Source of the DNA: Spirochaetaceae bacterium
GTDB taxonomy: Bacteria; Spirochaetota; Spirochaetia; SZUA-6; Bin103
Length of the DNA stretch: 64,000 nucleotides
NCBI GenBank assembly: GCA_028821475.1
Contig: JAPPGB010000032.1
Coordinates: 1-64,000, forward strand
Direction: 5' to 3'
In this document: positions 1-64,000 of the stretch, in pieces
How positions within the stretch are numbered: the first letter of the stretch is position 1
How the letters are laid out: each line of letters starts with the position of its first letter
Notes under the pieces: generated by a model
Told to the model about the DNA's origin: nothing
The model's input: the letters and a program-made list of their open reading frames with translations, nothing else
The model's database searches: none
Made by a program: the position numbers and the translations under genes

Positions 1-746
1 CAATCAGCTCGACCCAGAATCACGCTTATCCCATCGATATTCGTGGCGCTGCTGACACCGTGCTCCTTGATGACCTCGGGCGCGTTTATATAGGTGAGGC
101 TCTGGCCGAGATACTGTGCAAGCGCTGCGTTACTGGGCTCCGCCAGCTTGATAACAACCGTGTATCGGTCGGTGGCCGTTACCGACTCGCCAGGTGGCAG
201 CTGCCACGTAAGGGCGGTCGGTCCGGCTTCCGCAAAGTCGCCCAGGCCCAGCATGCGCTGAAAGTTGAATACGACATCATCAGCGGTTAGTTCTCTCCCA
301 TCCATCGGCGCCTTGTTTTGCCATTTAATACCTTTGCGGATCTTGAAGATAATCGTGAGTGGGTCGGGAGTGTCCCAGCTCTCAGCCAGATGCGGTCTAA
401 AGAGGGATAGAGGCAGGTACTGGCTACTGAACGAAAATATGTCCCTATCTATTGCCCAGTCCATGATTCCCAGCTTCTCTGTGGTGGCACCGGTGACCAG
501 TGTTGGGACATGGCTGAAATGGGTGTCAGCATTAAATGGCATCCAGGTGGCGTTCGTTGCAACGGTCAATGTCCCGCCATACTCTGGTGCCACCACCACC
601 TTGCCGGTGGTGGGGTCGGTCACATACTTCTTGTCGGCAGCGGCTGCCGGCTCCTCCTCTGCGCCAGCGGCCCACAGGCCGGTTGCGGTCAGGATGAGGC
701 CACACAGCACTGCGAGCCCCGTCTTAAATGGAATTGTCTGTCTCAT
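1..746 (-). CDS. Peptide-type ABC transporter substrate-binding protein, N-terminal part (cut by window edge)
   Basis: The reading frame opens with ATG at 746 and stays open to base 1, so the C-terminal part lies outside the window. The start is preceded by GGAGG at a good distance. The protein begins with a signal peptide ending near LWAAGAEEEP, followed by a binding-protein domain of the DppA/OppA type (SBP family 5) with the PEYGGTLT strand and the segment ESWDTPDPLTIIFKIRKG. It is closely similar over about 215 residues to the binding protein at 4031-5824, which points the other way. After APEVIKEHG the two sequences stop resembling each other abruptly, so this copy may be rearranged or frameshifted near the edge. 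Binding protein for oligopeptides or similar solutes in the periplasm is inferred from the family. Confidence 0.85.
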   Translation of the reverse strand, partial: MRQTIPFKTGLAVLCGLILTATGLWAAGAEEEPAAAADKKYVTDPTTGKVVVAPEYGGTLTVATNATWMPFNADTHFSHVPTLVTGATTEKLGIMDWAIDRDIFSFSSQYLPLSLFRPHLAESWDTPDPLTIIFKIRKGIKWQNKAPMDGRELTADDVVFNFQRMLGLGDFAEAGPTALTWQLPPGESVTATDRYTVVIKLAEPSNAALAQYLGQSLTYINAPEVIKEHGVSSATNIDGISVILGRAD

Positions 747-1486
747 AGAGATAGACCTCCGACAAATATTGTTTGAGAGCAGTCATTCCACTGCCGGCCC
801 CTCGCCTGCTCCATTCGAGCGAGGGCGACACCCCGTAGCGGCGCAGCCGTCCGGTCTTTCGTTAGTCTCTTATCGCGTGCCTCCTTTGGCGCGCCGCGCC
901 GAAAGGCAGCCATGCGCGCCGCCGCGCGTGGTGGCGGTGCTGCACGTCACCCATCTGCTTCTTGCTGCCGGCAAAGTCGCTACGCATGTTGATGTGGACT
1001 GGTGGAGTCGGCCGACGTCGGCCGTTGGAGGCACGGATGCGTGGCGGGTGTGTGCCACGCGGATGGCTGGTGCCGCGCTCAGCACCGGCGCCGAGCGGCT
1101 GGCTGCCGCGCGGTTAGGTAGTCGGTAGTCGGTAGTCGGTAGTCGGTAGCGGGCTGGATGCTGTCGGTGCCCATTTGCGGACGAGTGTAGAGGCCGGCCC
1201 AAATCCGTGACAAGCGCGACCCACCGCGTTGCGTCACCGCCAACCGGCCACTGCGCTGACTGTCATCATGGCACTTCATCGGCATCCGTCGCCCCAAGCG
1301 AGCCATGCTAGCGTGGGCGCGACCAGCCTGTCAACGACTCGGACGTCACCGAACATCACCGGCCACCACTGCGCTGACTGTCGTCATGGCGCGTCATCAT
1401 CGATCCGTCGAACCCACCCACTCTCTACGGTCGCCGGCCGGTTCCGTGGCTTGCAGCATCCCGGGGTTGTGCGTAGAGTCTCGTTC
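747..1486. other. Non-coding stretch with short repeats
   Basis: I see no convincing gene in these 740 bases. The left end must hold the promoter of the leftward binding-protein gene; the sequence ACAATATTTGT just upstream of its ribosome binding site is a short inverted repeat. The middle holds a 7-base tandem repeat at 1117-1148. The right part holds a duplicated GCGCTGACTGTC[A/G]TCATGGC element at 1253-1274 and 1371-1392, 118 bases apart. Confidence 0.5.
1117..1148. repeat. 7-base tandem repeat (GTAGTCG, about four copies)
   Basis: Four consecutive copies of GTAGTCG are visible, followed by a decayed copy. The tract lies outside any recognised gene and is a possible slippage site. Confidence 0.8.
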
Positions 1487-2212
1487 ATGAGCCACGCTGC
1501 TCTCCCGACCGACTCGGCAACAGGCGCGATGGGGGCGCCCGTCGCTCCGGTCATTCCGCTGGAGAATGGAGATCGGCTGCCGCGTTGCGAGTTTGAGCGG
1601 CGCTATCTCGCCCGGCCCGACATCAAGAAGGCGGAACTGATCGAGGGGGTAGTCCACATGCCGTCGCCCGTCCGCGCGACCCATGCCGAGAAGCACGGTG
1701 ACCTGTTGGCATGGCTGCGCGTTTACAGCGCATCGACCCCCGGCGTCTCGGTGCTCGACAACGCCACCGTGCGTCTGGACCTCGACAACGAGCCGCAGCC
1801 CGACGTGCTCATGCGCATCAAGCCGGCCGCCATCGGCCGGTCGCGACTCGACGCCGACGACTACGTGAGCGGCGCGCCCGAGTTGGTGGTCGAAGTGGTG
1901 GCGAGCAGCGCAGCCTACGACCTGCATGACAAGCTGCACGCCTACCGCCGCAACGGGGTGCTGGAGTACCTGGTCTGGCGGGTATACGATGACGCAATCG
2001 ACTGGTTCGTGCTTACCGCAGACGAGTACCGGCCCCTGGCGCCGGATGCCGCCGGAATTCTGTACAGCCAGACGTTCGCCGGTCTGCGCCTTGCCTCCAA
2101 CGCGCTCCTCGCCGGCGACTTCGCCGGCGTGCTGTGCGAGTTGAGCAACGGCATCGCCACCCCTGAGCATTCCGCGTTCGTCGCCAAACTGGGATCGGCG
2201 TCCGCTCGATAG
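1487..2212 (+). CDS. Uma2 family (DUF820) putative restriction endonuclease
   Basis: The 241-residue protein has the layout of the Uma2/DUF820 family, a PD-(D/E)XK-fold nuclease group of unclear role that is often present in many copies. Visible motifs are the substrate-side AELIEGVVHMPSP segment near residue 50, the conserved EPQPDVLM segment near 105, and PELVVEVVASS followed by KLHAYRRNGVLEYLVW near 130-165. The frame is open further upstream, but the family begins near ERRYLAR, so ATG 1487 is preferred over upstream starts. The 3' end is intact. It is a single gene with no visible partner, lying between two ABC binding-protein paralogs and next to a toxin-antitoxin pair. Confidence 0.8.
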   Translation: MSHAALPTDSATGAMGAPVAPVIPLENGDRLPRCEFERRYLARPDIKKAELIEGVVHMPSPVRATHAEKHGDLLAWLRVYSASTPGVSVLDNATVRLDLDNEPQPDVLMRIKPAAIGRSRLDADDYVSGAPELVVEVVASSAAYDLHDKLHAYRRNGVLEYLVWRVYDDAIDWFVLTADEYRPLAPDAAGILYSQTFAGLRLASNALLAGDFAGVLCELSNGIATPEHSAFVAKLGSASAR

Positions 2213-2394
2213 TCCGCCTCTCAGGTGCCGCGGTCGCGGAGTCAGCGGTCACCGTAGCGTCGTCCAGTCACTCGGGTCGACGGCGGCACCCGCGCCCGCG
2301 CAGTCCGGCCCACCGTCCCGTAAGCAGTCCACCCGGTCGCAATCGGCGCCACGCTACCAGCCAGTTCAGCGTCGACTCGATCGAGAGGCGACGG

Positions 2395-2510
2395 CGAGAA
2401 CAAGGCGATAGCACACACGTAGCAATCCTGCAGGGAGTACCGGACCTTGCCGGCTTGGCGCGTATCGACGACCTTGGCGGCGTGACGCAGAAGATCTTCC
2501 GCCGCGGGCC
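2395..2510 (-). pseudogene. Possible transposase remnant in an otherwise empty gap
   Basis: The 479 bases between 2213 and 2691 hold no intact gene. On the minus strand a short stretch reads DTRQAGKVRYSLQDCY followed by VCAIALFS. It resembles the N-terminus of a transposase family that begins with a DPR..G.V.YSL.D pattern. The rest of the supposed gene is not present. This could be chance resemblance; I cannot check it without a search. Confidence 0.22.
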
Positions 2511-2656
2511 GGCGGGAGCTGGCGTGCCGGTCACGGTCTGGGGGACGTAGCGCCAAGCGCGACGTCGCTGGTTGGCTACCAACTCCAGTACGCTCCACGC
2601 CGGGAATGGTGCATGACGGGTGTGACTGACGGTTGACTGACGACACGCGCGCGCCC

Positions 2657-2685
2657 TTGCAGGCGTCGTATGAGCGCTGTATATT
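2657..2685 (+). promoter_or_regulatory. Promoter placed for a leaderless toxin-antitoxin transcript
   Basis: TTGCAG at 2657-2662 and TATATT at 2680-2685 are separated by exactly 17 bases, a near-consensus sigma-70 arrangement. The antitoxin ATG begins only six bases after the -10 element, so transcription from this promoter would start at or next to the A of the ATG. There is no ribosome binding site between the promoter and the start, consistent with a leaderless mRNA. Confidence 0.6.
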
Positions 2686-2691
2686 CGTCAT

Positions 2692-3315
2692 ATGGCGCGC
2701 GCATCCTCTAAACAGTCCGCGACTCTTCAAGCATATGCTGACCCGGCCGAGATGCCGGCGAGCGAAGCCACGCGCGTCGCGATGCTCCTGGCTATCGACG
2801 AGCCGGACATACGGAGTGACGTACAGCTCGCGCGGCTGGTCGCCGGCGGTTTGCTTCCGGCATCGGCCGTCGCCCTGGCCGAGGTGCTTGGGCAGCATCG
2901 GGTGGTTGGACCGGTAGTCCCCGAGGCAACGCTCCGGCGAGTGCGCAGAGGCAGGAAAGTGCTGTCCAGACAGCATAGCGAACGACTCTATGAACTGGGA
3001 CGCGTCGTCGATGCAGTCAGCCGCGCCTACCACGGAGACCGGGACGCAATCGAAGCGTTCCTGAGCCGTCCACACCCATTGCTCGAAGGCGAGACGCCGT
3101 TCGACATGGTGCGCTCCAGCTCGGCAGGTGCGGAAGCGGTTCTGAATCTCATTCGTCGGGCGGAGGCCGGCGTGGCTGTTTGGCGAAACCGCGAACGCTC
3201 CCGCGGACGATGCGTGCCTATCGGATCGGCGATCCTGCTGGCCGGTTTCCGGTGTGGAGCACGGCAGGCGCCAGACGCGTGTCCGGCCGGTGGCACGAGG
3301 CCGGCGCCGAAGTAA
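2692..3315 (+). CDS. Xre/MbcA/ParS-type antitoxin (DUF2384)
   Basis: The first 165 or so residues match antitoxins paired with RES toxins: an N-terminal helical region, ALAEVLGQHRVVG, then VLSRQHSERLYELGRVVDAV and a C-terminal FLSRPHPLLEGETPFDMV segment ending in VLNLIRRAEAGVAV. Such proteins bind the toxin and repress the operon. Family members normally stop just after that last segment, at or near the toxin start. Here no stop is present and the frame runs 43 codons further into the toxin gene, so the tail beyond about residue 164 probably reflects loss of the normal stop. The start is fixed by the promoter immediately upstream. Confidence 0.8.
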   Translation: MARASSKQSATLQAYADPAEMPASEATRVAMLLAIDEPDIRSDVQLARLVAGGLLPASAVALAEVLGQHRVVGPVVPEATLRRVRRGRKVLSRQHSERLYELGRVVDAVSRAYHGDRDAIEAFLSRPHPLLEGETPFDMVRSSSAGAEAVLNLIRRAEAGVAVWRNRERSRGRCVPIGSAILLAGFRCGARQAPDACPAGGTRPAPK

Positions 3316-3671
3316 TCTACGCCTCCGAATCCTATTCGACAGCCATGTTGGAGACGCTCGCCCATTGGAACGGAGCGCCGCCGCCGAACCAGCACTTCGT
3401 CGAGATCACGATACCTACGGGCACCAGCCATGAGGTGGTAACGGCCGATCTCGTTCGCGATTGGTCCCATCCGGACGGGGAGGCGGCCCGCCGCTTCGGT
3501 CGCGCGTGGTATGCCGACATCCGAAGTACACTCCTGATCGTCCCGTCGGTCGTGGCACGTATGGAGCGCAACATAGTCATCAACACGCGGCATGCAGATT
3601 TCGATCGCTTGACGGTCGGTCTGGAAACCCCCGTCTGGTGGGACCAGCGCCTCTTTCGCGACTCCGACTGA
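3210..3671 (+). CDS. RES domain toxin
   Basis: The 153-residue protein starts MRAYRIGDPAGRFPVWS and shows the conserved GRWHEAG strand, IYASESYSTAMLETLAHW and a terminal WWDQRLF, the signature of RES toxins. The family's studied members are ADP-ribosyltransferase-fold enzymes that deplete NAD+. ATG 3210 matches the family start; a TTG at 3180 would add ten residues. The gene overlaps the open tail of the antitoxin frame by about 100 bases. The Arg and Glu positions expected for the active site appear present, so the toxin is likely intact. Confidence 0.85.
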   Translation: MRAYRIGDPAGRFPVWSTAGARRVSGRWHEAGAEVIYASESYSTAMLETLAHWNGAPPPNQHFVEITIPTGTSHEVVTADLVRDWSHPDGEAARRFGRAWYADIRSTLLIVPSVVARMERNIVINTRHADFDRLTVGLETPVWWDQRLFRDSD

Positions 3672-4030
3672 CCGCGTAGCTGCCGGACGAGCACCTCTTG
3701 TACTGGTTGCGGGGTTGCGGTGGGCCGAGCTGGAGGGAGCCTCGGAACACCTGGTCGATACCGCGCTGGAGTGCCGGGACGAGGAGCACTACCTGCAACT
3801 GCTCTTGACGAAACGCGTTTGACACCTGGCCTCGTCCATGCCATGGTTGCGCGAAGCGGGCCGATGCGTATGACCTGAGCCCATGATCCCATGAGGCACC
3901 CGCCACGCGCACGACGATTTGTGATTGCCGTCGCTGTTTGGCCGCCTGCGTTGCGGGCGCGAGAGTGGCAGGGAGCGGCAACTCACCACGGCAGAACTCT
4001 CAACACACAGAGAATCGAGGAGTGATCAAT
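3672..4030 (+). other. Gap with a possible decayed C-terminus and the leader of the binding-protein gene
   Basis: No intact gene is seen. One plus-strand frame ending at 3822 reads WAELEGASEHLVDTALECRD and then a short tail ending LLLTKRV; it looks protein-like but has no start and no family I can name. The 3' end of the gap holds the untranslated leader of the next gene, with GAGGAG at 4017-4022. Confidence 0.3.
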
Positions 4031-5824
4031 ATGGATCTTCCAAGAATCGCACCCACCTTCGTGTGTGTGCTCGTGCTCGGCTTGGCCGCAACCGGCCTGT
4101 GGGCGGCTGCGGCGGAAGAGGAGCCGGCCGCGGCGATGGAGAAGGAAATGGTGCGCGACCCGGCCACCGGCGAGATGGTCAGCGCGCCCGAGTACGGCGG
4201 GACCTTGACCTATGCCACCGGCGGCGCCGCTCCGGCGAATGCTGACACCCACTTCCTCCATGTCCAGGCAATGGTCACCGGCGCCACCACGGAGAAGCTG
4301 GGCATCATGGACTGGGCCATCGACAGGGACGAGTTTTCGTTCCGCAACACGTACATACCGTTGTCCGTCTACCGACCACATCTGGCTGAGAGCTGGGACA
4401 CCCCCGACCCGCTCACGATCATCTTCAACATCCGCAAGGGAGTGAACTGGCAAAACAAGGCGCCGATGAACGGGAGGGAGTTTACCGCTGATGACGTCGT
4501 ATTCAACTTTCATCGCCTGCTGGGCCTGGGCGAGTTCGCCGAAGCCGGGCCGAGTCCCTTTACCTATCAGCGGCCAGCTGGCGAGTCGGTAACGGCCACC
4601 GACCGATACACGGTCGTCATCAAGCTGCCGGAGCCCAGTGCCGTAGCGCTCGGACAGTATCTCGGCATCGGCCTCACCTACATGAACGCCCCCGAGGTGA
4701 TCCGGGAGCACGGTGACGTGAAGGACTGGCGGAACCTGGTCGGTACCGGGCCCTATCTGCTGACCGATTGGACCGACGGTAGCTCATTTACCTTCCAGAA
4801 AAATCCCGACTACTGGAAAGACGACGAGAAGTACCCGGGGAATCGGCTGCCCTATATCGACGAGATACAGGGCCTTATCGTCCTGGAAGAAGCCACCTAC
4901 CTGGCGGGACTGCGCACCGGCAAGATTGATTTCCTGGGCTTTCCCGTTGGCGTCTCCGACATCACGTCGGTCGAGGTGCTTGAGAGCCTGCAGAAAAACA
5001 ACCCCGAAATCGTGCTGCAGGCGTGGTGGGACCGTTCGGAAAACTCGTATGCGATTGACGCGAGCAAGCCGCCGTTTGACGACGTCAGGGTGCGCCGGGC
5101 GATGCAGATGGCAATCGACCTCGAGGGCATCGACCGCAGCGTCTACCAGGGCACTTCAGCCTGGCAGCCTCAGGGCATAATCGGGGAAGGCGTCGGCGGG
5201 TACTTCACCCCTTTCGACGAGTGGCCCGAAGAGGTCAAGAAGGGCTATCGGTACGATCCGGCCGGGGCGGAAGCGTTGCTGGATGAGGCCGGATATCCGC
5301 GCGGTGCCGACGGCACGCGATTCAAGACCGTGTTGAACCATCTTTATCGGTTTCCCTTGGGGTACAGCGAACTGGCTGCCACCTACTGGGCCGAGATTGG
5401 CGTTGACGTGAAGATCAACGTATTGGATGAAGCCGACCCGGCGCGAAGCAACCGTACGTGGGAAGGTCTGATATATCACACGATGGGCAACAACACTGAG
5501 CCGTTGGGTTTCGTACGCCAGATGGTACACTCGAGCAGCCACGAAGACCTGCACGGAGTCAGGTACCCTGAGTTGGATGCCCTGCTCGACGCCGCCGCGG
5601 CCACTGATTCCGAAGAGGAACGGCAGAGGCTGGTCAAAGAGGTGGATCTGTACACCATGGAGAACCACTGGTGGATATGGGGTCCCAAAGCCGGGAAGTA
5701 CATGTCGCACCAGCCGTGGGTGGTCGGCTTCAACGGTGAAACCTGGCTTGGATTCATGGACCGCCTCACCATCCTCGCACGTCTCTGGATCGACAGTGAA
5801 CTGAAGGCGGAAATGGGTCATTAG
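4031..5824 (+). CDS. Peptide-type ABC transporter substrate-binding protein
   Basis: The 597-residue protein is a complete family-5 extracellular solute-binding protein, the class that delivers peptides, opines or sugars oligomers to DppBC-type permeases. It has a signal peptide (cleavage expected near GLWAAAAEEE), the PEYGGTLTYATGG strand, NWQNKAPMNGREFTADDVVF, and DDVRVRRAMQMAIDLEGI near residue 350. ATG 4031 is chosen because GAGGAG lies eight bases upstream; the frame is open further upstream. It is the first gene of an operon with two permeases. A strong hairpin follows the stop codon. The paralog at the left window edge shares its N-terminal third. The substrate cannot be told from sequence. 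Confidence 0.92.
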   Translation: MDLPRIAPTFVCVLVLGLAATGLWAAAAEEEPAAAMEKEMVRDPATGEMVSAPEYGGTLTYATGGAAPANADTHFLHVQAMVTGATTEKLGIMDWAIDRDEFSFRNTYIPLSVYRPHLAESWDTPDPLTIIFNIRKGVNWQNKAPMNGREFTADDVVFNFHRLLGLGEFAEAGPSPFTYQRPAGESVTATDRYTVVIKLPEPSAVALGQYLGIGLTYMNAPEVIREHGDVKDWRNLVGTGPYLLTDWTDGSSFTFQKNPDYWKDDEKYPGNRLPYIDEIQGLIVLEEATYLAGLRTGKIDFLGFPVGVSDITSVEVLESLQKNNPEIVLQAWWDRSENSYAIDASKPPFDDVRVRRAMQMAIDLEGIDRSVYQGTSAWQPQGIIGEGVGGYFTPFDEWPEEVKKGYRYDPAGAEALLDEAGYPRGADGTRFKTVLNHLYRFPLGYSELAATYWAEIGVDVKINVLDEADPARSNRTWEGLIYHTMGNNTEPLGFVRQMVHSSSHEDLHGVRYPELDALLDAAAATDSEEERQRLVKEVDLYTMENHWWIWGPKAGKYMSHQPWVVGFNGETWLGFMDRLTILARLWIDSELKAEMGH

Positions 5825-5829
5825 CCTGG

Positions 5830-5860
5830 CGGAGGGGGGCAACGTAATTGTCCCCCTCCG
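5830..5860 (+). terminator. Intercistronic hairpin after the binding-protein gene
   Basis: CGGAGGGGG and CCCCCTCCG form a nine-base-pair stem, extended by a G-U pair and three more pairs around the five-base loop CGTAA. No T-run follows, so it is unlikely to be a complete terminator. Such hairpins between a binding protein and its permeases commonly protect the 3' end of the binding-protein mRNA; that role is inferred. Confidence 0.7.
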
Positions 5861-5899
5861 AGGGTCAGATGACGGGAAGATCGCGATCAGGCGCAGCAT

Positions 5900-6853
5900 A
5901 TGAGAGCCCACGTCATCAGGCGGTTGTTGCTGGTCATCCCCACCCTGTTCATCCTCAGCATCCTGGTCTTTCTGTCGGTCCGCTTCATCCCGGGTGATGT
6001 GATCGACGTGATGCAAGGCAGGCTGGGCGGCTTGGGGCAGGTGGACCGTGCCGCGCTCGAGCGGATGCTGGGACTGGACCAGCCGGTGTACGTGCAGTAC
6101 GGGCGCTGGTTGGGCGATATCCTGCTGCACGGCAGCCTGGGCCGCTCGCTGATGGGCGACTGGCTGGTAGAGGAGAAGATTCTCGCTCGATTGCCGGTCA
6201 CCATCGAATTGGGCGTGCTGTCAATCGTCATCGGGCTGTTGATCGCGCTCCCCGTCGGCATCTACTCGGCGATTCGCCAGGATACGGCGGTCGACTACGC
6301 CGGCCGCTCCATCGCCATCCTGGGCCTGGCAACGCCCAACTTCTGGCTCGCCCTCATGGTCATGATCTACCCGGCCATCTGGTGGGGCTGGTCGCCGCCG
6401 ATGCGGCTGATCACGTTCAGCGAAGACCCGCTGGGGAACCTCGGCATGTTCCTGATTCCGAGCCTGATCCTGGGGACCTACCTGGCCGCCGCCACCATGC
6501 GGATGACGCGCACCATGATGCTGGAGGTGCTGCGGCAGGACTACATCCGGACGGCGTGGTCCAAGGGCCTGAAGGAGCGGGTGGTGGTGGTGCGGCACGC
6601 GGTCAAGAACGTGCTGATTCCGGTGGTTACGCTGATCGGCCTGCAGTTGCCCATCCTGGTAGGCGGCGCCGTGATCATCGAGAACATATTCAACCTGCCC
6701 GGGTTGGGCCGCCTGATGCTGGTGGCGCTCACTGACAGAGACTTCCCGGTGGTCGCCGGCATCAACCTGGTGTTCGGCACCGCGGTGATGGGGATCAACC
6801 TGGTGATCGACCTGGTCTATGCGGTCCTGGATCCCCGGGTCCGGTACCAGTAG
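5900..6853 (+). CDS. ABC transporter permease, DppB type
   Basis: The 317-residue membrane protein opens with RRLLLVIPTLFILSILVFLSVRFIPGD, the typical first helix and FIPGD motif of DppB/OppB permeases, and has six predicted membrane segments. The EAA-type cytoplasmic loop that contacts the ATPase reads RQDYIRTAWSKGLKERVVV near residue 215. The gene is 75 bases after the binding protein and is followed 19 bases later by the second permease. No strong ribosome binding site is visible before ATG 5900. Confidence 0.92.
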   Translation: MRAHVIRRLLLVIPTLFILSILVFLSVRFIPGDVIDVMQGRLGGLGQVDRAALERMLGLDQPVYVQYGRWLGDILLHGSLGRSLMGDWLVEEKILARLPVTIELGVLSIVIGLLIALPVGIYSAIRQDTAVDYAGRSIAILGLATPNFWLALMVMIYPAIWWGWSPPMRLITFSEDPLGNLGMFLIPSLILGTYLAAATMRMTRTMMLEVLRQDYIRTAWSKGLKERVVVVRHAVKNVLIPVVTLIGLQLPILVGGAVIIENIFNLPGLGRLMLVALTDRDFPVVAGINLVFGTAVMGINLVIDLVYAVLDPRVRYQ

Positions 6854-6872
6854 GGGCCGGGGACCTGGCAGC

Positions 6873-7751
6873 ATGCGCACGCGATTCCTGACCCGGCTGG
6901 TCAGGGAGAAGCCGCTCGGCACGGCCAGCGGCATCGCCGTAGTGATCCTGATTCTGGTGGCCATCTTCGCCGACGTCCTCGCTCCCTATCCCTATGGTGA
7001 ACGGCACCTGCCCGACCGCTTGCAGGGCTCATCGGCCCAGTATCTGCTCGGCACCGACCACCTGGGGCGCGACCTCCTGAGCCGCATCATCCACGGTGCC
7101 CGGGTCTCTCTGACGGTGGGTCTGGCAGCCACCACGGTCAACGTGCTGGTCGCCGTACTGATCGGCGGCACGTCGGGATTCCTGGGCGGCAGGCTGGACC
7201 TGGTGGTGCAGCGGTTCGTGGACGCCTGGATGTCGTTCCCGGGACTGCTGCTGTTGTTGACCGTCATATCGATCGTGGGGCAGGGGCTGCTGCAACTGAT
7301 CGCGGTCCTGGGCATCTCGGGCGGCATCGTCGGCTCGCGCGTGCTCAGGAGCGCCGTCATCGGGGTAAAGGGGAACGACTATTTTCAGTCGGCGGTGGCG
7401 ATCGGCGCCTCGCAGTGGAAGATCATCGTCCGCCATGTGCTGCCCAACATCGCGGCACCGATCATCGTGGTATTCAGCATCAACGTCGGGGGCGTGATCA
7501 TCTCGGAGGCTGCGTTGAGCTTTCTGGGCTTCGGCCTGCCGATCGAGATTCCGAGCTGGGGCGGGATGCTGAGCCGGGAGGGACGCCAGTACATGGAGGC
7601 GGCGCCGCACCTCGCCTTGTGGCCCGGCCTGGCGCTGACGGTCACCGTGTACAGCCTGAACATGCTCGGCGACGCGGTGCGCGACCTGCTCGACCCGCGG
7701 CTGATCGGCGGCGCCGGCCGTCTCGGCGCGCAAGACACCAGGTCCGTGTAG
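6873..7751 (+). CDS. ABC transporter permease, DppC type
   Basis: The 292-residue protein has the DppC layout: an N-terminal helix, the YLLGTDHLGRDLLSRIIHGAR motif region (periplasmic loop), and the EAA loop DYFQSAVAIGASQWKIIVRH around residue 175, then ALSFLGFGLP. ATG 6873 is preferred because residues upstream of it are not family-like and overlap the DppB gene. The operon seems to end here: no ATPase genes follow, and the next bases are decayed gene fragments. The system must borrow ATPases from elsewhere, or they were lost in the rearranged zone that begins here. Confidence 0.92.
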   Translation: MRTRFLTRLVREKPLGTASGIAVVILILVAIFADVLAPYPYGERHLPDRLQGSSAQYLLGTDHLGRDLLSRIIHGARVSLTVGLAATTVNVLVAVLIGGTSGFLGGRLDLVVQRFVDAWMSFPGLLLLLTVISIVGQGLLQLIAVLGISGGIVGSRVLRSAVIGVKGNDYFQSAVAIGASQWKIIVRHVLPNIAAPIIVVFSINVGGVIISEAALSFLGFGLPIEIPSWGGMLSREGRQYMEAAPHLALWPGLALTVTVYSLNMLGDAVRDLLDPRLIGGAGRLGAQDTRSV

Positions 7752-7824
7752 CGGTAGTGAGGCGAAGGCGCGCTGCGGCATTCGCGCGTCCGGCAGGTCG
7801 CGTCGCACCGGCAGTCCTCTCTGG

Positions 7825-7915
7825 CCAGCGTTACCTTGAGGCTCGGTTCAAGCTCTTCAACGTGGCGCTCGACAGGGTGCCCAGGTAGTTGGTGAGAACG
7901 GACTTTGGCAGGCTT
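7825..7915 (-). pseudogene. MazF/PemK-like toxin C-terminal remnant
   Basis: Reading the minus strand gives LPKSVLTNYLGTLSSATLKS and then a short helix ending in a frameshift, resembling the C-terminal end of MazF/PemK endoribonuclease toxins. No N-terminal part is present. The remnant abuts the MFS fragment at about 7916, so the boundary is a recombination joint. The assignment rests on a short stretch and is tentative. Confidence 0.35.
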
Positions 7916-7916
7916 A

Positions 7917-8173
7917 TCGGGCGATAAGGATGCGCTTGCGGTTGAGCGGTCGGCCAGCACGCCGGCGAGCGAACTGGCCAGGAACGAACCGAGCATGCGG
8001 ATGGCGAACAGGGCGCCGAGCGCCGCGCCCGCCCCGGTGAACTGCGTCAGCAGCGTGGACGAGGCGATGAGGTTGAACCAGTCGCCGAACAGGCTGGCGA
8101 ACCGGGCGAACCACAGCAGTCGAAAGGCCCGGCTGCCGCGCAGCAACTCTCCGTAGCCGCCACGGCTACGCAT
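7917..8173 (-). pseudogene. MFS transporter N-terminal fragment (duplicate of 13440-14702)
   Basis: From ATG 8173 the minus strand reads GYGELLRGSRAFRLLWFA and continues through FGDWFNLIASSTLL to LGSFLASSLAGVLADR. This matches the first helices of the intact transporter at 13440-14702 almost residue for residue. At ADRYN two bases are missing relative to the intact gene, which shifts the frame, and similarity ends at about 7917. The upstream bases to the next gene also match the region upstream of the intact MFS gene, so the fragment belongs to a segmental duplication. Confidence 0.85.
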
Positions 8174-8398
8174 GGCACGCCTCCGGCCGGCGCTGCGCCC
8201 GAATAACACCACTGCCGCGCAGCGATTCGCCGCCGCGTTCACGCATGCGGCGCCCCCGGCGGTGACCACGACGGGCGCCCGCGGCGGAGTTGGAGCGAGC
8301 CGTCGCGTGTCTCCTCATCGGTTGGCGGGATGGTGGAGATACCTGCCGCCAGCGTCAACGAGCAGATGCAATTCGCGCAATGGGGTAGGTTGTGCCCC

Positions 8399-8836
8399 AT
8401 GGAACGCGTATCGACCTCGCCCGACGAATATCTTGCGACGCTGCCGGAGGAGTTTCGCGGCGACATGACGGCGCTGGACGAGCGCATCGCGGCGGCCCTG
8501 CCGGGGCACCGGCGCTGCCTGTGGGAGGGGGTGTTCTGGGGCGGCAGCGCCCAGTCGATCATCGGCTACGGCGACTATTCGTACGTGCGCTCGGACAAGA
8601 AGCAAGTGGAGTGGTTCGTCGTCGGGCTCGCGCGGCAGAAGAACTATTACAGCGTCTACGTCAATGCAGCCGACGGCCGCCGCTACCTCACCGAGGCGTA
8701 CGCCGGCCGGCTCGGCAAGGCGAAGGTGGGCAAGAGCAACGTGACCTTTCGCCGGCTCGCCGACGTCGAGTTGGAGGTGCTGATCGAGTTGGTCGAGCGC
8801 GCCGGCGTGCTGATGAGCGCCGCCAAGCCGGGGTAG
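8399..8836 (+). CDS. DUF1801 (YdhG-like) domain protein, copy 1
   Basis: The 145-residue protein carries the DUF1801 pattern: YLATLPEEFRGDMTALDERI at the start, LWEGVFWGG and IIGYGDYSYV in the middle, and a YYSVYVNA strand, the fold shared with frataxin-like/YdhG proteins. Biochemical function is unknown. ATG 8399 is chosen because the homologous copy at 17236 shares it exactly. The Rpn nuclease gene starts three bases after the stop, so the two are probably translated together. Confidence 0.8.
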   Translation: MERVSTSPDEYLATLPEEFRGDMTALDERIAAALPGHRRCLWEGVFWGGSAQSIIGYGDYSYVRSDKKQVEWFVVGLARQKNYYSVYVNAADGRRYLTEAYAGRLGKAKVGKSNVTFRRLADVELEVLIELVERAGVLMSAAKPG

Positions 8837-8839
8837 GTA

Positions 8840-9832
8840 GTGCCGGATCTGCCACCTGCCACGCCGCATGATGCGCTGTTCCGAGCGTTGCTTGCAGACC
8901 CCGGACGGGCCGAGACGCTGGTACGCGAGTATCTGCCTCCCGCGGTGGCTGCGGAACTATCGGACGCCCCGATCCGCCTGGTCGATGCGAGCTTCGTGGA
9001 TGCGGTGCTGCACCAGAGCCACAGCGACCGGCTGTTCGAGGCGCGTCTGAAGGACGGCGGCAGCGCATTTGTTTACGTGCTGCTGGAGCACAAGGCGGCG
9101 CCCGATCCGGGTACCCCGTTGCAGATGCTGGGCTACATGGTGCGCATCTGGCAGCGCTATGCCGAGGACCGCGCATCGCGCCTGCGGGCGCTGCCGCCGA
9201 TCGTGCCGCTGATTTTCTACCATGGCCGCGAGCGCTGGAGCGGGGCGCTGTCGGTGGCGGAGATGATCGCGGGCGAAGGGGAGTTGGCGGCCTTTGCGCG
9301 CCGGTTATGCTGCGTGCTGCATGATCTGGGACAGCGACCGCTGGCGGCGCTGTCGGGGGACCCGGCGGTATGGTCGGGGCTGGCGGCGTTGGTGATGGCG
9401 TTTCGCGGACAGCCGGAGGAAGGGGTGCTGCGGCGGATCCTTTCGGGGGCGCCGGACGAAAGCGAGTTGGAGCTGCAGGTGCTGTCGTATATTGTGAGAA
9501 CCTACGAGCTGAGTCCCGCGGTGCTGGAGACGGCAGCGCGGGCGGCGAAGCCGCAACGCTGGGAGGCGCTGATGTCAACGGTCGCGGAAGCATGGATGCG
9601 GGAGGGCAAGGCCCAGGGTAGAGCCGAGGGCAAGGCCGAGGGCAAGGCCGAGGGCAAGGCCGAGGGCAAGGCCGAGACGCTGCTTCGTCTCCTGCAGCGG
9701 CGATTCGGTCCCGTTGCGGAGAGTGTTCGGGCGCGGGTGGCGGACGGGACGGCGGCGGAGATCGATGCCTGGTTCGATGCCCTGCTTGACGCGCAGGGCC
9801 TGACGGAGGTGTTCGACGCCCGTCCGCAGTGA
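8840..9832 (+). CDS. Rpn-family recombination-promoting nuclease, copy A
   Basis: The 330-residue protein belongs to the Rpn/PD-(D/E)XK family related to transposase_31. It has HDALFRALLADPGRAETLV at the N-terminus, the acidic strand SHSDRLFEAR, the catalytic strand YVLLEHKAAPD (E-x-K) near residue 80, LQMLGYMVRIWQRY, and PLIFYHGRERW near 125. E. coli Rpn proteins are DNA endonucleases that raise RecA-independent recombination; activity here is inferred. It starts with GTG, right after DUF1801. The C-terminus has a 12-base repeat giving AEGK four times. It differs from copies B-D at several C-terminal positions (for example ESVRARVADGTAAE). Confidence 0.9.
   Translation: MPDLPPATPHDALFRALLADPGRAETLVREYLPPAVAAELSDAPIRLVDASFVDAVLHQSHSDRLFEARLKDGGSAFVYVLLEHKAAPDPGTPLQMLGYMVRIWQRYAEDRASRLRALPPIVPLIFYHGRERWSGALSVAEMIAGEGELAAFARRLCCVLHDLGQRPLAALSGDPAVWSGLAALVMAFRGQPEEGVLRRILSGAPDESELELQVLSYIVRTYELSPAVLETAARAAKPQRWEALMSTVAEAWMREGKAQGRAEGKAEGKAEGKAEGKAETLLRLLQRRFGPVAESVRARVADGTAAEIDAWFDALLDAQGLTEVFDARPQ
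9623..9676 (+). repeat. 12-base in-frame tandem repeat (AEGK x4) in Rpn copy A
   Basis: Four full copies of GCCGAGGGCAAG and a half copy encode an alternating Ala-Glu-Gly-Lys stretch. The same tract occurs at 15643-15672 (two copies), 16818-16871 (four) and 18462-18491 (two) in the other Rpn genes, so the number varies between otherwise near-identical paralogs. Confidence 0.95.
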
Positions 9833-9876
9833 GCGCCGCCCGACCGCTCGGTGTGAGGCGAAGAGGTAACCGACCC

Positions 9877-9957
9877 ATGCCGGCCCCCGTTCTGCTGACG
9901 GACCAACAGGTTCAGGACTACTTGGCCCACGGCTTCGCGCGTGCGCCGCATGCTTGA
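9877..9957 (+). pseudogene. Truncated 5' end of the PhyH-HEAT gene
   Basis: The bases following Rpn copy A match those following copy D, including the ribosome binding site and the first 20 codons of the PhyH-HEAT gene at 18692. The frame reads MPAPVLLTDQQVQDYLAHGF and then departs into unrelated sequence with a stop at 9957. It marks the right-hand end of the duplicated segment. Confidence 0.85.
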
Positions 9958-9978
9958 CCAGGTGGATCTCACCGCGCT

Positions 9979-10467
9979 TCATGAGTCGTCCTGATACTCG
10001 AGCACCTCTCGGGCCTCGCGGTTCAGTTCCTCCGCGTGGGCGTCGAGCGCGGCAAGCTCTCGTTGCGGTGCCGGGGCAGCCCGCAGGTAGTCACTCGGTC
10101 GCAGGATCGTAAGGCCCGCAACCGTGGATCCGTAGTACGCGCCGAAGTGTGTGCGGTCGCCGGTGATCAGATGGGTCGCTCCGGCGGCCGCGGCCGCCGA
10201 GAACACGGGGCGGTCCTTGTCCGGCAGGTCCACGGGACACCGGTCGGCGGGAGACTCCGGTACGACGAGTGCGGATTGCAGCCTGGTGTCCAGCCGCCGG
10301 ATCTGTTCCGGTTCCCGCAGGTTGCGGCGTGCTTCTTCGATCACGTAGCGAGACACCAGGAGCGTGCAACTCCCGGCGCGTTGCGCGTCCCACAGCCGCT
10401 CAATGCTGGGGCTGCCGTAGGCCGCCGAGAACAACACGTTCGCATCGAGAAACAGTCGGTCTGCCAA
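9979..10467 (-). CDS. PIN domain toxin (VapC-like ribonuclease)
   Basis: The 162-residue protein has the PIN fold acidic residues: LFLDANVLFSAA at the start, a central Glu in VIEEARRNL, and the C-terminal DRPVFSAAAAAGATHLITGD pair of aspartates. PIN toxins cleave RNA with bound metal ions. The start is TTG 10467, five bases after the stop of the AbrB-like antitoxin gene, so the pair forms one operon read leftwards. The C-terminal 25 residues are charged and beyond the PIN core. Confidence 0.8.
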   Translation of the reverse strand: MADRLFLDANVLFSAAYGSPSIERLWDAQRAGSCTLLVSRYVIEEARRNLREPEQIRRLDTRLQSALVVPESPADRCPVDLPDKDRPVFSAAAAAGATHLITGDRTHFGAYYGSTVAGLTILRPSDYLRAAPAPQRELAALDAHAEELNREAREVLEYQDDS

Positions 10468-10472
10468 TGAGG

Positions 10473-10760
10473 TCAGGTGGGACGGTCGTGGGGTACGCGG
10501 TCCGGGTCGAGACCGAGCTTGCGCACTTCCTCCCGCGCCCAGGCGTAGTCCTGCTCGTCCACGGCGTTTGTCAGCAGGAACTCCGCCTTGCGCTGGCGGG
10601 TGTAGGTCTCCACCGGCAGGGCTACGGCGGGCCGCACCAGCACGCCTTCCTCGTGCGCCTCGGTGATCACGAAAGATCCCTCCTCCATGCCGTATTCGCG
10701 CCGCAGTTGCGCAGGAATCACCACGGTGCCACGTTTACCGACTTTGCTCGTTTGCGTCAC
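10473..10760 (-). CDS. AbrB/MazE-type antitoxin (SpoVT-AbrB DNA-binding domain)
   Basis: The 95-residue protein begins VTQTSKVGKRGTVVIPAQLR, the classic swapped-hairpin AbrB DNA-binding motif, followed by EYGMEEGSFVITEAHEEGVL and a C-terminal tail that would bind the PIN toxin. GTG 10760 is chosen because GGAGG lies five bases upstream; the frame stays open further upstream but those residues are not family-like. A palindromic element lies just upstream and may be its own operator. Confidence 0.85.
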   Translation of the reverse strand: MTQTSKVGKRGTVVIPAQLRREYGMEEGSFVITEAHEEGVLVRPAVALPVETYTRQRKAEFLLTNAVDEQDYAWAREEVRKLGLDPDRVPHDRPT

Positions 10761-10781
10761 ACGCACCTCCAGTTCGGCGCC

Positions 10782-10800
10782 TGATAATCTGATAATCAGA
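10782..10800 (-). promoter_or_regulatory. AT-rich palindrome upstream of the AbrB/PIN operon
   Basis: TCTGATAATCAGA at 10788-10800 is a perfect inverted repeat around a central A, and TGATAATC is repeated directly at 10782-10797. It stands out from the GC-rich surroundings and is 22-40 bases before the antitoxin start, where an autoregulatory operator and -10 element would be expected. The role is inferred from position. Confidence 0.5.
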
Positions 10801-10875
10801 ATAGCAGAACCTTCTCGAGCCGGCAAGCCCGCACGGCTCGGATGACACTCGCATGACGGATATACTCTCGCCGCG

Positions 10876-11322
10876 ATGCAGTTCTGGGATCCTCACTTTC
10901 ACATCTGGGACGCGGCCGCGGCACGGCTGTTGGCGGCCAATCCGCACGTTCCGGTAGTAGTCGATCACCTGGGGACGCCGACCCTCGCCGACCTGCGCGG
11001 CGACACCTACTGGGACGGGATGCGCGCCCTCGCCGACTGTCCCCACACCACCATGAAGCTGTCGATGCTCCCCTACGTGGACCGGGAGTGGGACACGAAC
11101 GCGCTGGCCACGGAGAGCGTCCTGCGCGTGATCGACCTGTTCGGCGTGGAGCGCTGCTTCTTCGCCTCCAACTTCCCCGTCGACCTGAAGTCCGGGTGGC
11201 CTGCCGCGCGCCTGTTCGGCGCCTTCGCACGCTTGGTGAGCGAGATGCCGGAGGTGGACCGGCGGCGGCTGTTCGCCGGCAACGCCATGCGCGCCTACGG
11301 CGTCGCCGTATGCGATGGGTAG
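10876..11322 (+). pseudogene. Amidohydrolase family 2 gene with its middle deleted
   Basis: The 148-residue frame begins MQFWDPHFHIWD, the metal-binding HxH start of amidohydrolase_2 (TIM-barrel) enzymes. It then jumps at residue 17 or so straight to ANPHVPVVVDHLGTP, which in the family lies well over 100 residues further on, and continues to a normal C-terminus with RRRLFAGNAMRAYGV. Family members are about 270-300 residues. The deletion kept the frame, but half the barrel is missing, so an active enzyme is unlikely. A start at ATG 10876 is clear. The next gene overlaps its last eight bases. Confidence 0.75.
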
Positions 11323-12064
11323 CCGCCCGGGAGAGACCGGCAAGAGCGTGCGCCGCCTTGCTTCGCCGGACCTTGGGAGACGGTGGAGTACGGGTGATGT
11401 GGTGGTGCTCCGGTACATGGGGCTCATGCGCGCGGGCACGCCGGCGATCGTGGTGGAGGATAGCGACGAACGGGTGCTGGTGTACGTACCGGACGGCGTG
11501 CGGTGGTTTGGCTCCGGCGCGGCGGCGGCGGGGCGCAGCGAACGGGTTCGGGCGATTGCACGCGGCGAGACGGTTGTGACGGGCCGTCACATCTCCTGGT
11601 ACAACCACAACCTGCGGGTGCTGTTGCCGGGCCGGCCGTATTCGATCTGGCTGCTTTGGTCGCCGGCGTGGGAGTTCAAGTACTACTACGTGAACCTGGA
11701 GGCGCCGTTTGCGCGCTCCGCGGTCGGGTTCGACTCGCGCGACCACGTATTGGACGTGTGCGTCCGCGCGGACCGCACCTGGTACTATAAGGACAAGGAC
11801 GAATTGGACACTCGTGTCGAGGTGGGCTTGGTCCCGGCGCAGGCGGCGGCCGAAGTGCGGCGCGACGCGGAGCATGCGGTGGCGTTGATCGAGGACTGGC
11901 AGCCGCCGTTCAGTTCCGGGCTCGAGCAATGGCGTCCCGATCCGGCGTGGGAGGTGCCGGTGCTGCCTGCCGGGTGGCAGGCCCATCCCTCGAACATGGA
12001 GCCCTGGACGCGGGCGCCGACCGGCGGGGTGGCGACGCCTGGCGCCGTGGCGAGCGGAGGGTAG
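11315..12064 (+). CDS. DUF402 (FomD-like) protein, first of a tandem pair
   Basis: The 249-residue protein shows the DUF402 core: WEFKYYYVNLEAPFARSAVG, GFDSRDHVLDVCVRADRTWY and YKDKDELDTRVEVGL near residues 125-175. Characterised members of this superfamily (FomD, Ntdp) hydrolyse nucleotide esters or diphosphates using conserved Asp/Lys residues and metal; the precise substrate here is unknown. It overlaps the end of the amidohydrolase remnant. The N-terminal 25 residues are not shared with its neighbour, so the true start may be later than 11315. Confidence 0.75.
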   Translation: MGSRPGETGKSVRRLASPDLGRRWSTGDVVVLRYMGLMRAGTPAIVVEDSDERVLVYVPDGVRWFGSGAAAAGRSERVRAIARGETVVTGRHISWYNHNLRVLLPGRPYSIWLLWSPAWEFKYYYVNLEAPFARSAVGFDSRDHVLDVCVRADRTWYYKDKDELDTRVEVGLVPAQAAAEVRRDAEHAVALIEDWQPPFSSGLEQWRPDPAWEVPVLPAGWQAHPSNMEPWTRAPTGGVATPGAVASGG

Positions 12065-12074
12065 GCACTCCGAC

Positions 12075-12731
12075 ATGGCGGCACGGTGGAACCCCGGAGA
12101 TTGCGTCGTCCTGCGGGCGGTCGGCCCGCTCACGGTGGGCAAACCTGCGATTGTCGTCGAGGACAGTGCGGAGCGGGTCATGCTATACGTGCCCCACGGG
12201 GTCCGTTGGTTGGGGCCCGCAGCGCCATCAGGCGACCGGGTGGAGATGATTCGCGCCTTTGCCAGGGGCGAGCGCGTCATCGCTTTGGAGATGATCCCGT
12301 GGCGCAATCACGTGTTGCACGTCCTGCTTCCCGGCCGGCCCTTCTCGGTGTGGCTGTTCTGGTCGGCCGAGTGGGAGTTCCTCTCGTACTACGTGAACAT
12401 GGAGACGCCGTTTACTCGGTCGGCTGCGGGGTTCGACACCTGCGACCGTGTGCTCGACATCTGCGTGCGTGCCGATCGCACCTGGTACTACAAGGACCTC
12501 GACGAATTGGAAGTGTGCGTGGAGGTTGGCCTGATGAGCGCGGCGATGGCAGCCGAGGTGCGCCGAGATGCCGAGCAGGCAGTCGCACTGATCGAGGGCT
12601 GGCGGACGCCGTTCGATGCTGAACTCGAGGGCTGGCGGCCCGACCCGGCCTGGTCAATCCCGCTGCTGCCGGCGGGATGGGAGGCGCATGCGTCCGAGAC
12701 TCACCCGTGGGTGCGGTTGCCTTCCAAATAG
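12075..12731 (+). CDS. DUF402 (FomD-like) protein, second of a tandem pair
   Basis: The 218-residue protein aligns along its whole length with the preceding gene: both share WxPGD or WSTGD, KPAIVVEDS, LLPGRPFSVWLFWSAEWEF, YYVNMETPFTRSA, DRVLDICVRADRTWYYKD and LLPAGWEAH. Ten bases separate the two genes, so this is an old tandem duplication read as an operon. The conserved Asp and Lys residues of the DUF402 active site are present in both. No other gene joins the operon; a convergent remnant follows. Confidence 0.75.
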   Translation: MAARWNPGDCVVLRAVGPLTVGKPAIVVEDSAERVMLYVPHGVRWLGPAAPSGDRVEMIRAFARGERVIALEMIPWRNHVLHVLLPGRPFSVWLFWSAEWEFLSYYVNMETPFTRSAAGFDTCDRVLDICVRADRTWYYKDLDELEVCVEVGLMSAAMAAEVRRDAEQAVALIEGWRTPFDAELEGWRPDPAWSIPLLPAGWEAHASETHPWVRLPSK

Positions 12732-12739
12732 CTGAGCCG

Positions 12740-13049
12740 CTACGGGCCGATGAGGGAGGTCTTGGTCTCCCGAAACCGAGTAACGGTGAAGTCCCAGCGC
12801 GATGCATGCTGCGTCAGAAGGCGGCGCGTCGCGTCATCAACCTGGCTCGCAATGTCCCCCTCGTAGTACGCAAGCGCCTTGACGGCGTCGGTCGGCGGGA
12901 ACTCATTGCCGTACAGCGCCACGGCGGCGCCAAGCCCGTCACGCCAACGCGGTTCCACCGTACAAGACGAAGTTGTCCGGGACTTCGGCGAGGAAAGGCC
13001 ACAGTTCGCGCTGCGCCTGCGGCAGGATGTCGACTATCGGTTCGAGCAT
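12740..13049 (-). pseudogene. AbiEii-type nucleotidyltransferase, internally deleted and frameshifted
   Basis: ATG 13049 starts LEPIVDILPQAQRELW and reaches FVLYGGTALA, the N-terminus of AbiEii/AbiGii nucleotidyltransferases, then stops at 12939. The C-terminal part appears in another frame: EFPPTDAVKALAYYEGDIAS followed by a helix ending near 12740. The central catalytic region, where SVDFDFF would be expected, is absent. The start is two bases after the stop of the gene upstream, as in intact antitoxin-toxin pairs of this type. Confidence 0.7.
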
Positions 13050-13051
13050 CG

Positions 13052-13372
13052 CTACGACGGCAGCCTCCGCGTGGGCAGTGCAGGTACCGGTTCGCGGCCA
13101 AGCCGGAGATGCCAGTACGCCCACGAGCGGCGATTGAACACACCGATCGGAGGATCGTCGAGCACCTGCAACAGGTGTTCGCTGGCGGCCACCGAGAGCA
13201 GCCAACGCAGGTCGTCGGCCGTACCGAGCGTCATCATCTGCGCAAGCAACACCCGGCCATCGGCAAGCGCACGCTCGGGCGACTGCCACCAGACGTACTT
13301 CTTCGCCATTCTCAGGGCGCGGCGGTCGACTTGCAGGCGGCGCTCAAGGTCAGCAAGGGCAGAGGCGGCCAT
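13052..13372 (-). CDS. Partner protein of an AbiEii-type locus (antitoxin-like)
   Basis: The 106-residue protein reads ALADLERRLQVDRRALRMAK, then WWQSPERALADGRVLLAQMM, and ends with FNRRSWAYWHLRLG. Short proteins of this kind sit directly upstream of AbiEii-like nucleotidyltransferases; I know the pattern but not a proven function. It appears complete although its downstream partner is broken. ATG 13372 is the likely start; ATG 13420 is an alternative that adds 16 residues. Confidence 0.6.
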   Translation of the reverse strand: MAASALADLERRLQVDRRALRMAKKYVWWQSPERALADGRVLLAQMMTLGTADDLRWLLSVAASEHLLQVLDDPPIGVFNRRSWAYWHLRLGREPVPALPTRRLPS

Positions 13373-13439
13373 CACTGCCGGAACGGTCTCATGAGGTGCA
13401 CCCGCAGTCAAGCTCCCCACCTGCCGGATGAACGCGAAT

Positions 13440-14702
13440 TCAGCGCGCTTTGCGTGCGCGGCGGACGCCGTAGGCGGCCCAGTGCAGCCCCGGTACCAGG
13501 GTCAGCGGCGCAAGCAGCCAGAGAAGGAGAGCGAGGGGGAGCAGTTCCAGGCCGGCGCCGGCGCACGCCGAGCCGACAGCGCCGAGCAGGGTGAAGCTGG
13601 CGTGCTCGGTGGCGATCACCCGCCCGCGCAACTCGTCGGGCACGGTCTCGAGCAGGATCTGGGTGCTGAATACCCATATCAGGCCGGAACCCACGCTGCG
13701 AATTGCCGCGCCTATCATTACCAGCGGCAGGCTGGACAGCGGAGCGGCCAGCGCAAGGCCGGCGCACATCAGCAGGTAGCCGGCCAGCATCGCCCAGCTC
13801 AGCGACTGCTGCCGGCCGCCGAGCATGGGTTGAATCACCAGGGGACCGAGCGCGGAGCCGACGCCGCCGGCGGCGAACAGCAGCCCCACCGTGGTGCCGC
13901 CGCCGACGCCGACGGGGAACACCGTCCCAGCGATGGCGACGCTGGCGACCTGGAAGGCGGAGAAGAAGATCGACAGAAAGCCTTTCTGCAGGGCGACCGC
14001 CAGCACGCGGCCCTGCTTCCCCAGGTAGCGCAGCGACTCGGCGTACTCGGCGATGCCGGCCCGTACGCTGCGGCCGAGGGTAGCGGGCGCCGCGGTCACC
14101 GAGCGCCGGCCACCCGCGGCGTAGGGCATGCGGACCAGCAAGAGCGCCGACAGCAGGTAGGTGGCGGCGTCCAGGATGAACGCGGCCGCGATGCCGAACA
14201 CGCCGGCGAAAATGCCGCCGGCAGCGGCGCCGATTGCCAGCATGGCGGCCCAGGTCGCCGAGCTCAGGGCATTGGCCGGCCCCAGCAGCCGGCGCGAGGC
14301 GACCTCCGGCAGGATCGCCACCCGCACCGGAAAGAACACGCCGCTGATGCCCACCTGCAGCGCCGTGAGCACGAACAGCAGCCACACGTGTTGCGGCTCG
14401 CGGACGAACAGGAGGCCGAGCACGGCCGCGGCGCGCAGCAGGTCGGTGGCGATCAGGATGCGCTTGCGGTTGTAGCGGTCGGCGAGCACGCCGGCGAGCG
14501 GACTGGCCAGGAACGAACCGAGCATGCGGATGGCGAACAGGGCGCCGAGCGCCGCGCCGGCACCGGTGAGCTGCGCCAGCAGCGTGGACGAGGCGATGAC
14601 GTTGAACCAGTCGCCGAACAGGCTGGCGATCTGCGCGAACCACAGCAGCCGAAAGGCCCGGCTGCCGCGCAGCAACTCTCCGTAGCCGGCCCGGTTACGC
14701 AT
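13440..14702 (-). CDS. MFS transporter, EntS/MFS_3-like exporter
   Basis: The 420-residue protein has twelve predicted membrane helices and the start LLRGSRAFRLLWFAQIASLF followed by GDWFNVIASSTLL, typical of the MFS_3/EntS group. The cytoplasmic loop 2-3 motif reads LAGVLADRYNRKRILIATDL near residue 70. The second half has RGRVIATEHASF. Family members export siderophores, drugs or unknown solutes. It is the only intact one of several copies of its 5' region in this zone. Rpn copy B begins 157 bases upstream on the other strand. Confidence 0.85.
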   Translation of the reverse strand: MRNRAGYGELLRGSRAFRLLWFAQIASLFGDWFNVIASSTLLAQLTGAGAALGALFAIRMLGSFLASPLAGVLADRYNRKRILIATDLLRAAAVLGLLFVREPQHVWLLFVLTALQVGISGVFFPVRVAILPEVASRRLLGPANALSSATWAAMLAIGAAAGGIFAGVFGIAAAFILDAATYLLSALLLVRMPYAAGGRRSVTAAPATLGRSVRAGIAEYAESLRYLGKQGRVLAVALQKGFLSIFFSAFQVASVAIAGTVFPVGVGGGTTVGLLFAAGGVGSALGPLVIQPMLGGRQQSLSWAMLAGYLLMCAGLALAAPLSSLPLVMIGAAIRSVGSGLIWVFSTQILLETVPDELRGRVIATEHASFTLLGAVGSACAGAGLELLPLALLLWLLAPLTLVPGLHWAAYGVRRARKAR

Positions 14703-14859
14703 CCCGCCCCTCCGGGAGTGACCACGACGGGCGGCCCGCGGCGGAGCTGGAGCGAGCCATTGCGTGTCTCCTCATCGGTTGGCGGGATGGTGAGAGATAC
14801 CTGCCGCGGGCGTCAACGCGCAGATGCAATTCGCGCGATAGGGTATCTTGCCGGAGCCG

Positions 14860-15828
14860 ATGCCCGACCTGCCACCTGCCACGCCGCATGATGCGCTGTT
14901 CCGAGCGTTGCTCGCAGACCCCGGACGGGCCGAGACGCTGGTACGCGAGTATCTGCCTCCCGCGGTGGCTGCGGAACTATCGGACGCCCCGATCCGCCTG
15001 GTCGATGCGAGCTTCGTGGATGCGGTGCTGCACCAGAGCCACAGCGACCGGCTGTTCGAGGCGCGTCTGAAGGACGGCGGCAGCGCATTTGTTTACGTGC
15101 TGCTGGAGCACAAGGCGGCGCCCGATCCGGGTACCCCGTTGCAGATGCTGGGCTACATGGTGCGCATCTGGCAGCGCTATGCCGAGGACCGCGCATCGCG
15201 CCTGCGGGCGCTGCCGCCGATCGTGCCGCTGATTTTCTACCATGGCCGCGAGCGCTGGAGCGGGGCGCTGTCGGTGGCGGAGATGATCGCGGGCGAAGGG
15301 GAGTTGGCGGCCTTTGCGCGCCGGTTATGCTGCGTGCTGCATGATCTGGGACAGCGACCGCTGGCGGCGCTGTCGGGGGACCCGGCGGTATGGTCGGGGC
15401 TGGCGGCGTTGGTGATGGCGTTTCGCGGACAGCCGGAGGAAGGGGTGCTGCGGCGGATCCTTTCGGGGGCGCCGGACGAAAGCGAGTTGGAGCTGCAGGT
15501 GCTGTCGTATATTGTGAGAACCTACGAGCTGAGTCCCGCGGTGCTGGAGACGGCAGCGCGGGCGGCGAAGCCGCAACGCTGGGAGGCGCTGATGTCAACG
15601 GTCGCGGAAGCATGGATGCGGGAGGGCAAGGCCCAGGGTAGAGCCGAGGGCAAGGCCGAGGGCAAGGCCGAGACGCTGCTTCGTCTTCTGCAGCGGCGAT
15701 TCGGTCCGGTTGCGGAGAGTGCTCGGGCACGGGTGGCGGACGGGTCGGCGGCGGAGATCGATGCCTGGTTCGATGCCCTGCTTGACGCGCACAGCCTGAC
15801 GGAGGTGTTCGACGCCCGACCGCAGTGA
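14860..15828 (+). CDS. Rpn-family recombination-promoting nuclease, copy B
   Basis: This 322-residue copy has the same nuclease core as copy A (HDALFRAL, LLEHKA, PLIFYHG) with almost no base differences over the first 750 bases, including silent positions. Differences are at the C-terminus: only two AEGK repeats, ESARARVADGSAAE and LLDAHSLTEVF. Unlike copies A and D it has no DUF1801 gene in front; ATG 14860 is the family start, and an in-frame TTG at 14848 is less likely. It is divergent from the MFS gene. Confidence 0.9.
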   Translation: MPDLPPATPHDALFRALLADPGRAETLVREYLPPAVAAELSDAPIRLVDASFVDAVLHQSHSDRLFEARLKDGGSAFVYVLLEHKAAPDPGTPLQMLGYMVRIWQRYAEDRASRLRALPPIVPLIFYHGRERWSGALSVAEMIAGEGELAAFARRLCCVLHDLGQRPLAALSGDPAVWSGLAALVMAFRGQPEEGVLRRILSGAPDESELELQVLSYIVRTYELSPAVLETAARAAKPQRWEALMSTVAEAWMREGKAQGRAEGKAEGKAETLLRLLQRRFGPVAESARARVADGSAAEIDAWFDALLDAHSLTEVFDARPQ

Positions 15829-15840
15829 GCGCCGCCCGAC

Positions 15841-15948
15841 GCGGTGGTTCTGCATCCGGTACGTGGACACCACGTCGCAGATCGGGTTGGAGAGGTCCAC
15901 GCCGGCGTTGTAGCGGTCCGCCGGCACGCCGGCGAGTGGGCTGGCGAA
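15841..15948 (-). pseudogene. Mosaic scrap: unknown C-terminal piece joined to MFS fragment
   Basis: On the minus strand this flank reads PLAGVPADRYN, a decayed match to the loop 2-3 motif of the MFS exporter. It is joined directly to DLSNPICDVVSTYRMQNHR, which I cannot assign. The same joint recurs after Rpn copy C. Confidence 0.5.
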
Positions 15949-16034
15949 ATCGGTTGGCGGGATGGTGAGAGATACCTGCCGCGGGCGTCAACGCGCAGAT
16001 GCAATTCGCGCGATAGGGTATCTTGCCGGAGCCG

Positions 16035-17027
16035 ATGCCCGACCTGCCACCTGCCACGCCGCATGATGCGCTGTTCCGAGCGTTGCTCGCAGACCCCGGA
16101 CGGGCCGAGACGCTGGTACGCGAGTATCTGCCTCCCGCGGTGGCTGCGGAACTATCGGACGCCCCGATCCGCCTGGTCGATGCGAGCTTCGTGGATGCGG
16201 TGCTGCACCAGAGCCACAGCGACCGGCTGTTCGAGGCGCGTCTGAAGGACGGCGGCAGCGCATTTGTTTACGTGCTGCTGGAGCACAAGGCGGCGCCCGA
16301 TCCGGGTACCCCGTTGCAGATGCTGGGCTACATGGTGCGCATCTGGCAGCGCTATGCCGAGGACCGCGCATCGCGCCTGCGGGCGCTGCCGCCGATCGTG
16401 CCGCTGATTTTCTACCATGGCCGCGAGCGCTGGAGCGGGGCGCTGTCGGTGGCGGAGATGATCGCGGGCGAAGGGGAGTTGGCGGCCTTTGCGCGCCGGT
16501 TATGCTGCGTGCTGCATGATCTGGGACAGCGACCGCTGGCGGCGCTGTCGGGGGACCCGGCGGTATGGTCGGGGCTGGCGGCGTTGGTGATGGCGTTTCG
16601 CGGACAGCCGGAGGAAGGGGTGCTGCGGCGGATCCTTTCGGGGGCGCCGGACGAAAGCGAGTTGGAGCTGCAGGTGCTGTCGTATATTGTGAGAACCTAC
16701 GAGCTGAGTCCCGCGGTGCTGGAGACGGCAGCGCGGGCGGCGAAGCCGCAACGCTGGGAGGCGCTGATGTCAACGGTCGCGGAAGCATGGATGCGGGAGG
16801 GCAAGGCCCAGGGTAGAGCCGAGGGCAAGGCCGAGGGCAAGGCCGAGGGCAAGGCCGAGGGCAAGGCCGAGACGCTGCTTCGTCTTCTGCGGCGGCGATT
16901 CGGTCCGGTTGCGGAGAGTGCTCGGGCACGGGTGGCGGACGGGTCGGCGGCGGAGATCGATGCCTGGTTCGATGCCCTGCTTGACGCGCACAGCCTGACG
17001 GAGGTGTTCGACGCCCGACCGCAGTGA
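16035..17027 (+). CDS. Rpn-family recombination-promoting nuclease, copy C
   Basis: The 330-residue copy is the product of the 1175-base tandem duplication. It matches copy B including its C-terminal signature (ESARARVADGSAAE, AHSLTEVF) but has four AEGK repeats like copy A and LLRLLRRRFGP where B has a Gln. This mix suggests repeat-number change or gene conversion after duplication. Catalytic motifs are unchanged, so all copies are probably active if any is. ATG 16035 is the start shared with copy B. Confidence 0.9.
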   Translation: MPDLPPATPHDALFRALLADPGRAETLVREYLPPAVAAELSDAPIRLVDASFVDAVLHQSHSDRLFEARLKDGGSAFVYVLLEHKAAPDPGTPLQMLGYMVRIWQRYAEDRASRLRALPPIVPLIFYHGRERWSGALSVAEMIAGEGELAAFARRLCCVLHDLGQRPLAALSGDPAVWSGLAALVMAFRGQPEEGVLRRILSGAPDESELELQVLSYIVRTYELSPAVLETAARAAKPQRWEALMSTVAEAWMREGKAQGRAEGKAEGKAEGKAEGKAETLLRLLRRRFGPVAESARARVADGSAAEIDAWFDALLDAHSLTEVFDARPQ

Positions 17028-17099
17028 GCGCCGCCCGACGCGGTGGTTCTGCATCCGGTACGTGGACACCACGTCGCAGATCGGGTAGGAGACGTCCAC

Positions 17100-17200
17100 G
17101 CTGGCGGTTGTAGCGGGCCGCCGGCACGCCGGCGAGTGGGCCTGGCGAAGAAGAAGCCCAGCATGCGCACGGCGCACAGCGCGCCGTCGGCGCAATGCGC
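17100..17200 (-). pseudogene. Third MFS N-terminal fragment
   Basis: The bases resemble the exporter region around 14470-14560 read leftwards: ALCAVRMLGFFFA, then a decayed LAGV.A.RYN motif. It is more diverged than the 7917-8173 fragment and has small insertions and deletions, so it is an older or different paralog's remnant. It lies just before DUF1801 copy 2. Confidence 0.55.
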
Positions 17201-17235
17201 AGATGCAACTCGCGCTATAGGGTAGGTTGTGCCCC

Positions 17236-17673
17236 ATGGAACGCGTTTCGACCTCACCCGACGAATTTCTTGCGACGCTGCCGGAGGAGTTCCGTGGCGA
17301 CATGACCGCGCTGGACGAGCGCATCGCGGCGGCGCTGCCGGGGCACCGGCGCTGCCTGTGGCAGGGGGTGTTCTGGGGCGGCAGCTCCCAGTCGATCATC
17401 GGCTACGGCGACTACTCGTACGTGCGCTCGGACAAGAAGCATGTGGAGTGGTTCGTCGTCGGGCTCGCCCGGCAGAAGAACTACTACAGCGTCTACGTCA
17501 ACGCCGCCGACGGCCGCCGCTACCTCACCGAGGCGTATGCCGGCCGGCTCGGCAAGGTGAAGGTGGGCAAGAGCAACGTGACCTTCCGCCGGCTCGGCGA
17601 CGTTGAGCTGGAGGTGCTGATCGAGCTGGTGGAACGCGCCGGCGTACTGATGAGCGCCGCCAAGCCAGAGTAG
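17236..17673 (+). CDS. DUF1801 (YdhG-like) domain protein, copy 2
   Basis: The 145-residue protein is nearly the same as copy 1 at 8399, with scattered substitutions (EFLATL, LWQGVFWGGSSQ, VKVGKSNVTFRRLGDV). The start ATG and its leader GGTAGGTTGTGCCCC are conserved between the copies. The Rpn copy D gene begins five bases after its stop. The protein copies have diverged more than the adjacent Rpn genes, which argues that the Rpn genes were homogenised separately. Confidence 0.8.
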   Translation: MERVSTSPDEFLATLPEEFRGDMTALDERIAAALPGHRRCLWQGVFWGGSSQSIIGYGDYSYVRSDKKHVEWFVVGLARQKNYYSVYVNAADGRRYLTEAYAGRLGKVKVGKSNVTFRRLGDVELEVLIELVERAGVLMSAAKPE

Positions 17674-17678
17674 GGGTA

Positions 17679-18647
17679 GTGCCCGATCTGCCACCTGCCA
17701 CGCCGCACGATGCGCTGTTCCGAGCGTTGCTCGCAGACCCCGGACGGGCCGAGACGCTGGTACGCGAGTATCTGCCTCCCGCGGTGGCTGCGGAACTATC
17801 GGACGCCCCGATCCGCCTGGTCGATGCGAGCTTCGTGGATGCGGTGCTGCACCAGAGCCACAGCGACCGGCTGTTCGAGGCGCGTCTGAAGGACGGCGGC
17901 AGCGCATTTGTTTACGTGCTGCTGGAGCACAAGGCGGCGCCCGATCCGGGTACCCCGTTGCAGATGCTGGGCTACATGGTGCGCATCTGGCAGCGCTATG
18001 CCGAGGACCGCGCATCGCGCCTGCGGGCGCTGCCGCCGATCGTGCCGCTGATTTTCTACCATGGCCGCGAGCGCTGGAGCGGGGCGCTGTCGGTGGCGGA
18101 GATGATCGCGGGCGAAGGGGAGTTGGCGGCCTTTGCGCGCCGGTTATGCTGCGTGCTGCATGATCTGGGACAGCGACCGCTGGCGGCGCTGTCGGGGGAC
18201 CCGGCGGTATGGTCGGGGCTGGCGGCGTTGGTGATGGCGTTTCGCGGACAGCCGGAGGAAGGGGTGCTGCGGCGGATCCTTTCGGGGGCGCCGGACGAAA
18301 GCGAGTTGGAGCTGCAGGTGCTGTCGTATATTGTGAGAACCTACGAGCTGAGTCCCGCGGTGCTGGAGACGGCAGCGCGGGCGGCGAAGCCGCAACGCTG
18401 GGAGGCGCTGATGTCAACGGTCGCGGAAGCATGGATGCGGGAGGGCAAGGCCCAGGGTAGAGCCGAGGGCAAGGCCGAGGGCAAGGCCGAGACGCTGCTT
18501 CGTCTTCTGCAGCGGCGATTCGGTCCGGTTGCGGAGAGTGCTCGGGCACGGGTGGCGGACGGGTCGGCGGCGGAGATCGATGCCTGGTTCGATGCCCTGC
18601 TTGACGCGCACAGCCTGACGGAGGTGTTCGACGCCCAACCGCACTGA
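17679..18647 (+). CDS. Rpn-family recombination-promoting nuclease, copy D
   Basis: This 322-residue copy starts with GTG like copy A, directly after a DUF1801 gene, but its body and C-terminus match copies B and C (two AEGK repeats, DGSAAE, AHSLTEVF). The last residues are AQPH rather than ARPQ. Upstream and downstream flanks match copy A, so gene and flanks have different closest relatives, a sign of gene conversion. The PhyH-HEAT gene follows after 44 bases. Confidence 0.9.
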   Translation: MPDLPPATPHDALFRALLADPGRAETLVREYLPPAVAAELSDAPIRLVDASFVDAVLHQSHSDRLFEARLKDGGSAFVYVLLEHKAAPDPGTPLQMLGYMVRIWQRYAEDRASRLRALPPIVPLIFYHGRERWSGALSVAEMIAGEGELAAFARRLCCVLHDLGQRPLAALSGDPAVWSGLAALVMAFRGQPEEGVLRRILSGAPDESELELQVLSYIVRTYELSPAVLETAARAAKPQRWEALMSTVAEAWMREGKAQGRAEGKAEGKAETLLRLLQRRFGPVAESARARVADGSAAEIDAWFDALLDAHSLTEVFDAQPH

Positions 18648-18691
18648 GCGCCGCCCGACCGCTCGTTGTGAGGCGAGGAGGTAACCGACCC

Positions 18692-20044
18692 ATGCCGGCC
18701 CCTGTTCTGCTGACGGACCAACAGGTTCAGGACTACCTGACCCACGGCTACCTGGTGCTGCGCACCGGCCACCCGGCCGCGGTGCACCGCAGCATCCTGC
18801 GCCAGATCGCGACCTTGTACGCCACCGAGGGCAACCCGGGGAACGACATCCTGCCGCGGGTGCCCGACCTCTACCGGATCCTGGGCGACCCCGTGGTCGA
18901 CGGCGCCCTGCGCAGCCTGCTCGGAGCCGACTACCTGGTGCATCCCCACCGTCACTGTCACGAGAACCCCAGCGGCTCGGACGGCCAGGAGATGCACCGG
19001 GACAGCTACGAGAACGACCAGAACGTGCGGCACCACCGTACCCGGTGGGCGATGGCGTTCTACTACCCCCAGGATGTTCCGCTGGAGATGGGCCCGACCG
19101 CCATCCTGCCGGCCAGCCAGTACTACGAGTCGCGCGCCCAGGCGCATCAGCACAAGGAATTGGCGCTGTGCGGCGCCGCCGGCACCGTGACCGTGGTCCA
19201 CTATGACCTGTGGCACCGGGCCATGGCCAACACCTCAGGCCGCCACCGCTACATGGTCAAGTTCCTGTTCACCCGCATGAGCGAGCCGCGGTCGGCCGCC
19301 TGGGACCACCGCGCCGCGGCATTCGACACCACCGACGATGACCCGCCGGCCGCCCTGCGCCGCCGGATGTGGGACTGGATGCGGGCGGCGGAGTGGAGCC
19401 CGGCGCCCGACGAAAGGTCTCTTGACGGCTGGGGGCAGGCCCTGGAGCAGAGTGCGGAGGCGGAGCGGCTGCGCGCCGCCTATGCCCTGGCCAGTCGCGG
19501 CGCGGATGCGGTGCCGCACCTGGTGGCGGCGCTGCGGCGCCAGGCGGCGGGTCTGCGCGACCGCAACCTGGCGGCCGACCATACCAACCCCAGCCAGCTC
19601 GATGCCGTGTTCGGACTGTCAGCCGTCGGCGCGCCCGCCGTGCCGGCAGTGGCGGCGTTGCTCGACGACGACGCGTGGTGGGTGCGCGCCGCGGCCGCGG
19701 ACGTGCTCGGCGACATGGGCGAGACCGCGCACGAGACGGTGCCTCAGCTTACCGGCGTGCTGGCCGACGACTCGGTCTGGGCACGGCGTAACGCGATCGA
19801 GGCGCTCGGCTACCTGGGGCCGGCCGCGGCGACTGCCGTTCCCTCGCTCAGGCGCTGCCTGGCTGACGCGCTCAGCCGGTGTCTGGCCGATTCGGACAGC
19901 CGGGTGCGCCACAACGCCGCCCTGACGCTGGCCAAACTGGGCCCCGCCGCCGCCGCCGCGACGCCCGCCCTGCGCCGCGCCACGACGGACGAGGAGGTCT
20001 ACACCCGCGCCAACGCCGCGGTCGCCTTGGACCGCATCCTCTGA
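18692..20044 (+). CDS. Phytanoyl-CoA dioxygenase-like protein fused to HEAT repeats
   Basis: The 450-residue protein has an N-terminal Fe(II)/2-oxoglutarate oxygenase domain of the PhyH family (about residues 1-215). The iron ligands are visible as EMHRDSY (His102 and Asp104) and the distal histidine in HYDLWHRAMAN (about His175). Residues about 255-450 are a run of HEAT-like helical repeats: AVFGLSAVGAPAVPAVAALL, WVRAAAADVLGDMG, RRNAIEALGYLGPAA, RHNAALTLAKLGPAA. The oxygenase would hydroxylate a small molecule or a bound protein; the repeats suggest partner or substrate binding. ATG 18692 has AGGAGGT nine bases upstream. The 5' end is also found as a fragment after Rpn copy A. Confidence 0.85.
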   Translation: MPAPVLLTDQQVQDYLTHGYLVLRTGHPAAVHRSILRQIATLYATEGNPGNDILPRVPDLYRILGDPVVDGALRSLLGADYLVHPHRHCHENPSGSDGQEMHRDSYENDQNVRHHRTRWAMAFYYPQDVPLEMGPTAILPASQYYESRAQAHQHKELALCGAAGTVTVVHYDLWHRAMANTSGRHRYMVKFLFTRMSEPRSAAWDHRAAAFDTTDDDPPAALRRRMWDWMRAAEWSPAPDERSLDGWGQALEQSAEAERLRAAYALASRGADAVPHLVAALRRQAAGLRDRNLAADHTNPSQLDAVFGLSAVGAPAVPAVAALLDDDAWWVRAAAADVLGDMGETAHETVPQLTGVLADDSVWARRNAIEALGYLGPAAATAVPSLRRCLADALSRCLADSDSRVRHNAALTLAKLGPAAAAATPALRRATTDEEVYTRANAAVALDRIL

Positions 20045-20118
20045 CAGGCAACGCTCCCGGCCAGGGTCTGCATGCCCCGTGGTCTCGCAATCGATTCGGT
20101 ACGGCGAGCCGAGGCACC

Positions 20119-20343
20119 TCAAAGGACGTTGCGCAGTTGGTCAGCGCTCAGTTCGGTGTCACGCAGGATCTTGGCGATCAGCCCGCGACCGATAGTCTCG
20201 CCGGCGTGAACCGGCACCACGGTTGCGCGACCGTCTGCGTGGCGCAGAAACGAGTGGCTGCCTTTCGTGCGGACGACTTCAAAGCCGAGCCGCTTCAACG
20301 CAGCAATGAGCTGTCGGCCGGTCGGGGCCGGCAGGCGGCTCAT
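20119..20343 (-). CDS. hicA: HicA family mRNA interferase toxin
   Basis: The 74-residue protein matches HicA: a dsRBD-like fold with RQLIAALKRLGFEVVRTKGS, the catalytic histidine in GSHSFLRHADG, and VVPVHAGETIGRGLIAKIL. HicA cleaves mRNA and tmRNA independently of the ribosome. Its ATG overlaps the stop of the upstream hicB gene by four bases, so the antitoxin is made first in this operon. Confidence 0.9.
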   Translation of the reverse strand: MSRLPAPTGRQLIAALKRLGFEVVRTKGSHSFLRHADGRATVVPVHAGETIGRGLIAKILRDTELSADQLRNVL

Positions 20344-20639
20344 TCGGGAACGGTGACTCGCTGGACGCCGACGAACTCCAGGTGCGGCTCTTCCGAGGTT
20401 CCCTGACGCGAAAGTGAAGGCCGGTGGACCGTCCCTGGGCGTCGAATTTTGTGGTCTTCCGTGTCGCGGAGTGACCGGGCGGGCTCGACCTCAAGACAGA
20501 GTTCGATCGATTCACGGATGCGCTCCATGAGGTCATCGAGCGATATGGCCTGCGTGTGACAGCCGCGCAAAGCGGGCACCGACGCCACGTAGAGCCCGTC
20601 CGGGTCGCGCTCCACGACCACGTCGAAACATCGACTCAT
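20340..20639 (-). CDS. hicB: HicB family antitoxin
   Basis: The 99-residue protein begins with the partial RNase H-like HicB fold (VVERDPDGLYVASVPALRG, SLDDLMERIRESIELCLE) and ends LEFVGVQRVTVP, the usual family terminus. Between the two parts is a basic insertion of about 30 residues (SLRDTEDHKIRRPGTVHR region) not expected in short HicB proteins. ATG 20639 is the family start; the frame is open 17 codons further up but those are not conserved. The insertion makes me less sure that it still neutralises HicA normally. Confidence 0.8.
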   Translation of the reverse strand: MSRCFDVVVERDPDGLYVASVPALRGCHTQAISLDDLMERIRESIELCLEVEPARSLRDTEDHKIRRPGTVHRPSLSRQGTSEEPHLEFVGVQRVTVPE

Positions 20640-20697
20640 GCGGGCATCGTATCGCAACCGCGGTGCGGTGAGCCACCACTCGAAAGGCAAGCACGGA

Positions 20698-21840
20698 CTA
20701 GCGGCGGTAGGGGTCGGCGGCGTCGCGCAGGCCGTCGCCGACGAAGTTGAAGCACAGCACCACGATCACCACGAACAGGCCGGGGATCAGCAGCCAGGGG
20801 TGCAGCGAGATCGTGCGCACGTTCTGCGCCTGTTGCAGCATTACCCCCCAGCTCACCACCGGCGGGCGCAGGCCGATGCCGATGAAGCTCAAGGCGGTCT
20901 CGCCCAGGATCATGTACGGAATGGCCAGCGTCAGGTGGACGATCAGGTAGCTCAGGAAGCCGGGCAGCAGGTGGCGCAGGATGATGGTCATCGGGGTGGA
21001 GCCGCCGATTGCGGCCGCGGTAACGTAGTCCTCGGTACGCAACTGCAGTAGTTTGCCGCGCACCACCCGCGCCAGGCCGGTCCAGCCGATCACGCTCAGG
21101 ATCACCGTAATCATGAAATAGACGCGCAGCGCCGGCCACTCGATCGGCACCGCGGCCGCCAGCGCCATCCACAGCGGAATGGTGGGCAGGGCCTGCAGGA
21201 ACTCGATGATGCGCTGCACCAGCATGTCGACCGCGCCGCCGAAGAAGCCGGAGATGCCGCCGAGCAGGCAGCCGAGCAGGAAGCTGAGCGCCACCCCCAC
21301 CAGGCCGATGGAAAGCGATACGCGCGCCCCGTGCAGCACCCGCGTCAGCATGTCGCGGCCCAGGCTGTCGGTCCCGAACGGAAACAGCACCGCCCCCTCG
21401 TCGACGCCCAGCAGGTGCAGGCGGGTCGTGATCAGCCCGAACAGCCGGTACTCGTAGCCGGTCACGAGGAACCTGACCGGGTACGTCCGGCCGCGGTCGA
21501 TGGTGAACACCTTGGCGCGCGTTACCGGGTCGCGGGTGACCTGCAGCCCGTACACGAACGGGGCCCGCAGGCCGTCCTCGTGCACCAGGCGCACCCGGGT
21601 GGGCGGCGCGTACAGGTGTTCCGGGTAGCGCCGGTCGCGCCCCGACACGGCGAGAAAGTCGGCGAACACGGCCATCAGGTAGACCACCGTCAGCACCACG
21701 CCGCCGATCAGCGCCAGCCGGTGGCGCAGGAACTTGCGCCGCATCAGGGTCCAGCTCGAGGCGACGAAGTAGCGCTCGTCGAGCTGCTGCGCGCCGGCGG
21801 CTGTTTCCTCTCCGAGGGTACTGTCGTGCGGGGTACTCAC
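20698..21840 (-). CDS. ABC transporter permease, DppC type
   Basis: The 380-residue protein has an unusually long periplasmic segment (about residues 65-150, including RVRLVHEDGLRAPFVYGLQ) before FGTDSLGRDMLTRVLHGAR, then the usual permease core with the EAA loop EDYVTAAAIGGSTPMTIILR and ALSFIGIGLRPP. Long insertions of this sort occur in a subset of peptide permeases that serve large ligands. It is the last gene of a binding protein-DppB-DppC operon read leftwards; seven bases separate it from the DppB gene. No ATPase gene follows. Confidence 0.92.
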   Translation of the reverse strand: MSTPHDSTLGEETAAGAQQLDERYFVASSWTLMRRKFLRHRLALIGGVVLTVVYLMAVFADFLAVSGRDRRYPEHLYAPPTRVRLVHEDGLRAPFVYGLQVTRDPVTRAKVFTIDRGRTYPVRFLVTGYEYRLFGLITTRLHLLGVDEGAVLFPFGTDSLGRDMLTRVLHGARVSLSIGLVGVALSFLLGCLLGGISGFFGGAVDMLVQRIIEFLQALPTIPLWMALAAAVPIEWPALRVYFMITVILSVIGWTGLARVVRGKLLQLRTEDYVTAAAIGGSTPMTIILRHLLPGFLSYLIVHLTLAIPYMILGETALSFIGIGLRPPVVSWGVMLQQAQNVRTISLHPWLLIPGLFVVIVVLCFNFVGDGLRDAADPYRR

Positions 21841-21847
21841 GGGCGCC

Positions 21848-22846
21848 TCACGCCTGCGCCCGCACCCCGAACCGGATGCGCGGATCGACCGTCGCCAGCA
21901 GCAGGTCGGAGATCAGGTTGCCGACCAGGATCAGGGCGCCGAGCAGCATCACGATGGCGCCGGCCAGATACATGTCCTGCGCCTGCAGCGCCACCAGCAG
22001 CAGCGGCCCGATGGTGGGCAGGCTCAGCACGATCGCGACCAGCGTCTCGCCGGAGATGATCGCCGGCAGCAGGTAGCCGACGGTGCTGATGATCGGGTTG
22101 AGCGCCACGCGCACCGGGTACTTGAACAGGATGGCGCCCTCGGCCATGCCCTTGGAGCGGGCGGTGATCACGTACTGCTTGCTCAGTTCGTCGAGCAGCG
22201 AGGCGCGCAGGATGCGGATGATCTCGGCGGTGCCGGCGGTGCCGATCACGGTAAGCGGGATCGGCAGGTGCTTGAGCAGGTCGATCACCTTGCCGAAGCT
22301 CCACGCCGCTGACATGTACTCGCGCGAGAACAGCCCGCCGGGGCTCCACCCGAAGTAGGTGAACGCCAGGTACATCAGGATCAGGGCGAGCAGGAAGTTG
22401 GGCGTGGCCAGGCCCAGGAACCCGAACACGGTGGCCACATAGTCGCCGAACGAGTGTGGATGGGTGGCGGAGTAGATGCCGATCGGCACCGCGATCAGGT
22501 ACACCAGGATCAACGTCGAGATCGACAGGGTCACCGACAGGGCGAGCCGCTCGCCGATCACCTTGACCACGTCTCGGTTCTGGGAGAACGAATCGCCCAT
22601 GTCGCCCTGCAGGAAGTTCCGTGCCCACTTGAAGTACTGCACGTGCAGCGGCTGGTCGAGCCCGTATTGCTCGCGCAGTCCCTCCAGCAACGATTCCGTG
22701 ACCGGTATGCGGCGCGCTTCCAGGGTCGCGATGTAGGTGGTCAGGTAGTCGCCCGGCGGCAACTGGATGATCACGAACACGACGAACGAGAGCAGAATGA
22801 GCAGCGCGATCATGTAGGCGACGCGCCGCAGCAGGTAGCGAGCCAT
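21848..22846 (-). CDS. ABC transporter permease, DppB type
   Basis: The 332-residue protein opens LLRRVAYMIALLILLSFVVF and has IIQLPPGDYL, six membrane helices, and the EAA loop SKQYVITARSKGMAEGAILF near residue 235, as expected of DppB permeases. It lies between the binding protein (106 bases upstream) and the DppC gene. ATG 22846 fits the family length. Confidence 0.92.
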   Translation of the reverse strand: MARYLLRRVAYMIALLILLSFVVFVIIQLPPGDYLTTYIATLEARRIPVTESLLEGLREQYGLDQPLHVQYFKWARNFLQGDMGDSFSQNRDVVKVIGERLALSVTLSISTLILVYLIAVPIGIYSATHPHSFGDYVATVFGFLGLATPNFLLALILMYLAFTYFGWSPGGLFSREYMSAAWSFGKVIDLLKHLPIPLTVIGTAGTAEIIRILRASLLDELSKQYVITARSKGMAEGAILFKYPVRVALNPIISTVGYLLPAIISGETLVAIVLSLPTIGPLLLVALQAQDMYLAGAIVMLLGALILVGNLISDLLLATVDPRIRFGVRAQA

Positions 22847-22952
22847 CAGCTATGAGCTCTCGATGTGGGCGTGGCGGTGGGCTTTCGGCATGGCGGGGCG
22901 GCGGCGCGGCCCCGAGAGTCCAGGTTGTCCGCCGCCGCCCGCCACAGGTCGT

Positions 22953-24953
22953 TTACTTGAAGTAGAGCTGCTCCGCCTCGATGTTCAGGTCGCCCCACCA
23001 GGCGGCGCTGCCGAAGTAGCCCTTGGGCACGTTGACCAGGTTGGACTTGGCGATTACCAAGTGCGGCTGCCCGCCGACGATGCCCTGCATCAGCAGGTTG
23101 TCGAAGTGGTAGCCATAGATCTTGCGCGTCACCTCGAGGTACTCGGGCGAGCCGAGCACCGTCTGCTGCAGCTCCTCGCCCCACTGGAAGAGCTGCTTGA
23201 ACTCGTCGGGCGGTTCCTCGCCCGGCAGCACGCCGCCCTCGTAGTCGCTGAGGCTGCGCGTGCCTTCCTCCACCTGGATCCAGGCCATCAGCCAGTCGCC
23301 CCACAACGGCGCCCAGTGCAGGTCGTGGGAGCCATGCACCCACGCCTCGCGGTCGATCATGTACTGGCGCGCCTCGGAGGGAAAGCCCCAGGTGCCGACG
23401 TTGACCTCCAGCAGGTTGCCGTCCCGGCGCTGACCGTGCAGGGCGTTGTCGGACAGCTTGATCTCCGTCAGCAGCCCGACCGCGCGCCAGTACTCCCGGA
23501 TCAGCTCGATCGACTTGCCGGTGGCGCTGTGCTCGCCCTGGATGCGGCCTTCGATGGTGATCGTGAATTGCTCGCCGTTATCGCCGAGCCGCCAGCCGTC
23601 GCCGTCGCGCTGGTCCAGGCCGACCGCGTCGAGCAGCCGGTTGGCCTCGTCCACGTCGTAGGCGTCCATCGGGTTGTTGCTCCACTCCGGCGGCGAGAAG
23701 GTTGCCCGCGACACCGGGAACACCATCGGCTCGCCGAGCCCGAAGTACACGCTGTCGAGCACCTCGTCCGCGTTGATCGCCAGCGACATCGCCTGCCGGA
23801 AGCGCAGGTCGCGGAAGATGTGTCCCTTCTCTTCGTGGGTCTGGTTGAACGCGAATGCGATCGGGATGTGGTTGACCGGCACCTCGCGCAGGTCGTAGCC
23901 GCCGTCGGCCTCGTTCTCCTTGTAGAGGGCGTAGTTGTCGCTGGTGGCGTTGACGAAGTCGTAGTCCACCTCACCGGCGATGATCTTGAGCTGGATGGTC
24001 TCCATGTCGGCGATGCCGGCGATGATGCGGTCGAGGTAGGGGAGCTGCTGGCCGAGCTCGTCCACCTTGTAGAAGTAGGGGTTGCGCTCATGCACCTTGG
24101 TGGTGTCGGTGACCTCGATCAGCTTCCACGGCTGCATGGTGGGGCGCGGCTCGTTGTCGTCGATCAGGTGGCGGAACCCGTTCTGGTATTCCCAGTCGTG
24201 GGCGTTGAAGGCCAGGTTCCAGCTATCGTAGCCGAGCTCCTTGGCCAGGGCGTCGGCGTCCGGGTTGTACTTGATGTGGAACTTCTCCATGTAGTGCTTG
24301 GGCAGGTAGCTGTGCCAGTCGCCGCCGGCCGGCTCGCCCATCTTGGCCAGCATCACCGGGTAGGGCACGTCGGTCTCCAGGCGCACGTTGTAGTCGTCGA
24401 TCTTGATGGCGCGCCGCACCTTGTTCATCCAGAACGCCTGTGTGCCGCTGCCGACCCGCGAGTCGAAGTGCCAGTCCTCGTACGCGAACACGATGTCGTC
24501 GGCGGTGAACGGCGTGCCGTCCGACCACTGCGCACCCTCGCGCAGGGTAATGGTGAGGCTCAGGAAGTCGTCCGCGAGATCGAAGCTCTTGGCCAGGTTG
24601 GGCACCACCGTGGTGTCGGCCCGGATGTAGGCCAGGTAGCTGCCGCGCTCGGTCTCCTCCTGCAGCGTGTTCCACGGCTCGGTGCTGTTCACGAACACGT
24701 AGATGGTGTCGCCGTAGGTGCCGACCGAATCGATCGGCTCCATCACCGGCGGTTCTATCGGCAGGCGCTCGGCCACCGGCGGCAGTTCTCCCGCTGCCAC
24801 CATCGCCGCGAGCATCGGCGCTTCCGAGTATTCGCCGCTGGCGACGGCGGCCATCGTGGACGACTCGGCGGATCCACTGTCGGACTCACCGCCGGCAAAG
24901 GCGCCTGCACTGACCATCAGGAGTGCAAGCCCCGTGGCAAACAACTTGTACAT
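22953..24953 (-). CDS. Peptide-type ABC transporter substrate-binding protein
   Basis: The 666-residue protein is a long family-5 binding protein: signal peptide (LALLMVSAGAFAGGES), then an acidic linker and the domain with WSDGTPFTADDIVFAYEDWH near residue 165, YKVDELGQQLPYLDRIIAGI and DLRFRQAMSLAINADEVLDS near 390. Such long members often bind larger or unusual ligands. GGAG precedes the ATG at a normal distance. It is only distantly related to the binding protein at 4031. The operon has two permeases and no ATPase. Confidence 0.92.
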   Translation of the reverse strand: MYKLFATGLALLMVSAGAFAGGESDSGSAESSTMAAVASGEYSEAPMLAAMVAAGELPPVAERLPIEPPVMEPIDSVGTYGDTIYVFVNSTEPWNTLQEETERGSYLAYIRADTTVVPNLAKSFDLADDFLSLTITLREGAQWSDGTPFTADDIVFAYEDWHFDSRVGSGTQAFWMNKVRRAIKIDDYNVRLETDVPYPVMLAKMGEPAGGDWHSYLPKHYMEKFHIKYNPDADALAKELGYDSWNLAFNAHDWEYQNGFRHLIDDNEPRPTMQPWKLIEVTDTTKVHERNPYFYKVDELGQQLPYLDRIIAGIADMETIQLKIIAGEVDYDFVNATSDNYALYKENEADGGYDLREVPVNHIPIAFAFNQTHEEKGHIFRDLRFRQAMSLAINADEVLDSVYFGLGEPMVFPVSRATFSPPEWSNNPMDAYDVDEANRLLDAVGLDQRDGDGWRLGDNGEQFTITIEGRIQGEHSATGKSIELIREYWRAVGLLTEIKLSDNALHGQRRDGNLLEVNVGTWGFPSEARQYMIDREAWVHGSHDLHWAPLWGDWLMAWIQVEEGTRSLSDYEGGVLPGEEPPDEFKQLFQWGEELQQTVLGSPEYLEVTRKIYGYHFDNLLMQGIVGGQPHLVIAKSNLVNVPKGYFGSAAWWGDLNIEAEQLYFK

Positions 24954-25070
24954 AGGGTCTCCTTGTAGGTGGAGCCGGCACGGCTCCCGTTGAGGCTCGG
25001 TTGGAACGAAAACGAGCCCATATTTGGCTTGAGTATAAGCGTGCGCGGCGGAATCGGTCTACCGTACCAG

Positions 25071-25098
25071 GCGTTGAGGCGTTGAGGCGTTGAGGCGT
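25071..25098. repeat. 8-base tandem repeat (GCGTTGAG, three and a half copies)
   Basis: Three full copies and a partial copy of GCGTTGAG sit between a PhyH gene and the binding-protein gene. It is a short slippage-prone tract with no other feature attached. Confidence 0.8.
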
Positions 25099-25127
25099 GG
25101 TGGCAGCGTTGTGGCTCGGGCGGGTCC

Positions 25128-25994
25128 TTACCAGGCCCGTTCGCGGCGCTGGCGGCTGTGCTGCCAGGCGTGTTCGACCTGTTCCCAGGTCGCGGCGCGG
25201 CGCGGGTCGCGCCGGCTGCGGGCGGTGAACGCCATGTCGGCGTGCCACAGGTGGGCCATCGGCGTGCCGGCCGGGCTGTAGCGGAAGTCGATCGACCAGC
25301 GCACCATGTCGGCCCGGTTCACGGTGGAGCGGTGGAACACCAGGTTGTCGAACAGCACGAAGTCGCCGGGGCTCATGGCGACGGTGTCGATCGATGCGCC
25401 CGCGGCGGGGTCGAAGGCGGTGGTGCGAAACGACCCGTCCGAGGTGTCGTGATCCTGGATGCCCATCTTCTGGCTGCCGGGGATGAACTGCAGGGTGCCG
25501 TTGTCCGCATTCACCTCCACCAGCGGCATCCACAGCGTGAGCAGCGGGTGGTCTGCCGTGTCCGGCATGTAGCCGCTGTCCTGGTGCCACGGCAGGGTGG
25601 TCTCCTGCTCGTCGGGGAGTTTCGGGCGCACCCAAAAGTCGCCGTTGAACTGGATCTCCGGGCCGATCAGCTCGTTCACCGCGTCCAGGATCGCCGGCTC
25701 CACCCACAGGTCGTACAGCGCCCTGCTGAACACCCGGCTGTGCCAGCCGACCTGCCCGAACCGCTGCCTGCCGCCATGCTGGCGCCACACGTGGTACCAG
25801 CGCCGCTCGAACGGCTGGTCCTCGGCGAGGTCGCCGATCTCGCCCGCCGCCCGCATGGTGCGAGACTCGGTGTCCACGATGTCGTCGATGACGGCGGCCA
25901 TCGCTTCGATGCGTGCCGCCGGAATGCGGCCGCGCACATGCAGGTAGCCCTGCCGGGAAAAGGTGTCTCGGTCTGCGGAGGTCAAGGCGGGCAC
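25128..25994 (-). CDS. Phytanoyl-CoA dioxygenase-like (PhyH) oxygenase
   Basis: The 288-residue protein is a Fe(II)/2-oxoglutarate oxygenase of the PhyH family. The metal ligands are in TTLPWHQDSGYMPDT (His-x-Asp, about residue 137) and in VFHRSTVNRADMVRWSIDFR, where the distal His and the 2-oxoglutarate-binding Arg lie. GTG 25994 is chosen because GAGGAG stands six bases upstream; the upstream in-frame ATGs have no such site. It lies between the YjfK-like gene (99 bases upstream) and the binding-protein gene (174 bases downstream), all read leftwards, so it may act on the imported compound. The substrate is unknown. Confidence 0.88.
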   Translation of the reverse strand: MPALTSADRDTFSRQGYLHVRGRIPAARIEAMAAVIDDIVDTESRTMRAAGEIGDLAEDQPFERRWYHVWRQHGGRQRFGQVGWHSRVFSRALYDLWVEPAILDAVNELIGPEIQFNGDFWVRPKLPDEQETTLPWHQDSGYMPDTADHPLLTLWMPLVEVNADNGTLQFIPGSQKMGIQDHDTSDGSFRTTAFDPAAGASIDTVAMSPGDFVLFDNLVFHRSTVNRADMVRWSIDFRYSPAGTPMAHLWHADMAFTARSRRDPRRAATWEQVEHAWQHSRQRRERAW

Positions 25995-26093
25995 GGCGGC
26001 TCCTCGGGAAGTGATGGCAACGGCTACCAGCACCGTTACGGTCATGTCAAGCTCGCACCCCGGAGTGGTCGCGCGCGCCGGCATCGGCGGCCG

Positions 26094-26822
26094 TCAGGCG
26101 GGGTAGATGTCCATCTGGGTGAGGTCGAGGGGGCTGCCGAGCAGCAGGGTGACGAAGCCGCCGTCGGGGACCGGCTCGCCGTCGGCGTCGAGGCCGCCCT
26201 CCTCCAGCACCAGCATAAGCGGGTTGCTGGCCGGCTGCTCGGTGCGGTATTCCATCACCAGCGCGGGCACCTGCATGCGGGCGCGTTCGTCGCGGTAGTC
26301 GCCGTACAGCGGGCCGCTTTGGATGGCGCGGAAGTCGAGTTGTTTTTCCTCGCCGCCGTCCTGGATCGGCGGTACGTCGGGGTGGGGCGCGAACTCCAGG
26401 TCGTATGGGACGAAGGAGTCGGGGTTGGGAGGCTCCAGGAACAGCCAGGCGAAGCCATGGTCGATCAGCGCGCCCCGCGACCCGGGCTGAAAGCCGTCGG
26501 GGCGATAGTAGACGCGCAACTCGACGTGCTCGCCGGTGAGCACGGCGGCCAGGACGTACGTGGTTTCGGCGTCGGTGATGTCGAACAGCAGGTACTCGGC
26601 CAGCACGCCGCCGGCGGGGCTGCGGAACTGGTAGTGGCGCTTGCCGGTTACCTCGTAGTTGATACCGCCGGCGGTGACGTTGCCGGCCTGGTCGGCCTCC
26701 TGGAGCGCCTGGAAGTCGCGCAGCGCCACCGAGCTGCCGGTCGGCAGCCGGCGCCAGAACTCCGGCTGATCCTGGTGGTACTGCGCCGCCGGCTGCTCGC
26801 GCCGGCGGCGCTTCCAGAACAT
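26094..26822 (-). CDS. YjfK-like (DUF2491 or DUF4178 type) soluble protein
   Basis: The 242-residue protein has no signal peptide or membrane helix. It starts MFWKRRRREQP and has GGINYEVTGKRHYQFRSPAG, EYLLFDITDAETTYVLAAVL and ends GGFVTLLLGSPLDLTQMDIY. This resembles the soluble protein encoded next to DUF350 genes in the E. coli yjf cluster. I cannot decide between DUF2491 and DUF4178 by eye. It is the last of a three-gene operon with a membrane protein and a DUF350 protein, 19 bases after its neighbour. Confidence 0.6.
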   Translation of the reverse strand: MFWKRRRREQPAAQYHQDQPEFWRRLPTGSSVALRDFQALQEADQAGNVTAGGINYEVTGKRHYQFRSPAGGVLAEYLLFDITDAETTYVLAAVLTGEHVELRVYYRPDGFQPGSRGALIDHGFAWLFLEPPNPDSFVPYDLEFAPHPDVPPIQDGGEEKQLDFRAIQSGPLYGDYRDERARMQVPALVMEYRTEQPASNPLMLVLEEGGLDADGEPVPDGGFVTLLLGSPLDLTQMDIYPA

Positions 26823-26841
26823 CGTGCGCGCCCGCGCCGGG

Positions 26842-27570
26842 CTAGTAGCGGCGCGAGCCGGCGCGCATCACGAAGAACACCGCCAGGATGATGGCGATCA
26901 CCATCAGCCCGGTCCAGAAACCGGATGACCGCCCGCCTACGTAGGCGCCCGGCGGCGGGCCGTAGTAGTAGTGGTTGTTGGACATGAGCAGGCTGAGCAT
27001 GGCGGCGTCGGCCATCGCGCTGTACAGCACCCAGGTGCCGAGGCCGGGGTGCAGGTAGCCGTAGCCGCCGAGGCCCGCGTTGTAGGTCACGTTCACGTTG
27101 CGCCCATCGACGCGGGTGGACTGCGGAATGTGCGCGGGGCGGCTGGTCGGCTGGCTGGCGTAGCGCGACGGGTACTGGCTGGCGTTGCGGCTGACGAACG
27201 CCTGCTCCGCCTGCTGCCGGCTCTGAAAGGTGGTGCCGTTGGCGCGCGCGCGCTGGTAGCTGGACTGGCTTACGCCGCGCGTGTTGGCGCGCGCCGTGCT
27301 GCCGCGGGTGCCGGACAGCGACTGGCGGGTGGTGGTGCCGGTGCGCTGCCGCGTCGAGCCCCAGGAGCTGACCGAGCGGCGCGACGAGAAGCCGCTTGAC
27401 GAGAAGCCGCGGCTGCTGAACGAGCGCCCGCCGGAGAAGCCGCCGCGGCGGGCGAAGGCGTCGTCGGCGACCATCAGCAGGGTCAGCGCGATCGCCCCGG
27501 CCGCGAGGATGCGGCGGCGCGCCAGGGAGCCGCGCGACCGGCGCGCGGGCGGGCGTTGCGGAGTGGTCAT
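26842..27570 (-). CDS. Membrane protein with Ser/Arg/Gly-rich N-terminal region
   Basis: The 242-residue protein has a signal-like N-terminus (RRRILAAGAIALTLLMVADD) followed by FARRGGFSGGRSFSSRGFSS and a long low-complexity Ser/Arg stretch. It then has a Tyr/Gln-rich segment (FVSRNASQYPSRYASQPTS) and a C-terminal membrane helix GFWTGLMVIAIILAVFFVM. ATG 27570 overlaps the stop of the DUF350 gene by four bases. I do not recognise a family; proteins of this composition occur beside DUF350 genes. Confidence 0.65.
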   Translation of the reverse strand: MTTPQRPPARRSRGSLARRRILAAGAIALTLLMVADDAFARRGGFSGGRSFSSRGFSSSGFSSRRSVSSWGSTRQRTGTTTRQSLSGTRGSTARANTRGVSQSSYQRARANGTTFQSRQQAEQAFVSRNASQYPSRYASQPTSRPAHIPQSTRVDGRNVNVTYNAGLGGYGYLHPGLGTWVLYSAMADAAMLSLLMSNNHYYYGPPPGAYVGGRSSGFWTGLMVIAIILAVFFVMRAGSRRY

Positions 27571-28484
27571 TGCACTTCTCCCGTAACGGCGGCACCTGCG
27601 CCGGCGGCCAGGCCGGGGTTGGCGGCGGTGCTGAACAGGATGGCGATCACCAGAAAGGCGGCCGCGGCGATCACCGCCGCCGCGGTGTTCTTGTGCTCGG
27701 CGACCTCCTGCGACAGCACGCCGTGCGGCAGGAACACCTTGTCGGCGATGACCCGTCCGATCAGCAGCAGCAGCAGGCCGCTGCCGGCGATCACGGCGGT
27801 GATCAGCAGCTCGCGGCCGAGGTCGCTGCCGGCGCCCGTGAGGGCGGTGCGGACGATCAGCCCCTGGGCGACCAGGAACGAGCCGAAGCTGATGCCCACC
27901 GCCGGGTTGGCGTCGTCCTCGATGCTCTTGTGCACGTCGTAGCGGGTGATCGCCTGGAACACCAGGCCGTCGATGATCAGGATCAGTTGCCCGGCGGCCC
28001 AGTAGATCATCACGTCGCGCATCAGCAGCATCAGGCTGCCGCTGGTGCCGGACAGCACGCCGGACAGCATCAGCCCGGTGGCAATGCTCATGCCGCCCAC
28101 CACGTAGCCGGTGCCGACGTTCTTCTCGTCGCCGATCTCGGTGCTCACCTTGAACGTGAACAGCACGAAGCGGTCGTTGATCATCATGCTCATGCGCAGC
28201 AGCATGATGGCCATCGCCCCGGTGATCACGATGCCCGCCAGTTCGCCGAGCAGGTCGCTGGTGGTGCCGAGCAGCGTGGCGGAGATGGCGAACGCCAGTC
28301 CGACCAGGTAGCCGCCGAAGCTCACCGCCACGGCGTTGTTGCGCTCGGTGGTCAGGTGGCGGTCGATGTCGTAGCGCGTGGTGAGGTTGTAGAACAGCTT
28401 GCCGAGGAACACCAGCACGATGCCGGCGCCGAAGTAGGGCAGTTTCTCGACCACGAACTCGAGCGTAGTGGTCAGGGCATCCAT
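27567..28484 (-). CDS. DUF350 membrane protein with two DUF350 domains (YjfL-like)
   Basis: The 305-residue protein has about eight membrane helices in two similar halves. Each half follows the DUF350 pattern: NNAVAVSFGGYLVGLAFAIS near residue 50 and ANPAVGISFGSFLVAQGLIV near 195. Each precedes a helix pair with RMSMMINDRF or GRVIADKVFLP. DUF350 proteins are often encoded with PspA/YjfK-type genes and are suspected to act in membrane stress; the function is unproven. ATG 28484 is the family start, 53 bases after a TATATT element. Confidence 0.82.
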   Translation of the reverse strand: MDALTTTLEFVVEKLPYFGAGIVLVFLGKLFYNLTTRYDIDRHLTTERNNAVAVSFGGYLVGLAFAISATLLGTTSDLLGELAGIVITGAMAIMLLRMSMMINDRFVLFTFKVSTEIGDEKNVGTGYVVGGMSIATGLMLSGVLSGTSGSLMLLMRDVMIYWAAGQLILIIDGLVFQAITRYDVHKSIEDDANPAVGISFGSFLVAQGLIVRTALTGAGSDLGRELLITAVIAGSGLLLLLIGRVIADKVFLPHGVLSQEVAEHKNTAAAVIAAAAFLVIAILFSTAANPGLAAGAGAAVTGEVQ

Positions 28485-28536
28485 GGGCCACTCCTTGACG
28501 GGCGGCGATTCGGCACCGCGTGCAGCCGTCCCCGCT

Positions 28537-28542
28537 AATATA
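28537..28542 (-). promoter_or_regulatory. -10 element candidate for the DUF350 operon
   Basis: TATATT on the minus strand lies 53 bases before the DUF350 start in an otherwise GC-rich divergent region. No clear -35 element accompanies it, so the call is weak. Confidence 0.35.
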
Positions 28543-28630
28543 TCGTTCGAGTTTCGCGCGCGCCAGTGTCCGCTGTCGCGGCGGCTCCGAAGCCGCCGGC
28601 CGGTATACGGCGGCCGCGCGGCGGTGCACA

Positions 28631-29533
28631 ATGGCGGCCATGACCCGATATCGGCGCGTGCGCGAGCGCACGTACGAAGTGCTCGAGAAGGCCGCGCAGG
28701 GCGACCGGCTGTCGCAGGTGGTCGACATCACCATCATCGCCGTGATTCTCGCCAACGGCGCCGCGATAGTGCTGGAATCGTTCGACGGGTTGTACGACCG
28801 TTTCGCAGGCTGGTTCTTCGCGCTCGAGCTGGTATCGGTGGCGCTGTTCACGGTGGAACTGGCGCTGCGCCTGTGGACCTGCGACCTGCGGCGGCCGGGG
28901 CGGTCGTGGCCGGCTGCGGTGGTGCTCTTTCTGGTCTCGCCGATCGGCATCATCGACCTGCTCGCCATCCTGCCGTTCTACCTGCCGTTCCTGATCCCGG
29001 TCGACCTGCGGGTGGTGCGCGTGCTGCGCCTGGTGCGCTTCCTGCGGCTGCTGAAGCTGACCCGTTACACGCGCTCGGTGGCGACCATGGCCGCGGTGGT
29101 GCGCGAACGGCGCCACGAGCTGATGGTGGCGGTATTCCTCACCGCGATTCTGCTGGTGGTGGCTTCCACGCTGATGTACTACCTGGAGTCGAAGGTCCAG
29201 CCGGAGGCGTTCCCGAACATCGTCGCCTCGTTGTGGTGGGCGGTGGCCACGCTCACTACGATCGGCTACGGCGACGTGTTCCCGGTCACCGGTCTGGGCC
29301 GCCTGCTCAGCGGCATCATCGCCGTGCTCGGCATCGGCCTGGTGGCCCTGCCCACCGCGATCATCAGTTCCGGTTTCGTCGAGGCGCTGGCCCGCAACAA
29401 GCAGGAGGAGGGTGATGAGAAGGCGTCCGACACCGACACCGGCTCCGGTGCCGTGCGCGTGTGCCCGCACTGCGGCAAACCGCTCGACGCCGCCGGCACA
29501 GCGGGCCATGCGATGGAGGAGGGTTGGCGATGA
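28631..29533 (+). CDS. Voltage-gated potassium channel (Kv type)
   Basis: The 300-residue protein has six membrane helices. The S4 voltage sensor is DLRVVRVLRLVRFLRLLKL with Arg at every third position (about residues 127-145), and the pore filter is TTIGYGD near residue 209, before S6. A C-terminal tail ends VCPHCGKPLD, a lone zinc-knuckle-like CxxC that probably does not form a full zinc site. ATG 28631 or ATG 28640 could be the start. It is divergent from the DUF350 operon and overlaps the next gene by four bases. Potassium efflux controlling membrane potential is the family role. Confidence 0.9.
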   Translation: MAAMTRYRRVRERTYEVLEKAAQGDRLSQVVDITIIAVILANGAAIVLESFDGLYDRFAGWFFALELVSVALFTVELALRLWTCDLRRPGRSWPAAVVLFLVSPIGIIDLLAILPFYLPFLIPVDLRVVRVLRLVRFLRLLKLTRYTRSVATMAAVVRERRHELMVAVFLTAILLVVASTLMYYLESKVQPEAFPNIVASLWWAVATLTTIGYGDVFPVTGLGRLLSGIIAVLGIGLVALPTAIISSGFVEALARNKQEEGDEKASDTDTGSGAVRVCPHCGKPLDAAGTAGHAMEEGWR

Positions 29534-30390
29534 AGCTCGTCGTGTTCGGGGGCTCGGGGAGGATCGGGCGTCACGTGGTGGGGGAACTGATCGCCCACGG
29601 CCATACCGTGATCAACGCCGACCGGTCGCCGCCGCCGCACGTCACCTGGCTGTATGACCAGGCTGGCGCGGAGCTGTACGTGCACACGGACCTGTCGCGG
29701 CTGGGCGACGTGGTATCGGTGCTGCGCGGCGCCGATGGCCTGGTTCAACTCGCGGCGATTCCCAACCCCACCGGCCACGTGGCCGCCGAGGTGTTCCACA
29801 CCAACATGGTGACCGACTTCAACGTGCTGGAGGCGGCCGACCTGCTCGGCATACCGAAGCTGGTGATGTCGTCGTCGATCAACGCGCTCGGCGCTTCCTT
29901 CAACGGCGGCGTGGTGGCGCCGCGCTACTTTCCCATCGACGAGGAGCACGAAACGCGCTGCGAGGAGATCTACTCCACCACCAAGTGGCTGGGCGAGGAA
30001 TTGGCCGCCGCCTACGGGCGCCGGCGCGAGGTGCAGATCGCCAGCCTGCGCTACACCTGGGTGATGGACGAGGCGATCCGGGAGCGGACGCGGGCCGGCG
30101 GCGATCCGCTGGCGCAGCAGGAGCGCGGCGCCAAGGGGTTGTGGTCGTGGATCGACATCCGCGACGTGGCCGGCGCCTGCCGGCTGGCGCTGGAGGCTTC
30201 CTGGCGCGGCCACGAGCGGTTCTGGATCAACGCCGCCGACACCATCCTGGACCTGCGCACGACCGACGCGCTGGCCAGGTGGTACCCGGGCGTGCCGTTG
30301 AAGGCGGCGCTGGACGGCCACGCCGCCGTGCTGAGCATCGCCAAGGCGCGCCGCCTGCTCGGCTGGCAACCCGCCCACTCCTGGCACTGA
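29530..30390 (+). CDS. NAD(P)-dependent epimerase/dehydratase (extended SDR)
   Basis: The 286-residue protein begins MKLVVFGGSGRIGRHVVGEL, a Rossmann dinucleotide-binding loop, and has the catalytic Ser region MSSSINALG and the YSTTKWLGE motif (Tyr-x3-Lys) near residue 155. It belongs to the atypical SDR epimerases acting on sugar nucleotides or related carbonyls; the substrate is unknown. Its ATG overlaps the stop of the K+ channel gene, so the two are translationally coupled although their functions are not obviously linked. The end at WQPAHSWH is typical. Confidence 0.85.
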   Translation: MKLVVFGGSGRIGRHVVGELIAHGHTVINADRSPPPHVTWLYDQAGAELYVHTDLSRLGDVVSVLRGADGLVQLAAIPNPTGHVAAEVFHTNMVTDFNVLEAADLLGIPKLVMSSSINALGASFNGGVVAPRYFPIDEEHETRCEEIYSTTKWLGEELAAAYGRRREVQIASLRYTWVMDEAIRERTRAGGDPLAQQERGAKGLWSWIDIRDVAGACRLALEASWRGHERFWINAADTILDLRTTDALARWYPGVPLKAALDGHAAVLSIAKARRLLGWQPAHSWH

Positions 30391-30460
30391 CGCGCCGTTT
30401 CAGGTCGGCGCGCCGCGCCGGCGGAACGGGCGCCGCCGGGCGGGGGTCGCCGGCGGACCG

Positions 30461-32872
30461 CTACCCCGGCGGCCGGCTGTTCACCGCGGCCGGCGACAAG
30501 CCGGCGCCGCCGGGAGCCGGGGCCACGCGCGCCGTCCCGGCCCGGCGCGGCGCGGCGCGGGGTACCCGGGCGCGGGCGGCGTAGTAGCTGAGCAGGACGA
30601 AGGAGGCCGCCCCAAGTTGTCCGAAGCAGGTCTGCCAGGTGGGGTAAATGCCGAACCAGTTGCCCAGCCAGTAGGGCATGGCCAAGCCGACGATCGGGGT
30701 CACCGGCAGCCAGGCGACCGCCTGCATCACGTGCACGGTGCTGCCCACCAGGGTGATCAGCACGGCGCCGATCAGAACCCCGGTCACCACCAGCATCTTC
30801 TTGTGGGGTAGCTTCTTCTCCAGGTGCAGGGTTACCACGCCGACGGCGGCCACCGCGGCCGAACCGAGCAGCACGCCGGCCAGCACGGTGTCGGCGCCGG
30901 CGCGCAGAAACAGGGCCTGCAGGAACAGCGCCGTCTCGAACCCCTCGCGGTAGACGCTGACGAAGCCCAGGGTGGCGAAGCCGGCGAGCTGGCCGGCGGC
31001 GCCCGCCAGCAGGGTGCGCTTGCGGCCGTGGAACTTGGCGATCCAGCCGCTCCAGTACACCTTGTGGAAGAACCAGTTGGTGATCAGCAGCAGCACTGCG
31101 ATCGCCAGCAGGGACACGACCGCTTCCAGGCGTTCGCCGAACATCCGGAACGAGTGCACCAATTGATGCGCGGCCACTCCGGTGGCTGCAGACGCGATCA
31201 GGGCCACACCGGCTCCCCAGTACAGGGGGCGCCGAAACGGCGCCGACGCGCCCACCAGGCTGGCCATCAGGGCGGCCAGAATCACCACCGCCTCCAGTCC
31301 CTCGCGGAACACGATCAGCGCCGCGTTCACCGCCACCGCGACCGGCGACGCGTCGCGCGACAGGACTCCCTGCGCCTGCAGCAGCGCGCCGCGCAACTCT
31401 CCGGCCGCGGCCAGGTACTTCGGGAACGGCTCCTGCGCTGCGATCACCGTCGCCAGTCCGGCCGAGCGCTGCGCCCCGGACCAGAACAGGCCGTCGATGA
31501 GCGCGGCCAACGGCGGATCGAGCGCCAGCAGCGCCAACTCCGGGCCGGCGTCGAACAAGCCGTACGCCTGGATCCGGGTGCGCTCGGCGACCGCCCACTC
31601 GCCGCCCCGCACCGCGGCATCGACGCTGTCCAGCATCTGCCCGATCACCGTGAACACCGAGTCGCTGTCGATGGCGCCGGTGGTGCCGAGGGTGGCGGAC
31701 ACGATCGCCTGCGCCTCGCCGCTGAGGTCACGCACCGCGCTCACCGGCCCCAGGTTGGCGACGTGCCCGTCGAGCTCGCCGAGCAACCGCTCGAGGCGCT
31801 CCGCGGCGGCCGCATCCACCTCGGCAATGCGGGGCGACAGCTCCGCGGCGCCGAGCACCGCCTGCTCCAGGAACACCACCGCCTCCTGGTACTCGGGGGC
31901 AATGGTGATCTTGCCGTCGCGTACTCCGTCGCGATATTCGATGGCGGTGAGGTCCAGGAACAGCTGCACCAGGTTCGCCCGCCGGGCCAACTCTTCGGCG
32001 GGCAACTCGACGGCCTGGTAGCCTCGCCACAGATCGAGCACTGCGGACGCCGCCGCGTGCACACCGCCGAAGTCGTCCGCCAACGCCGCTGCGGTGAGCC
32101 GCTGCACCGCGGAGTCCAACTCGGCGCGGGCGGCGGCGCCCATCTTGGCGGAGTAGTCGTCGCCCAGAATGGCCAAGTACGAGGAGATGAGGCCGGCACT
32201 CTCCGCGGCCCGTACCGAGAGGCTGCGCTCGGCCGCTTCCACGGCGCCGGTCGCGGCGTACTGCAAACGGGCATGGTAGGTGTCGTCCAGGTCGTCGCGG
32301 ACGATGGCGCTTGCCGCCTCCGCCGCCAGCTCCCCGCCGGCCATGCGCTGGACCGCGTCCGATGCGGCGGAACGAACCAGACTGACGCGGGTGGCGCGGC
32401 GATACTCGCGCAACGTCAGCCACGCGAGGGCGCCGGTGGCGTCGCCGCTGCCGGCGGCGTCGATTGCGCCGTGCCTTCCCGCCGCCGCCAGGGCGCCGAT
32501 TACGCGCCCGCGGCCGAGCGCGCGGCGTGCCGGCTCCGGTGCGGCCAGTTCGGCGAGCGCGGTCAACTCACCGCCAATGGTGCGGTCTGCGTCCGCCGAA
32601 ACCGCGGCGATGGCGCCGCTCATGCCGGCATAGGCCGCGGCCGCGCCGCGGACGTGACGTCCGGCAGCCGCGGTATCGTCACGGGCGGCGGCCGCAAGCA
32701 TTGCCAGCAACTCGCTGCGCACCTCCGCGGCGCGGCGCCACGGGGCGTCCGCATCCTGACGTTCGGCGCCGGAGGAGGCGGTGCCGCCACTCTCGGCGTG
32801 GCCCATGCCGACGCCGGCCATACCTGCGAGAAGGGCGACGGCAACCCTGCGCAACGATCGATTTACCAACAT
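30461..32872 (-). CDS. FTR1-family iron permease with long helical periplasmic N-terminus
   Basis: The 803-residue protein has a signal peptide, then about 480 residues of Ala/Glu-rich helices (periplasmic), then a seven-helix FTR1 permease. Both iron-transport motifs are present: FREGLEAVVILA (REGLE) near residue 522 and YREGFETALFLQ near 640. FTR1 proteins move ferric iron, often together with EfeO/imelysin-like periplasmic proteins. The ATG at 32872 gives a normal signal peptide. It is divergent from the imelysin-like gene across a 144-base control region. The C-terminal tail (RAAPRRAGTARVAPAPGG) is basic and disordered. Confidence 0.88.
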   Translation of the reverse strand: MLVNRSLRRVAVALLAGMAGVGMGHAESGGTASSGAERQDADAPWRRAAEVRSELLAMLAAAARDDTAAAGRHVRGAAAAYAGMSGAIAAVSADADRTIGGELTALAELAAPEPARRALGRGRVIGALAAAGRHGAIDAAGSGDATGALAWLTLREYRRATRVSLVRSAASDAVQRMAGGELAAEAASAIVRDDLDDTYHARLQYAATGAVEAAERSLSVRAAESAGLISSYLAILGDDYSAKMGAAARAELDSAVQRLTAAALADDFGGVHAAASAVLDLWRGYQAVELPAEELARRANLVQLFLDLTAIEYRDGVRDGKITIAPEYQEAVVFLEQAVLGAAELSPRIAEVDAAAAERLERLLGELDGHVANLGPVSAVRDLSGEAQAIVSATLGTTGAIDSDSVFTVIGQMLDSVDAAVRGGEWAVAERTRIQAYGLFDAGPELALLALDPPLAALIDGLFWSGAQRSAGLATVIAAQEPFPKYLAAAGELRGALLQAQGVLSRDASPVAVAVNAALIVFREGLEAVVILAALMASLVGASAPFRRPLYWGAGVALIASAATGVAAHQLVHSFRMFGERLEAVVSLLAIAVLLLITNWFFHKVYWSGWIAKFHGRKRTLLAGAAGQLAGFATLGFVSVYREGFETALFLQALFLRAGADTVLAGVLLGSAAVAAVGVVTLHLEKKLPHKKMLVVTGVLIGAVLITLVGSTVHVMQAVAWLPVTPIVGLAMPYWLGNWFGIYPTWQTCFGQLGAASFVLLSYYAARARVPRAAPRRAGTARVAPAPGGAGLSPAAVNSRPPG

Positions 32873-32910
32873 CAGTTCGACTAAGGGATAAGAACACGGC
32901 GTGGCGGAGT

Positions 32911-32927
32911 GTTGCAAGTGCTGCAAC
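32911..32927. promoter_or_regulatory. Inverted repeat GTTGCA-n5-TGCAAC in the iron control region
   Basis: GTTGCA and TGCAAC form a perfect inverted repeat separated by AGTGC. It lies about 40 bases before the FTR1 start. A dimeric regulator could bind here; no regulator is identified. Confidence 0.45.
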
Positions 32928-32939
32928 CAAAATTAAGGG

Positions 32940-32978
32940 TTGACACTGACATTCATGTAGTTAAGTATCATTAATGTC
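32940..32978 (+). promoter_or_regulatory. Promoter of the imelysin-like gene overlapped by an inverted repeat
   Basis: TTGACA at 32940-32945 is followed after 17 bases by AAGTAT (TAAGTAT region) as a -10 element. The inverted repeat GACATTCAT (32948-32956) and ATTAATGTC (32970-32978), eight of nine matching, covers the spacer and -10. This is the arrangement of a repressor operator. The palindrome CATTAATG within it (32969-32976) also occurs upstream of the Fe3+ binding-protein gene at 41740-41747, which suggests a common iron-responsive regulator. Confidence 0.6.
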
Positions 32979-33016
32979 CTTCAATAACATTACTTTCTTT
33001 AGGAGGTGTGAACGTA

Positions 33017-34153
33017 ATGTTCATGCACAATCGCATCGAGCGCCCGCAGCAAGGGCGCATCGACCGACCGCACAGCGCGCCGACCGCGAGCGTTGCAGTG
33101 CTCCTCGCGGCGCTGTTGGTGCTGCTGGCCGGCCAGTCGTTGAGCGCGTCGCCTGCCGCCGAGCAGAGCGCCGCCGACCTGCTGCCGATCAAGGCGTACA
33201 CGCAGTCGAACGCCGGCGACATGCAGGCCGCGACCGCGACGCTGCGCGCCGTGGCCGGCGACTACAATGAGTTGCTCACGGCACACGGCTTCGACTACCA
33301 GGCCGCGTGGAGCGCGCAGGCGGAGGAGTTGCGCCTGCTGGTAGACGCCGGCAGGGATGCCTGGGTGGCGGCCAGCACCGCGTACGAGTTGAGTGAGGGC
33401 ATCATCGCCGGCGTGCCGTCCCTGGCCTACTACGACGTGTGGATCGACGCCGGCCCGTCCGGCGCGGAAGATCCCGCCGAGGCGCTGGACTGGACCCTCA
33501 CCATCGAGGAAGGCAACGTGATGGAGAGCCCGGGCAACCTGTTCCATCACCTCACCGAGCCGGTGCTGTGGGGGACGATGGACGACTGGAGCGGTGCGCG
33601 CGTCGACCTGGACCGCGACGGTGCCGTCGCCATGGTCGGTGACTCGCTGCCGGAAGTGAAGATGTTCCTGGCGGTCGCCGGCGCCATCGACGACGCGGCC
33701 ATCGAGATGGGGCAGGCGGTCGATGGTTGGGACCCCACCCTGAGCGACGTGTTCACCGCGCTGGTGGTAATGGTGCCGACCATGAACGAGTACTTCGGAC
33801 AGTGGAAGGAGTCGCGCTACGTGGCCGGCGCCGCGTCAGGCGAAGCCAGCTTTGTCGCCGTGAGCCGCCTGTTCGACATCAACGGCATCCTGACCGGCCT
33901 GGACGTTGCCTACCAGCACGTCACCGGCTTGGTGGCGGAGCAGGACGCCTCCCTCGATGCGCAGATCCGCGCCGGCTTCGAGCAGTTGCTCGGTTACGTC
34001 GGCGACCTGTACGACCAGGAACGCGCAGGGCGGCAGTTCACCGCGGCCGAGGCCGACCTGTTCGGGACCGAGGCGCAGGAGTTGGCCACCACCCTGTCGG
34101 CGCTGCTCGCGCGTGCCGCCGAGGTGCTCGAGATCACCCTGGATCTGGCGTAG
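33017..34153 (+). CDS. EfeO/imelysin-like periplasmic iron-uptake protein
   Basis: The 378-residue protein has a signal peptide (VAVLLAALLVLLAGQSLSAS) and a helical body with SLAYYDVWIDAGPSGAEDP, the His-bearing segment ESPGNLFHHLTEPVLWGTMD near residue 175 and MNEYFGQWKESRYV. It looks like the M75/imelysin-related partner proteins encoded with FTR1 permeases. AGGAGGT at 33001-33007 selects ATG 33017; a GTG at 33008 is too close. It is divergent from FTR1, has a strong regulated promoter, and is followed four bases later by a small Cys-rich protein gene. The exact subfamily is uncertain. Confidence 0.75.
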   Translation: MFMHNRIERPQQGRIDRPHSAPTASVAVLLAALLVLLAGQSLSASPAAEQSAADLLPIKAYTQSNAGDMQAATATLRAVAGDYNELLTAHGFDYQAAWSAQAEELRLLVDAGRDAWVAASTAYELSEGIIAGVPSLAYYDVWIDAGPSGAEDPAEALDWTLTIEEGNVMESPGNLFHHLTEPVLWGTMDDWSGARVDLDRDGAVAMVGDSLPEVKMFLAVAGAIDDAAIEMGQAVDGWDPTLSDVFTALVVMVPTMNEYFGQWKESRYVAGAASGEASFVAVSRLFDINGILTGLDVAYQHVTGLVAEQDASLDAQIRAGFEQLLGYVGDLYDQERAGRQFTAAEADLFGTEAQELATTLSALLARAAEVLEITLDLA

Positions 34154-34157
34154 CTGC

Positions 34158-34358
34158 ATGGCCAGCGAAACGCACGAACCGGAAGCCGAGCACAGCGGCT
34201 GCCCATGCGCCAAGCCCGGAGCCGAGCAGGCGGTGTGCCCGTGCGGGCGCGTGGTAGCCGCGGACGCGGTGTCCGACCGCGCCGCGAATGCCGCCAGTGT
34301 GCATGCTCCGCGCCCCGAGCAGGGTACCGCCCCGCCCGTGGCCGCCGCATCGCGCTAG
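34158..34358 (+). CDS. Small CPC-x9-CPC protein, putative metal-binding peptide
   Basis: A 66-residue frame starts four bases after the imelysin-like gene ends. It reads GCPCAKPGAEQAVCPCG, two Cys-Pro-Cys motifs nine residues apart, between an acidic start (MASETHEPEAEH) and a disordered Ala/Pro-rich tail. There is no signal peptide or membrane helix. Four cysteines in this spacing could bind iron, zinc or an Fe-S cluster. I do not recognise the family. Position suggests it belongs to the iron operon; its small size makes a chance frame possible. Confidence 0.5.
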   Translation: MASETHEPEAEHSGCPCAKPGAEQAVCPCGRVVAADAVSDRAANAASVHAPRPEQGTAPPVAAASR

Positions 34359-34506
34359 CGCGGTAACCATATCGCAAGCCCGTGGCGCACCCACGACATT
34401 CGTGGTGTGTCGCGGGTTCCATCGCGGACTCACGGGCGCCAGGCGCGGCGCGTTCTCCTCGTCGGCGTCCAGCGCGCATCAGAATGCGCGAATTGCGGCC
34501 ATGCGT

Positions 34507-37080
34507 CTATTGGTGCGGAGCCCTCATCGCCCTGCCGGCCTGGGCGGCGATGAGGGTGGCGCAGGCGTAGGCGGCGACGGCGATCAGGCCGAGCGCGGCG
34601 ATGCCGTGCGCCACGGCGAGCAGCGTGCTCGCTACCGCGCCGACCACCGAGGCGCAGCCGTTGGCGGCCCAGGCGAGGGCGCGGGCCGCCGGGTCCGGGG
34701 CCAGCAGGCGCAGCCCGAGCGGGAACGCCACCCCCACCGCCGCGCCGAGCGGCGCCAGCAGCACGACGATCGCCGCCACGCGCACCGCGCGCGTCAGCCC
34801 GAGCAGCCACGGCACGGTAAGCACCCCGGCGATGGTGCAGGCCAGCACCACGGCGGCCGCCACCGACACCGCCAGCCAAGTGCGGTGCCGCGCGATCCGC
34901 TCGGATGCCAGCCCGCCGGCAGCGGACCACACCAGCAGGGCGCCGAGCACCACCTTGAAGCTGACCACCGGGTCGCCGAGAGCTACCGTGAGGCGCTGGA
35001 TCAACATCAGCTCCATCAGAATGAAGCCCAGCCCGATGGCCAGGAAGTAGCCGACCAGTGACGCCGGCGGAACCGACGCGGGGCGCCGGGGGGCGCGCAG
35101 CCAGGGGACGGCGAGCAGCACCAGGGCGAGCAGCAGTGCCTCCGCCAGCACCGCCAGGGCGACCACGTCGCCGGACAGCAGCAGGCCGTACAGGCGGCCG
35201 CCGGTGGCGCGCTGAAAGTCGGCCAGCCGGCTCCAGCGCACGAAGCGGTTGAAGAACGGCCGGTCATCGGTGGGCGGGCGCAGGTCGATCAACCCGGCAG
35301 CCAGCGCGGCCGGTGCCCGCGTCGAATGCAGCGGCCCTCCGGGCGCGATGCCGCCGGAGCGGTCGGCGGCCCCCTCTCCAAGGGGTGACAGCGCCTCACC
35401 CGTGGTTGGCGAAGCTGCCTGCATCGTGTCCAGCACTTCAGCTACGGCGAGCGCATGGAACGGCTCTGCCAGCCGGTTGAACCGGTTGGTTTCCTCCGGG
35501 TCAAGATCGGGCACGGCGACCAGGTCGAAGCCGTGCCGGGCGGCGAACGAACGCAGGCGCGCGACCCGGGCCGGCGGCCACGGCCGCGGGCTGACTAGCA
35601 GGGTGAAGGAGTCCCAGTTGCGGATCATGGCCAGGTGATCGCGCGGCGAACTGCGCGCCGCCGGGGGCAGCGCCTGCGCGGCGACGGCCGCCAGCCGCGG
35701 CGCGTTGGAGGGCGGCAGCAGCAGGCGCCGCGACACCGACAGCACGCCGTCCGGCTCCAGCAGGGCCAGGTAGTCGCGGAACGCCTGCACCGTCAGCAGC
35801 GGCTCCTGGGCATGGCTCGCGGTGCCGGCCAGCGACGCTCCCCAGTCCTCGACCAGGACGACCCCGAAGCGCTGCCCGCGGCGCACCAAGCGGCGGACCA
35901 GGGCGCGCGGCTCATCTTCCACCACCTGCATCGCGGCGTTCGGCGGCAGCGGCAGATCCCGGAGGCGCCGAGCCATGACGCGGCTCGGCTCCGCGACCAC
36001 TACCCGGCTGCTCGCCGGCAGCGCGGCTGCCAGCAGCACCCCGCCGCCCTCCTGCAGCACCAGCGCCGGCCGCGGCGCCGCGCCGAGGTGAAGCGCCGCG
36101 GCGGGATGGATCGCGCGCAGCCAGGCGCCCGCGTCCACGCCCCCGCCCACGCCCCCGCCGTGCGCCAGCCCGCTTGGGATTGTGTCCTCTGCCACGAACA
36201 GCGCCGCGTCTCCGTCGCGCACCAGCGCGCGCTGTGCCGGCACCACGATGCCTGCCCCGAGGCTGAGGCCGGGCGCGAACCGGATGGTCGGACCGGCCAC
36301 CTCGTCGATGCGCCCGCGGATGGTGTCGTGCCGGGCAACCCGGCTGGTGTCGGGGAAGCGCAGCACGTGAGCCAGGTACTTGTAGGGTCCGGGCCGCGGC
36401 TCCAGTGCCGGGTGGCCGAGCACGATACCGGCGCCGAGCGCCGCCGCCGGCAGCGCCAGCGCGGGCAGCAGCCAGCGAGTTCGCCGAGCGCCGCCGCCAC
36501 CGGTCGCGACGGCCGGTCCGGGCAGCAACGCCAGCGGCAGCAGCACCAGCCCCGGAATGACCAGCGCGGCGCGCAGACCGGCCAGCGGCAGCAACGCCAG
36601 CGGCAGCAGCACTCCTGCCGCGGAGCCGCCCATCGCTGCGGCGTATACCGCTCCCGGGCGCTCCGTCCCGCCGGCGAAGGCGATTGCCGTGACCAGGCCG
36701 GCGAAGAAGAACGGCACCGCGCAGGCGAGGTAGCTCACCGCCAGGAACAGGAGTTGCATCGGCTCGTTCGGGATGCGGAAGAAGTCGAGCGGCAGCAGGC
36801 GTAACACCACGAACATGGCCACCGAGCTGACCGCCATGGCGGCGGCCGTGCGCTGCATGGTCCGTACCACGCCGGCGGGCGAGGCCAGGCGGGTGTCCCG
36901 CCAGCGCCGCCCGCCGGCGGCCAGGTTGAGCCAGGCGCCGCTGGCCGAGAACCCCAGCAGGGCGACGCTGATCACCATGAACGACAGGTGGTGCCACTGG
37001 GTCAGGGCGAAGTAGCGCGCGAGCAGCGCTTCCAGGGCCAGCGCCGCCGCCGAGACCGCGAATACCAGCGCCAGCGCCAT
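34507..37080 (-). CDS. Large membrane protein with spermidine synthase-like domain
   Basis: The 857-residue protein has membrane helices at both ends and a soluble middle. The middle resembles spermidine synthase/SAM-dependent enzymes: VLQEGGGVLLAAALPASSRV, then an acidic residue in VVVAEPSRVMARRL, and FGVVLVEDWGASLAG near residue 400. A PPTDDRPFFNRF motif near 605 is typical of the family of membrane-fused spermidine synthase-like proteins. Their reaction is not established. It ends with six or so helices (LGFILMELMLIQRLTVALGD). It lies 13 bases upstream of no other gene on its strand except the methyltransferase at 37094, with which it forms a likely operon. Confidence 0.75.
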   Translation of the reverse strand: MALALVFAVSAAALALEALLARYFALTQWHHLSFMVISVALLGFSASGAWLNLAAGGRRWRDTRLASPAGVVRTMQRTAAAMAVSSVAMFVVLRLLPLDFFRIPNEPMQLLFLAVSYLACAVPFFFAGLVTAIAFAGGTERPGAVYAAAMGGSAAGVLLPLALLPLAGLRAALVIPGLVLLPLALLPGPAVATGGGGARRTRWLLPALALPAAALGAGIVLGHPALEPRPGPYKYLAHVLRFPDTSRVARHDTIRGRIDEVAGPTIRFAPGLSLGAGIVVPAQRALVRDGDAALFVAEDTIPSGLAHGGGVGGGVDAGAWLRAIHPAAALHLGAAPRPALVLQEGGGVLLAAALPASSRVVVAEPSRVMARRLRDLPLPPNAAMQVVEDEPRALVRRLVRRGQRFGVVLVEDWGASLAGTASHAQEPLLTVQAFRDYLALLEPDGVLSVSRRLLLPPSNAPRLAAVAAQALPPAARSSPRDHLAMIRNWDSFTLLVSPRPWPPARVARLRSFAARHGFDLVAVPDLDPEETNRFNRLAEPFHALAVAEVLDTMQAASPTTGEALSPLGEGAADRSGGIAPGGPLHSTRAPAALAAGLIDLRPPTDDRPFFNRFVRWSRLADFQRATGGRLYGLLLSGDVVALAVLAEALLLALVLLAVPWLRAPRRPASVPPASLVGYFLAIGLGFILMELMLIQRLTVALGDPVVSFKVVLGALLVWSAAGGLASERIARHRTWLAVSVAAAVVLACTIAGVLTVPWLLGLTRAVRVAAIVVLLAPLGAAVGVAFPLGLRLLAPDPAARALAWAANGCASVVGAVASTLLAVAHGIAALGLIAVAAYACATLIAAQAGRAMRAPHQ

Positions 37081-37093
37081 GACGCCGCCTCAC

Positions 37094-37885
37094 TCAGCGC
37101 TGCAGGGCGTGGCCGGTCATCGGGACGAACAGGACCCCCAGGATCAGGTCGACCGTGTAGTCGGCGCCGCTGCCGCCGCTGCCGGTCTTGGTGACCAGCA
37201 CCAGGTTCTGGTAGCTGAACGGGTTGCCGAGCGGCAGGATCATCGTGCCGCCGACCGCGAGCTGCTCCAGCAGCGGGGCCGGGATGTGGTCGATGGCGGC
37301 GGTGATCATGATGTGATCGAACGGCGCGTGCTCCTCGATGCCGAAATACCCGTCGCCTTCGAACGCGCGCACGTTGTCGTAGCCCAGCGCCGCCAACCGC
37401 TCCTTCGACTGTGCGTGCAGCAGCGGCCGGATCTCGATGGTGAACACCTCGCCGGCCAGTTCCGCCAGCACGGCGGCCTGGTACCCGGAGCCGGTGCCCA
37501 CCTCCAGCACGCGATCGTCCGCCTGCAGGGCGAGCTGTTGCGTCATGAGCGCGACGATGTAGGGCTGCGAGATGGTCTGGCCGTCGTCGATCGGCAGCGC
37601 CGAGTCGCGGTAGGCGCTGCCCTGGATCCGTTCCGGCACGAACAGGTGGCGCCGCACCCGGCCCATTACCCCCAGCACCCGCGGATCGTCAATGTCGCGG
37701 GCGCGCAGTTGACGCTCTACCATGGCGCTGCGCGCCCGCATCGTGGCGCTGCCCTCGGCGTCCGTACGGTTGGCCGGCGCCTGTCCGTCTGCGGGAAGCG
37801 GTGCGAGCAACGGTAGCGCGGCGAGCAGCACTGCAACCACGGCGCTGCCGCGGCGACGGCCCTGGCGGTAAAGACCGGACAGCAT
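37094..37885 (-). CDS. pcm: Protein-L-isoaspartate O-methyltransferase, exported form
   Basis: The 263-residue protein has the full PCMT core: MVERQLRARDIDDPRVL, HLFVPERIQGSAYRDSALPI, the SAM-binding VLEVGTGSGYQAAVLAELAG near residue 130, and DHIMITAAIDHIPAPLLEQL. PCMT repairs isoaspartyl residues in aged proteins. A hydrophobic N-terminus (VVAVLLAALPLLAPLPADGQ) suggests export to the periplasm, as seen in some bacteria. ATG 37885 gives a proper signal peptide; ATG 37924 adds 13 residues. Stop and the next start are 14 bases apart. Confidence 0.88.
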   Translation of the reverse strand: MLSGLYRQGRRRGSAVVAVLLAALPLLAPLPADGQAPANRTDAEGSATMRARSAMVERQLRARDIDDPRVLGVMGRVRRHLFVPERIQGSAYRDSALPIDDGQTISQPYIVALMTQQLALQADDRVLEVGTGSGYQAAVLAELAGEVFTIEIRPLLHAQSKERLAALGYDNVRAFEGDGYFGIEEHAPFDHIMITAAIDHIPAPLLEQLAVGGTMILPLGNPFSYQNLVLVTKTGSGGSGADYTVDLILGVLFVPMTGHALQR

Positions 37886-37960
37886 GGCATCAGCAACTAT
37901 ACTCCTCTCTTCCAAGGCGCGCACGCTACGCTGATTCGTACGCTTCGGACCGGCGTCCGG

Positions 37961-39004
37961 CTAGCGAATCTTGATCAGGGCGACGATGAACACCATTGTG
38001 ATCATCGCCTGCAGCAGCGTGAAGCGTACCAGCACCTGGCTGGCGGACCACCCGGCGCGGTGGCGCAGGTGGTCGTGCAGCGGAAAGCGTATGTTATGCA
38101 GGATGCTGATCTTGAAAAAGCGCAGCAGGGCGACCTTCAGCAGCCCGGTGCCGCCGTTCACCAGCAGCACGCCGGACACGATCAGCAGCATGAACGGATT
38201 GCCGCTCTTGATCACCAGGATACCGAGCAGCAACCCGACGGCGCGCGAGCCGGCATCCCCCATCAGCAACTCGCTCGGATGTGCGTTGTACCACAGGTAG
38301 CCGAGCAGGCAGCCGAGCATGGCGAACGCGCTGATCGCCCAGGTGGCGCCGTCGGCGTAGTGGGGCAGCAGCAGGTAGGCTGCGACATCGTCGTGCCCGA
38401 CCACGAAATAGAGCAGTCCTCCCAGGGTGATCAGCGCGATCACGGCCAGGCTGCCGGACAACCCGTCGACGCCGTCGGTGCAGTTGGTCGCGTTGATGGC
38501 GACCCACAGCAGCACCGTGGCCCCCGGCACGCAAATCCAGGGCGACAGCATGACCGGCGCCGTGACGAACGGCAGCCACACCTCGGTGGCGCCGGCGCCG
38601 CACAGCACGATGGCGGTGAGCAGCGCCACCGCGAAGTCGATGGCGCCGAGCCAGTACTCCGACAGGTCGGTGCGGTCATCGAGCGATCCGGCGGCCATCG
38701 CCAGCAGCACCATGGCCAGCACCACCAGGTGGTGGACGTCCCACGGCACGGTGACCAGCGCCACCACGAGGTAGACGACCACGAATACGGCCCCGGCGCT
38801 GGTCGGCTTGCCGCGCGCCGCCTCGGTGTCCACGGCGAATTCCCGACCGCGGTCGCGGGGCAGGCGCGACGCCACCACGGGCAGCAGCCGCCAGGTCACC
38901 AGGCCGGACAGGACGATTGCCGCGCCAGCGAGAAAGATGTGCGACGTGAACAGGCGAAATGGGCCGTAGAGGGGTTGCAGCACCTCGCCGAGGAGGAAGA
39001 GCAC
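37961..39004 (-). CDS. mraY: MraY-type phospho-N-acetylmuramoyl-pentapeptide transferase
   Basis: The roughly 347-residue protein has ten membrane helices and the transferase signatures: GKPTSAGAVFVVVYL, the aspartate pair in GSLDDRTDLSEYW, NATNCTDGVDGLSGSL, and NAHPSELLMGDAGSRAVG. MraY makes lipid I in peptidoglycan synthesis. GTG 39004 matches the usual MraY start (LLGEVLQPLYGPFRLF); ATG 39079 would add 25 odd residues. It stands alone, away from the division and cell-wall cluster where mraY usually lies, so it may be a second copy or a related polyprenyl-phosphate sugar transferase. Confidence 0.8.
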   Translation of the reverse strand: MLFLLGEVLQPLYGPFRLFTSHIFLAGAAIVLSGLVTWRLLPVVASRLPRDRGREFAVDTEAARGKPTSAGAVFVVVYLVVALVTVPWDVHHLVVLAMVLLAMAAGSLDDRTDLSEYWLGAIDFAVALLTAIVLCGAGATEVWLPFVTAPVMLSPWICVPGATVLLWVAINATNCTDGVDGLSGSLAVIALITLGGLLYFVVGHDDVAAYLLLPHYADGATWAISAFAMLGCLLGYLWYNAHPSELLMGDAGSRAVGLLLGILVIKSGNPFMLLIVSGVLLVNGGTGLLKVALLRFFKISILHNIRFPLHDHLRHRAGWSASQVLVRFTLLQAMITMVFIVALIKIR

Positions 39005-39143
39005 TCGCGCAAAGCGTAGCGCGCCGCTCGGGCCACGGTCAAGGCGAGCAGCGCCGCCATGCGCCATGCCCGCACCCATGCCCGCCCATGCGCACTATCG
39101 CAACTGATCGAAAATCTACTACTCTGACCTGTCGCCGGAGCTT

Positions 39144-40610
39144 ATGGGAGAGCACATCAGCCACCACTGCGGGCTGTGCGTCACGCACACGCTGCACGAC
39201 GCCTACTCGTTCATCCGAACGCTGCAACACCGCGGGCGCGACGCGGTGGGGATCGCCGGAATCGGCCACGACCGCATCGATGCCCTCAAGTGGATCGGCA
39301 CGGTGGAGACCGTGGACTTGGTCGATCTGCACAAGATCATGCCCAGTTCCGGCTACCACACCTTCCTCGCGCACGTGCGCTACGCCACCAAGGGCAGCAA
39401 GCGGCGGTTGCTGGAGGACGCCCACCCGCACGTGATCGGCGGCACGATGGCGGACAACGGCAGTCACGTCATCTACACCGACTGCGACGCGGTGGCGGTT
39501 CACAATGGCCACGTCGAGGAGCGGTTCCTGAACGGGACCGGTCGCGGCGGGCACGGGGCCGACAGTTGTGACACCGCGCGTCTGCTGCGCCTGTACTGGG
39601 AACAGGGCGAGATCGAGCTGATGCGCGCGGTACCGGGCGCCTACACCATGGCCATTGCCGACCGGCGCTGCGACGAGGTGCTGGTGCTGCGCGACCGCAC
39701 CGGCATCCGCCCCGGCGTACTCGGCATCAAGGACGGCAAACACGTCGCGGTGTCGGAGGATATCGCGCTGCGCAAGAACGGCGGCGACTACCTTGAGGAT
39801 CTTGACCCCGGTGCGGTCTACTACTTCGACGCCTCCGGCGGCTACCGCAAGCGGCAGGTGGTGAAGCCGCGGCTCGCGCACTGCTTCTTCGAGTGGAATT
39901 ACTTCGCCGACCGCGACTCGATCGTCGAGGGGCTGTACGTGAAGAAGCTGCGCCGCGCGCTCGGCGAGATGCTCGCCGAGGAGCTGGCCATGGATAGCGT
40001 CGACTTCGTGAGCTACTTCCCGCGCGCGCCGGAAGACGCCGCGCGCGGGCTGGCGCGGGCGTCGGACACGCCGTTTCAGCCGCTGTTCTACAAGCTGCGC
40101 GGCGAACGCGCCTTCCAGGGACCGAGTGCGGACGAACGGTCGCAATCGATATTCAGCAACATCTACCTGATTCCGGGGGTGGTGGGCGGCGTCCGCGGCC
40201 GCTCCCTGCTGGTGGTGGAAGATTCCATCGTGCGCGGCAACAACATTCGCCGCGAGCACGTGTTGTTGAAGGAACTGGGGCTGGACGAGGTGGTGCATGC
40301 GCTGTATACGCCGCCGATCGGCATCGTCGGCGACGACGGCGTGCCGCGCGGCTGCCTGTTCGGCGTGGACATGCCGCCGGGCGACCAGTTCTTTGCCCGC
40401 GACCGCAGCGTGGAGGAGATGAGCGAAGACGCCGGCACGCGCATCGTGTTCCTTACCAGCGAGGGGATGCTCAAGGTGTACCGGCGGCTCGGCATCTCCC
40501 CGGACAACCTGTGCACGTACTGTATCGGCGGCCCCCATCCCTACGCCCGGGCCGGATTCCCGGCTGGCGCACCGGCGCGTGCGAGCGAGGCGGTAGCCGC
40601 GGGCGCGTAG
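39144..40610 (+). CDS. purF: Amidophosphoribosyltransferase-like protein
   Basis: The 488-residue protein joins a class II glutamine amidotransferase domain to a phosphoribosyltransferase domain. The presumed nucleophile is Cys9 in MGEHISHHCGLC, so an eight-residue propeptide would be removed. LQHRGRDAVGIAG and a GHVEERF-type loop follow, and the PRPP loop is LLVVEDSIVRGNNIR near residue 360. PurF makes phosphoribosylamine, the first step of purine synthesis. The match is good but CGLC and EDSIVRGNN differ from the common CGV.G and DDSIVRGTT, so a divergent form is possible. It converges with the Fe3+ binding-protein gene. Confidence 0.85.
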   Translation: MGEHISHHCGLCVTHTLHDAYSFIRTLQHRGRDAVGIAGIGHDRIDALKWIGTVETVDLVDLHKIMPSSGYHTFLAHVRYATKGSKRRLLEDAHPHVIGGTMADNGSHVIYTDCDAVAVHNGHVEERFLNGTGRGGHGADSCDTARLLRLYWEQGEIELMRAVPGAYTMAIADRRCDEVLVLRDRTGIRPGVLGIKDGKHVAVSEDIALRKNGGDYLEDLDPGAVYYFDASGGYRKRQVVKPRLAHCFFEWNYFADRDSIVEGLYVKKLRRALGEMLAEELAMDSVDFVSYFPRAPEDAARGLARASDTPFQPLFYKLRGERAFQGPSADERSQSIFSNIYLIPGVVGGVRGRSLLVVEDSIVRGNNIRREHVLLKELGLDEVVHALYTPPIGIVGDDGVPRGCLFGVDMPPGDQFFARDRSVEEMSEDAGTRIVFLTSEGMLKVYRRLGISPDNLCTYCIGGPHPYARAGFPAGAPARASEAVAAGA

Positions 40611-40635
40611 CACGCGCTACCCGCCCGCGGCTTGT

Positions 40636-40664
40636 GGCAGCCCGCGGGGCGAACCCCGGCTGCC
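40636..40664. terminator. GC-rich hairpin between convergent genes
   Basis: GGCAGCC (40636-40642) pairs with GGCTGCC (40658-40664), and inside it GGGG pairs with CCCC around the tetraloop CGAA, with a three-base bulge. It lies between the stops of the purF-like and Fe3+ binding-protein genes and could stop transcription from both sides, although no T-run is present. Confidence 0.55.
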
Positions 40665-40689
40665 AGTAGGTTCCGTTCCTGGCGACCGC

Positions 40690-41727
40690 CTAGCGCCAGC
40701 CCACCTGGTCGAAAATCCGTACCGCGGCGGCGTTGTTCTCGCCGAGCCGATGCAGGCCGAGGGTGTCTCCCTTGAGCTCGCCCCACGACGCCAGCAGCGG
40801 TGCCGGCGGCACGTTGCGGTTCACCGGATACTCGTAATTGGCGTGCGCCCATACGCGCTGGGCGGTTTCGCCGGTGAGGAACTCCAGCAGCCGCAACGCA
40901 CCGTCCAGGTTGCCGGCGCTGGCGGTGATGCCGGCGCCGCTGATGTTGACGTGCGCGCCGCGGCCATCCTGGTTGGGGAAGAACACCCGCACCTGCTCGC
41001 CCACCGCGCGTTCCTCGGTATCGGACGAATTCAGCATGCGCCCCACGTAGTAGGTGTTGACGATAGCGACGTCGCCCTCGCCGGCGGCCAGCGCCGACAT
41101 CTGGCCGCGGTCGTTGCCCTTCGGCGTGCGCGCCATGTTGGCGACGATGCCGGCCGCCCATTCGCGAGCGTAGGCGTCGCCGTGGTTGGCGATCATCGAT
41201 GCGAGCAGCGACTGGTTGTAGATGTTCGACGAGGAGCGGATCAGGATGCGGCCGGCCCAGCGGGGGTCGGTAAGATCCTCGTAGTTGGACAGCTCGTCCG
41301 GCGACACGCGGTCGGGATGGTACACCACCACGCGCGCCCTGCGGGTGAGCGCATACCAGTAGCCTTCGGGATCGCGCAGGTGTTCGGGAACTTGCGCCAG
41401 CAGAACCGGAGAGGTTACCGGCTGCAGCACTCCCGCCTCCCTGGCGCGGTGCAGACGGCCGGCGTCCACGGTCATGAGGATGTCGGCCGGCGACTCGGCG
41501 CCCTCGCGCAGGAGCCGTTCGATCAACTCGTCGGAGCCGCCTTCGACCAAGTTCACCTCGATGCCGGTCTCCTCCTCGAACAGGCGGTAGAGCTCCAGGT
41601 CGACGTCGTAGTGGCGGTGCGAGTACACGTTGACCTCGTTCTCGCCTGCGGCCTCCGCGGCCGCGGCAGTAGCCACCCCAATCAACACGGCCGCTGTCAG
41701 CAGCAGCCGCCCCAAGCGATACGTCAT
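40690..41727 (-). CDS. Fe3+ ABC transporter substrate-binding protein (FutA/FbpA type)
   Basis: The 345-residue protein has a signal peptide (LLLTAAVLIGVATAAAAEA) and starts NEVNVYSHRHYDVDLELYRL, the opening of FutA-type ferric iron binding proteins. SSSNIYNQSLLASMIANHGD and IVNTYYVGRML carry the tyrosines that bind iron. GGAGG nine bases upstream selects ATG 41727. No permease or ATPase gene is next to it; the polyamine-type permeases at 46-50 kb are of the same superfamily but have their own binding protein. An AT-rich palindromic control region precedes it. Confidence 0.88.
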   Translation of the reverse strand: MTYRLGRLLLTAAVLIGVATAAAAEAAGENEVNVYSHRHYDVDLELYRLFEEETGIEVNLVEGGSDELIERLLREGAESPADILMTVDAGRLHRAREAGVLQPVTSPVLLAQVPEHLRDPEGYWYALTRRARVVVYHPDRVSPDELSNYEDLTDPRWAGRILIRSSSNIYNQSLLASMIANHGDAYAREWAAGIVANMARTPKGNDRGQMSALAAGEGDVAIVNTYYVGRMLNSSDTEERAVGEQVRVFFPNQDGRGAHVNISGAGITASAGNLDGALRLLEFLTGETAQRVWAHANYEYPVNRNVPPAPLLASWGELKGDTLGLHRLGENNAAAVRIFDQVGWR

Positions 41728-41737
41728 GGTATCAGCC

Positions 41738-41790
41738 TCCATTAATGGACTTAATCAAGCCAAATAAAATTAATAAAGATTAATTAAGTC
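41738..41790 (-). promoter_or_regulatory. Palindromic AT-rich control region of the Fe3+ binding-protein gene
   Basis: TCCATTAATGGA at 41738-41749 is a perfect 12-base palindrome just before the ribosome binding site. GACTTAAT (41748-41755) and ATTAAGTC (41783-41790) form a second perfect inverted repeat. The core CATTAATG is shared with the promoter of the imelysin-like iron gene at 32969-32976. The region is far richer in A and T than its surroundings. Binding by an iron-sensing repressor is inferred. Confidence 0.6.
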
Positions 41791-41901
41791 AAGCGAAATC
41801 GTCGCGCGCCGGTGCCTTTTTCGCCGCGGTGGCCGATTGACACGTTCACGGCGCGTGGCCACGCTGATGCGTGGGTTCCGGATCAGCGGAAGGAGGGTAT
41901 C

Positions 41902-42816
41902 GTGGCGTTCGCAGAACCGACCACCGTTCAGGCAGGCGATATCGAGATGCACGCCGGCGATCTCGATCCGGGCCGCGCGGCGGCGATCTACGCCGAACAC
42001 GGCTGCCTGGTGGTGCGCGGCCTGATGCGTGCCTACGCCGAGGCGATCGGCGCCGACGTGGTGCGCACCATGGAGCAGGCAATTCGCCTCTACGAGGCGG
42101 GACGGTACCGGGAAACCAACGTCGGGTTGAGCACGCCGGACGGCACCCTGCTGATCCCGGCCCCGGACGGTTTCGAGCGCGACTGGCAGGTGATGGTGAC
42201 GAGTTGCCAGTACAACACCAGCAGCACCTTCCTGCGTTCCGCGTTCGACCCCGATCTGCTCGGCATCGTGCAGGCGATTCTGGGCGACGAGGTGGAGATC
42301 TTCGGCAACGGCCAGACGCTGTGCAAGGAACCGGCGGGCGGTCACCCGAAGCTGCTGCACCAGGACGCGTCCTACTTCGAGCACAGGTACGACGGTCCGG
42401 TGGGGGTGCTGTGCTACGCCATCCCCACCACGGTCGAGCGCGGCGCGCTGCACGTGGTGCCCGGGTCGCACCGCCTGGAGATCCTGGAGCACGTCGATAC
42501 CGAGAGCCACCTCGGGCTCGATCCGGGGCAGTGGACGTTCGACCGGGCGGTGCCGATCGAGGGCGACACCGGCGACGCGATATTCTTCCACGTCAAGATG
42601 ATCCACGGCTCGCCGCCGAACTACTCGCAGGTGCCGCGCCCGGTGTTCATCCACCGCTACCGGCGCGCGGACGACTACGCGGTGATCAGGGCCTCCACCG
42701 TCGAGGATCGCAAGGCACGCGCGGCCGAGGTGGACGAAGCGAAGAAGGAGAATCAGCTCGGCCTGATGGTGGCCGGCTTCCGCGGCTACGCCGACGACCG
42801 CGCGGCGCACCGTTGA
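41902..42816 (+). CDS. Phytanoyl-CoA dioxygenase-like (PhyH) oxygenase
   Basis: The 304-residue protein has the PhyH core with KLLHQDASYFEHRYD (His153, Asp155) and a distal histidine in HVKMIHGSPPNYSQ (about His235), followed by RPVFIHRYRRADDY. AGGAGG at 41891-41896 fits GTG 41902; an in-frame ATG at 41812 has no such site. It is divergent from the Fe3+ binding-protein gene and could share its control region, which would make sense for an iron-dependent enzyme. The substrate is unknown. Confidence 0.87.
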   Translation: MAFAEPTTVQAGDIEMHAGDLDPGRAAAIYAEHGCLVVRGLMRAYAEAIGADVVRTMEQAIRLYEAGRYRETNVGLSTPDGTLLIPAPDGFERDWQVMVTSCQYNTSSTFLRSAFDPDLLGIVQAILGDEVEIFGNGQTLCKEPAGGHPKLLHQDASYFEHRYDGPVGVLCYAIPTTVERGALHVVPGSHRLEILEHVDTESHLGLDPGQWTFDRAVPIEGDTGDAIFFHVKMIHGSPPNYSQVPRPVFIHRYRRADDYAVIRASTVEDRKARAAEVDEAKKENQLGLMVAGFRGYADDRAAHR

Positions 42817-42850
42817 GCAGGGGCTGACACCGACACGGGCTGACACCGGC

Positions 42851-43780
42851 TCAGAACCGCTCCCGGGTGGCCCAGGCCTTGATCAGGTGGTGGGCGATGG
42901 CGATGGGGCCGGGCACGGTCAGCACTGCGCTGTTGCCGGCCAGGGCGAGCAGCACTTCCCGGCGTTCGAACCAGTGCACGTCGGACATTTCCTCGTCGTC
43001 GAAGCGGATGACGGTGCTGGCGGCGTCCGCCAGGCAGCCGATCATGAGCGAGCTGGGGAACGGCCACGGCTGCGACGAGTGGTAGCGCACGTTCTTGACC
43101 CGGATGCCGGCCTCTTCCATCACTTCGCGCGCGACCGCCTCCTCGATCGCCTCGCCCTGGTCCACAAACCCGGCCAGCGCCGAGTACATGCGCATGCGTG
43201 ACAGGCGCCCGCGCGATTGGCCGAGCAGGCAGCGGTCGGTGGCGGGATCGGCGACCACGGTGATCACCACCGGATCGGTGCGCGGGAAGTGCTGCGCGCC
43301 GCAGGCGGTGCAGCGGCGCACCTGGCCGCCCCGCTGCGCGCCCGTGGGCTGCCCGCAGGCGGAGCAGAAGCGGTGGCGGCGGTGCCAGTCCAGGTTGGAG
43401 CGGGCCTGCGCCAGGATGCCGGTGTCCGCGCCGGTCAGCACGCCGCCGGCGCTGCGGCAGTCCTCGAAGCGCCACCCCTGCCGGCCGGCGAGGCGGGCGG
43501 CGGCGTCGGCGCTGTCGGACAGGTCGGCGGCGAAGTGCGCCACGCCGTCCGCCAGCCCGAGGAACATCGGCTCCGCGTCCGGCGCCGCCGCCCGCACCCG
43601 CTCGCCGTCCAGCCAGCCCAGTCCCGGCTGCGGGAGTTCGTTCAGCAGGACTTCGAGGTTGCAGAACGGCAGGAACCGGCTGCCGGCGGCGCGCGCGGCG
43701 GCTGCGATCCATGCCTCGTCGCGCCGTTCCCGTTCGCCCCGGTCAAGTGGATTGCCTGCGAAAGGGTGTGGGTCTCTCAT
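42851..43780 (-). CDS. nudC: NADH/NAD-capped RNA pyrophosphatase NudC
   Basis: The 309-residue protein has the full NudC layout: an N-terminal domain, a four-cysteine zinc ribbon (FCSACGQPTG and RCTACGAQHFPR), then the Nudix box GFVDQGEAIEEAVAREVMEE near residue 205, and the NADH-specific SQPWPFPSSLM. NudC hydrolyses NADH and removes NAD caps from RNA. All catalytic Glu residues of the Nudix box are present. It converges with the PhyH gene and is preceded by a 96-base gap after the small membrane protein gene. Confidence 0.92.
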   Translation of the reverse strand: MRDPHPFAGNPLDRGERERRDEAWIAAAARAAGSRFLPFCNLEVLLNELPQPGLGWLDGERVRAAAPDAEPMFLGLADGVAHFAADLSDSADAAARLAGRQGWRFEDCRSAGGVLTGADTGILAQARSNLDWHRRHRFCSACGQPTGAQRGGQVRRCTACGAQHFPRTDPVVITVVADPATDRCLLGQSRGRLSRMRMYSALAGFVDQGEAIEEAVAREVMEEAGIRVKNVRYHSSQPWPFPSSLMIGCLADAASTVIRFDDEEMSDVHWFERREVLLALAGNSAVLTVPGPIAIAHHLIKAWATRERF

Positions 43781-43876
43781 ATGCCGTGGCTACCGTAGCA
43801 GGGACGCCGGATGGACGCGAGCGAGAGCCGGGCGCCGTTGCGCGGGCGCGCGGTCTCGCCCGCGGCAGTGCCGGGG

Positions 43877-44089
43877 TCATCGCCGGCGGCGCTGTAGCAT
43901 GACCCGGACGCCGAGGGCGACGGGGAATGCCACGATCAGGGCACCCAGAATCAGCACGATGGCGGCCGGACCGAGGCCGAGGATGGCGTCGATGCGATCC
44001 CGGATCCATGCCAGCAGCGTCGGGTCGGCCGGCTCCGAGTGGTGCAGCAGCACCGGCAGCACCGGCAGAATCGTCACGACCGGCGGCAT
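43877..44089 (-). CDS. Small single-span membrane protein
   Basis: The 70-residue frame reads WIRDRIDAILGLGPAAIVLI and continues through one hydrophobic segment ending VMLQRRRR, a basic cytoplasmic end. It starts nine bases after the MFS stop and could be the last gene of the seven-gene operon. I know no family for it. Confidence 0.5.
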   Translation of the reverse strand: MPPVVTILPVLPVLLHHSEPADPTLLAWIRDRIDAILGLGPAAIVLILGALIVAFPVALGVRVMLQRRRR

Positions 44090-44098
44090 CGCGTCTAC

Positions 44099-45412
44099 CT
44101 ACGCGGGTTGCGCCGCCGCGACGTAGCGGCTGGAGTAGCGCCGCTCGCGGATGCTGAGGCTTACCAGGCCGGCGCCGGCCAGGGTCGCCACGCAGGCGAG
44201 GAACGCGTAGTCGTAGCTGCCCTGCGCGTCGAACACCAGGCCGAACAGGTACACCGCCAGCGCGCCGCCCGCCTGGTGCGCGAAGTTGATCAGCCCGGCC
44301 AGCGTGCCGAGGTGGCGCACGCCGTACACGTCGGCGGCCAGCGAGGTGGTGAGCGGCACGGTGGCCAGCCACGAGGCGCCGCCCACGATGGCGAAGCCCC
44401 ACAATGCCGCTGACCCGGGCAGCACCACCAGCAGCAGGAAGGCCACGCCGCGGATCAGGTACACGGCGCCGAGCAGGATCCTGCGCGGCACGCGGTCGGA
44501 GAGCGGCCCGATCAGCAGCACGCCGACCGCGTTGATGCCGCTCAGCAGGCCGAACGCGAGAGCGGCGGTGGCCGGGGTGATGCCCTCCGCGCCGGCCCAG
44601 CGCACGTAGTGCACGGAGATGGAGGCGGTGGTCACGCCGCACACCCAGTAGGCGATGGAGAGCTGCCACATCGGCGCGGAGCGGAACGCGTCGCTCCAGC
44701 GATCGGCCTGCAGCGGTCCCATCGGCACCGGCCGGTGCGCGCCGCCCGCCGCCGGGCGGTCGCCGTCCGGCTGCAGGCCGAGATCCGCGGGGTCGTCGCG
44801 CAGCACCAGGTACAACAGCGGCACGCCCAGCACCAGGACGATGCCGCCGCCGATCAGCCAGGCGCTGCGCCAGTTGGTCCACAGGAACAGGTAGGTGATG
44901 AACGGGACCAGCACCAGGCCGCCGATCGAGCCTCCGGAGGTGAGTAGGCTCATCGCCGCGCCCCGCTTGCGCCGGAACCAGCGCACCAGGACCGCGCCCG
45001 GCGGCCCGCCGGCCAGGCCCGCCGCCGCCAGCGACATCACCGCGCCATATATGACGATGAGGTGGAGCACGCTGTTCGCGGCCGCCATCAGCAGCACGGA
45101 GGCGCCGAGCAGCAGCGCCGCCACCGTGATGACGATGCGCCCGCCGATGCGGTCGATCAGCCAGCCCATCAGCACCTGGCTCGAACCGTTGACGAACCAG
45201 CCCACCGACGCCGCCAGCGAGATGGCGGCCACGCCGACCCCGAACTCGGACTGCCAGGTCTCGACGAAGATGCCGAATCCCTGCCGCATGCCGATGCTCA
45301 GGAACATGGCGAAGAACAGGGCGCCCGCCACGTACCAGCCGTAGTAGGGGCCGGAGTGGTGCGGCAGCGACGGTGCCGCCCGATCGGCGCCGGGCGGCCC
45401 TTGGTCGGTCAT
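44099..45412 (-). CDS. MFS transporter, OFA/monocarboxylate-like
   Basis: The 437-residue protein starts near GPYYGWYVAGALFFAMFLSI, then RQGFGIFVETWQSEFGVG, the N-terminus of OFA (oxalate:formate antiporter)/MCT-like MFS carriers. It has twelve helices and the loop WLIDRIGGRIVI near residue 85. Such carriers move small organic acids. ATG 45412 is 16 bases after the PhyH stop, so it belongs to the PotADBC-PhyH operon and may export or import a product of that pathway. Confidence 0.85.
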   Translation of the reverse strand: MTDQGPPGADRAAPSLPHHSGPYYGWYVAGALFFAMFLSIGMRQGFGIFVETWQSEFGVGVAAISLAASVGWFVNGSSQVLMGWLIDRIGGRIVITVAALLLGASVLLMAAANSVLHLIVIYGAVMSLAAAGLAGGPPGAVLVRWFRRKRGAAMSLLTSGGSIGGLVLVPFITYLFLWTNWRSAWLIGGGIVLVLGVPLLYLVLRDDPADLGLQPDGDRPAAGGAHRPVPMGPLQADRWSDAFRSAPMWQLSIAYWVCGVTTASISVHYVRWAGAEGITPATAALAFGLLSGINAVGVLLIGPLSDRVPRRILLGAVYLIRGVAFLLLVVLPGSAALWGFAIVGGASWLATVPLTTSLAADVYGVRHLGTLAGLINFAHQAGGALAVYLFGLVFDAQGSYDYAFLACVATLAGAGLVSLSIRERRYSSRYVAAAQPA

Positions 45413-45428
45413 GTCGCCGGGGCGGGTC

Positions 45429-46235
45429 TCAGGCGCTACGTCGCCACAGCAACGGGTTCTGCCGTTCGTCGTCGAGCGGGTCGCCGACTTCGAGCACCGC
45501 CACCTGGGCGTCGGACAGGATGTTCTGGATACCGTTGAACACCGAGCCGTCCGGCATGTAGCCGGCGGTCATCGCGCGCCGCCAGGTGGGCGTCATGTTG
45601 GGACCGGCCCCGTGCGCGAGCAGTCCGTTGTGGAAGCCGGCGTCGCCCGGCTCCATCTCGCCGGCCACCGGCATCACGCCGCTGAACTGCGGGAACTTGT
45701 CGAAGTACTCGGACATCTCCACGCCGATGCCGGTATTGCTGAAGTCGTTCGTCTTGTGGCTGCCGGGCAGGTAGTACATGCAGCCGTTCTGCAGCGTCGC
45801 CGGGTCGAGCGCGATCCAGATGGAGAGCGCATGCGGTGAGTGGTAGGACCACTTGGGGTTGTCGGAATGCCAGGCGGTAGGGTTGGCCCACGGCTGCTTC
45901 TGCAGCGTCTGGTCGTGCCAGATCCGAATGCCGTCGATGCCCTCGAGGGAGCACAGCATCTCGCCAAGCTCCGCCGCCAGCATGTATTTCTTGACCGCGG
46001 CATTGATCTTCCACAGGTTGAGACGCTGCACGAACACGCGGTCGTAGAAGGTGTCTCCCTCGATCCACCGGTCGCCGCTGCCGTCGCTCAGCTTGTTCCT
46101 TCCCATCTGCGATACCGCCTGCTCGACGCCGGCGCGCAACTCGGCCAGCTCGGTATCGTCCAGGAACCGGCGCACGACCAGGAATCCGTTGTCGCGGTAC
46201 GAACTGATCTGCTCGTCGGTCAATCGTGTATTCAT
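45429..46235 (-). CDS. Phytanoyl-CoA dioxygenase-like (PhyH) oxygenase coupled to ABC transporter
   Basis: The 268-residue protein begins LTDEQISSYRDNGFLVVRRF, a standard PhyH start. Iron ligands are in NPTAWHSDNPKWSYHSPHAL (His-x-Asp near residue 120) and GLLAHGAGPNMT (distal His near 205), with the Arg in WRRAMTAGYMPDG. The ATG overlaps the stop of the PotC-type permease gene by four bases, so it is translated with the transporter. This strongly suggests that it hydroxylates the imported compound or a derivative. Confidence 0.88.
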   Translation of the reverse strand: MNTRLTDEQISSYRDNGFLVVRRFLDDTELAELRAGVEQAVSQMGRNKLSDGSGDRWIEGDTFYDRVFVQRLNLWKINAAVKKYMLAAELGEMLCSLEGIDGIRIWHDQTLQKQPWANPTAWHSDNPKWSYHSPHALSIWIALDPATLQNGCMYYLPGSHKTNDFSNTGIGVEMSEYFDKFPQFSGVMPVAGEMEPGDAGFHNGLLAHGAGPNMTPTWRRAMTAGYMPDGSVFNGIQNILSDAQVAVLEVGDPLDDERQNPLLWRRSA

Positions 46236-47104
46236 CGGTTTTCCCTCACGCCGTCACTGTATCGAACTGGCGTCGCGCTGTCCCGGCGGGCGCCGCGCGC
46301 GCGCAGCCACTCCACGGCGGCCATGAACAACAGCGCGAGCGCGAACAGGAACGTGGCCACCGCCAGGATCGCCGGGCTGATCTCCTCGCGGATACCCGAC
46401 CACATCTGGCGCGGCACGGTGCGCTGCTCCAGGCCGCCGATGAACAGCACGGTCACCACCTCGTCGAACGACGTGGCGAACGCGAACAGCGCGCCCGACA
46501 CCACACCCGGCGCGATCAGCGGCAACTGGACGCGGCGGAACGCGGTCAGCGGCCCGGCGCCCAGGCTGGCCGCGGCGCGCACCAGGTTGCGGTCGAAGCC
46601 GGCCAGGGACGCGGTGACGGTGATTACCACGAACGGCGCGCCCAAGGTGGCATGCGCCAGGATCAGCCCGAGGTGGGTCTGCGCCAGGCCGACCGTGGAG
46701 TAGAAGAAGAACATGCCCACCGCGGAGATGATCAGCGGCGTGATCATCGGCGAAATCAGCAACGCGGTAATGGCTGCCCGGCCCGGCATGGCCGGGTTGG
46801 ACAGGCCGAGCGCCGCCAGGGTGCCGAGCGTGGTGGCCAGGGTGGTGGCGGCGATGCCGATGACCAGGCTGTTGGCGAGCGCCCGGTGCCACTCCCGGTC
46901 TTGCGCGACGTTCCGGTACCAGCGCAGCGACCAGGCATCGGGATCGAGCCGCAGCATGCCTTCGGTGAAGGTGAAGTAGGGTTCGGCGTTGAAGCTCAAC
47001 GGCACCACCACCAGCAGCGGCGCGAGCAGGAACAGCAGTACCAGCCCGCAGAACGTCGTGAACGCCAGGCGTGCGGCACGTGCGCCGACGGCAGGGTGCG
47101 GCAC
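46232..47104 (-). CDS. ABC transporter permease, PotC type
   Basis: The 290-residue protein has six membrane helices, starts LVLLFLLAPLLVVVPLSFNA and has the EAA-type loop VRAAASLGAGPLTAFRRVQL near residue 190, as in PotC permeases of polyamine and related importers. It follows the PotB gene after three bases and overlaps the PhyH start by four. Confidence 0.9.
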   Translation of the reverse strand: MPHPAVGARAARLAFTTFCGLVLLFLLAPLLVVVPLSFNAEPYFTFTEGMLRLDPDAWSLRWYRNVAQDREWHRALANSLVIGIAATTLATTLGTLAALGLSNPAMPGRAAITALLISPMITPLIISAVGMFFFYSTVGLAQTHLGLILAHATLGAPFVVITVTASLAGFDRNLVRAAASLGAGPLTAFRRVQLPLIAPGVVSGALFAFATSFDEVVTVLFIGGLEQRTVPRQMWSGIREEISPAILAVATFLFALALLFMAAVEWLRARGARRDSATPVRYSDGVRENR

Positions 47105-47107
47105 GGG

Positions 47108-48307
47108 TCAGCCCAGGCGCAGGCGGGCGATGCCCACCACGCGGTCGTACGCCACGTAGAATGCCAGCACGCACAGCAGCAGAATGCCGCCGAGCGCCGC
47201 CGCCAGCCCCCAGTTGAGCGATTCCTGCATGTGGTACGCGATCAGGTTGGAGATGAGCTGTCCGGTGCGCCCGCCGACCAGGGCCGGGGTGATGTAGTAA
47301 CCGAGCGCGACGATGAACACCAGCAGGGTGCCCGCGCCCACGCCGGGCAGCGACAGCGGCCAGTACACGCGCACGAACCCCTGCACCGGTCCCGCACCCA
47401 GCGATGAGGCCGCGCGCAGGTACTGCGGATGGATGGAGCGCATCACCGAGTACAACGGCAGCACCATGAACGGCAGCAGCACGTGGGTCATTGCGATCAG
47501 CGTGCCGGTCATGTTGTACACCATGGCGAGCCGCCGGTCGTCGCCGATCGCGCCCGTCGCCACCAGCAGGTCGTTGATGACACCCTGCGTCTGCAGCAGC
47601 ACGATCCACGACGTGGTGCGGACCAGCAGCGAGGTCCAGAACGGCAGCAGCACCCCGACCAGCAGCAGGGCGGCGCGGCGCGGCGGTGCATGGGCGATGA
47701 GGAAGGCGAGCGGATAGCCGAGCAGCAGGCACAGTGCGGTGACCGTGAGGCTGACCAGGAAGGTGCGTGCGAACAACTGCAGGTAGACGCGCTGCTCCTC
47801 GGGCTGGCGCACGATGCGGCCGTCCGCGCCGCGGTCGCGGTCGAGCGCGTTCAGATAGTGGCGCAACGTCCAGCGCTGCCCGGCGCGCTGCACCGCCAGC
47901 CACGTGCGCGCCTCTCCCCAGGCCGGATTGGCCTCCACCATCGCCGTGCGCCAGGACTCGGGCTCGGCGTCCTGCAGCCGCCGCGTGCTGCGCGTAATGA
48001 CGCTGCGCAGTCCCGATTCGACGCGGTTTACGCGGGTTGCGATCTGGCCGATGGTGCGTTGCTCGCGCGCCTGCACCAACTCGCGCGCGGCGGCCGCGAA
48101 CACCTCCTCGCCCGGCGGCGCGCTGCCGTCCCAGGCGCGCAGCAGGAAGAGAGTCTCCGGCAGCGCGTCGGCGACGGTCGGGTCATGCACGCTGCGCACC
48201 AGCATCGTCGCCAGCGGCGTCACGAAGGCCACGCCGACGAATGCCGCCAGCGGCACCACCAGGGCCGCGGCGCGCCAGCGTCCGCCGTCGCGCCGCGCCG
48301 CGATCAA
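47108..48307 (-). CDS. ABC transporter permease, PotB type, with large periplasmic insertion
   Basis: The 399-residue protein is a PotB-type permease with an extra periplasmic segment of about 110 residues after the first helix (including VRSVHDPTVADALPETLFLL and QREQRTIGQIATRVNR-like helices). The EAA loop is LRAASSLGAGPVQGFVRVYW near residue 295. Similar insertions occur in one branch of spermidine/putrescine-like importers. TTG 48307 overlaps the binding-protein stop (TTGA); GTG 48319 is an alternative. The frame is open far upstream but overlaps the preceding gene. Confidence 0.85.
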   Translation of the reverse strand: MIAARRDGGRWRAAALVVPLAAFVGVAFVTPLATMLVRSVHDPTVADALPETLFLLRAWDGSAPPGEEVFAAAARELVQAREQRTIGQIATRVNRVESGLRSVITRSTRRLQDAEPESWRTAMVEANPAWGEARTWLAVQRAGQRWTLRHYLNALDRDRGADGRIVRQPEEQRVYLQLFARTFLVSLTVTALCLLLGYPLAFLIAHAPPRRAALLLVGVLLPFWTSLLVRTTSWIVLLQTQGVINDLLVATGAIGDDRRLAMVYNMTGTLIAMTHVLLPFMVLPLYSVMRSIHPQYLRAASSLGAGPVQGFVRVYWPLSLPGVGAGTLLVFIVALGYYITPALVGGRTGQLISNLIAYHMQESLNWGLAAALGGILLLCVLAFYVAYDRVVGIARLRLG

Positions 48308-49392
48308 CGTGCCAGCCACGCCCCGAAGCGCTCGTTCACCTGTTCGCCGAAGTCGGCCCACCAGGCCCAGTCGTTGAACACCGACCGCTCCAACCGCTCC
48401 GGGGTGGCCGGCATGTGCGCGGCCATGTCGACGCCGGTGTCCGCGTGCGTGGTGACCAGCGCCATCGCCGAACCGCGTACCGGGCTGTAGGAGATGTAGC
48501 GGCTCATCGCGGCCATCGACTCGGGGCGGGCGGCGAACGCCAGAAACTGGAGCGCCGTATCCAGGTTGGGGGTTCCCGCCACGATGGTGAGTTGCGCGTG
48601 ATCGAGAACCTGGCCGTCCCAGACGATCTCGAACGGTTGATTCTCCACCACCTGCGCGTTGAACAGGCGCCCATTGTAGGCGGTGGTCATCACCACTTCG
48701 CCGTCGGCCAGCATCTGCGGCGGCTGTGCTCCCGCCTCCCACCAGACCACGTGTTCCTTGATCTTGTCGAGCATCGCGAACGCTCGATCGATGCCGCCGG
48801 GTGAGTCCAGCACCTCGTACACCCGGTCGACCGGCACCCCGTCGGCCACCAGCGCGAACTCCAGGTTGCCGTATGGCGAGCGGCGCATCCCGCGTCGTCC
48901 GGGGAACCGTTCCACGTCGAAGAAGTCGGCCATCGTGGCAGGCCGTTCACCCGGGAAGTGGTCGCGGTGGTAGGCATACACGGTGGAGTAGAAGATCAAC
49001 CCGACGCCGCAGTCCGACAGCGTGCCGGGCAGGAAGTCCCCGGCCGCCGCGGCCGCGTCCTGGTCCGGGAACAGGTCGGCGGGATCGAGCTCTTCGAGCA
49101 GGCCCTCGTCACAGCCGCGGATGGCGTCCGCCGATTCCAGGTCGACCACGTCCCAGTGCACGTTGCCGGTTTCCACCTGCGCGCGGATCTCGGCCAGGCC
49201 GCCGTTGAAGTCTTCCATGCTGATTCTGACGCCGGCGTCGGCGCCGAACGGCTCAAGCAGCGCACGGTCGGTGGCGCGGCCGTAGGCGCCGCCCCACGAC
49301 ACCATGGTCATCCGTTCCTGCGCCGTCGCCCAGGCGCCAGCCAACAGGCCGGCCAGTGCGAAACACGCGGCAACGGTCCTCGTCCTCGTCAT
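48304..49392 (-). CDS. ABC transporter substrate-binding protein, PotD type
   Basis: The 362-residue protein has a signal peptide (ACFALAGLLAGAWATAQ) and reads MTMVSWGGAYGRATDRALLE, the opening of family-1/PotD-like binding proteins, then WDVVDLESADAIRGCDEGLL and VMTTAYNGRLFNAQ. Members bind spermidine, putrescine or other cations. Its ATG overlaps the stop of the ATPase gene by four bases. The ligand cannot be fixed from sequence. Confidence 0.9.
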   Translation of the reverse strand: MTRTRTVAACFALAGLLAGAWATAQERMTMVSWGGAYGRATDRALLEPFGADAGVRISMEDFNGGLAEIRAQVETGNVHWDVVDLESADAIRGCDEGLLEELDPADLFPDQDAAAAAGDFLPGTLSDCGVGLIFYSTVYAYHRDHFPGERPATMADFFDVERFPGRRGMRRSPYGNLEFALVADGVPVDRVYEVLDSPGGIDRAFAMLDKIKEHVVWWEAGAQPPQMLADGEVVMTTAYNGRLFNAQVVENQPFEIVWDGQVLDHAQLTIVAGTPNLDTALQFLAFAARPESMAAMSRYISYSPVRGSAMALVTTHADTGVDMAAHMPATPERLERSVFNDWAWWADFGEQVNERFGAWLAR

Positions 49393-50555
49393 CGTTCATC
49401 CTCCTCCGGCTCGCGGGAGTCCGCCAGTGCGCGGCAGTCCGCGGCCGCCCATCCGATCGCTATCTCGTCCCCTTCCAGCATCGCGCCGTGGCCTACGATG
49501 TTGGGGATTCGCATGAGGTACTCGGTACGCTGGTCGACGATCGCGTGCACCACCAGGTGGTCGCCGAGGAACGTGATCATCTCCACGCGCGCCGGAAACT
49601 GATTGCGGTAGGCGCCGTTGCGCCGGGCAATGCCGATCCGCTCCGGGCGGATGGCGACGGTCACCCGGTCACCGGGCGCACAGTCGGCCACCCGGTACGC
49701 CACCACGGTCCTGCCGTTCACGTCCACCCGGCAGTAGTCGCCGTCGACCGCGGCCACGCTGCCGTCCACCAGGTTGTTGCCGCCGATGAAGCGCGCCACG
49801 AACGGCCGCTCCGGCTCTTCGTAGAGGATCTCCGGCGGCGCCACCTGCTCGATGCGCCCGTCACGGAACACGGCGATGCGGTCCGACATGACCATCGCTT
49901 CCTGCTGGTCGTGGGTGACGTACACGATGGTGACGCCGAGCCGGCGGTGAATGCGGCGGATCTCGTACTGCATCTCTTCGCGCAGGTTGCGGTCGAGCGC
50001 GCCGAGCGGTTCGTCCATCAGCACGAGGCTCGGTTCGAACACCAGTGCGCGGGCGATGGCCACCCGCTGCTGCTGGCCGCCCGACAACTGCCCGGGACGC
50101 CGCTCCTCGTACCCTTCCAGCCGCACCAGGCTGAGCGCGCGCCGCACCCGCTGCCGGCGCTCGTGCGCGTCGATGCGCCGCACCTCGAGCGGAAAGGACA
50201 GGTTCGCGCCGACGCTGAGGTGGGGAAACAGCGCGTAGTTCTGGAATACGACGCCGATGTTGCGCTGCCGCGCGGGCAGATCGTGCACCGAGCGCCCGTC
50301 GATGCGGATGGCGCCGGAAGAAGGCGCCTCGAACCCCGCGAGCATCATCAGGCAGGTCGTCTTGCCGGAGCCCGATGGTCCGAGCAGGGTCAAGAACTCG
50401 CCTGCGCGGATGTCCAGGTTCAGGTCGCGCACCACCATGGTGCGCCCGTCGTAGCTCTTGGCGATGTTCTGGAACTGAACGTGAGGCTGGTCGGATGCAG
50501 CGGCGCGGGTCTTCGGATCGACCGCAGCCGCAGCGCGCTCCATGGCGGTCGCCAT
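49389..50555 (-). CDS. ABC transporter ATP-binding protein, PotA type
   Basis: The 388-residue protein has Walker [17 protein letters not shown], the signature [15 protein letters not shown], Walker [14 protein letters not shown] and the His loop [20 protein letters not shown]-terminal TOBE domain follows ([18 protein letters not shown]). It is the first gene of the operon. ATG 50555 is chosen; a second ATG at 50543 is possible, and the long open frame upstream is not homologous. It powers the adjacent PotB/PotC permease pair. Confidence 0.92.
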
Positions 50556-50661
50556 GACACCAATTTGCTGCCGCGCGGCGCGCCAGTCAATTCGGGACCG
50601 CATGTCCTCAGGCCGCGCGATGCGCGGGTGAGGTCGTGCACGCCGACCAGTGTTTTTTCTG

Positions 50662-50667
50662 TATACT
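50662..50667 (+). promoter_or_regulatory. -10 element of the thiol peroxidase gene
   Basis: TATACT lies 33 bases before the tpx start and directly follows a T-rich run (TGTTTTTTC). The -35 region is weak, so activation by a stress regulator is possible. Confidence 0.45.
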
Positions 50668-50699
50668 GCGGGCCGCAAGTACTTCGAAGGAGCATACAC

Positions 50700-51221
50700 A
50701 TGGCACGGAGTGGAGAGATTACATTCAGGGGCAATCCGATGACGCTGGCCGGCGATCGGCTGGCCGTCGGACAAGCGGCGCCCGACTTCAAGCTGCACTA
50801 TTTCGACGACGGCATGCAGGAGCTCACGCTCGCCGATCTGAACGGCAAGCCGAGCTTGATCAGCGTGGTGCCGTCGCTGGACACGCCGGTGTGCGCGGCG
50901 CAGACGAGCCGCTTCAACGCGGAACTGGCGGACCTGGGGGAAAAGATCAACGCGGTCACGGTCAGTTGCGATCTGCCGTTCGCGCAGGCGCGCTTCTGCG
51001 GCAGCGAGGAGATCGCCAACATCCGGGTGGCGAGCGACTACCAGGAACGTGCGTTCGGTGCCGACTGGGGGACCCTGATCGAGGAACTCAAGCTGCTCAC
51101 GCGCGCGGTGTACGTGCTCGATGCGGACGGCACCGTCGTGTACGAGCAGATCGTTCCCGAGGTGGTCGACGAACCTGACTACGACGCCGCGCTGGCGGCG
51201 CTGAAACAACAGCTCGCATAG
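50700..51221 (+). CDS. tpx: Thiol peroxidase (atypical 2-Cys peroxiredoxin)
   Basis: The 173-residue protein has the Tpx pattern: ISVVPSLDTPVCAAQTSRFN with peroxidatic Cys65, and ADLPFAQ-like DLPFAQARFCGSEEI with resolving Cys100. It reduces hydrogen peroxide and alkyl peroxides using thioredoxin. AAGGAG seven bases upstream selects ATG 50700. It is divergent from the PotA gene and stands before the RelE-helicase gene with a 151-base gap, probably as a separate transcript. Confidence 0.95.
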   Translation: MARSGEITFRGNPMTLAGDRLAVGQAAPDFKLHYFDDGMQELTLADLNGKPSLISVVPSLDTPVCAAQTSRFNAELADLGEKINAVTVSCDLPFAQARFCGSEEIANIRVASDYQERAFGADWGTLIEELKLLTRAVYVLDADGTVVYEQIVPEVVDEPDYDAALAALKQQLA

Positions 51222-51352
51222 CGGCCCGAGGCCGTGCCGCCGCGGCGCGGTCTTCGGGACCGCCAGGCCGGCATCGCGTCTGCCACGGCCGCGGAGGCGC
51301 GGGTTCCGCATCAAGTGCGCCTGGGCCGGCGCACCGCCGTCGGCCGGGCTCT

Positions 51353-51370
51353 CGATTGCAGGGGCAATCG
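51353..51370 (+). promoter_or_regulatory. Perfect hairpin holding the ribosome binding site of the RelE-helicase gene
   Basis: CGATTGC (51353-51359) and GCAATCG (51364-51370) form a perfect seven-pair stem with loop AGGG. The only Shine-Dalgarno-like sequence (AGGGG) lies in this loop, and the ATG follows two bases after the stem. The element could be a protein operator or could gate translation. Confidence 0.55.
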
Positions 51371-51372
51371 GC

Positions 51373-54300
51373 ATGCAACGCACCTATACTCTCCTCCTGC
51401 ACGACACGGTGCGCGCCTACCTCCTGTCCCTGGGCAGCCGCGCCCGGCAACGCCTGCGCGAGAAGCTGGAGTTCCTGCAGCACGGCCTGTGGGACACCGG
51501 CGTGCGCGTCAAGAAGCTCAAGGGGGCGGCGCGCGCGGTGTTCGAGGCGCGGCTGACGCGCGGCGACCGGATCCTGTTCACGCTCGGCAGCGGCACGGGC
51601 GGTACAACGCCGATCTACGTGTGGGGCGTGGTGCAACACGACGACGTCACCGCCGCCGAGCGCCGGATCGTGCCGGTGAACGCGCCGTTTCTCGACTTCG
51701 AACCGCTCGCCGTCGAGAGTCTGCCGGAGTTGGACGCGGACACCCTGGACGGTGGCTACTTCTCGCTGGTGCAGTCGCAACCCTCCGCCGAACACGCCGC
51801 CGGCGCGGGCGGGGACGAGACCGCGCCGCCCGCCGCCGAGTGGTCCGCCGTCGGCACCGACACCGGACCGCAGCGCTGGCTGGTGGTGGACGACGAGGAG
51901 TGGCAGCGCCTGCAGCAGGCGCATCGGAGCGACCACCTCGAGCTGTACCTCTACCTGACGCGTGAGCAGGCGCGCTTGCTCGGCAGCGAGCCGCCGCTGC
52001 TGCTGTCCGGCACGGCCGGCAGCGGCAAGACCACCATCGCCGTGTACTTCCTGTTGCGCCACCGCGTGCGGCGGCTCGACGCGGCCGCCGGCGGCCGGCA
52101 AGAGTCCGCGACGTCCGCGACCTTGGGCGGGCCGCCGTCCGGGCCGGAGCGGGCGCTGTTCCTGACCCACAGCGCCCAACTGAAGCGGTTCTCGGAGCGG
52201 ATGTATCGCGGCCTGGTGGCCGCCACCGACCTGGAGAAGGCCCCTGAGGCGGTGCGCTTCTCCACCTACGGCGAACTGCTGGAGGAGATTCTGAGCCGCG
52301 CCGGACGGCGCGTACCGCACCGGCGGCCCGCGGGACTGGCCGAGTTTCGCGCCATCTTTCAGAACCACCCGGCGGCCGCGCGCTACGACGCCGAGCTGGT
52401 GTGGGAAGAGATCCGGGCGATCGTGAAGGGCGCGAAACCGCAGGTGAGCGGGCGCCGGTTCAGGGAACTGGCGGCCCGCGCCGGCGCCGCCGCGGCCACC
52501 GGCCGGGAACGGGCGGAGTTGGCGGAGTACGTGGTGCGGCTGGCCAACCTGGAGGCGGGATCCCGGCTCGACGCGATGCGCGCACGCAGGACCTCGTTCG
52601 CGACGCTGCGCGAGTTCGCGGCCTGCCTGCGCGGCGGAGACCTGTCCCGGCTGGACGAACAACAGTTCCTGCTCGACGCCGCGCTGCGCCTGATCGACAA
52701 GCAGGCCGCACGCCTGGGTCAGCCGCTGCTGACGCTGCGCGAGTACGAGGGGCTCGGGGCCAAGCGCGCGCCCAACTTTCCGTTCGAGCGGCAGGAGATC
52801 CATGCCTTGGCGGCGTACTACCAGCAGCAGTTGGAAGCGGCGGGGCTGCACGACGAGATCGACTTGACCCGGGCGGCGCTGACCTACCTGGAGCGGCACG
52901 ATGACCAGTTCCGATTCGACCTGGTGGTGTGCGACGAGGTGCAGGACTTCACCGACCTGCAGTTGGCGCTGCTGTTCCGCCTCGCCGAGGATCCGCGCCG
53001 CACCGTGCTCACCGGTGACCCCAAGCAGATCATCAATCCGAGCGGGTTCCGCTGGGAGGAGGTGCGCGCCCGCTACTACGAGCGCGGCCTGGCGGTGCCG
53101 GAGGTGGTCAACCTCAGCATCAACTTTCGCAGCGTAGGGAACATCGTCGGCCTGGCCAACGAGCTGCTGGTGCTGAAGCGGGCGCTGGTCGGCGCCGCGG
53201 CCGGCGAGATTACCGAGCGCTGGATGTTCCGGGGGCGGCCGCCGCTGCTGGCCGAGGGGCTTGCCGAGCCCGCGGTGCTGGACGCGGTGCGCCGCGGCGG
53301 CGCGGGCCAGGTGGTGCTGGTGCGCACGGCGACGGAGCGCGACCGGCTGCGCGCGGCGCTGCAGTCGGAGCTGGTATTCACCATCGCCGACGCCAAGGGC
53401 CTGGAGTTCGACGCGGTGCTCCTGTGGCGTTTCGCGGGCGCGGAGGGGGCGCCTGGCCTGTGGCGGCGCATTGCCGCCGGACAGGTGCGCGGCGCCGCCG
53501 ACGCCCCGCATATCCGCCACGAGTTGAGCCTGCTGTACGTGGCGGTGTCGCGGGCGCGCAACACCCTGGTGATCTGGGACGGCGAGACGGTCAGTCCGAT
53601 CTGGGGCATGGCGGCGCTCGCCACGCACGTCTACCGGTCGCCGGACGCGGACGCCCTGGCTGCCACCTGGCAGCGGGTATCGACGCCGGCCGAATGGGAG
53701 GCGCAGGGTGACTACTTCGCCGAGCGGGAACACTACGCGGCCGCCGAAGAGTGCTACCGCAATGCCCAGGCGTCGGCCAAGGAGGAGGTGGCGCGCGCCC
53801 ACCGCCTCGAACAGGAGGGCGATCACCGCACCGCCGCCGCCCTGTTCGCCCGCCATGGCCGCCCCGAACAGGCGGCGGCGAACCTGGAGCGGGCCGGGGA
53901 GTTCCCGGAGGCCGCCCGGCAGTGGCGGCGCGCCGGCGATGAGGAGCGTGCCGTTTCGTGCGAGGCGCGCCACTACGAGGCGGCTGGCAACTTCAAGGCG
54001 GCCGCGAAGCGCTGGCGGCAACTGGGCGACGAGGCGGCGATGCTGCGCACGTGGGACCGCGGTCGCCAGTACCGGCAGCTTGCGGCGTTCTACCGGGAGC
54101 GGAAGGCGAGCGGCGAGGCGGCGCGCTACCTGAAGCTGGCCGGCGACCATGCCGGAGCGGCGGTCGAGTTTCGCCGCGCCGGCATGCTGGAGCCCGCGGC
54201 GCAGGAATTCGAGAGCGCGCGCGACTACAAGCGCGCGGCCGCGCTGTACCGGCGGCTGGGAGACAGCGCCGCCCTGCTGCGCTGCCTGGGATCGATGCAC

Positions 54301-55764
54301 ACCGGCGGCGCGCACGAAGCGGCGCTGGTATACGAGGAACAGCGCAACTGGCAGAAGGCGGCCGAGCACTTCCGCCGCTACGCCGGCAGCTCGCCGGAGG
54401 CGCGCGCCGACCTGGAACGGCGGCTGGCAACCATCACGCCCAAGCGGCCCGGCATGCGTGCGGCGGTGCGCATGGACGCCCTCGGACACCACCTGCGCGC
54501 GGCGCCCATATACGAGCGCCACGGCCATCCGGCACGCGCGGCGGAGCTGTACGGCGCCGACGGCGAGCATGAACCGGCGGCGCGCTGTCTGGCAGCGAGC
54601 GGCCGGCTCAAGGATGCGGCGCGGGTAGCGCTGCGTGCGCCTGCCGAGAGCGCCCTCAATGCCGCGGTCGAGCATCTGTACGGCTACGTGCTCGGCAACC
54701 CGGCGCCCGGCGGGCGGATTGTGCAGGACAAGCAACTCGTGGCGCGGGTCGGCGAGCTCGCGCGCGCAGCGGGGCGCCTGTCGCGCGCCGGCGAGCACCG
54801 GCCCGCACTGGCGCACTACCTGGCGCTGCGCAAACTGCCCCTGGAAGCGGACGCGTTCAGGGCCGAGGTGCTCGCCGCCTACGCCGGCCTGCGGCGCCAC
54901 GCCGACGCGGTCGAACTTTGCCTGCGACAGGGGGCGCCGGACGCGGCGCACGACTACCTGGACGAATACCCCGACGCGGACTGGCCGATCGCCGCGGTGG
55001 AGCGGTTGGCGCAACGCGCGGGCGGCCGGCTCGGCGGCGTCGACGACGGCGAAATCTCGGGGGTGCTGTTCCGGATCATGAATTCCTGCTTGCAGCGCGG
55101 CGGCGAGCCCGACCGGCGGCCGCGCCTGACCGCCCTGCTGCGCGGCATGTCGCCGGAGTTCGCCTTCTGGACATCTCTGTCCCGCGACTGCAGCGAGCTG
55201 CTGATCGCGCTGCGCAGCTACGATCACCTGGTGGGCGTGGTGGTGTACCTCTCGGTCTCGGGCGTCGATTCCGCCGACCGCCGCTACTTTCTCGACCGGC
55301 TGCAAACGGTCGCGGAGGCGGAGCGGGACCGGGAGCTGGAGCTGTGTATGCTGCTCGGGGACGACGCGGCATTCGGCGCGGCAATCGCCGACCTCGAGCC
55401 GGCGCCGCACAATGTTGCGCTGTTCGCCGAGAGCGACACGCGCTACCGCGAGGCGGTCGCCCTCATGCTGGCTTCAGGCAACGCCGGCGAGGCGGCGTCG
55501 GTGTGCGTTCGGCACGGAGACTTCGCCGAGGGCGGACGCATCTACGAGCGGTCGGGCGACCTGCTGCTCGCGGCGCGCACCTTTCGCGACGGCGAGCTGT
55601 ACGACGATGCGCGGCGCTGCTACGCGGCGCGCGGCGACGAGGCGGGGGTGGCACGGGCGTTCGAACGGGAGCGCCGCCATGACGAGGCGATGGCGATCTG
55701 GCAGCGCCTCGGCAGGCAGCGCGAGATCGAGCGCCTCGCCCGCAAGATGGGGCGCGGCGGATAG
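51373..55764 (+). CDS. RelE-like domain fused to SF1 (UvrD-type) helicase and TPR-like array
   Basis: The 1463-residue protein has three parts. Residues 1-85 read LLLHDTVRAYLLSLGSRARQ, then VKKLKGAARAVFEARLTRGD and RILFTLG, the RelE/ParE-fold pattern. Residues about 190-745 are an SF1A helicase: Walker A SGTAGSGKTT (about 213), DEVQDF (about 521), LTGDPKQI (547), INFRSVGNIV (585), AKGLEFD and LLYVAVSRARN (720). Residues about 775-1460 are more than fifteen TPR/SNAP-like helical pairs rich in A..Y...G, such as AAALFARHGRPEQAAANLER. All core helicase motifs look intact. A defence or stress role on nucleic acids or ribosomes is inferred; the family is not one I can name. Confidence 0.85.
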   Translation: MQRTYTLLLHDTVRAYLLSLGSRARQRLREKLEFLQHGLWDTGVRVKKLKGAARAVFEARLTRGDRILFTLGSGTGGTTPIYVWGVVQHDDVTAAERRIVPVNAPFLDFEPLAVESLPELDADTLDGGYFSLVQSQPSAEHAAGAGGDETAPPAAEWSAVGTDTGPQRWLVVDDEEWQRLQQAHRSDHLELYLYLTREQARLLGSEPPLLLSGTAGSGKTTIAVYFLLRHRVRRLDAAAGGRQESATSATLGGPPSGPERALFLTHSAQLKRFSERMYRGLVAATDLEKAPEAVRFSTYGELLEEILSRAGRRVPHRRPAGLAEFRAIFQNHPAAARYDAELVWEEIRAIVKGAKPQVSGRRFRELAARAGAAAATGRERAELAEYVVRLANLEAGSRLDAMRARRTSFATLREFAACLRGGDLSRLDEQQFLLDAALRLIDKQAARLGQPLLTLREYEGLGAKRAPNFPFERQEIHALAAYYQQQLEAAGLHDEIDLTRAALTYLERHDDQFRFDLVVCDEVQDFTDLQLALLFRLAEDPRRTVLTGDPKQIINPSGFRWEEVRARYYERGLAVPEVVNLSINFRSVGNIVGLANELLVLKRALVGAAAGEITERWMFRGRPPLLAEGLAEPAVLDAVRRGGAGQVVLVRTATERDRLRAALQSELVFTIADAKGLEFDAVLLWRFAGAEGAPGLWRRIAAGQVRGAADAPHIRHELSLLYVAVSRARNTLVIWDGETVSPIWGMAALATHVYRSPDADALAATWQRVSTPAEWEAQGDYFAEREHYAAAEECYRNAQASAKEEVARAHRLEQEGDHRTAAALFARHGRPEQAAANLERAGEFPEAARQWRRAGDEERAVSCEARHYEAAGNFKAAAKRWRQLGDEAAMLRTWDRGRQYRQLAAFYRERKASGEAARYLKLAGDHAGAAVEFRRAGMLEPAAQEFESARDYKRAAALYRRLGDSAALLRCLGSMHTGGAHEAALVYEEQRNWQKAAEHFRRYAGSSPEARADLERRLATITPKRPGMRAAVRMDALGHHLRAAPIYERHGHPARAAELYGADGEHEPAARCLAASGRLKDAARVALRAPAESALNAAVEHLYGYVLGNPAPGGRIVQDKQLVARVGELARAAGRLSRAGEHRPALAHYLALRKLPLEADAFRAEVLAAYAGLRRHADAVELCLRQGAPDAAHDYLDEYPDADWPIAAVERLAQRAGGRLGGVDDGEISGVLFRIMNSCLQRGGEPDRRPRLTALLRGMSPEFAFWTSLSRDCSELLIALRSYDHLVGVVVYLSVSGVDSADRRYFLDRLQTVAEAERDRELELCMLLGDDAAFGAAIADLEPAPHNVALFAESDTRYREAVALMLASGNAGEAASVCVRHGDFAEGGRIYERSGDLLLAARTFRDGELYDDARRCYAARGDEAGVARAFERERRHDEAMAIWQRLGRQREIERLARKMGRGG

Positions 55765-55888
55765 GTCGCTCGCGGTGGATGCCGCGCTGCTGCTCGATCA
55801 GCGTGGGATCCAGCAGCAGGACGCTCTCGCCCGCGCAGCCGTCAGCACTCCTGGCGCGCATTTCTGACCGATCCGGCTCACGCCGGTG

Positions 55889-57205
55889 TCAACCTCCGGC
55901 GGCGTGACCTGGAGCACCGCCGCCGCTGCCGGCCCGCCGCCGCGCCACGCGCGGGTCCGCCACGCCGAAGCGCAGCACCAGCCAGCCGGCCAGCGACAGC
56001 ACCACCCCTGCCGCGAACACCGCCCGGTAGTTCACCGTGTCGATCAACCACCCGCCGGCAATCGGCGCCGCCAGCGCCGGCGCCGCCAGCAGCGTGGTGG
56101 TCAGCGCGGTGTAGGTGGCCACCCGGCCGGCGGCGCCGAGGTCCATGGCCAGGCTCGGTCGAGACACCCTGATGCCGGCGTCGGACAGGGAGAGGAGGGC
56201 AAAGGCGGCGTACATCCACGCCGCCGCCGGCGCCACCAGCACCACCACGCCGGCCGCCGCGCACAGCAGCGCCGCCACCTCGATGGCGGCCCGGTGGCCG
56301 AAGCGGTCGCCCCACCAGCCGAGCAATGGCGTGCCGGCCGCCTGGCTGATCAGCGCCGCCACGGTAAGGGTGGCGGCGAAGGCGTCGCTGATGGCAAACG
56401 CCTCGCGCGCGTAGATCACGTAGAAGGTCACGCCGAGGGCGCCGAAGATTACCAGGATCTGGCTCAGCAGGAAGCGCGCGAAGTTGTAGTCGCCGCGCAG
56501 CACCGCCGGCAACTCGCGCAGATAGGCGCCCAGGCGTACGCGAGGCCGCTCGGGGGTGCTTGCCGGCTCGCGGTTGAAGGTCAGGAAGGTCCAGGAGATC
56601 GCCTGGCCGGCAAACGCGAGCAGGAAGCAGATGCCGAACGACAGCGGGTAAGCCACCGTATCAAGGATGTGCCGCGCCAGCAACGCGCCGCCGGCGCCCA
56701 TCAGCGCACCGATGGCGGCGCCGAGGCCGAACATCATCCCCTTGCGGTCGGGATGGATTACCTTCGCCAGCATGGCGCGCCACGCCGGCGACGCCACCCC
56801 CACCGCACCTTGGCCGACCAGCAGCATCACCACCAGGAACCCGTAGGAGAACCACGCCGGTGCCACCGGCCACAGCACGATGCCCAGCCCCAGCACCAGC
56901 CACGGCACGCGCTCGAATACGCTGATGCGCACGATCCACGGCTTCTTGCGTGCCAGCGACTCGGCGCGGGCGGCCATGAGGAGTTGAGGCACGTGCGAGG
57001 CGACCAGGTAGATGGCCGGGATCAGTCCGATCAGCACCCGCGACTCGGTCAGGTAGCTGACGTAGAGCGGCAGGATGGTGGAGATGAAGACGAAGCTGCC
57101 GGCCAGGTGGACGAACGACAGGTCGCCGACATTGACCCAGAAGTTCCAGCGCGCGTGGCGGCGAATGAAGTCCCGCGGGCTGGGGTGGGTGGGGGGCTGG
57201 TTCAC
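55889..57205 (-). CDS. MFS transporter
   Basis: The 438-residue protein has twelve helices and begins in a family-like manner at FIRRHARWNFWVNVGDLSFV. The inter-helix loop contains HPDRKGMMFGLGAAIGALMG, and the second half has LLGWWGDRFGHRAAIE, the classic D-R-x-G-R-like MFS motif. GTG 57205 is chosen because the open frame upstream runs antisense to nothing but overlaps the dehydrogenase gene and is not membrane-like. It follows the Gfo/Idh/MocA gene by 13 bases and may import its sugar-type substrate. Confidence 0.82.
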   Translation of the reverse strand: MNQPPTHPSPRDFIRRHARWNFWVNVGDLSFVHLAGSFVFISTILPLYVSYLTESRVLIGLIPAIYLVASHVPQLLMAARAESLARKKPWIVRISVFERVPWLVLGLGIVLWPVAPAWFSYGFLVVMLLVGQGAVGVASPAWRAMLAKVIHPDRKGMMFGLGAAIGALMGAGGALLARHILDTVAYPLSFGICFLLAFAGQAISWTFLTFNREPASTPERPRVRLGAYLRELPAVLRGDYNFARFLLSQILVIFGALGVTFYVIYAREAFAISDAFAATLTVAALISQAAGTPLLGWWGDRFGHRAAIEVAALLCAAAGVVVLVAPAAAWMYAAFALLSLSDAGIRVSRPSLAMDLGAAGRVATYTALTTTLLAAPALAAPIAGGWLIDTVNYRAVFAAGVVLSLAGWLVLRFGVADPRVARRRAGSGGGAPGHAAGG

Positions 57206-57218
57206 GCCGCCGACGCGG

Positions 57219-58385
57219 TCAGCCGGCCACCGTTTCCCAGGAGCCGCTGTCCCAGGAGCGCGCCGCCGCCTGCTGCACGCGCGCCACGGCGGCGGCCGCC
57301 GCCAGCGATCCACGCCCCGGCGCGCCGGCCACGACCGCGCTGAGAAACTCCGCCAATTCGATGGTAAGCGTGTCGTCGTAGCCGATGCCGATGCCGGCGC
57401 CGGGGTTGAAGCGGCCGTGGTAGGGGTGCTGCGGCCCGCCGATGGCGGTGGTAAAGCCGTCACCGGCCGCGCCGTCGTCGCCGGCCAGGCGCACCTGCAG
57501 CTCGTTGAGGCGCTCGAAGTCCCAGGCCAGCGCGCCGCGCCGCCCGTTCACCTCGAACGCCATCTGGCACTCGGGGCCGAAGATCACCCGGCACGCCTCC
57601 AGGGTGCCGCGCGCGCCGCCGGCGAACTCCACCAGCATGCCGACGTAGTCCTCGTTGGTGACCGGGCCGGTAGGGCCGCCGGCCTTGGCGGAGAAGTGGG
57701 TGCCCTCGCCGGGCGTGGCCAGGGGACGCTCGGCGATGAAGGTGTGCCGCTGGCTCACCACGCGCCGGATCGGCCCGGCGATGAAGTGCGCGGTGTCGAC
57801 CACGTGCGAGATCAGGTCGGCCAGGGTGCCGCTGCCGGCCTGCTCGCGCCGGAAGCGCCACGACAGCACGCCGTTCGGGTCGCGCCCGTAGCCGCTGAAG
57901 AAGCGGCCCCGGTAGTGGGTCAGCTCGCCGAGCCTTCCGGCGTCGATCAACCGCCGCGCGTGCTGCACCATCGGCGCGAACACGTAGTTGTAGCCCACCC
58001 CGCTGACCACGCCGGCGCGCTCGGCCGCCGCCGCCACCGCCAGCGCGTCCTCGGGACTGCGTCCCACCGGCTTCTCGCAGAACACGTGCTTGCCGGCGTC
58101 GATTGCCGCCATCGCCATCGTGCGGTGCAGGAAGTTGGGCGCGGTCACGTCCACCACGTCGACGTCGTCGTCGGCGACCGCCTCGCGCCAGTCGGCGGTG
58201 GCGCGGGCGAAGCCGTAGTCGCGCTGCGCCGCGTGCCGCCGCGCCGCCACCTCGTCGGCGCACACCACCAGCCGCGGCTCCAGTCCGCGGTCGGCAAACC
58301 GATGCCGAGCCTGCAGATAGGCGCGGCTGTGCGCCTCTCCCATCCAGCCCACCCCGATCACAGCGATGCCCAGCTTCCCGCTCAT
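57219..58385 (-). CDS. Gfo/Idh/MocA-family oxidoreductase
   Basis: The 388-residue protein has the N-terminal NAD(P)-binding domain GIAVIGVGWMGEAHSRAYLQ and the conserved HVFCEKPVGRSPEDA (Glu-Lys-Pro) near residue 100. A C-terminal domain with GSGTLADLISHVVDTAHFI follows near 175, where the catalytic Asp/His are expected. Members oxidise sugars, inositols or their derivatives. ATG 58385 fits the family. It forms an operon with the MFS gene and is divergent from a second gene of the same family. Confidence 0.9.
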   Translation of the reverse strand: MSGKLGIAVIGVGWMGEAHSRAYLQARHRFADRGLEPRLVVCADEVAARRHAAQRDYGFARATADWREAVADDDVDVVDVTAPNFLHRTMAMAAIDAGKHVFCEKPVGRSPEDALAVAAAAERAGVVSGVGYNYVFAPMVQHARRLIDAGRLGELTHYRGRFFSGYGRDPNGVLSWRFRREQAGSGTLADLISHVVDTAHFIAGPIRRVVSQRHTFIAERPLATPGEGTHFSAKAGGPTGPVTNEDYVGMLVEFAGGARGTLEACRVIFGPECQMAFEVNGRRGALAWDFERLNELQVRLAGDDGAAGDGFTTAIGGPQHPYHGRFNPGAGIGIGYDDTLTIELAEFLSAVVAGAPGRGSLAAAAAVARVQQAAARSWDSGSWETVAG

Positions 58386-58589
58386 CTCGACGCTATGATC
58401 GCACATTCCGGGCGGGCCGATCCCGCGTCCCGCGGCCGACGGAGGAATCAGCCGGGCGCCGTCACGAACTCGGCGATGGTGCGGGACCATGCGCTGATCT
58501 CGACACCGGCCAGGTGGACCTTGCGGCCCGATTCCCGCCGTTTCGCGAGACGGCTCCTCCAACGGCACGCCGCGTATGGAAACTGGCGT

Positions 58590-59558
58590 ATGCTATGGGG
58601 CGTGGAAACGGAACTGAGGGTGGGATTGGTGGGCTGCGGGCCGCGGGCACACAACCATGCACGCCTGGTAGCCCGGATGGAAGGCGTTCGGCTGGAGGCG
58701 GTGTGTGACCCGCTGGCCGCGCCGCGCGGCAGGCTGGCGGATGAGTTCGGCATCGGGCGCCGCCACGGGCGGATCGACGAGATGCTGGAGGACGCGCCGC
58801 TGGATGCGGTACTGGTCAACGTGCCGCCGCACCTGAACGCGGCGGCGGCTGCGGAGTGCCTGGAAGCCGGTGTCGACACCTTGGTGGAGAAGCCGCCGGG
58901 GCTGCACGTGGCCGAGACCCGTGCCCTGCGCGCGGCGGCGGCGCGCAGCGGGGCGCGCTGCATGGTGGGCTTCAACAGGCGCTTCAACCCGCTGATCCGG
59001 GAGGCGAAGCGGCGCGTCGCCGAACGTGGCCCGCTGGTGACGGTGGTCGGGGAGTTCCACAAGAACCTGGTCGAGCTGGAACGCCAGGGAAGGCTCGCCG
59101 AGCCGACGCTGGCGCGGTTCTTCTACGAGACGCCGATTCACGCGCTGGACTGCGTGCGCTGGCTGGCCGGCTCCCCGGTGCGGGAGGTGCACAGCTTCGC
59201 GCGGCAGGCGGTGTCGCGCCACCGCGATGCGTTCGGAGCGCTGATGCAGTGCGACAACGGGTGCATCGTGCACCTGGTCGCCAACATCACCGCCGGCGCG
59301 CGGCTGGAGCGGTACGAGATCCACGGCGCCGGCATCTCCGCTTACCTGGAAGGGGTCAAGCGCGGGCACGTGGTGGCGGACGGCGAAGTGACCGAACTCG
59401 CCGTCCCCGGCACCGGAACAGGGGCCGGCGGCACCCTGGAGCAGGACCGCTACTTCTTCGACTGCATCCGCAACGACCGGCCCATCGAACTGCCGGCGTG
59501 CGACCTGGACGAGGCGGTCGCCACCATGGAACTGATGGCCGCCATCCACGGCGACTGA
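58590..59558 (+). CDS. Gfo/Idh/MocA-family oxidoreductase (short form)
   Basis: The 322-residue protein begins LRVGLVGCGPRAHNHARLVA, a Rossmann loop, has VDTLVEKPPGLHVAETRALR with the Glu-Lys-Pro motif near residue 100, and IHALDCVRWLAGSPVREVHS near 185. ATG 58590 or GTG 58602 could be the start; no ribosome binding site is seen, and TATGCT directly overlaps ATG 58590, so a leaderless GTG start is possible. It is divergent from the longer dehydrogenase across about 200 bases. Substrate unknown. Confidence 0.85.
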   Translation: MLWGVETELRVGLVGCGPRAHNHARLVARMEGVRLEAVCDPLAAPRGRLADEFGIGRRHGRIDEMLEDAPLDAVLVNVPPHLNAAAAAECLEAGVDTLVEKPPGLHVAETRALRAAAARSGARCMVGFNRRFNPLIREAKRRVAERGPLVTVVGEFHKNLVELERQGRLAEPTLARFFYETPIHALDCVRWLAGSPVREVHSFARQAVSRHRDAFGALMQCDNGCIVHLVANITAGARLERYEIHGAGISAYLEGVKRGHVVADGEVTELAVPGTGTGAGGTLEQDRYFFDCIRNDRPIELPACDLDEAVATMELMAAIHGD

Positions 59559-59747
59559 TCCGGGCGCGGCGCCGCGCAGGCGCTTCCCGCGCGCGGCCGG
59601 GCAGGGACTTGGTCGCCGGATCGAGTCGCCGTTCGCCGCCGGCCCTGGCCTCCAGCCTGGCCTCCGGTTCGCGCTCCGGGCTTCGTCCGCCGCCGTAGGG
59701 GGGCGCTTCGGGGCTGCGCCGACGACTGGCTGCGCCGGCGCCCGGGG

Positions 59748-61493
59748 TCAGCGCGCGACGGCCTCAGCGACCGGTGACACCGCGGGGGCGAGCGCGGCGG
59801 GCTCGTACGGCTCGGCGGCCGCCTGCGCGGCGATGCTCCGGTTGAGCGCGGATATGAGCGCCAGCGCCGAGGCCTTGGCGATGTTCGGGTTGGTGCCGGC
59901 GCCGAAGCACTGGATGCCGTTGCCGGAGGCGATCTGGATGTAGGCGATGGCGGTGGAGTCGGTGCCCTGCCCCAGGGAGTGCTCGGAGTAGTGAGTCAGC
60001 CGGAAGTCGGCCAGGCCCGCCTTGCCGAGGGCGTCCTTGAGGGCGTCGATCGGTCCGTTGCCGCTCCCCTCCAGCACCATCCGCACGCCGTCCCGGACTA
60101 TGGTCAGCACCCCGTCCATCCGCGAGCTGTCATCGGCCGCGGTGGCGATGGCGTAGTCGATGAACCGTACCGGCTGATCGGCGTCCAGGTACTCGGTCTC
60201 GAACGCCTGCCAGATCTCCTGCGCCTCCACTTCGCGTCCGGTGCGGTCGGTGAGAGCCTGCACCACTTGGCCGAACTCCGGCTGCATCGTCTTGGGTAGC
60301 AGGCAGCCGAACTCGGCCTCCATGACGTACGCCACGCCGCCCTTGCCCGACTGCGAGTTGATGCGGATGATCGCCTGGTAGGAGCGCCCGACGTCGGTCG
60401 GGTCGATCGGCAGGTAGGGCACCGCCCACAGGGAGTCGGGTCCGTTGCCCTGCGCCGTCATGCCCTTGTTGATGGCGTCCTGGTGGGAGCCGGAGAAGGC
60501 GGTGAACACCAGCTCCCCCGCATAGGGATGGCGAGCGCCTACCGGGATGTCGGTACAGTAATCGGATACCTCGATCAGGCGGCCGAGATCGTGCAGGTCG
60601 AGTCCCGGATCGACCCCCTGGGTGTACAGGTTGAGCCCGACGGTGACGATGTCCACGTTGCCGGTGCGCTCGCCGTTGCCGAACAGCGTGCCTTCCACCC
60701 GCTCCGCCCCGGCCATCAGGCCCAGTTCGGTGGCCGCGACGCCGGTTCCGCGGTCGTTGTGGGTGTGCAGGCTGAGGATGATGCTGTCGCGGCGCCGCAC
60801 GTGGCGCAGGAACCACTCGATCTGGTCGGCATACACGTTGGGCGTGGCCAGCTCCACCGTGGCCGGCAGGTTGATGATCATGCGCCGCTCGGGACTAGGG
60901 TCCCATGCCTCGATCACCGCGTCGCATATCTCCACGGCGTAGTCGAGCTCGGTGCCGGTGAAGCTCTCCGGAGAGTACTCGTACACCACCTCGGTGTCGG
61001 TGCGCTCCGCCAGCTCGCGCACCAGGCGGGTGCCATCCACCGCTATGGCGCGGATTTCGGCGCGGTCCATGCCGAACACCACGCGCCGCTGCAGCGTGGA
61101 GGTGGAGTTGTACAGGTGCACGACGGCCCGCGGGGTGCCCTCGATCGCCTCGAAGGTGCGCCGGATCAGGTGGTCGCGCGCCTGGGTGAGCACCTGCGGA
61201 TAGACATCGCCGGGGATCAGGCCGCGCTCGATCAGGGTGCGCGTGAATTCGAACTCCACCGCCGCGGCGGACGGGAATCCGATCTCGATCTCCTTGAAGC
61301 CGATGTCGGTCAGGAGGCGGAACATGCGCAGCTTCTGCTCCAGGTTCATCGGGTTGATCAACGCCTGGTTGCCGTCGCGCAGATCGACGCTGCACCAGAT
61401 CGGCGCCTGCTCGATGGTACGGCTCGGCCACCGGCGGTCCGGCAGGTCGATGACCGGGAAGGGTCGGTACTTGGTGATCGTTCCTCGCTGCAT
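59748..61493 (-). CDS. leuA: 2-isopropylmalate synthase
   Basis: The 581-residue enzyme joins acetyl-CoA to 2-oxoisovalerate, the first committed step of leucine synthesis. It has WCSVDLRDGNQALINPM (catalytic Arg-Asp, about residue 35-45), the metal-binding SLHTHNDRG, and the FGNGERTGNVDI segment near 265. A C-terminal regulatory LeuA dimer domain follows (about 430-560), including GSGNGPIDALKDAL. The length and N-terminus fit the long, actinobacterial-type LeuA. AGGAG six bases upstream selects ATG 61493. Expression is probably controlled by the leucine attenuator immediately upstream; the regulatory domain suggests feedback control by leucine as well. Confidence 0.95.
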   Translation of the reverse strand: MQRGTITKYRPFPVIDLPDRRWPSRTIEQAPIWCSVDLRDGNQALINPMNLEQKLRMFRLLTDIGFKEIEIGFPSAAAVEFEFTRTLIERGLIPGDVYPQVLTQARDHLIRRTFEAIEGTPRAVVHLYNSTSTLQRRVVFGMDRAEIRAIAVDGTRLVRELAERTDTEVVYEYSPESFTGTELDYAVEICDAVIEAWDPSPERRMIINLPATVELATPNVYADQIEWFLRHVRRRDSIILSLHTHNDRGTGVAATELGLMAGAERVEGTLFGNGERTGNVDIVTVGLNLYTQGVDPGLDLHDLGRLIEVSDYCTDIPVGARHPYAGELVFTAFSGSHQDAINKGMTAQGNGPDSLWAVPYLPIDPTDVGRSYQAIIRINSQSGKGGVAYVMEAEFGCLLPKTMQPEFGQVVQALTDRTGREVEAQEIWQAFETEYLDADQPVRFIDYAIATAADDSSRMDGVLTIVRDGVRMVLEGSGNGPIDALKDALGKAGLADFRLTHYSEHSLGQGTDSTAIAYIQIASGNGIQCFGAGTNPNIAKASALALISALNRSIAAQAAAEPYEPAALAPAVSPVAEAVAR

Positions 61494-61532
61494 AGGGTTC
61501 TCCTTATTTTCTTCCATCGGCGAAAAATGGCG

Positions 61533-61582
61533 AAAAAAAAGCCCAGGTTCGCAGTTGAGCGCGTCAACTGTGAGCCTGGGCT
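61533..61582 (-). terminator. Intrinsic terminator of the leuA attenuator
   Basis: On the minus strand AGCCCAGG and CCTGGGCT, then TC/GA and CAGTTGA/TCAACTG, form a long stem with two mismatches and loop CGCGC. It is followed at once by eight T residues. It lies between a leucine-rich leader peptide and leuA and would stop transcription before leuA. The leader sequence GCCTGGGTT (61637-61645) can pair with the 5' arm of this stem, forming an antiterminator. Confidence 0.9.
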
Positions 61583-61605
61583 GCGGCTTTTGCGCTACGC
61601 CGTCG

Positions 61606-61707
61606 CTACATGCGGTCCCCGGCGGAGCACGCGACAACCCAGGCCCCTAGGCCCAGGAGGGTGAGAAGCAGGTTGCGTAGCAATGTATCAAGCTGCCGCA
61701 TGTCCAT
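61606..61707 (-). CDS. leuL: leuA leader peptide
   Basis: A 33-residue reading frame starts MDMRQLDTLLRN and continues LLLTLLGLGAWVV, with nine leucine codons in 15 positions, including the codons CTA, TTG and CTT. It ends 24 bases before the terminator stem. When charged leucyl-tRNA is scarce, a ribosome stalled on this run would free the downstream GCCTGGG segment to pair with the terminator arm and let transcription into leuA continue. The peptide itself is not expected to have a function. ATG 61701 is an alternative start. Confidence 0.85.
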   Translation of the reverse strand: MDMRQLDTLLRNLLLTLLGLGAWVVACSAGDRM

Positions 61708-61723
61708 ACCGAAGTCCGCGCCT

Positions 61724-61753
61724 AACCTACACCGCCCCGGCCATCCTTGGCAA
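61724..61753 (-). promoter_or_regulatory. Promoter of the leuA leader
   Basis: TTGCCA (61753-61748) and TAGGTT (61729-61724) are 18 bases apart on the minus strand, with the leader ATG 17 bases further on. The position fits transcription of the leader peptide and attenuator, with a short untranslated region. Confidence 0.5.
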
Positions 61754-62423
61754 GTGGACGTTTGAGGTGAGGTATGAACGTGGCGCGCGGGGCCTGCAGC
61801 CAGGAGCTCGCCTGGACGAGGGCGGCATGGAAGCAGGCATGCCGGACCGCCGTCGTGTTCCCGTCGGCAGCGCAGGCACGATCGGCAATGCGGAACCGAA
61901 CGCCTGTGAGCGCGTGGTAGTGCCAACCGCCGCTGCCGCCACGGGTCTCACGGCGGTCGAGCAAAAGCGTCACCGCCGAGAAACCATTGTATGAGTCAGC
62001 TACTCCTCCAGCGTGCATTCCGCGGGCAGCTCGCACCGGACGATGCGGCTGACACAAGGGATCACTGCCGGCATCCGGCACAGCAGCCCGTGGCGGACCC
62101 GGCGTCGCACCTCTCGATGCCGCCGGAGTTCGCCACGGGCGCTCTTGACGGGACGTTCCGTAGCCGTCGGCCCGTCGGCTCAGGCTTATCGCGCTTGCGC
62201 ACGTCCACCGGTGACGCTCGGTTTGATTGAGCGCGGGGGTTGTTCACATTCGCCGATCGTGCCATACTAACTCCAAGAAGCCGAGACCTCGGGCCGCCCG
62301 CGGAATACAAGAGCCCATAACGTCGGAGGAGTAGCTACCGCCGGCAGTGGCGAATACGCGGAACGTGCAACCTGCCTGTCTGTGTTGTCTCGGCTTTACA
62401 CGGCCCGGCACCTTTGGCGGGTG
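61754..62423. other. Stretch without recognisable genes
   Basis: Several open frames of 60-120 codons exist on both strands but none has a protein-like composition, a ribosome binding site or a family I can name. I see no tRNA, riboswitch or repeat in it. Confidence 0.5.
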
Positions 62424-62588
62424 ATGGTAACGCCACGGTGCGGAAGATGCCGCCGGCCGCTAAAGGATAGCAGTTGTTCGTATTGTGATCGACGCCGGTC
62501 GATAGCCAAAAAGCGCTATCGACCGTGGAAGATCGTGTGCGCGGCGACGCGAAGGACGACGATGAACGGCAAGCCGGAAGTGCAATAG
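62424..62588 (+). CDS. Possible small zinc-ribbon protein
   Basis: A 54-residue frame reads TPRCGRCRRPLKDSSCSYCD followed by a basic tail (RRRSIAKKRYRPW). Two CxxC pairs, nine residues apart, are what a zinc ribbon needs. There is no ribosome binding site, no neighbour to support it, and the frame is short, so it may be chance. Confidence 0.3.
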   Translation: MVTPRCGRCRRPLKDSSCSYCDRRRSIAKKRYRPWKIVCAATRRTTMNGKPEVQ

Positions 62589-62735
62589 GGGCACGTTGGT
62601 TGCTGAAGCGCAGGTCGTGGATCATGGAATGTGTGTGGTAACCATCCTTACGCAACATGGGCCGCCGCAAGCATTCACGGGTGTTTGTGGCGGCCACCAT
62701 GTCCAGGTGAAGTCGCTATGAGAGCTAGCTAAAGA

Positions 62736-63618
62736 GTGATTCATCTACCTGATTCGACGGCAGATGCTGGCACGGCGATTGCGGGGGTAATCGCGGCATT
62801 GACCGACAACGGCACAGGTGTGGCCGGCATGGGATGGCCGTGGGACCGCTCTCCGGTCACGATCATGCCGGTCCGAGTCGCCGGACCGCGTGGCGCCACG
62901 ACCTACGACGTGGTGCAGGGCCTGCTTTACGCCGCGGGACTGGACAATGACGCCGGGACCCGACCGCCCAGACCTGCCAAGATCATCAATCTGAGCTTGA
63001 CCGAAGCCGTTCCCGGACCGATCGATCAAGTCTTGGAGGACGCACTGCGCCGGGTGACGGAAGCCGGGCGCAATCGTGGTGGCCGCGGCGGGCAATCACG
63101 GCTCTGCCGTTCGCGCGCCGGCCAACTCCACTTACACCGTGGCGGTGGCGGGGGCGAATGCGAAGGGTTCGCTGGCGCGGACCTCCAACTATGGTCCTGA
63201 AATCGACGTCGTCGCACCGGGCGGGGATCCTTCGAGTGAGATCCCGACGCTCGGCGTGGGCGGCGCACCCGACATGGCTCGTTGGATTGTACGTCCTGAC
63301 CACGGAACCTCCATCGCCGCCGCGTACGTGAGCGGCGCTCTGGCTTTGCTCGCCGGCATCGATCGGTCGCTGACCTTGGGTGAGGCGCGGGGGCTGTTGG
63401 CTTCCGCTGCCGACGACCTGGTAGCCCGGGGAGAGAATGATCGGCTTGAGTCGGAGTTGTTGGACGTATTCACCCTATTTGGCTCTTATCCGAGGCAGCG
63501 CATCGAGCGGCTTGCCTATCGACGCGCACGCGGTGTCAGGGCTGCGGCGATTGGACCGGGCGAGCGGGCGGTAACGCGTCGGCCGACGGTGCTGGCGGAA
63601 CTCCCAGCTACGGGATGA
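62736..63618 (+). pseudogene. Subtilisin-like (S8) protease remnant: truncated, frameshifted, catalytic His lost
   Basis: The first frame (from 62736) reads DAGTAIAGVIAALTDNGTGV and IMPVRVAGPRGATTYDVVQG, then AKIINLSLTEAV. The second frame (to 63618) continues VVAAAGNHGSAVRAPANSTY and DHGTSIAAAYVSGALALLAG. An extra G in the run at about 63068-63071 joins them out of frame. The Asp region is missing upstream, and the HGT motif of subtilases is AGT here, so the catalytic His is absent. The Asn of the oxyanion hole and the Ser are still present. Confidence 0.8.
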
Positions 63619-63994
63619 GGGCCGCCATTACCCGCTGCAGGATCGGGATCAGCACCGCCGCGCCACCCAATACGGCCAGGATCCAGCGCGTCTGGACAGT
63701 GATCTCCTTGCGGACGTCGGCGATCTCCTTGCCGAGATCCACCCTCACCGCGGAGACCTCCTTGCGGACGTCGGTGATTTCCTTGCCGAGATCTACCCGC
63801 ACCGCGACGATCTCCGCGTTTGTTCGCTTTTCCGACTCCGCCACGTGACGCAGAAACCGCTCCTCCAGGACCTGGAGCAGTTGCTCCTTCTGCACTTCGC
63901 GCCGCTCTTCCTGATCCGATTCGATCTGGCGCAGCATCTCGACCAACGACTCGGTCGCTGCTTCTCCGAGGCGCTCCTGCAACGGACGTGGCAC
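63608..63994 (-). CDS. Coiled-coil protein with C-terminal membrane anchor (possibly cut at 5' end)
   Basis: The 128-residue frame starts with GTG 63994, six bases from the window edge, and may begin further upstream. It has a charged helix (ESLVEMLRQIESDQEERREV), then the repeated unit VRVDLGKEI[TA]DVRKE twice, a coiled coil, and one C-terminal membrane helix (WILAVLGGAAVLIPILQRVM). It resembles DUF1640-like membrane-anchored coiled-coil proteins. Its last bases overlap the end of the subtilase remnant on the other strand. Function unknown. Confidence 0.65.
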   Translation of the reverse strand: MPRPLQERLGEAATESLVEMLRQIESDQEERREVQKEQLLQVLEERFLRHVAESEKRTNAEIVAVRVDLGKEITDVRKEVSAVRVDLGKEIADVRKEITVQTRWILAVLGGAAVLIPILQRVMAALIP

Positions 63995-64000
63995 TGACAG

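Follow-up and report, generated by a model that had tools for sequence, protein, structure and literature searches.

The 64,000 nt stretch of spirochaete DNA that was analysed as a whole (hereafter the window) carries on its forward strand a long gene whose product joins a RelE fold, a linker, an SF1 helicase and a repeat array, in this order, in one polypeptide. The gene and its features are located as follows:

51373..55764, + strand, RelE-SF1 helicase-repeat gene (open reading frame; same-frame end-to-end homologues)
51373..51672, + strand, RelE-fold domain, residues 1-100 (AlphaFold2, Foldseek against the PDB, Pfam RelE-clan matches of relatives, invariant residues)
51673..51864, + strand, flexible linker, residues 101-164 (pLDDT below 50; 29% identity to relatives)
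51865..53652, + strand, UvrD-like SF1 helicase core, residues 165-760 (Pfam UvrD-helicase and UvrD_C; motifs; fold match to UvrD/PcrA/HelD)
52009..52035, + strand, Walker A, GTAGSGKTT (motif position; largely invariant in the alignment)
52402..52431, + strand, family signature WEEIRxIxKG, inside a helicase insertion (scan pattern)
52924..52950, + strand, Walker B / motif II, VVCDEVQDF (motif position)
53392..53559, + strand, motifs V and VI, AKGLEFDAV ... LLYVAVSRAR (motif positions)
53653..55761, + strand, helical repeat array, residues 761-1463 (AlphaFold2 to residue 1150; periodicity; orthologue identity)

The open reading frame starts with an ATG and comprises 1463 codons plus a stop codon. 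A sequence-only reading of this DNA had placed the start at 51353, which is 20 bases too early, but it was right in describing one unbroken frame with the RelE-helicase-repeat order, as the protein is a single 1463-aa chain with homologues that align from end to end in the gene's own frame. There are no in-frame stops inside the gene, compared with ~25 after shuffling of the same bases (minimum 12 in 500 shuffles), and together with the same-frame, end-to-end homologues this identifies 51373-55764 as a genuine gene rather than a chance open reading frame. An antisense frame of 1437 aa (51097-55410, − strand) mirrors the GC-rich third positions of the gene. It was ruled out as a gene and is regarded as a mirror artefact of the high GC content, the homologues matching the + frame.

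Single-sequence searches with the N-terminal residues gave no Pfam or PDB match, and a sequence-profile search of the PDB returned insignificant matches only. A Pfam scan of 26 family members yielded weak N-terminal matches, most commonly to RelE-clan families (Gp49 in 6, YoeB in 4, HigB-like in 4 and ParE_like in 2 members), the best E value for YoeB being 2.6e-4. Structure prediction, proposed earlier as the check on a RelE-like pattern at the N-terminus, returned a RelE fold rather than none: the AlphaFold2 model of residues 1-113, built from 21 sequences, shows the order b-a-a-b-b-b-b-a with a pLDDT of 86, and among the 50 Foldseek matches listed from the PDB nearly all were RelE-superfamily toxins (RelE, YoeB, HigB, YafQ, ParE and related proteins; best E 6.6e-5, TM up to 0.77 by target). 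The b-a-a-b-b-b-b arrangement and the solved RelE-family toxins that it matched place the domain within the RelE/ParE toxin superfamily fold, and a chance look-alike is rejected by the model and the PDB matches despite the empty single-sequence searches.

All 41 members share L35, G43, K47, E58, R60, R66 and H89 without variation. We take E58, R60, R66 and H89 to correspond to the catalytic positions K52, K54, R61 and R81 of E. coli RelE (aligned by eye). Polar residues are conserved at the RelE active-site positions, with a chemistry different from the K/K/R/R of RelE itself. Barnase-type RNases use a Glu/Arg/Arg/His set, and the presence of such an invariant set at the catalytic positions makes RNA catalysis by the RelE-fold domain plausible, judging from the residues. 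The catalytic set is not universal, as sister clades and the defence protein ArmD (see below) carry K, R or S at position 58. The linker that follows is predicted to be disordered, which points to a RelE domain that is probably held on a flexible tether.

All core SF1 helicase motifs had been read from the letters, and this was borne out, with motifs Q, I, Ia, II, III, IV, V and VI intact, a Pfam UvrD match at E 1.9e-11, and UvrD, PcrA, Rep and HelD as the nearest solved folds. The protein scores far under the curated equivalog cut-offs of PcrA, UvrD and Rep (39 bits vs a cut-off of 911 for PcrA) and falls outside these housekeeping helicases. Motifs IV and V are only ~90 residues apart. A spacing of this size is insufficient for the 2B domain of UvrD, which makes this motor a reduced form. 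The signature WEEIRxIxKG served as the scan pattern for family members; the ~90 residues adjacent to it are missing in the cyanobacterial, Ureibacillus and Heimdallarchaeota forms (L053, L055, L056, L054, L032, L033).

The C-terminal array had been described as TPR/SNAP-like. Its helical solenoid character was confirmed by AlphaFold2 (modelled to residue 1150), but the canonical TPR period of 34 was not, as the array has a period of 13 residues per helix and 26 per pair. We therefore reject a canonical TPR protein, no TPR family having reached the cut-off in the Pfam search of the protein. The 13/26 period recurs in most of the long-form relatives tested, whereas the relative from the cyanobacterium Microcoleus peaks at ~34, which is TPR-like; the type of array differs between clades, with the RelE domain and helicase retained. 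Identity to the orthologue in genome G002 amounts to 91% in the RelE domain, 88% in the helicase and 57-82% in the array. No other part of the protein is as well conserved as the RelE domain, and the array is the least conserved and fastest-evolving. No positive selection was seen in the array, for which the orthologue dN/dS by YN00 indicates purifying selection (NG86 estimates are rough at the GC content of this gene).

Full-length relatives are patchily distributed over at least nine phyla and one archaeal MAG. The search for proteins with the same domain order, advised by the sequence-only reading, found co-linear relatives in dozens of genomes of several phyla (Spirochaetota, Neomarinimicrobiota, Acidobacteriota, KSB1, Aminicenantes, Calditrichota, Delongbacteria, Cyanobacteria and Bacillota) as well as in a MAG called Pseudomonadota and a Heimdallarchaeota MAG; several of these genomes are MAGs. 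The family is present in 7 of 247 sampled genomes of the phylum, in 9 of 26 of the order and, with more distant sister forms included, in 12 of 194 cyanobacteria. Phyla are mixed in the tree, where Neomarinimicrobiota and the Pseudomonadota MAG fall among the spirochaetes, and with the usual caution regarding MAGs these sequences suggest horizontal transfer between phyla. Cyanobacterial members are located on plasmids (NC_019755.1, NZ_CP042327.1; L032, L033), with partition genes of the ParA or ParA/ParB type close by. Searches for copies in phages or viruses gave none with the full RelE-helicase-repeat architecture.

Two paralogues exist in the window's genome and each is syntenic in G002, indicating that the gene is stably inherited in this genus. 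In Spirochaetes bacterium GWB1_60_80 the copy (MIAR01000043.1, 1-3000; L051) is broken by stops and frameshifts, and the gene is dispensable there.

The gene is surrounded in the window by ABC transporter, peroxiredoxin, MFS and oxidoreductase genes, with the peroxiredoxin gene 150 bp upstream and the MFS gene downstream in convergent orientation. As previously claimed, the locus has no adjacent small antitoxin gene. Among 20 relatives no conserved neighbour or partner was found and only close pairs share neighbours, which sets the gene apart from type II toxin-antitoxin systems; nor did the homologues lie in a housekeeping repair operon, the setting named beforehand as speaking against a fused toxin or sensor. 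Small genes do lie upstream in two cyanobacterial plasmids, but they are not related to one another. A defence-island neighbourhood was looked for and not found, since 39 PADLOC families were matched by 123 neighbours of family members vs 42 by 119 neighbours of ordinary UvrD genes; with no enrichment of defence genes, we reject defence-island membership. The commonest PADLOC family near members was PDC-S01 (5 proteins), and these matches probably reflect common AAA_14/DUF4143 ATPases. The 61%-identical paralogue is located at 8276-12754 (L099, G000:C54), where a Type III restriction enzyme and methyltransferase (1246-5420) lie ~3 kb upstream. This is one case only, and the same place in G002 is occupied by transporter and ATPase genes and has no Type III restriction system. 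Another relative (L035, 14409-19228) is followed by genes for a calcineurin-like phosphoesterase and an AAA_27/SMC-like ATPase, which resemble an SbcCD pair.

The earlier statement that no named system has this order needs correction, as ArmD of ARMADA Type II is described in a preprint as a RelE-like and UvrD fusion (Bell et al. 2025, PMC12458937), co-linear with the protein studied here. According to the same text, ARMADA anti-phage defence is abolished by ArmD deletion or Walker A mutation, and the system acts without abortive infection and without host shutdown. For comparison we used ArmD of E. coli ATCC 8739 (WP_000218176.1, 704 aa). In hhalign it matched the family co-linearly over the RelE domain and helicase (residues 6-700, probability 99.7%), with an N-terminal identity of 16% to our protein; ArmD retains the positions Arg60, Arg66, His89 and Asp90 and has Ser in place of E58. 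In both proteins a RelE-like domain at the N-terminus precedes an SF1 helicase of the UvrD family. However, ArmD ends with the helicase, whereas the 1463-aa protein continues for ~700 repeat residues, and ArmD is encoded in the four-gene operon ArmA-ArmB-ArmC-ArmD, whereas the gene in the window is solo and has no ArmA, ArmB or ArmC neighbours. Sister proteins of ~990-1320 aa (a cyanobacterial sample and Mesenet; L124-L131, L058) likewise begin with a RelE-like, though diverged, N-terminus; most keep R60, R66 and H89, but position 58 is K or R. Because ArmD and the sister clades share this N-terminus, the RelE-SF1 fusion is, on sequence comparison, an old arrangement. A large array and the solo-gene state come on top of it in the form from the window, and only these two features appear new relative to ArmD. 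Our literature search found no description of a RelE-helicase-repeat protein.

With the RelE, YoeB, HigB and YafQ toxins the N-terminal domain shares its fold and has, like them, basic residues and His at the positions of the active site, but the adjacent antitoxin gene of these toxins is absent here, a motor and an array are fused to the domain, and Glu and His replace a Lys and an Arg of RelE. GajB of Gabija, also a UvrD-like SF1 helicase of a defence system, was the best PADLOC match of the protein (2.5e-9), with the match confined to the helicase motifs; GajB lacks the RelE domain and array, and the OLD-family nuclease GajA, with which GajB is paired in Gabija, is encoded by none of the scanned window neighbours. 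Cami1, a CARF-RelE protein of CRISPR type III (PDB 8phj), was among the PDB matches of the RelE domain and likewise has a RelE-fold RNase within a larger, multi-domain protein that works together with the ribosome. Cami1 is under sensor control, but its sensor is a CARF domain and it has neither helicase nor array. In the Schlafen proteins SLFN11/13, an N-terminal RNase and a C-terminal SF1-type helicase are joined in one chain. Schlafen13 is a tRNA/rRNA RNase (PMC5862951). The likeness to the Schlafens is limited to the RNase and helicase layout; the RNase folds are unrelated and we do not claim homology. The succession of effector, NTPase and superstructure-forming repeats resembles the STAND/NLR conflict proteins (reviewed in PMC7159879), but here the NTPase is an SF1 helicase, as its motifs and UvrD family match show, and not a STAND domain.

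We tentatively interpret the protein as a single-protein defence or stress effector with an effector-motor-sensor build, that is, as a single-gene relative of ArmD, a reading that we consider possible though somewhat short of an even chance. The C-terminal solenoid would recognise a trigger, and this recognition would take the SF1 motor through its ATP cycle. Next, the RelE-fold domain, repressed at rest and controlled by the helicase, would act on RNA from its flexible tether as an RNA-cleaving or ribosome-binding effector; cleavage of mRNA on the ribosome is the likeliest mode, and translation would be slowed or foreign transcripts destroyed. Operon partners would be dispensable because the protein carries its own repeat array, unlike its distant relative ArmD. 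What we infer here is that the domain cleaves RNA and is repressed at rest, that the helicase controls it, that the array acts as the sensor and that the protein defends against phage. Conservation that is highest in the RelE domain and lowest in the array is the pattern expected of an effector and a sensor, and the patchy spread, plasmid copies, mixed-phyla tree, clade-specific array type and kinship to ArmD also favour this model. The RelE fold itself, its invariant site residues, the long disordered linker and the appearance of Cami1 among the PDB matches count in its favour too. It is opposed by the lack of defence-gene enrichment and of any phage or virus copy in our searches, by the syntenic, stable inheritance, by the purifying selection that extends to the array, and by the variation at position 58. 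Even in ArmD the role of the RelE domain appears open, given that ARMADA is non-abortive and that the available text of PMC12458937 mentions no RelE-site mutant. More doubtful is the wider view that the family constitutes a hitherto unrecognised single-gene prokaryotic sensor class with an SF1 helicase in place of the STAND/NLR NTPase, in which a RelE-fold RNase effector, a helicase switch and an exchangeable repeat receptor would be united in one chain. Such a class would span bacteria and an Asgard archaeon, and ArmD would be its stripped-down, operon-embedded relative.

Of the alternatives, the one that fares best, although we think it unlikely, is a translation or RNA quality-control factor with no immune role, in which the RelE fold would dock to the ribosomal A site or to RNA, the helicase would remodel or release stalled complexes, and the array would recruit partners. 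A RelE domain so strictly conserved across phyla fits a target that does not change, for instance the ribosome, the two paralogues are maintained vertically and syntenically in the genus, the solo gene has housekeeping neighbours, and the motor is structurally similar to HelD, an RNA polymerase recycling factor; a general factor should, however, be commoner than a family that is rare and patchy even within its order, and the kinship to the defence protein ArmD would be unexpected. A DNA-processing defence or repair helicase seems less likely again. The RelE fold would then be a module for binding nucleic acid or protein that has lost catalysis, and the helicase would do the work, as ArmD may in non-abortive ARMADA, a system that blocks phage without host shutdown. 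This would agree with a helicase closest to UvrD/PcrA and similar to GajB, and with a residue 58 that is not fixed across the wider superfamily, but the invariance of K47, E58, R60, R66 and H89 in the family exceeds what a binding fold usually needs, and the helicase scores far below the PcrA, UvrD and Rep cut-offs. A random fusion of a RelE toxin in a single genome, with no selection for a joint function, or an assembly or fusion artefact, can be dismissed, being refuted by co-linear relatives with the same order in dozens of genomes of several phyla, and nothing was found in its favour.

If the single-protein effector model is true, toxin control without an antitoxin would be built into one chain, and a single-gene system would be at hand in which to address the role of the ArmD RelE domain. 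Clear point mutants suggest themselves at E58, R60, R66 and H89 and at K219 of Walker A, and many natural variants in the family with the RelE domain and helicase but an altered array would permit a direct test of the sensor hypothesis. A contig from a viral database (IMGVR_UViG_3300044737_000121, 172-4533; L087) encodes a 1454-aa helicase relative with an unrelated-looking N-terminus of 300 residues, and a UvrD-like protein on large plasmids of Shigella/Escherichia matches residues 514-868 with ~24% identity.

Follow-up and report, generated by a model that had tools for sequence, protein, structure and literature searches.

A candidate leucine-responsive transcription attenuator in front of leuA in a spirochaete family, and comparable arrangements across the Spirochaetia

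The locus described here raises the question of how leuA is controlled in a spirochaete. It lies in a stretch of 64,000 nt from a marine Spirochaetaceae bacterium, referred to below as the window, for which a first-pass annotation had claimed a complete leucine attenuator before leuA. Judged from the sequence, all the parts of such a device are present and conserved, being kept in all four genomes available from the host family (f1; G000 to G003). We consider it probable (roughly 0.88) that the region is a ribosome-mediated transcription attenuator which reads the supply of leucyl-tRNA and controls leuA.

The gene (59748–61493, minus strand) encodes a 2-isopropylmalate synthase of the TIGR00970 (yeast-like) type (745.5 bits against a cut-off of 697.4), and its product also matches NF002991 (839.7 bits). 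The closest named LeuA records are those of Spirochaetaceae bacterium bin103 (92% identity) and of an uncultured Spirochaetaceae bacterium (76%). A Shine-Dalgarno sequence, AAGGAG, was read from the sequence at 61500–61505 (minus strand). LeuA carries out the first committed step of leucine synthesis and would be the target of the attenuator. In G003 the same locus sits on a 1.65-Mb contig and is thus not a stray fragment. No comparable leader-plus-terminator was found in the host family upstream of leuC (four genomes) or ilvB (three genomes), the ilvB of G003 having one frame with five Leu codons upstream and no terminator after it. In the window, leuA is adjoined at 57219–59558 by two GFO/IDH/MocA oxidoreductase genes, one on each strand. 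At 62736–63618 on the plus strand, a Subtilase domain (PF00082) is divided between two overlapping frames, which may reflect a frameshift or an assembly error.

Directly before leuA on the minus strand there is a short frame (61606–61707), confirmed to the base, with the translation MDMRQLDTLLRNLLLTLLGLGAWVVACSAGDRM. It has 33 codons from the first ATG and 31 from the second (61701); the latter, and not the first, is the start common to all four host-family genomes. No Shine-Dalgarno-like motif was found upstream of the frame. Nine of the 15 codons at 61648–61692 are leucine codons (CTT TTG CTA CTG CTT CTC CTC CTG CTA), at codons 5, 8, 9, 12, 13, 14, 16, 17 and 19 counted from 0, which agrees with the number given by the annotation. 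The part LLLTLLGLGAWVVAC resembles a signal peptide, and the frame could thus be read as the gene of a small secreted lipoprotein, having a Leu-rich signal peptide and a lipobox-like VVAC, with the terminator marking the end of the gene. The cysteine recurs in G002 (VVAC) and G001 (VAAC) but is missing from G003 (AWVARRHAGARM), and this reading was dropped for that reason. Further, just 5–6 residues follow the cysteine, the leader peptide matches no protein family, the leaders of other families have only the Leu run in common, and the conserved Ala-Trp-Val codons coincide with the antiterminator strand described below. We regard a lipoprotein gene as a most unlikely explanation.

The stop codon of the leader frame ends at 61606, and a hairpin starts 23 nt downstream of it (61540–61582, minus strand). 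Folding gave −27.0 to −27.6 kcal/mol for this terminator, and none of 200 shuffles of the stretch 61590–61530 was equally stable (z −4.2). A tract of eight T residues, read from the sequence, follows at 61533–61540 (minus strand). A simple consensus terminator scan listed nothing at 61582–61540, though the fold shows the hairpin; stem mismatches probably take it outside the loop limits of the scan. The hairpin consists of strands 3 and 4, and strand 3, CAGCCCAGGC (61574–61583, minus strand), can pair either with strand 4 to form the terminator or with strand 2 to form an antiterminator. Strand 2, GCCTGGGTTG (61635–61644, minus strand), lies inside the frame at the codons Ala-Trp-Val; its segment GCCTGGGTT at 61644–61636 pairs with GCCCAGG at 61581–61575. 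A possible protector, strand 1 (CATGCGGCAGC, 61692–61702, minus strand), surrounds the second ATG and is pairable with 61638–61628, the 3' part of strand 2, through 11 pairs, of which three are G-U. Its counterparts have 8 pairs in G002 and 6 in G001, and are poor in G003 in the register tried. Support is thus good for the antiterminator and weaker for the protector. The terminator with its eight T residues, the leader segment complementary to the 5' arm and the other countable details of the annotation were all correct.

In all four host-family genomes the order is the same: a Leu-rich frame containing GCCTGGGTT, a terminator and its T-tract, and leuA preceded by a Shine-Dalgarno sequence. 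The annotation had named the loss of the Leu-rich character in relatives as evidence against its reading; the leaders of all four genomes have 6–9 Leu codons, and folding predicted a competing antiterminator in all four as well. GCCTGGGTT is invariant in the four leaders, and the pattern GCCTGGGTT-N35-65-GCCCAGG occurs once per genome, at leuA only, while its backward control has no occurrence in these genomes. A MAFFT alignment of the four leaders misplaced the terminator of G001, and therefore no pair counts were drawn from it. The leaders are also rich in codons which are otherwise rare: CTA makes up 7 of the 32 leader Leu codons compared to 18 of 1809 (1.0%) in window genes (binomial 2.6e-8), and CTT 6 of the 32 (7e-4), with the background taken from 34 window ORFs picked by length and GC3, and with counts that are not fully independent, as the G000 and G002 leaders are close kin. 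Rare Leu codons are found in E. coli leuL as well.

According to the mechanism we propose, RNA polymerase would start just upstream of the Leu-rich leader, which would be translated without a Shine-Dalgarno sequence. When charged tRNA-Leu is short, the ribosome would stall on the Leu run, upstream of strand 2, and the rare CTA and CTT codons should sharpen this response. Strand 2 (GCCTGGGTT) would then pair with strand 3, the terminator would be blocked and leuA would be transcribed. With leucine plentiful, the ribosome would proceed over strand 2, covering or unfolding it, so that strands 3 and 4 could form the terminator with its T8 tract and transcription would end before leuA. The promoter, the translation of the leader, the stalling and the response to leucine are what we infer from the arrangement of the parts.

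Folding of the leader region, a check which the annotation had suggested, gave both the terminator and the competing antiterminator, and the computed outcome depended on the ribosome position. The model placed the leading edge of the ribosome 15 nt downstream of the first A-site base and folded the RNA from there on. For the full window transcript, the antiterminator was part of the MFE structure with codons 6–14 in the A site, including Leu 8, 9 and 12–14; the terminator was part of it from codon 15, and the antiterminator was gone entirely from codon 18. As long as strand 4 has yet to be transcribed, the antiterminator prevails through codon 17 in the window and roughly to the end of the Leu run in all four relatives. 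With full transcripts, the antiterminator appeared in the MFE structure at Leu codons in G000 and G002, at scattered positions in G001 and never in G003, and switching in the latter two would therefore have to be kinetic. Without a ribosome, too, the window transcript favours the antiterminator while strand 4 is absent, so that the folding does not support a clean default-off state.

Another sensor, such as a T-box or a different RNA or protein, could in principle act on the same terminator, the Leu run then being incidental. T-boxes are present in the class, 23 of the 61 genomes having a match at E <= 0.001, but RF00230 was unmatched in the four host-family genomes (G000–G003), and a T-box as the regulator of leuA was rejected on that ground. 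No Rfam family reached its gathering score in the window, and scanning at the gathering score and at E <= 5 gave nothing relevant in the window or the leader, with leader matches at chance level only. A sensor of this kind appears extremely improbable. RF00512, the Leu_leader family, had weak matches in 6 of the 61 class genomes, none of them over the cut-off and none in the host family.

The attenuator arrangement is not confined to the host family. Among 394 genomes of the class, 123 have a TIGR00970-type LeuA, with 124 leuA places; two of these places (G164 and G147) were excluded because the 5' end of the gene is missing, leaving 122 upstream regions. By a strict test (at least 6 Leu in 10 codons, then a terminator below −14 kcal/mol), a Leu leader with terminator was found in 51 of the 122 regions and in 1 of 244 dinucleotide shuffles. 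By a lenient test (at least 5 Leu in 10 codons, and a terminator) the numbers were 73 of 122 and 4 of 244, while 49 of the 122 genes had no leader-plus-terminator even so. By family, the lenient test was positive for all regions in f1 (4/4), f2 (5/5), f11 (4/4), f13 (3/3), f23 (1/1), f27 (7/7), f32 (1/1), f35 (2/2), f37 (4/4), f40 (4/4) and f44 (1/1), for some in f17 (3/6), f18 (1/2), f29 (23/52), f31 (1/12), f41 (2/4) and f43 (7/9), and for none in f26 (0/1). The other LeuA type provided a natural control, and no such frame was found at any of its 10 class loci (L021–L030). The arrangement thus occurs in most spirochaete families possessing a TIGR00970-type leuA. The annotation had held that a spirochaete would be an uncommon place for such control; the host is a spirochaete, yet 51 of 122 regions in its class pass the strict test. 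In f31 (12 leuA loci, e.g. L010, L113 and L117–L121) the Leu leader is nearly absent, and the LeuA of L010 groups with Clostridium.

Whether the leader and the terminator arm belong together could be assessed across these loci. Of 73 leader-terminator pairs, 72 were compared with shuffled leaders, the gap being too short in one, and in 29 the leader paired with its own terminator 5' arm better than the shuffled leaders did (p <= 0.05). These comprise 26 of 50 pairs outside family f29, including 4 of 4 in the host family, and 3 of 22 in f29, where the antiterminator signal is weak. In an arm-swap analysis of 26 leaders, one per genus outside f29 and with L182, L184 and L190 omitted as spurious-looking, pairing with the own arm had a mean energy of −14.8 compared to −12.5 with permuted arms, and none of 20,000 permutations was as good. 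The result persisted after double centring and after removal of the host family, and vanished with reversed leaders; the 3'-arm control was not fully flat, having a smaller excess (236 of 20,000). The 5' arms vary, with CCCAGGC in f1, CCCGCTGC-like arms in many leaders and GCCATGGG in f27 and f11; the strands have thus changed together. This co-variation is the strongest evidence for what appears to be a selected pairing between leader and arm.

The co-variation of strands 2, 3 and 4 across genera also argues against a device resembling that of actinobacteria, in which the Leu run would pair with the leuA Shine-Dalgarno sequence and control translation, the terminator being secondary. In actinobacteria the Leu-rich leader of leuA belongs to a pseudoknot, the 'LEU element', and doubt has been cast on classical attenuation there (PMC1262725); the actinobacterial precedent cited in the annotation was accordingly not a clean one. 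Inspection by eye shows that CTC-CTN codons give CTCCT, the complement of AGGAG, in G000 and G003 and, at a shifted position, in G001, but CTCCT is absent from G002, and a strong terminator with a T-tract intervenes in all four genomes. Such control of translation thus seems very unlikely here. In the window the two segments lie at 61660–61651 and 61505–61500, and resemble the base stem of the LEU element. The present locus and the actinobacterial one are alike in having a Leu-rich frame before leuA, and differ in that the LEU element is a pseudoknot with Shine-Dalgarno pairing (PMC1262725) and the present locus has a terminator.

For the attenuator reading, it is of interest where transcription may start. 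In the window, a −35-like hexamer TTGCCA (61748–61753, minus strand) is separated by 18 nt from a −10-like TAGGTT (61724–61729, minus strand), a weak match of 8 of 12 consensus positions, with the first ATG 16 nt and the second 22 nt downstream of the latter. The nearest relative keeps the promoter position (TTGTCA-18-TAGGCT), and the window transcript would have its 5' end roughly 10–16 nt before the leader start. Promoters were surveyed at 52 of 53 strict leaders, L153 being omitted since its frame is probably within a longer ORF. A promoter scoring at least 9 of 12 was found upstream of 33 of the 52, a spacer of 17 nt adding half a point to the score, and for 27 of the 33 the earliest in-frame ATG or GTG came 6–9 nt after the −10 box. 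In shuffles, a scored promoter occurred in 163 of 2080 cases, with such spacing in 5 of the 163. Counted by taxa, this spacing was seen in 16 of the 20 genera, and in 11 of the 12 families, that have a scored promoter. A start codon 6–9 nt past the −10 box is at or adjoining the expected transcription start, and these leaders thus look leaderless. Loci L112, L132, L138, L152, L019, L188 and others have TTGACA-17-TANNNT with the start of the Leu leader 6–9 nt later. A Shine-Dalgarno-like 4-mer precedes 9 of the 52 leaders and 40 of the 52 leuA genes, compared to 10% of background 12-nt windows. Among 77 named loci outside the spirochaetes, 31 have a strict Leu frame and 9 of these a scored promoter, with short spacing in 2 of the 9 and 27–58 nt in the other 7. 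In the host family the spacings from −10 to start are 16, 16, 11 and 20 nt, the boxes are mostly weaker and there is no Shine-Dalgarno sequence, which suggests a short 5' end and not a true leaderless start.

With its Leu-rich leader, alternative hairpins and intrinsic terminator before leuA, the region resembles the proteobacterial leu attenuators (E. coli leuL; RF00512). It is unlike them in having strand 2 inside the frame, no Shine-Dalgarno sequence and a leuA of the TIGR00970 type, and no over-cut-off match to RF00512 was found in any of the 61 genomes examined. PMC3847290 describes LeuL before leuABCD of Campylobacter jejuni as a short ORF with rare Leu codons and a short terminated RNA, and proposes antitermination on stalling. 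The window leader shares with it the small size, the rare Leu codons and the place in front of leuA; C. jejuni LeuL was sought via its ribosome binding site (aAGGa), which the window leader lacks, and belongs to a different phylum. Leaderless leaders have been described in attenuation elsewhere. The transcript of Sinorhizobium meliloti trpL begins with the start codon, AUG, of its leader frame (PMC7298713); it differs from the present case in being controlled by Trp, not Leu, and the leaderless starts of the spirochaetes are predicted from promoter positions, the window family having a short 5' end. In Corynebacterium glutamicum ilvBNC, a three-hairpin model with a leaderless leader frame has been presented, in which the first hairpin blocks translation of the leader (PMC11857589), and pairing of strands 1 and 2 could likewise block leader translation in the window. 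The operon and the phylum are different ones.

In a tree of 95 rows the LeuA of the host family stands beside Pseudomonadota (98 SH-aLRT), and in a tree of 54 rows with a mixture model this grouping had a support of 87 (not starred); the reduction from 95 to 54 rows was made by hand, and the sampling as a whole is biased toward the best matches of the window. Other spirochaete LeuA proteins are scattered over several different positions. A constraint keeping the 16 spirochaete rows together was rejected (p-AU 1.3e-6), as was one that grouped the host-family LeuA with four rows from its own order (3.3e-4), hinting at horizontal acquisition of the host-family LeuA (G000–G003; 59748–61493 in the window, and L002–L004). 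A joint transfer of leuA and the switch was not borne out: GCCTGGG/CCCAGGC was found in just 1 of 14 leuA upstream regions of Pseudomonadota or Myxococcota, and far upstream.

Ribosome-mediated attenuation has mostly been described in proteobacteria, Firmicutes and actinobacteria. A search of the openly accessible literature gave no report of a leucine attenuator in spirochaetes. The mechanism is ordinary in kind; of note are the lineage, the spread across the class and the apparently leaderless build of the leaders outside the host family. A more speculative reading, somewhat less likely than not, is that Leu attenuation of leuA is either ancient or repeatedly acquired across the Spirochaetia, as a leaderless switch (TTGACA-17-TANNNT-6 to 9 nt-ATG) which needs no Shine-Dalgarno sequence and whose first hairpin may shut leader translation, and that the host-family leuA came from near Pseudomonadota, carrying or rebuilding the switch. 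If the attenuator reading holds, a phylum with few studied regulators would use attenuation widely for leucine, leaderless in many genera, and leuA would seem to pass between phyla and either retain or regain control of this type. The class survey yields a concrete list of loci at which this can be tested.
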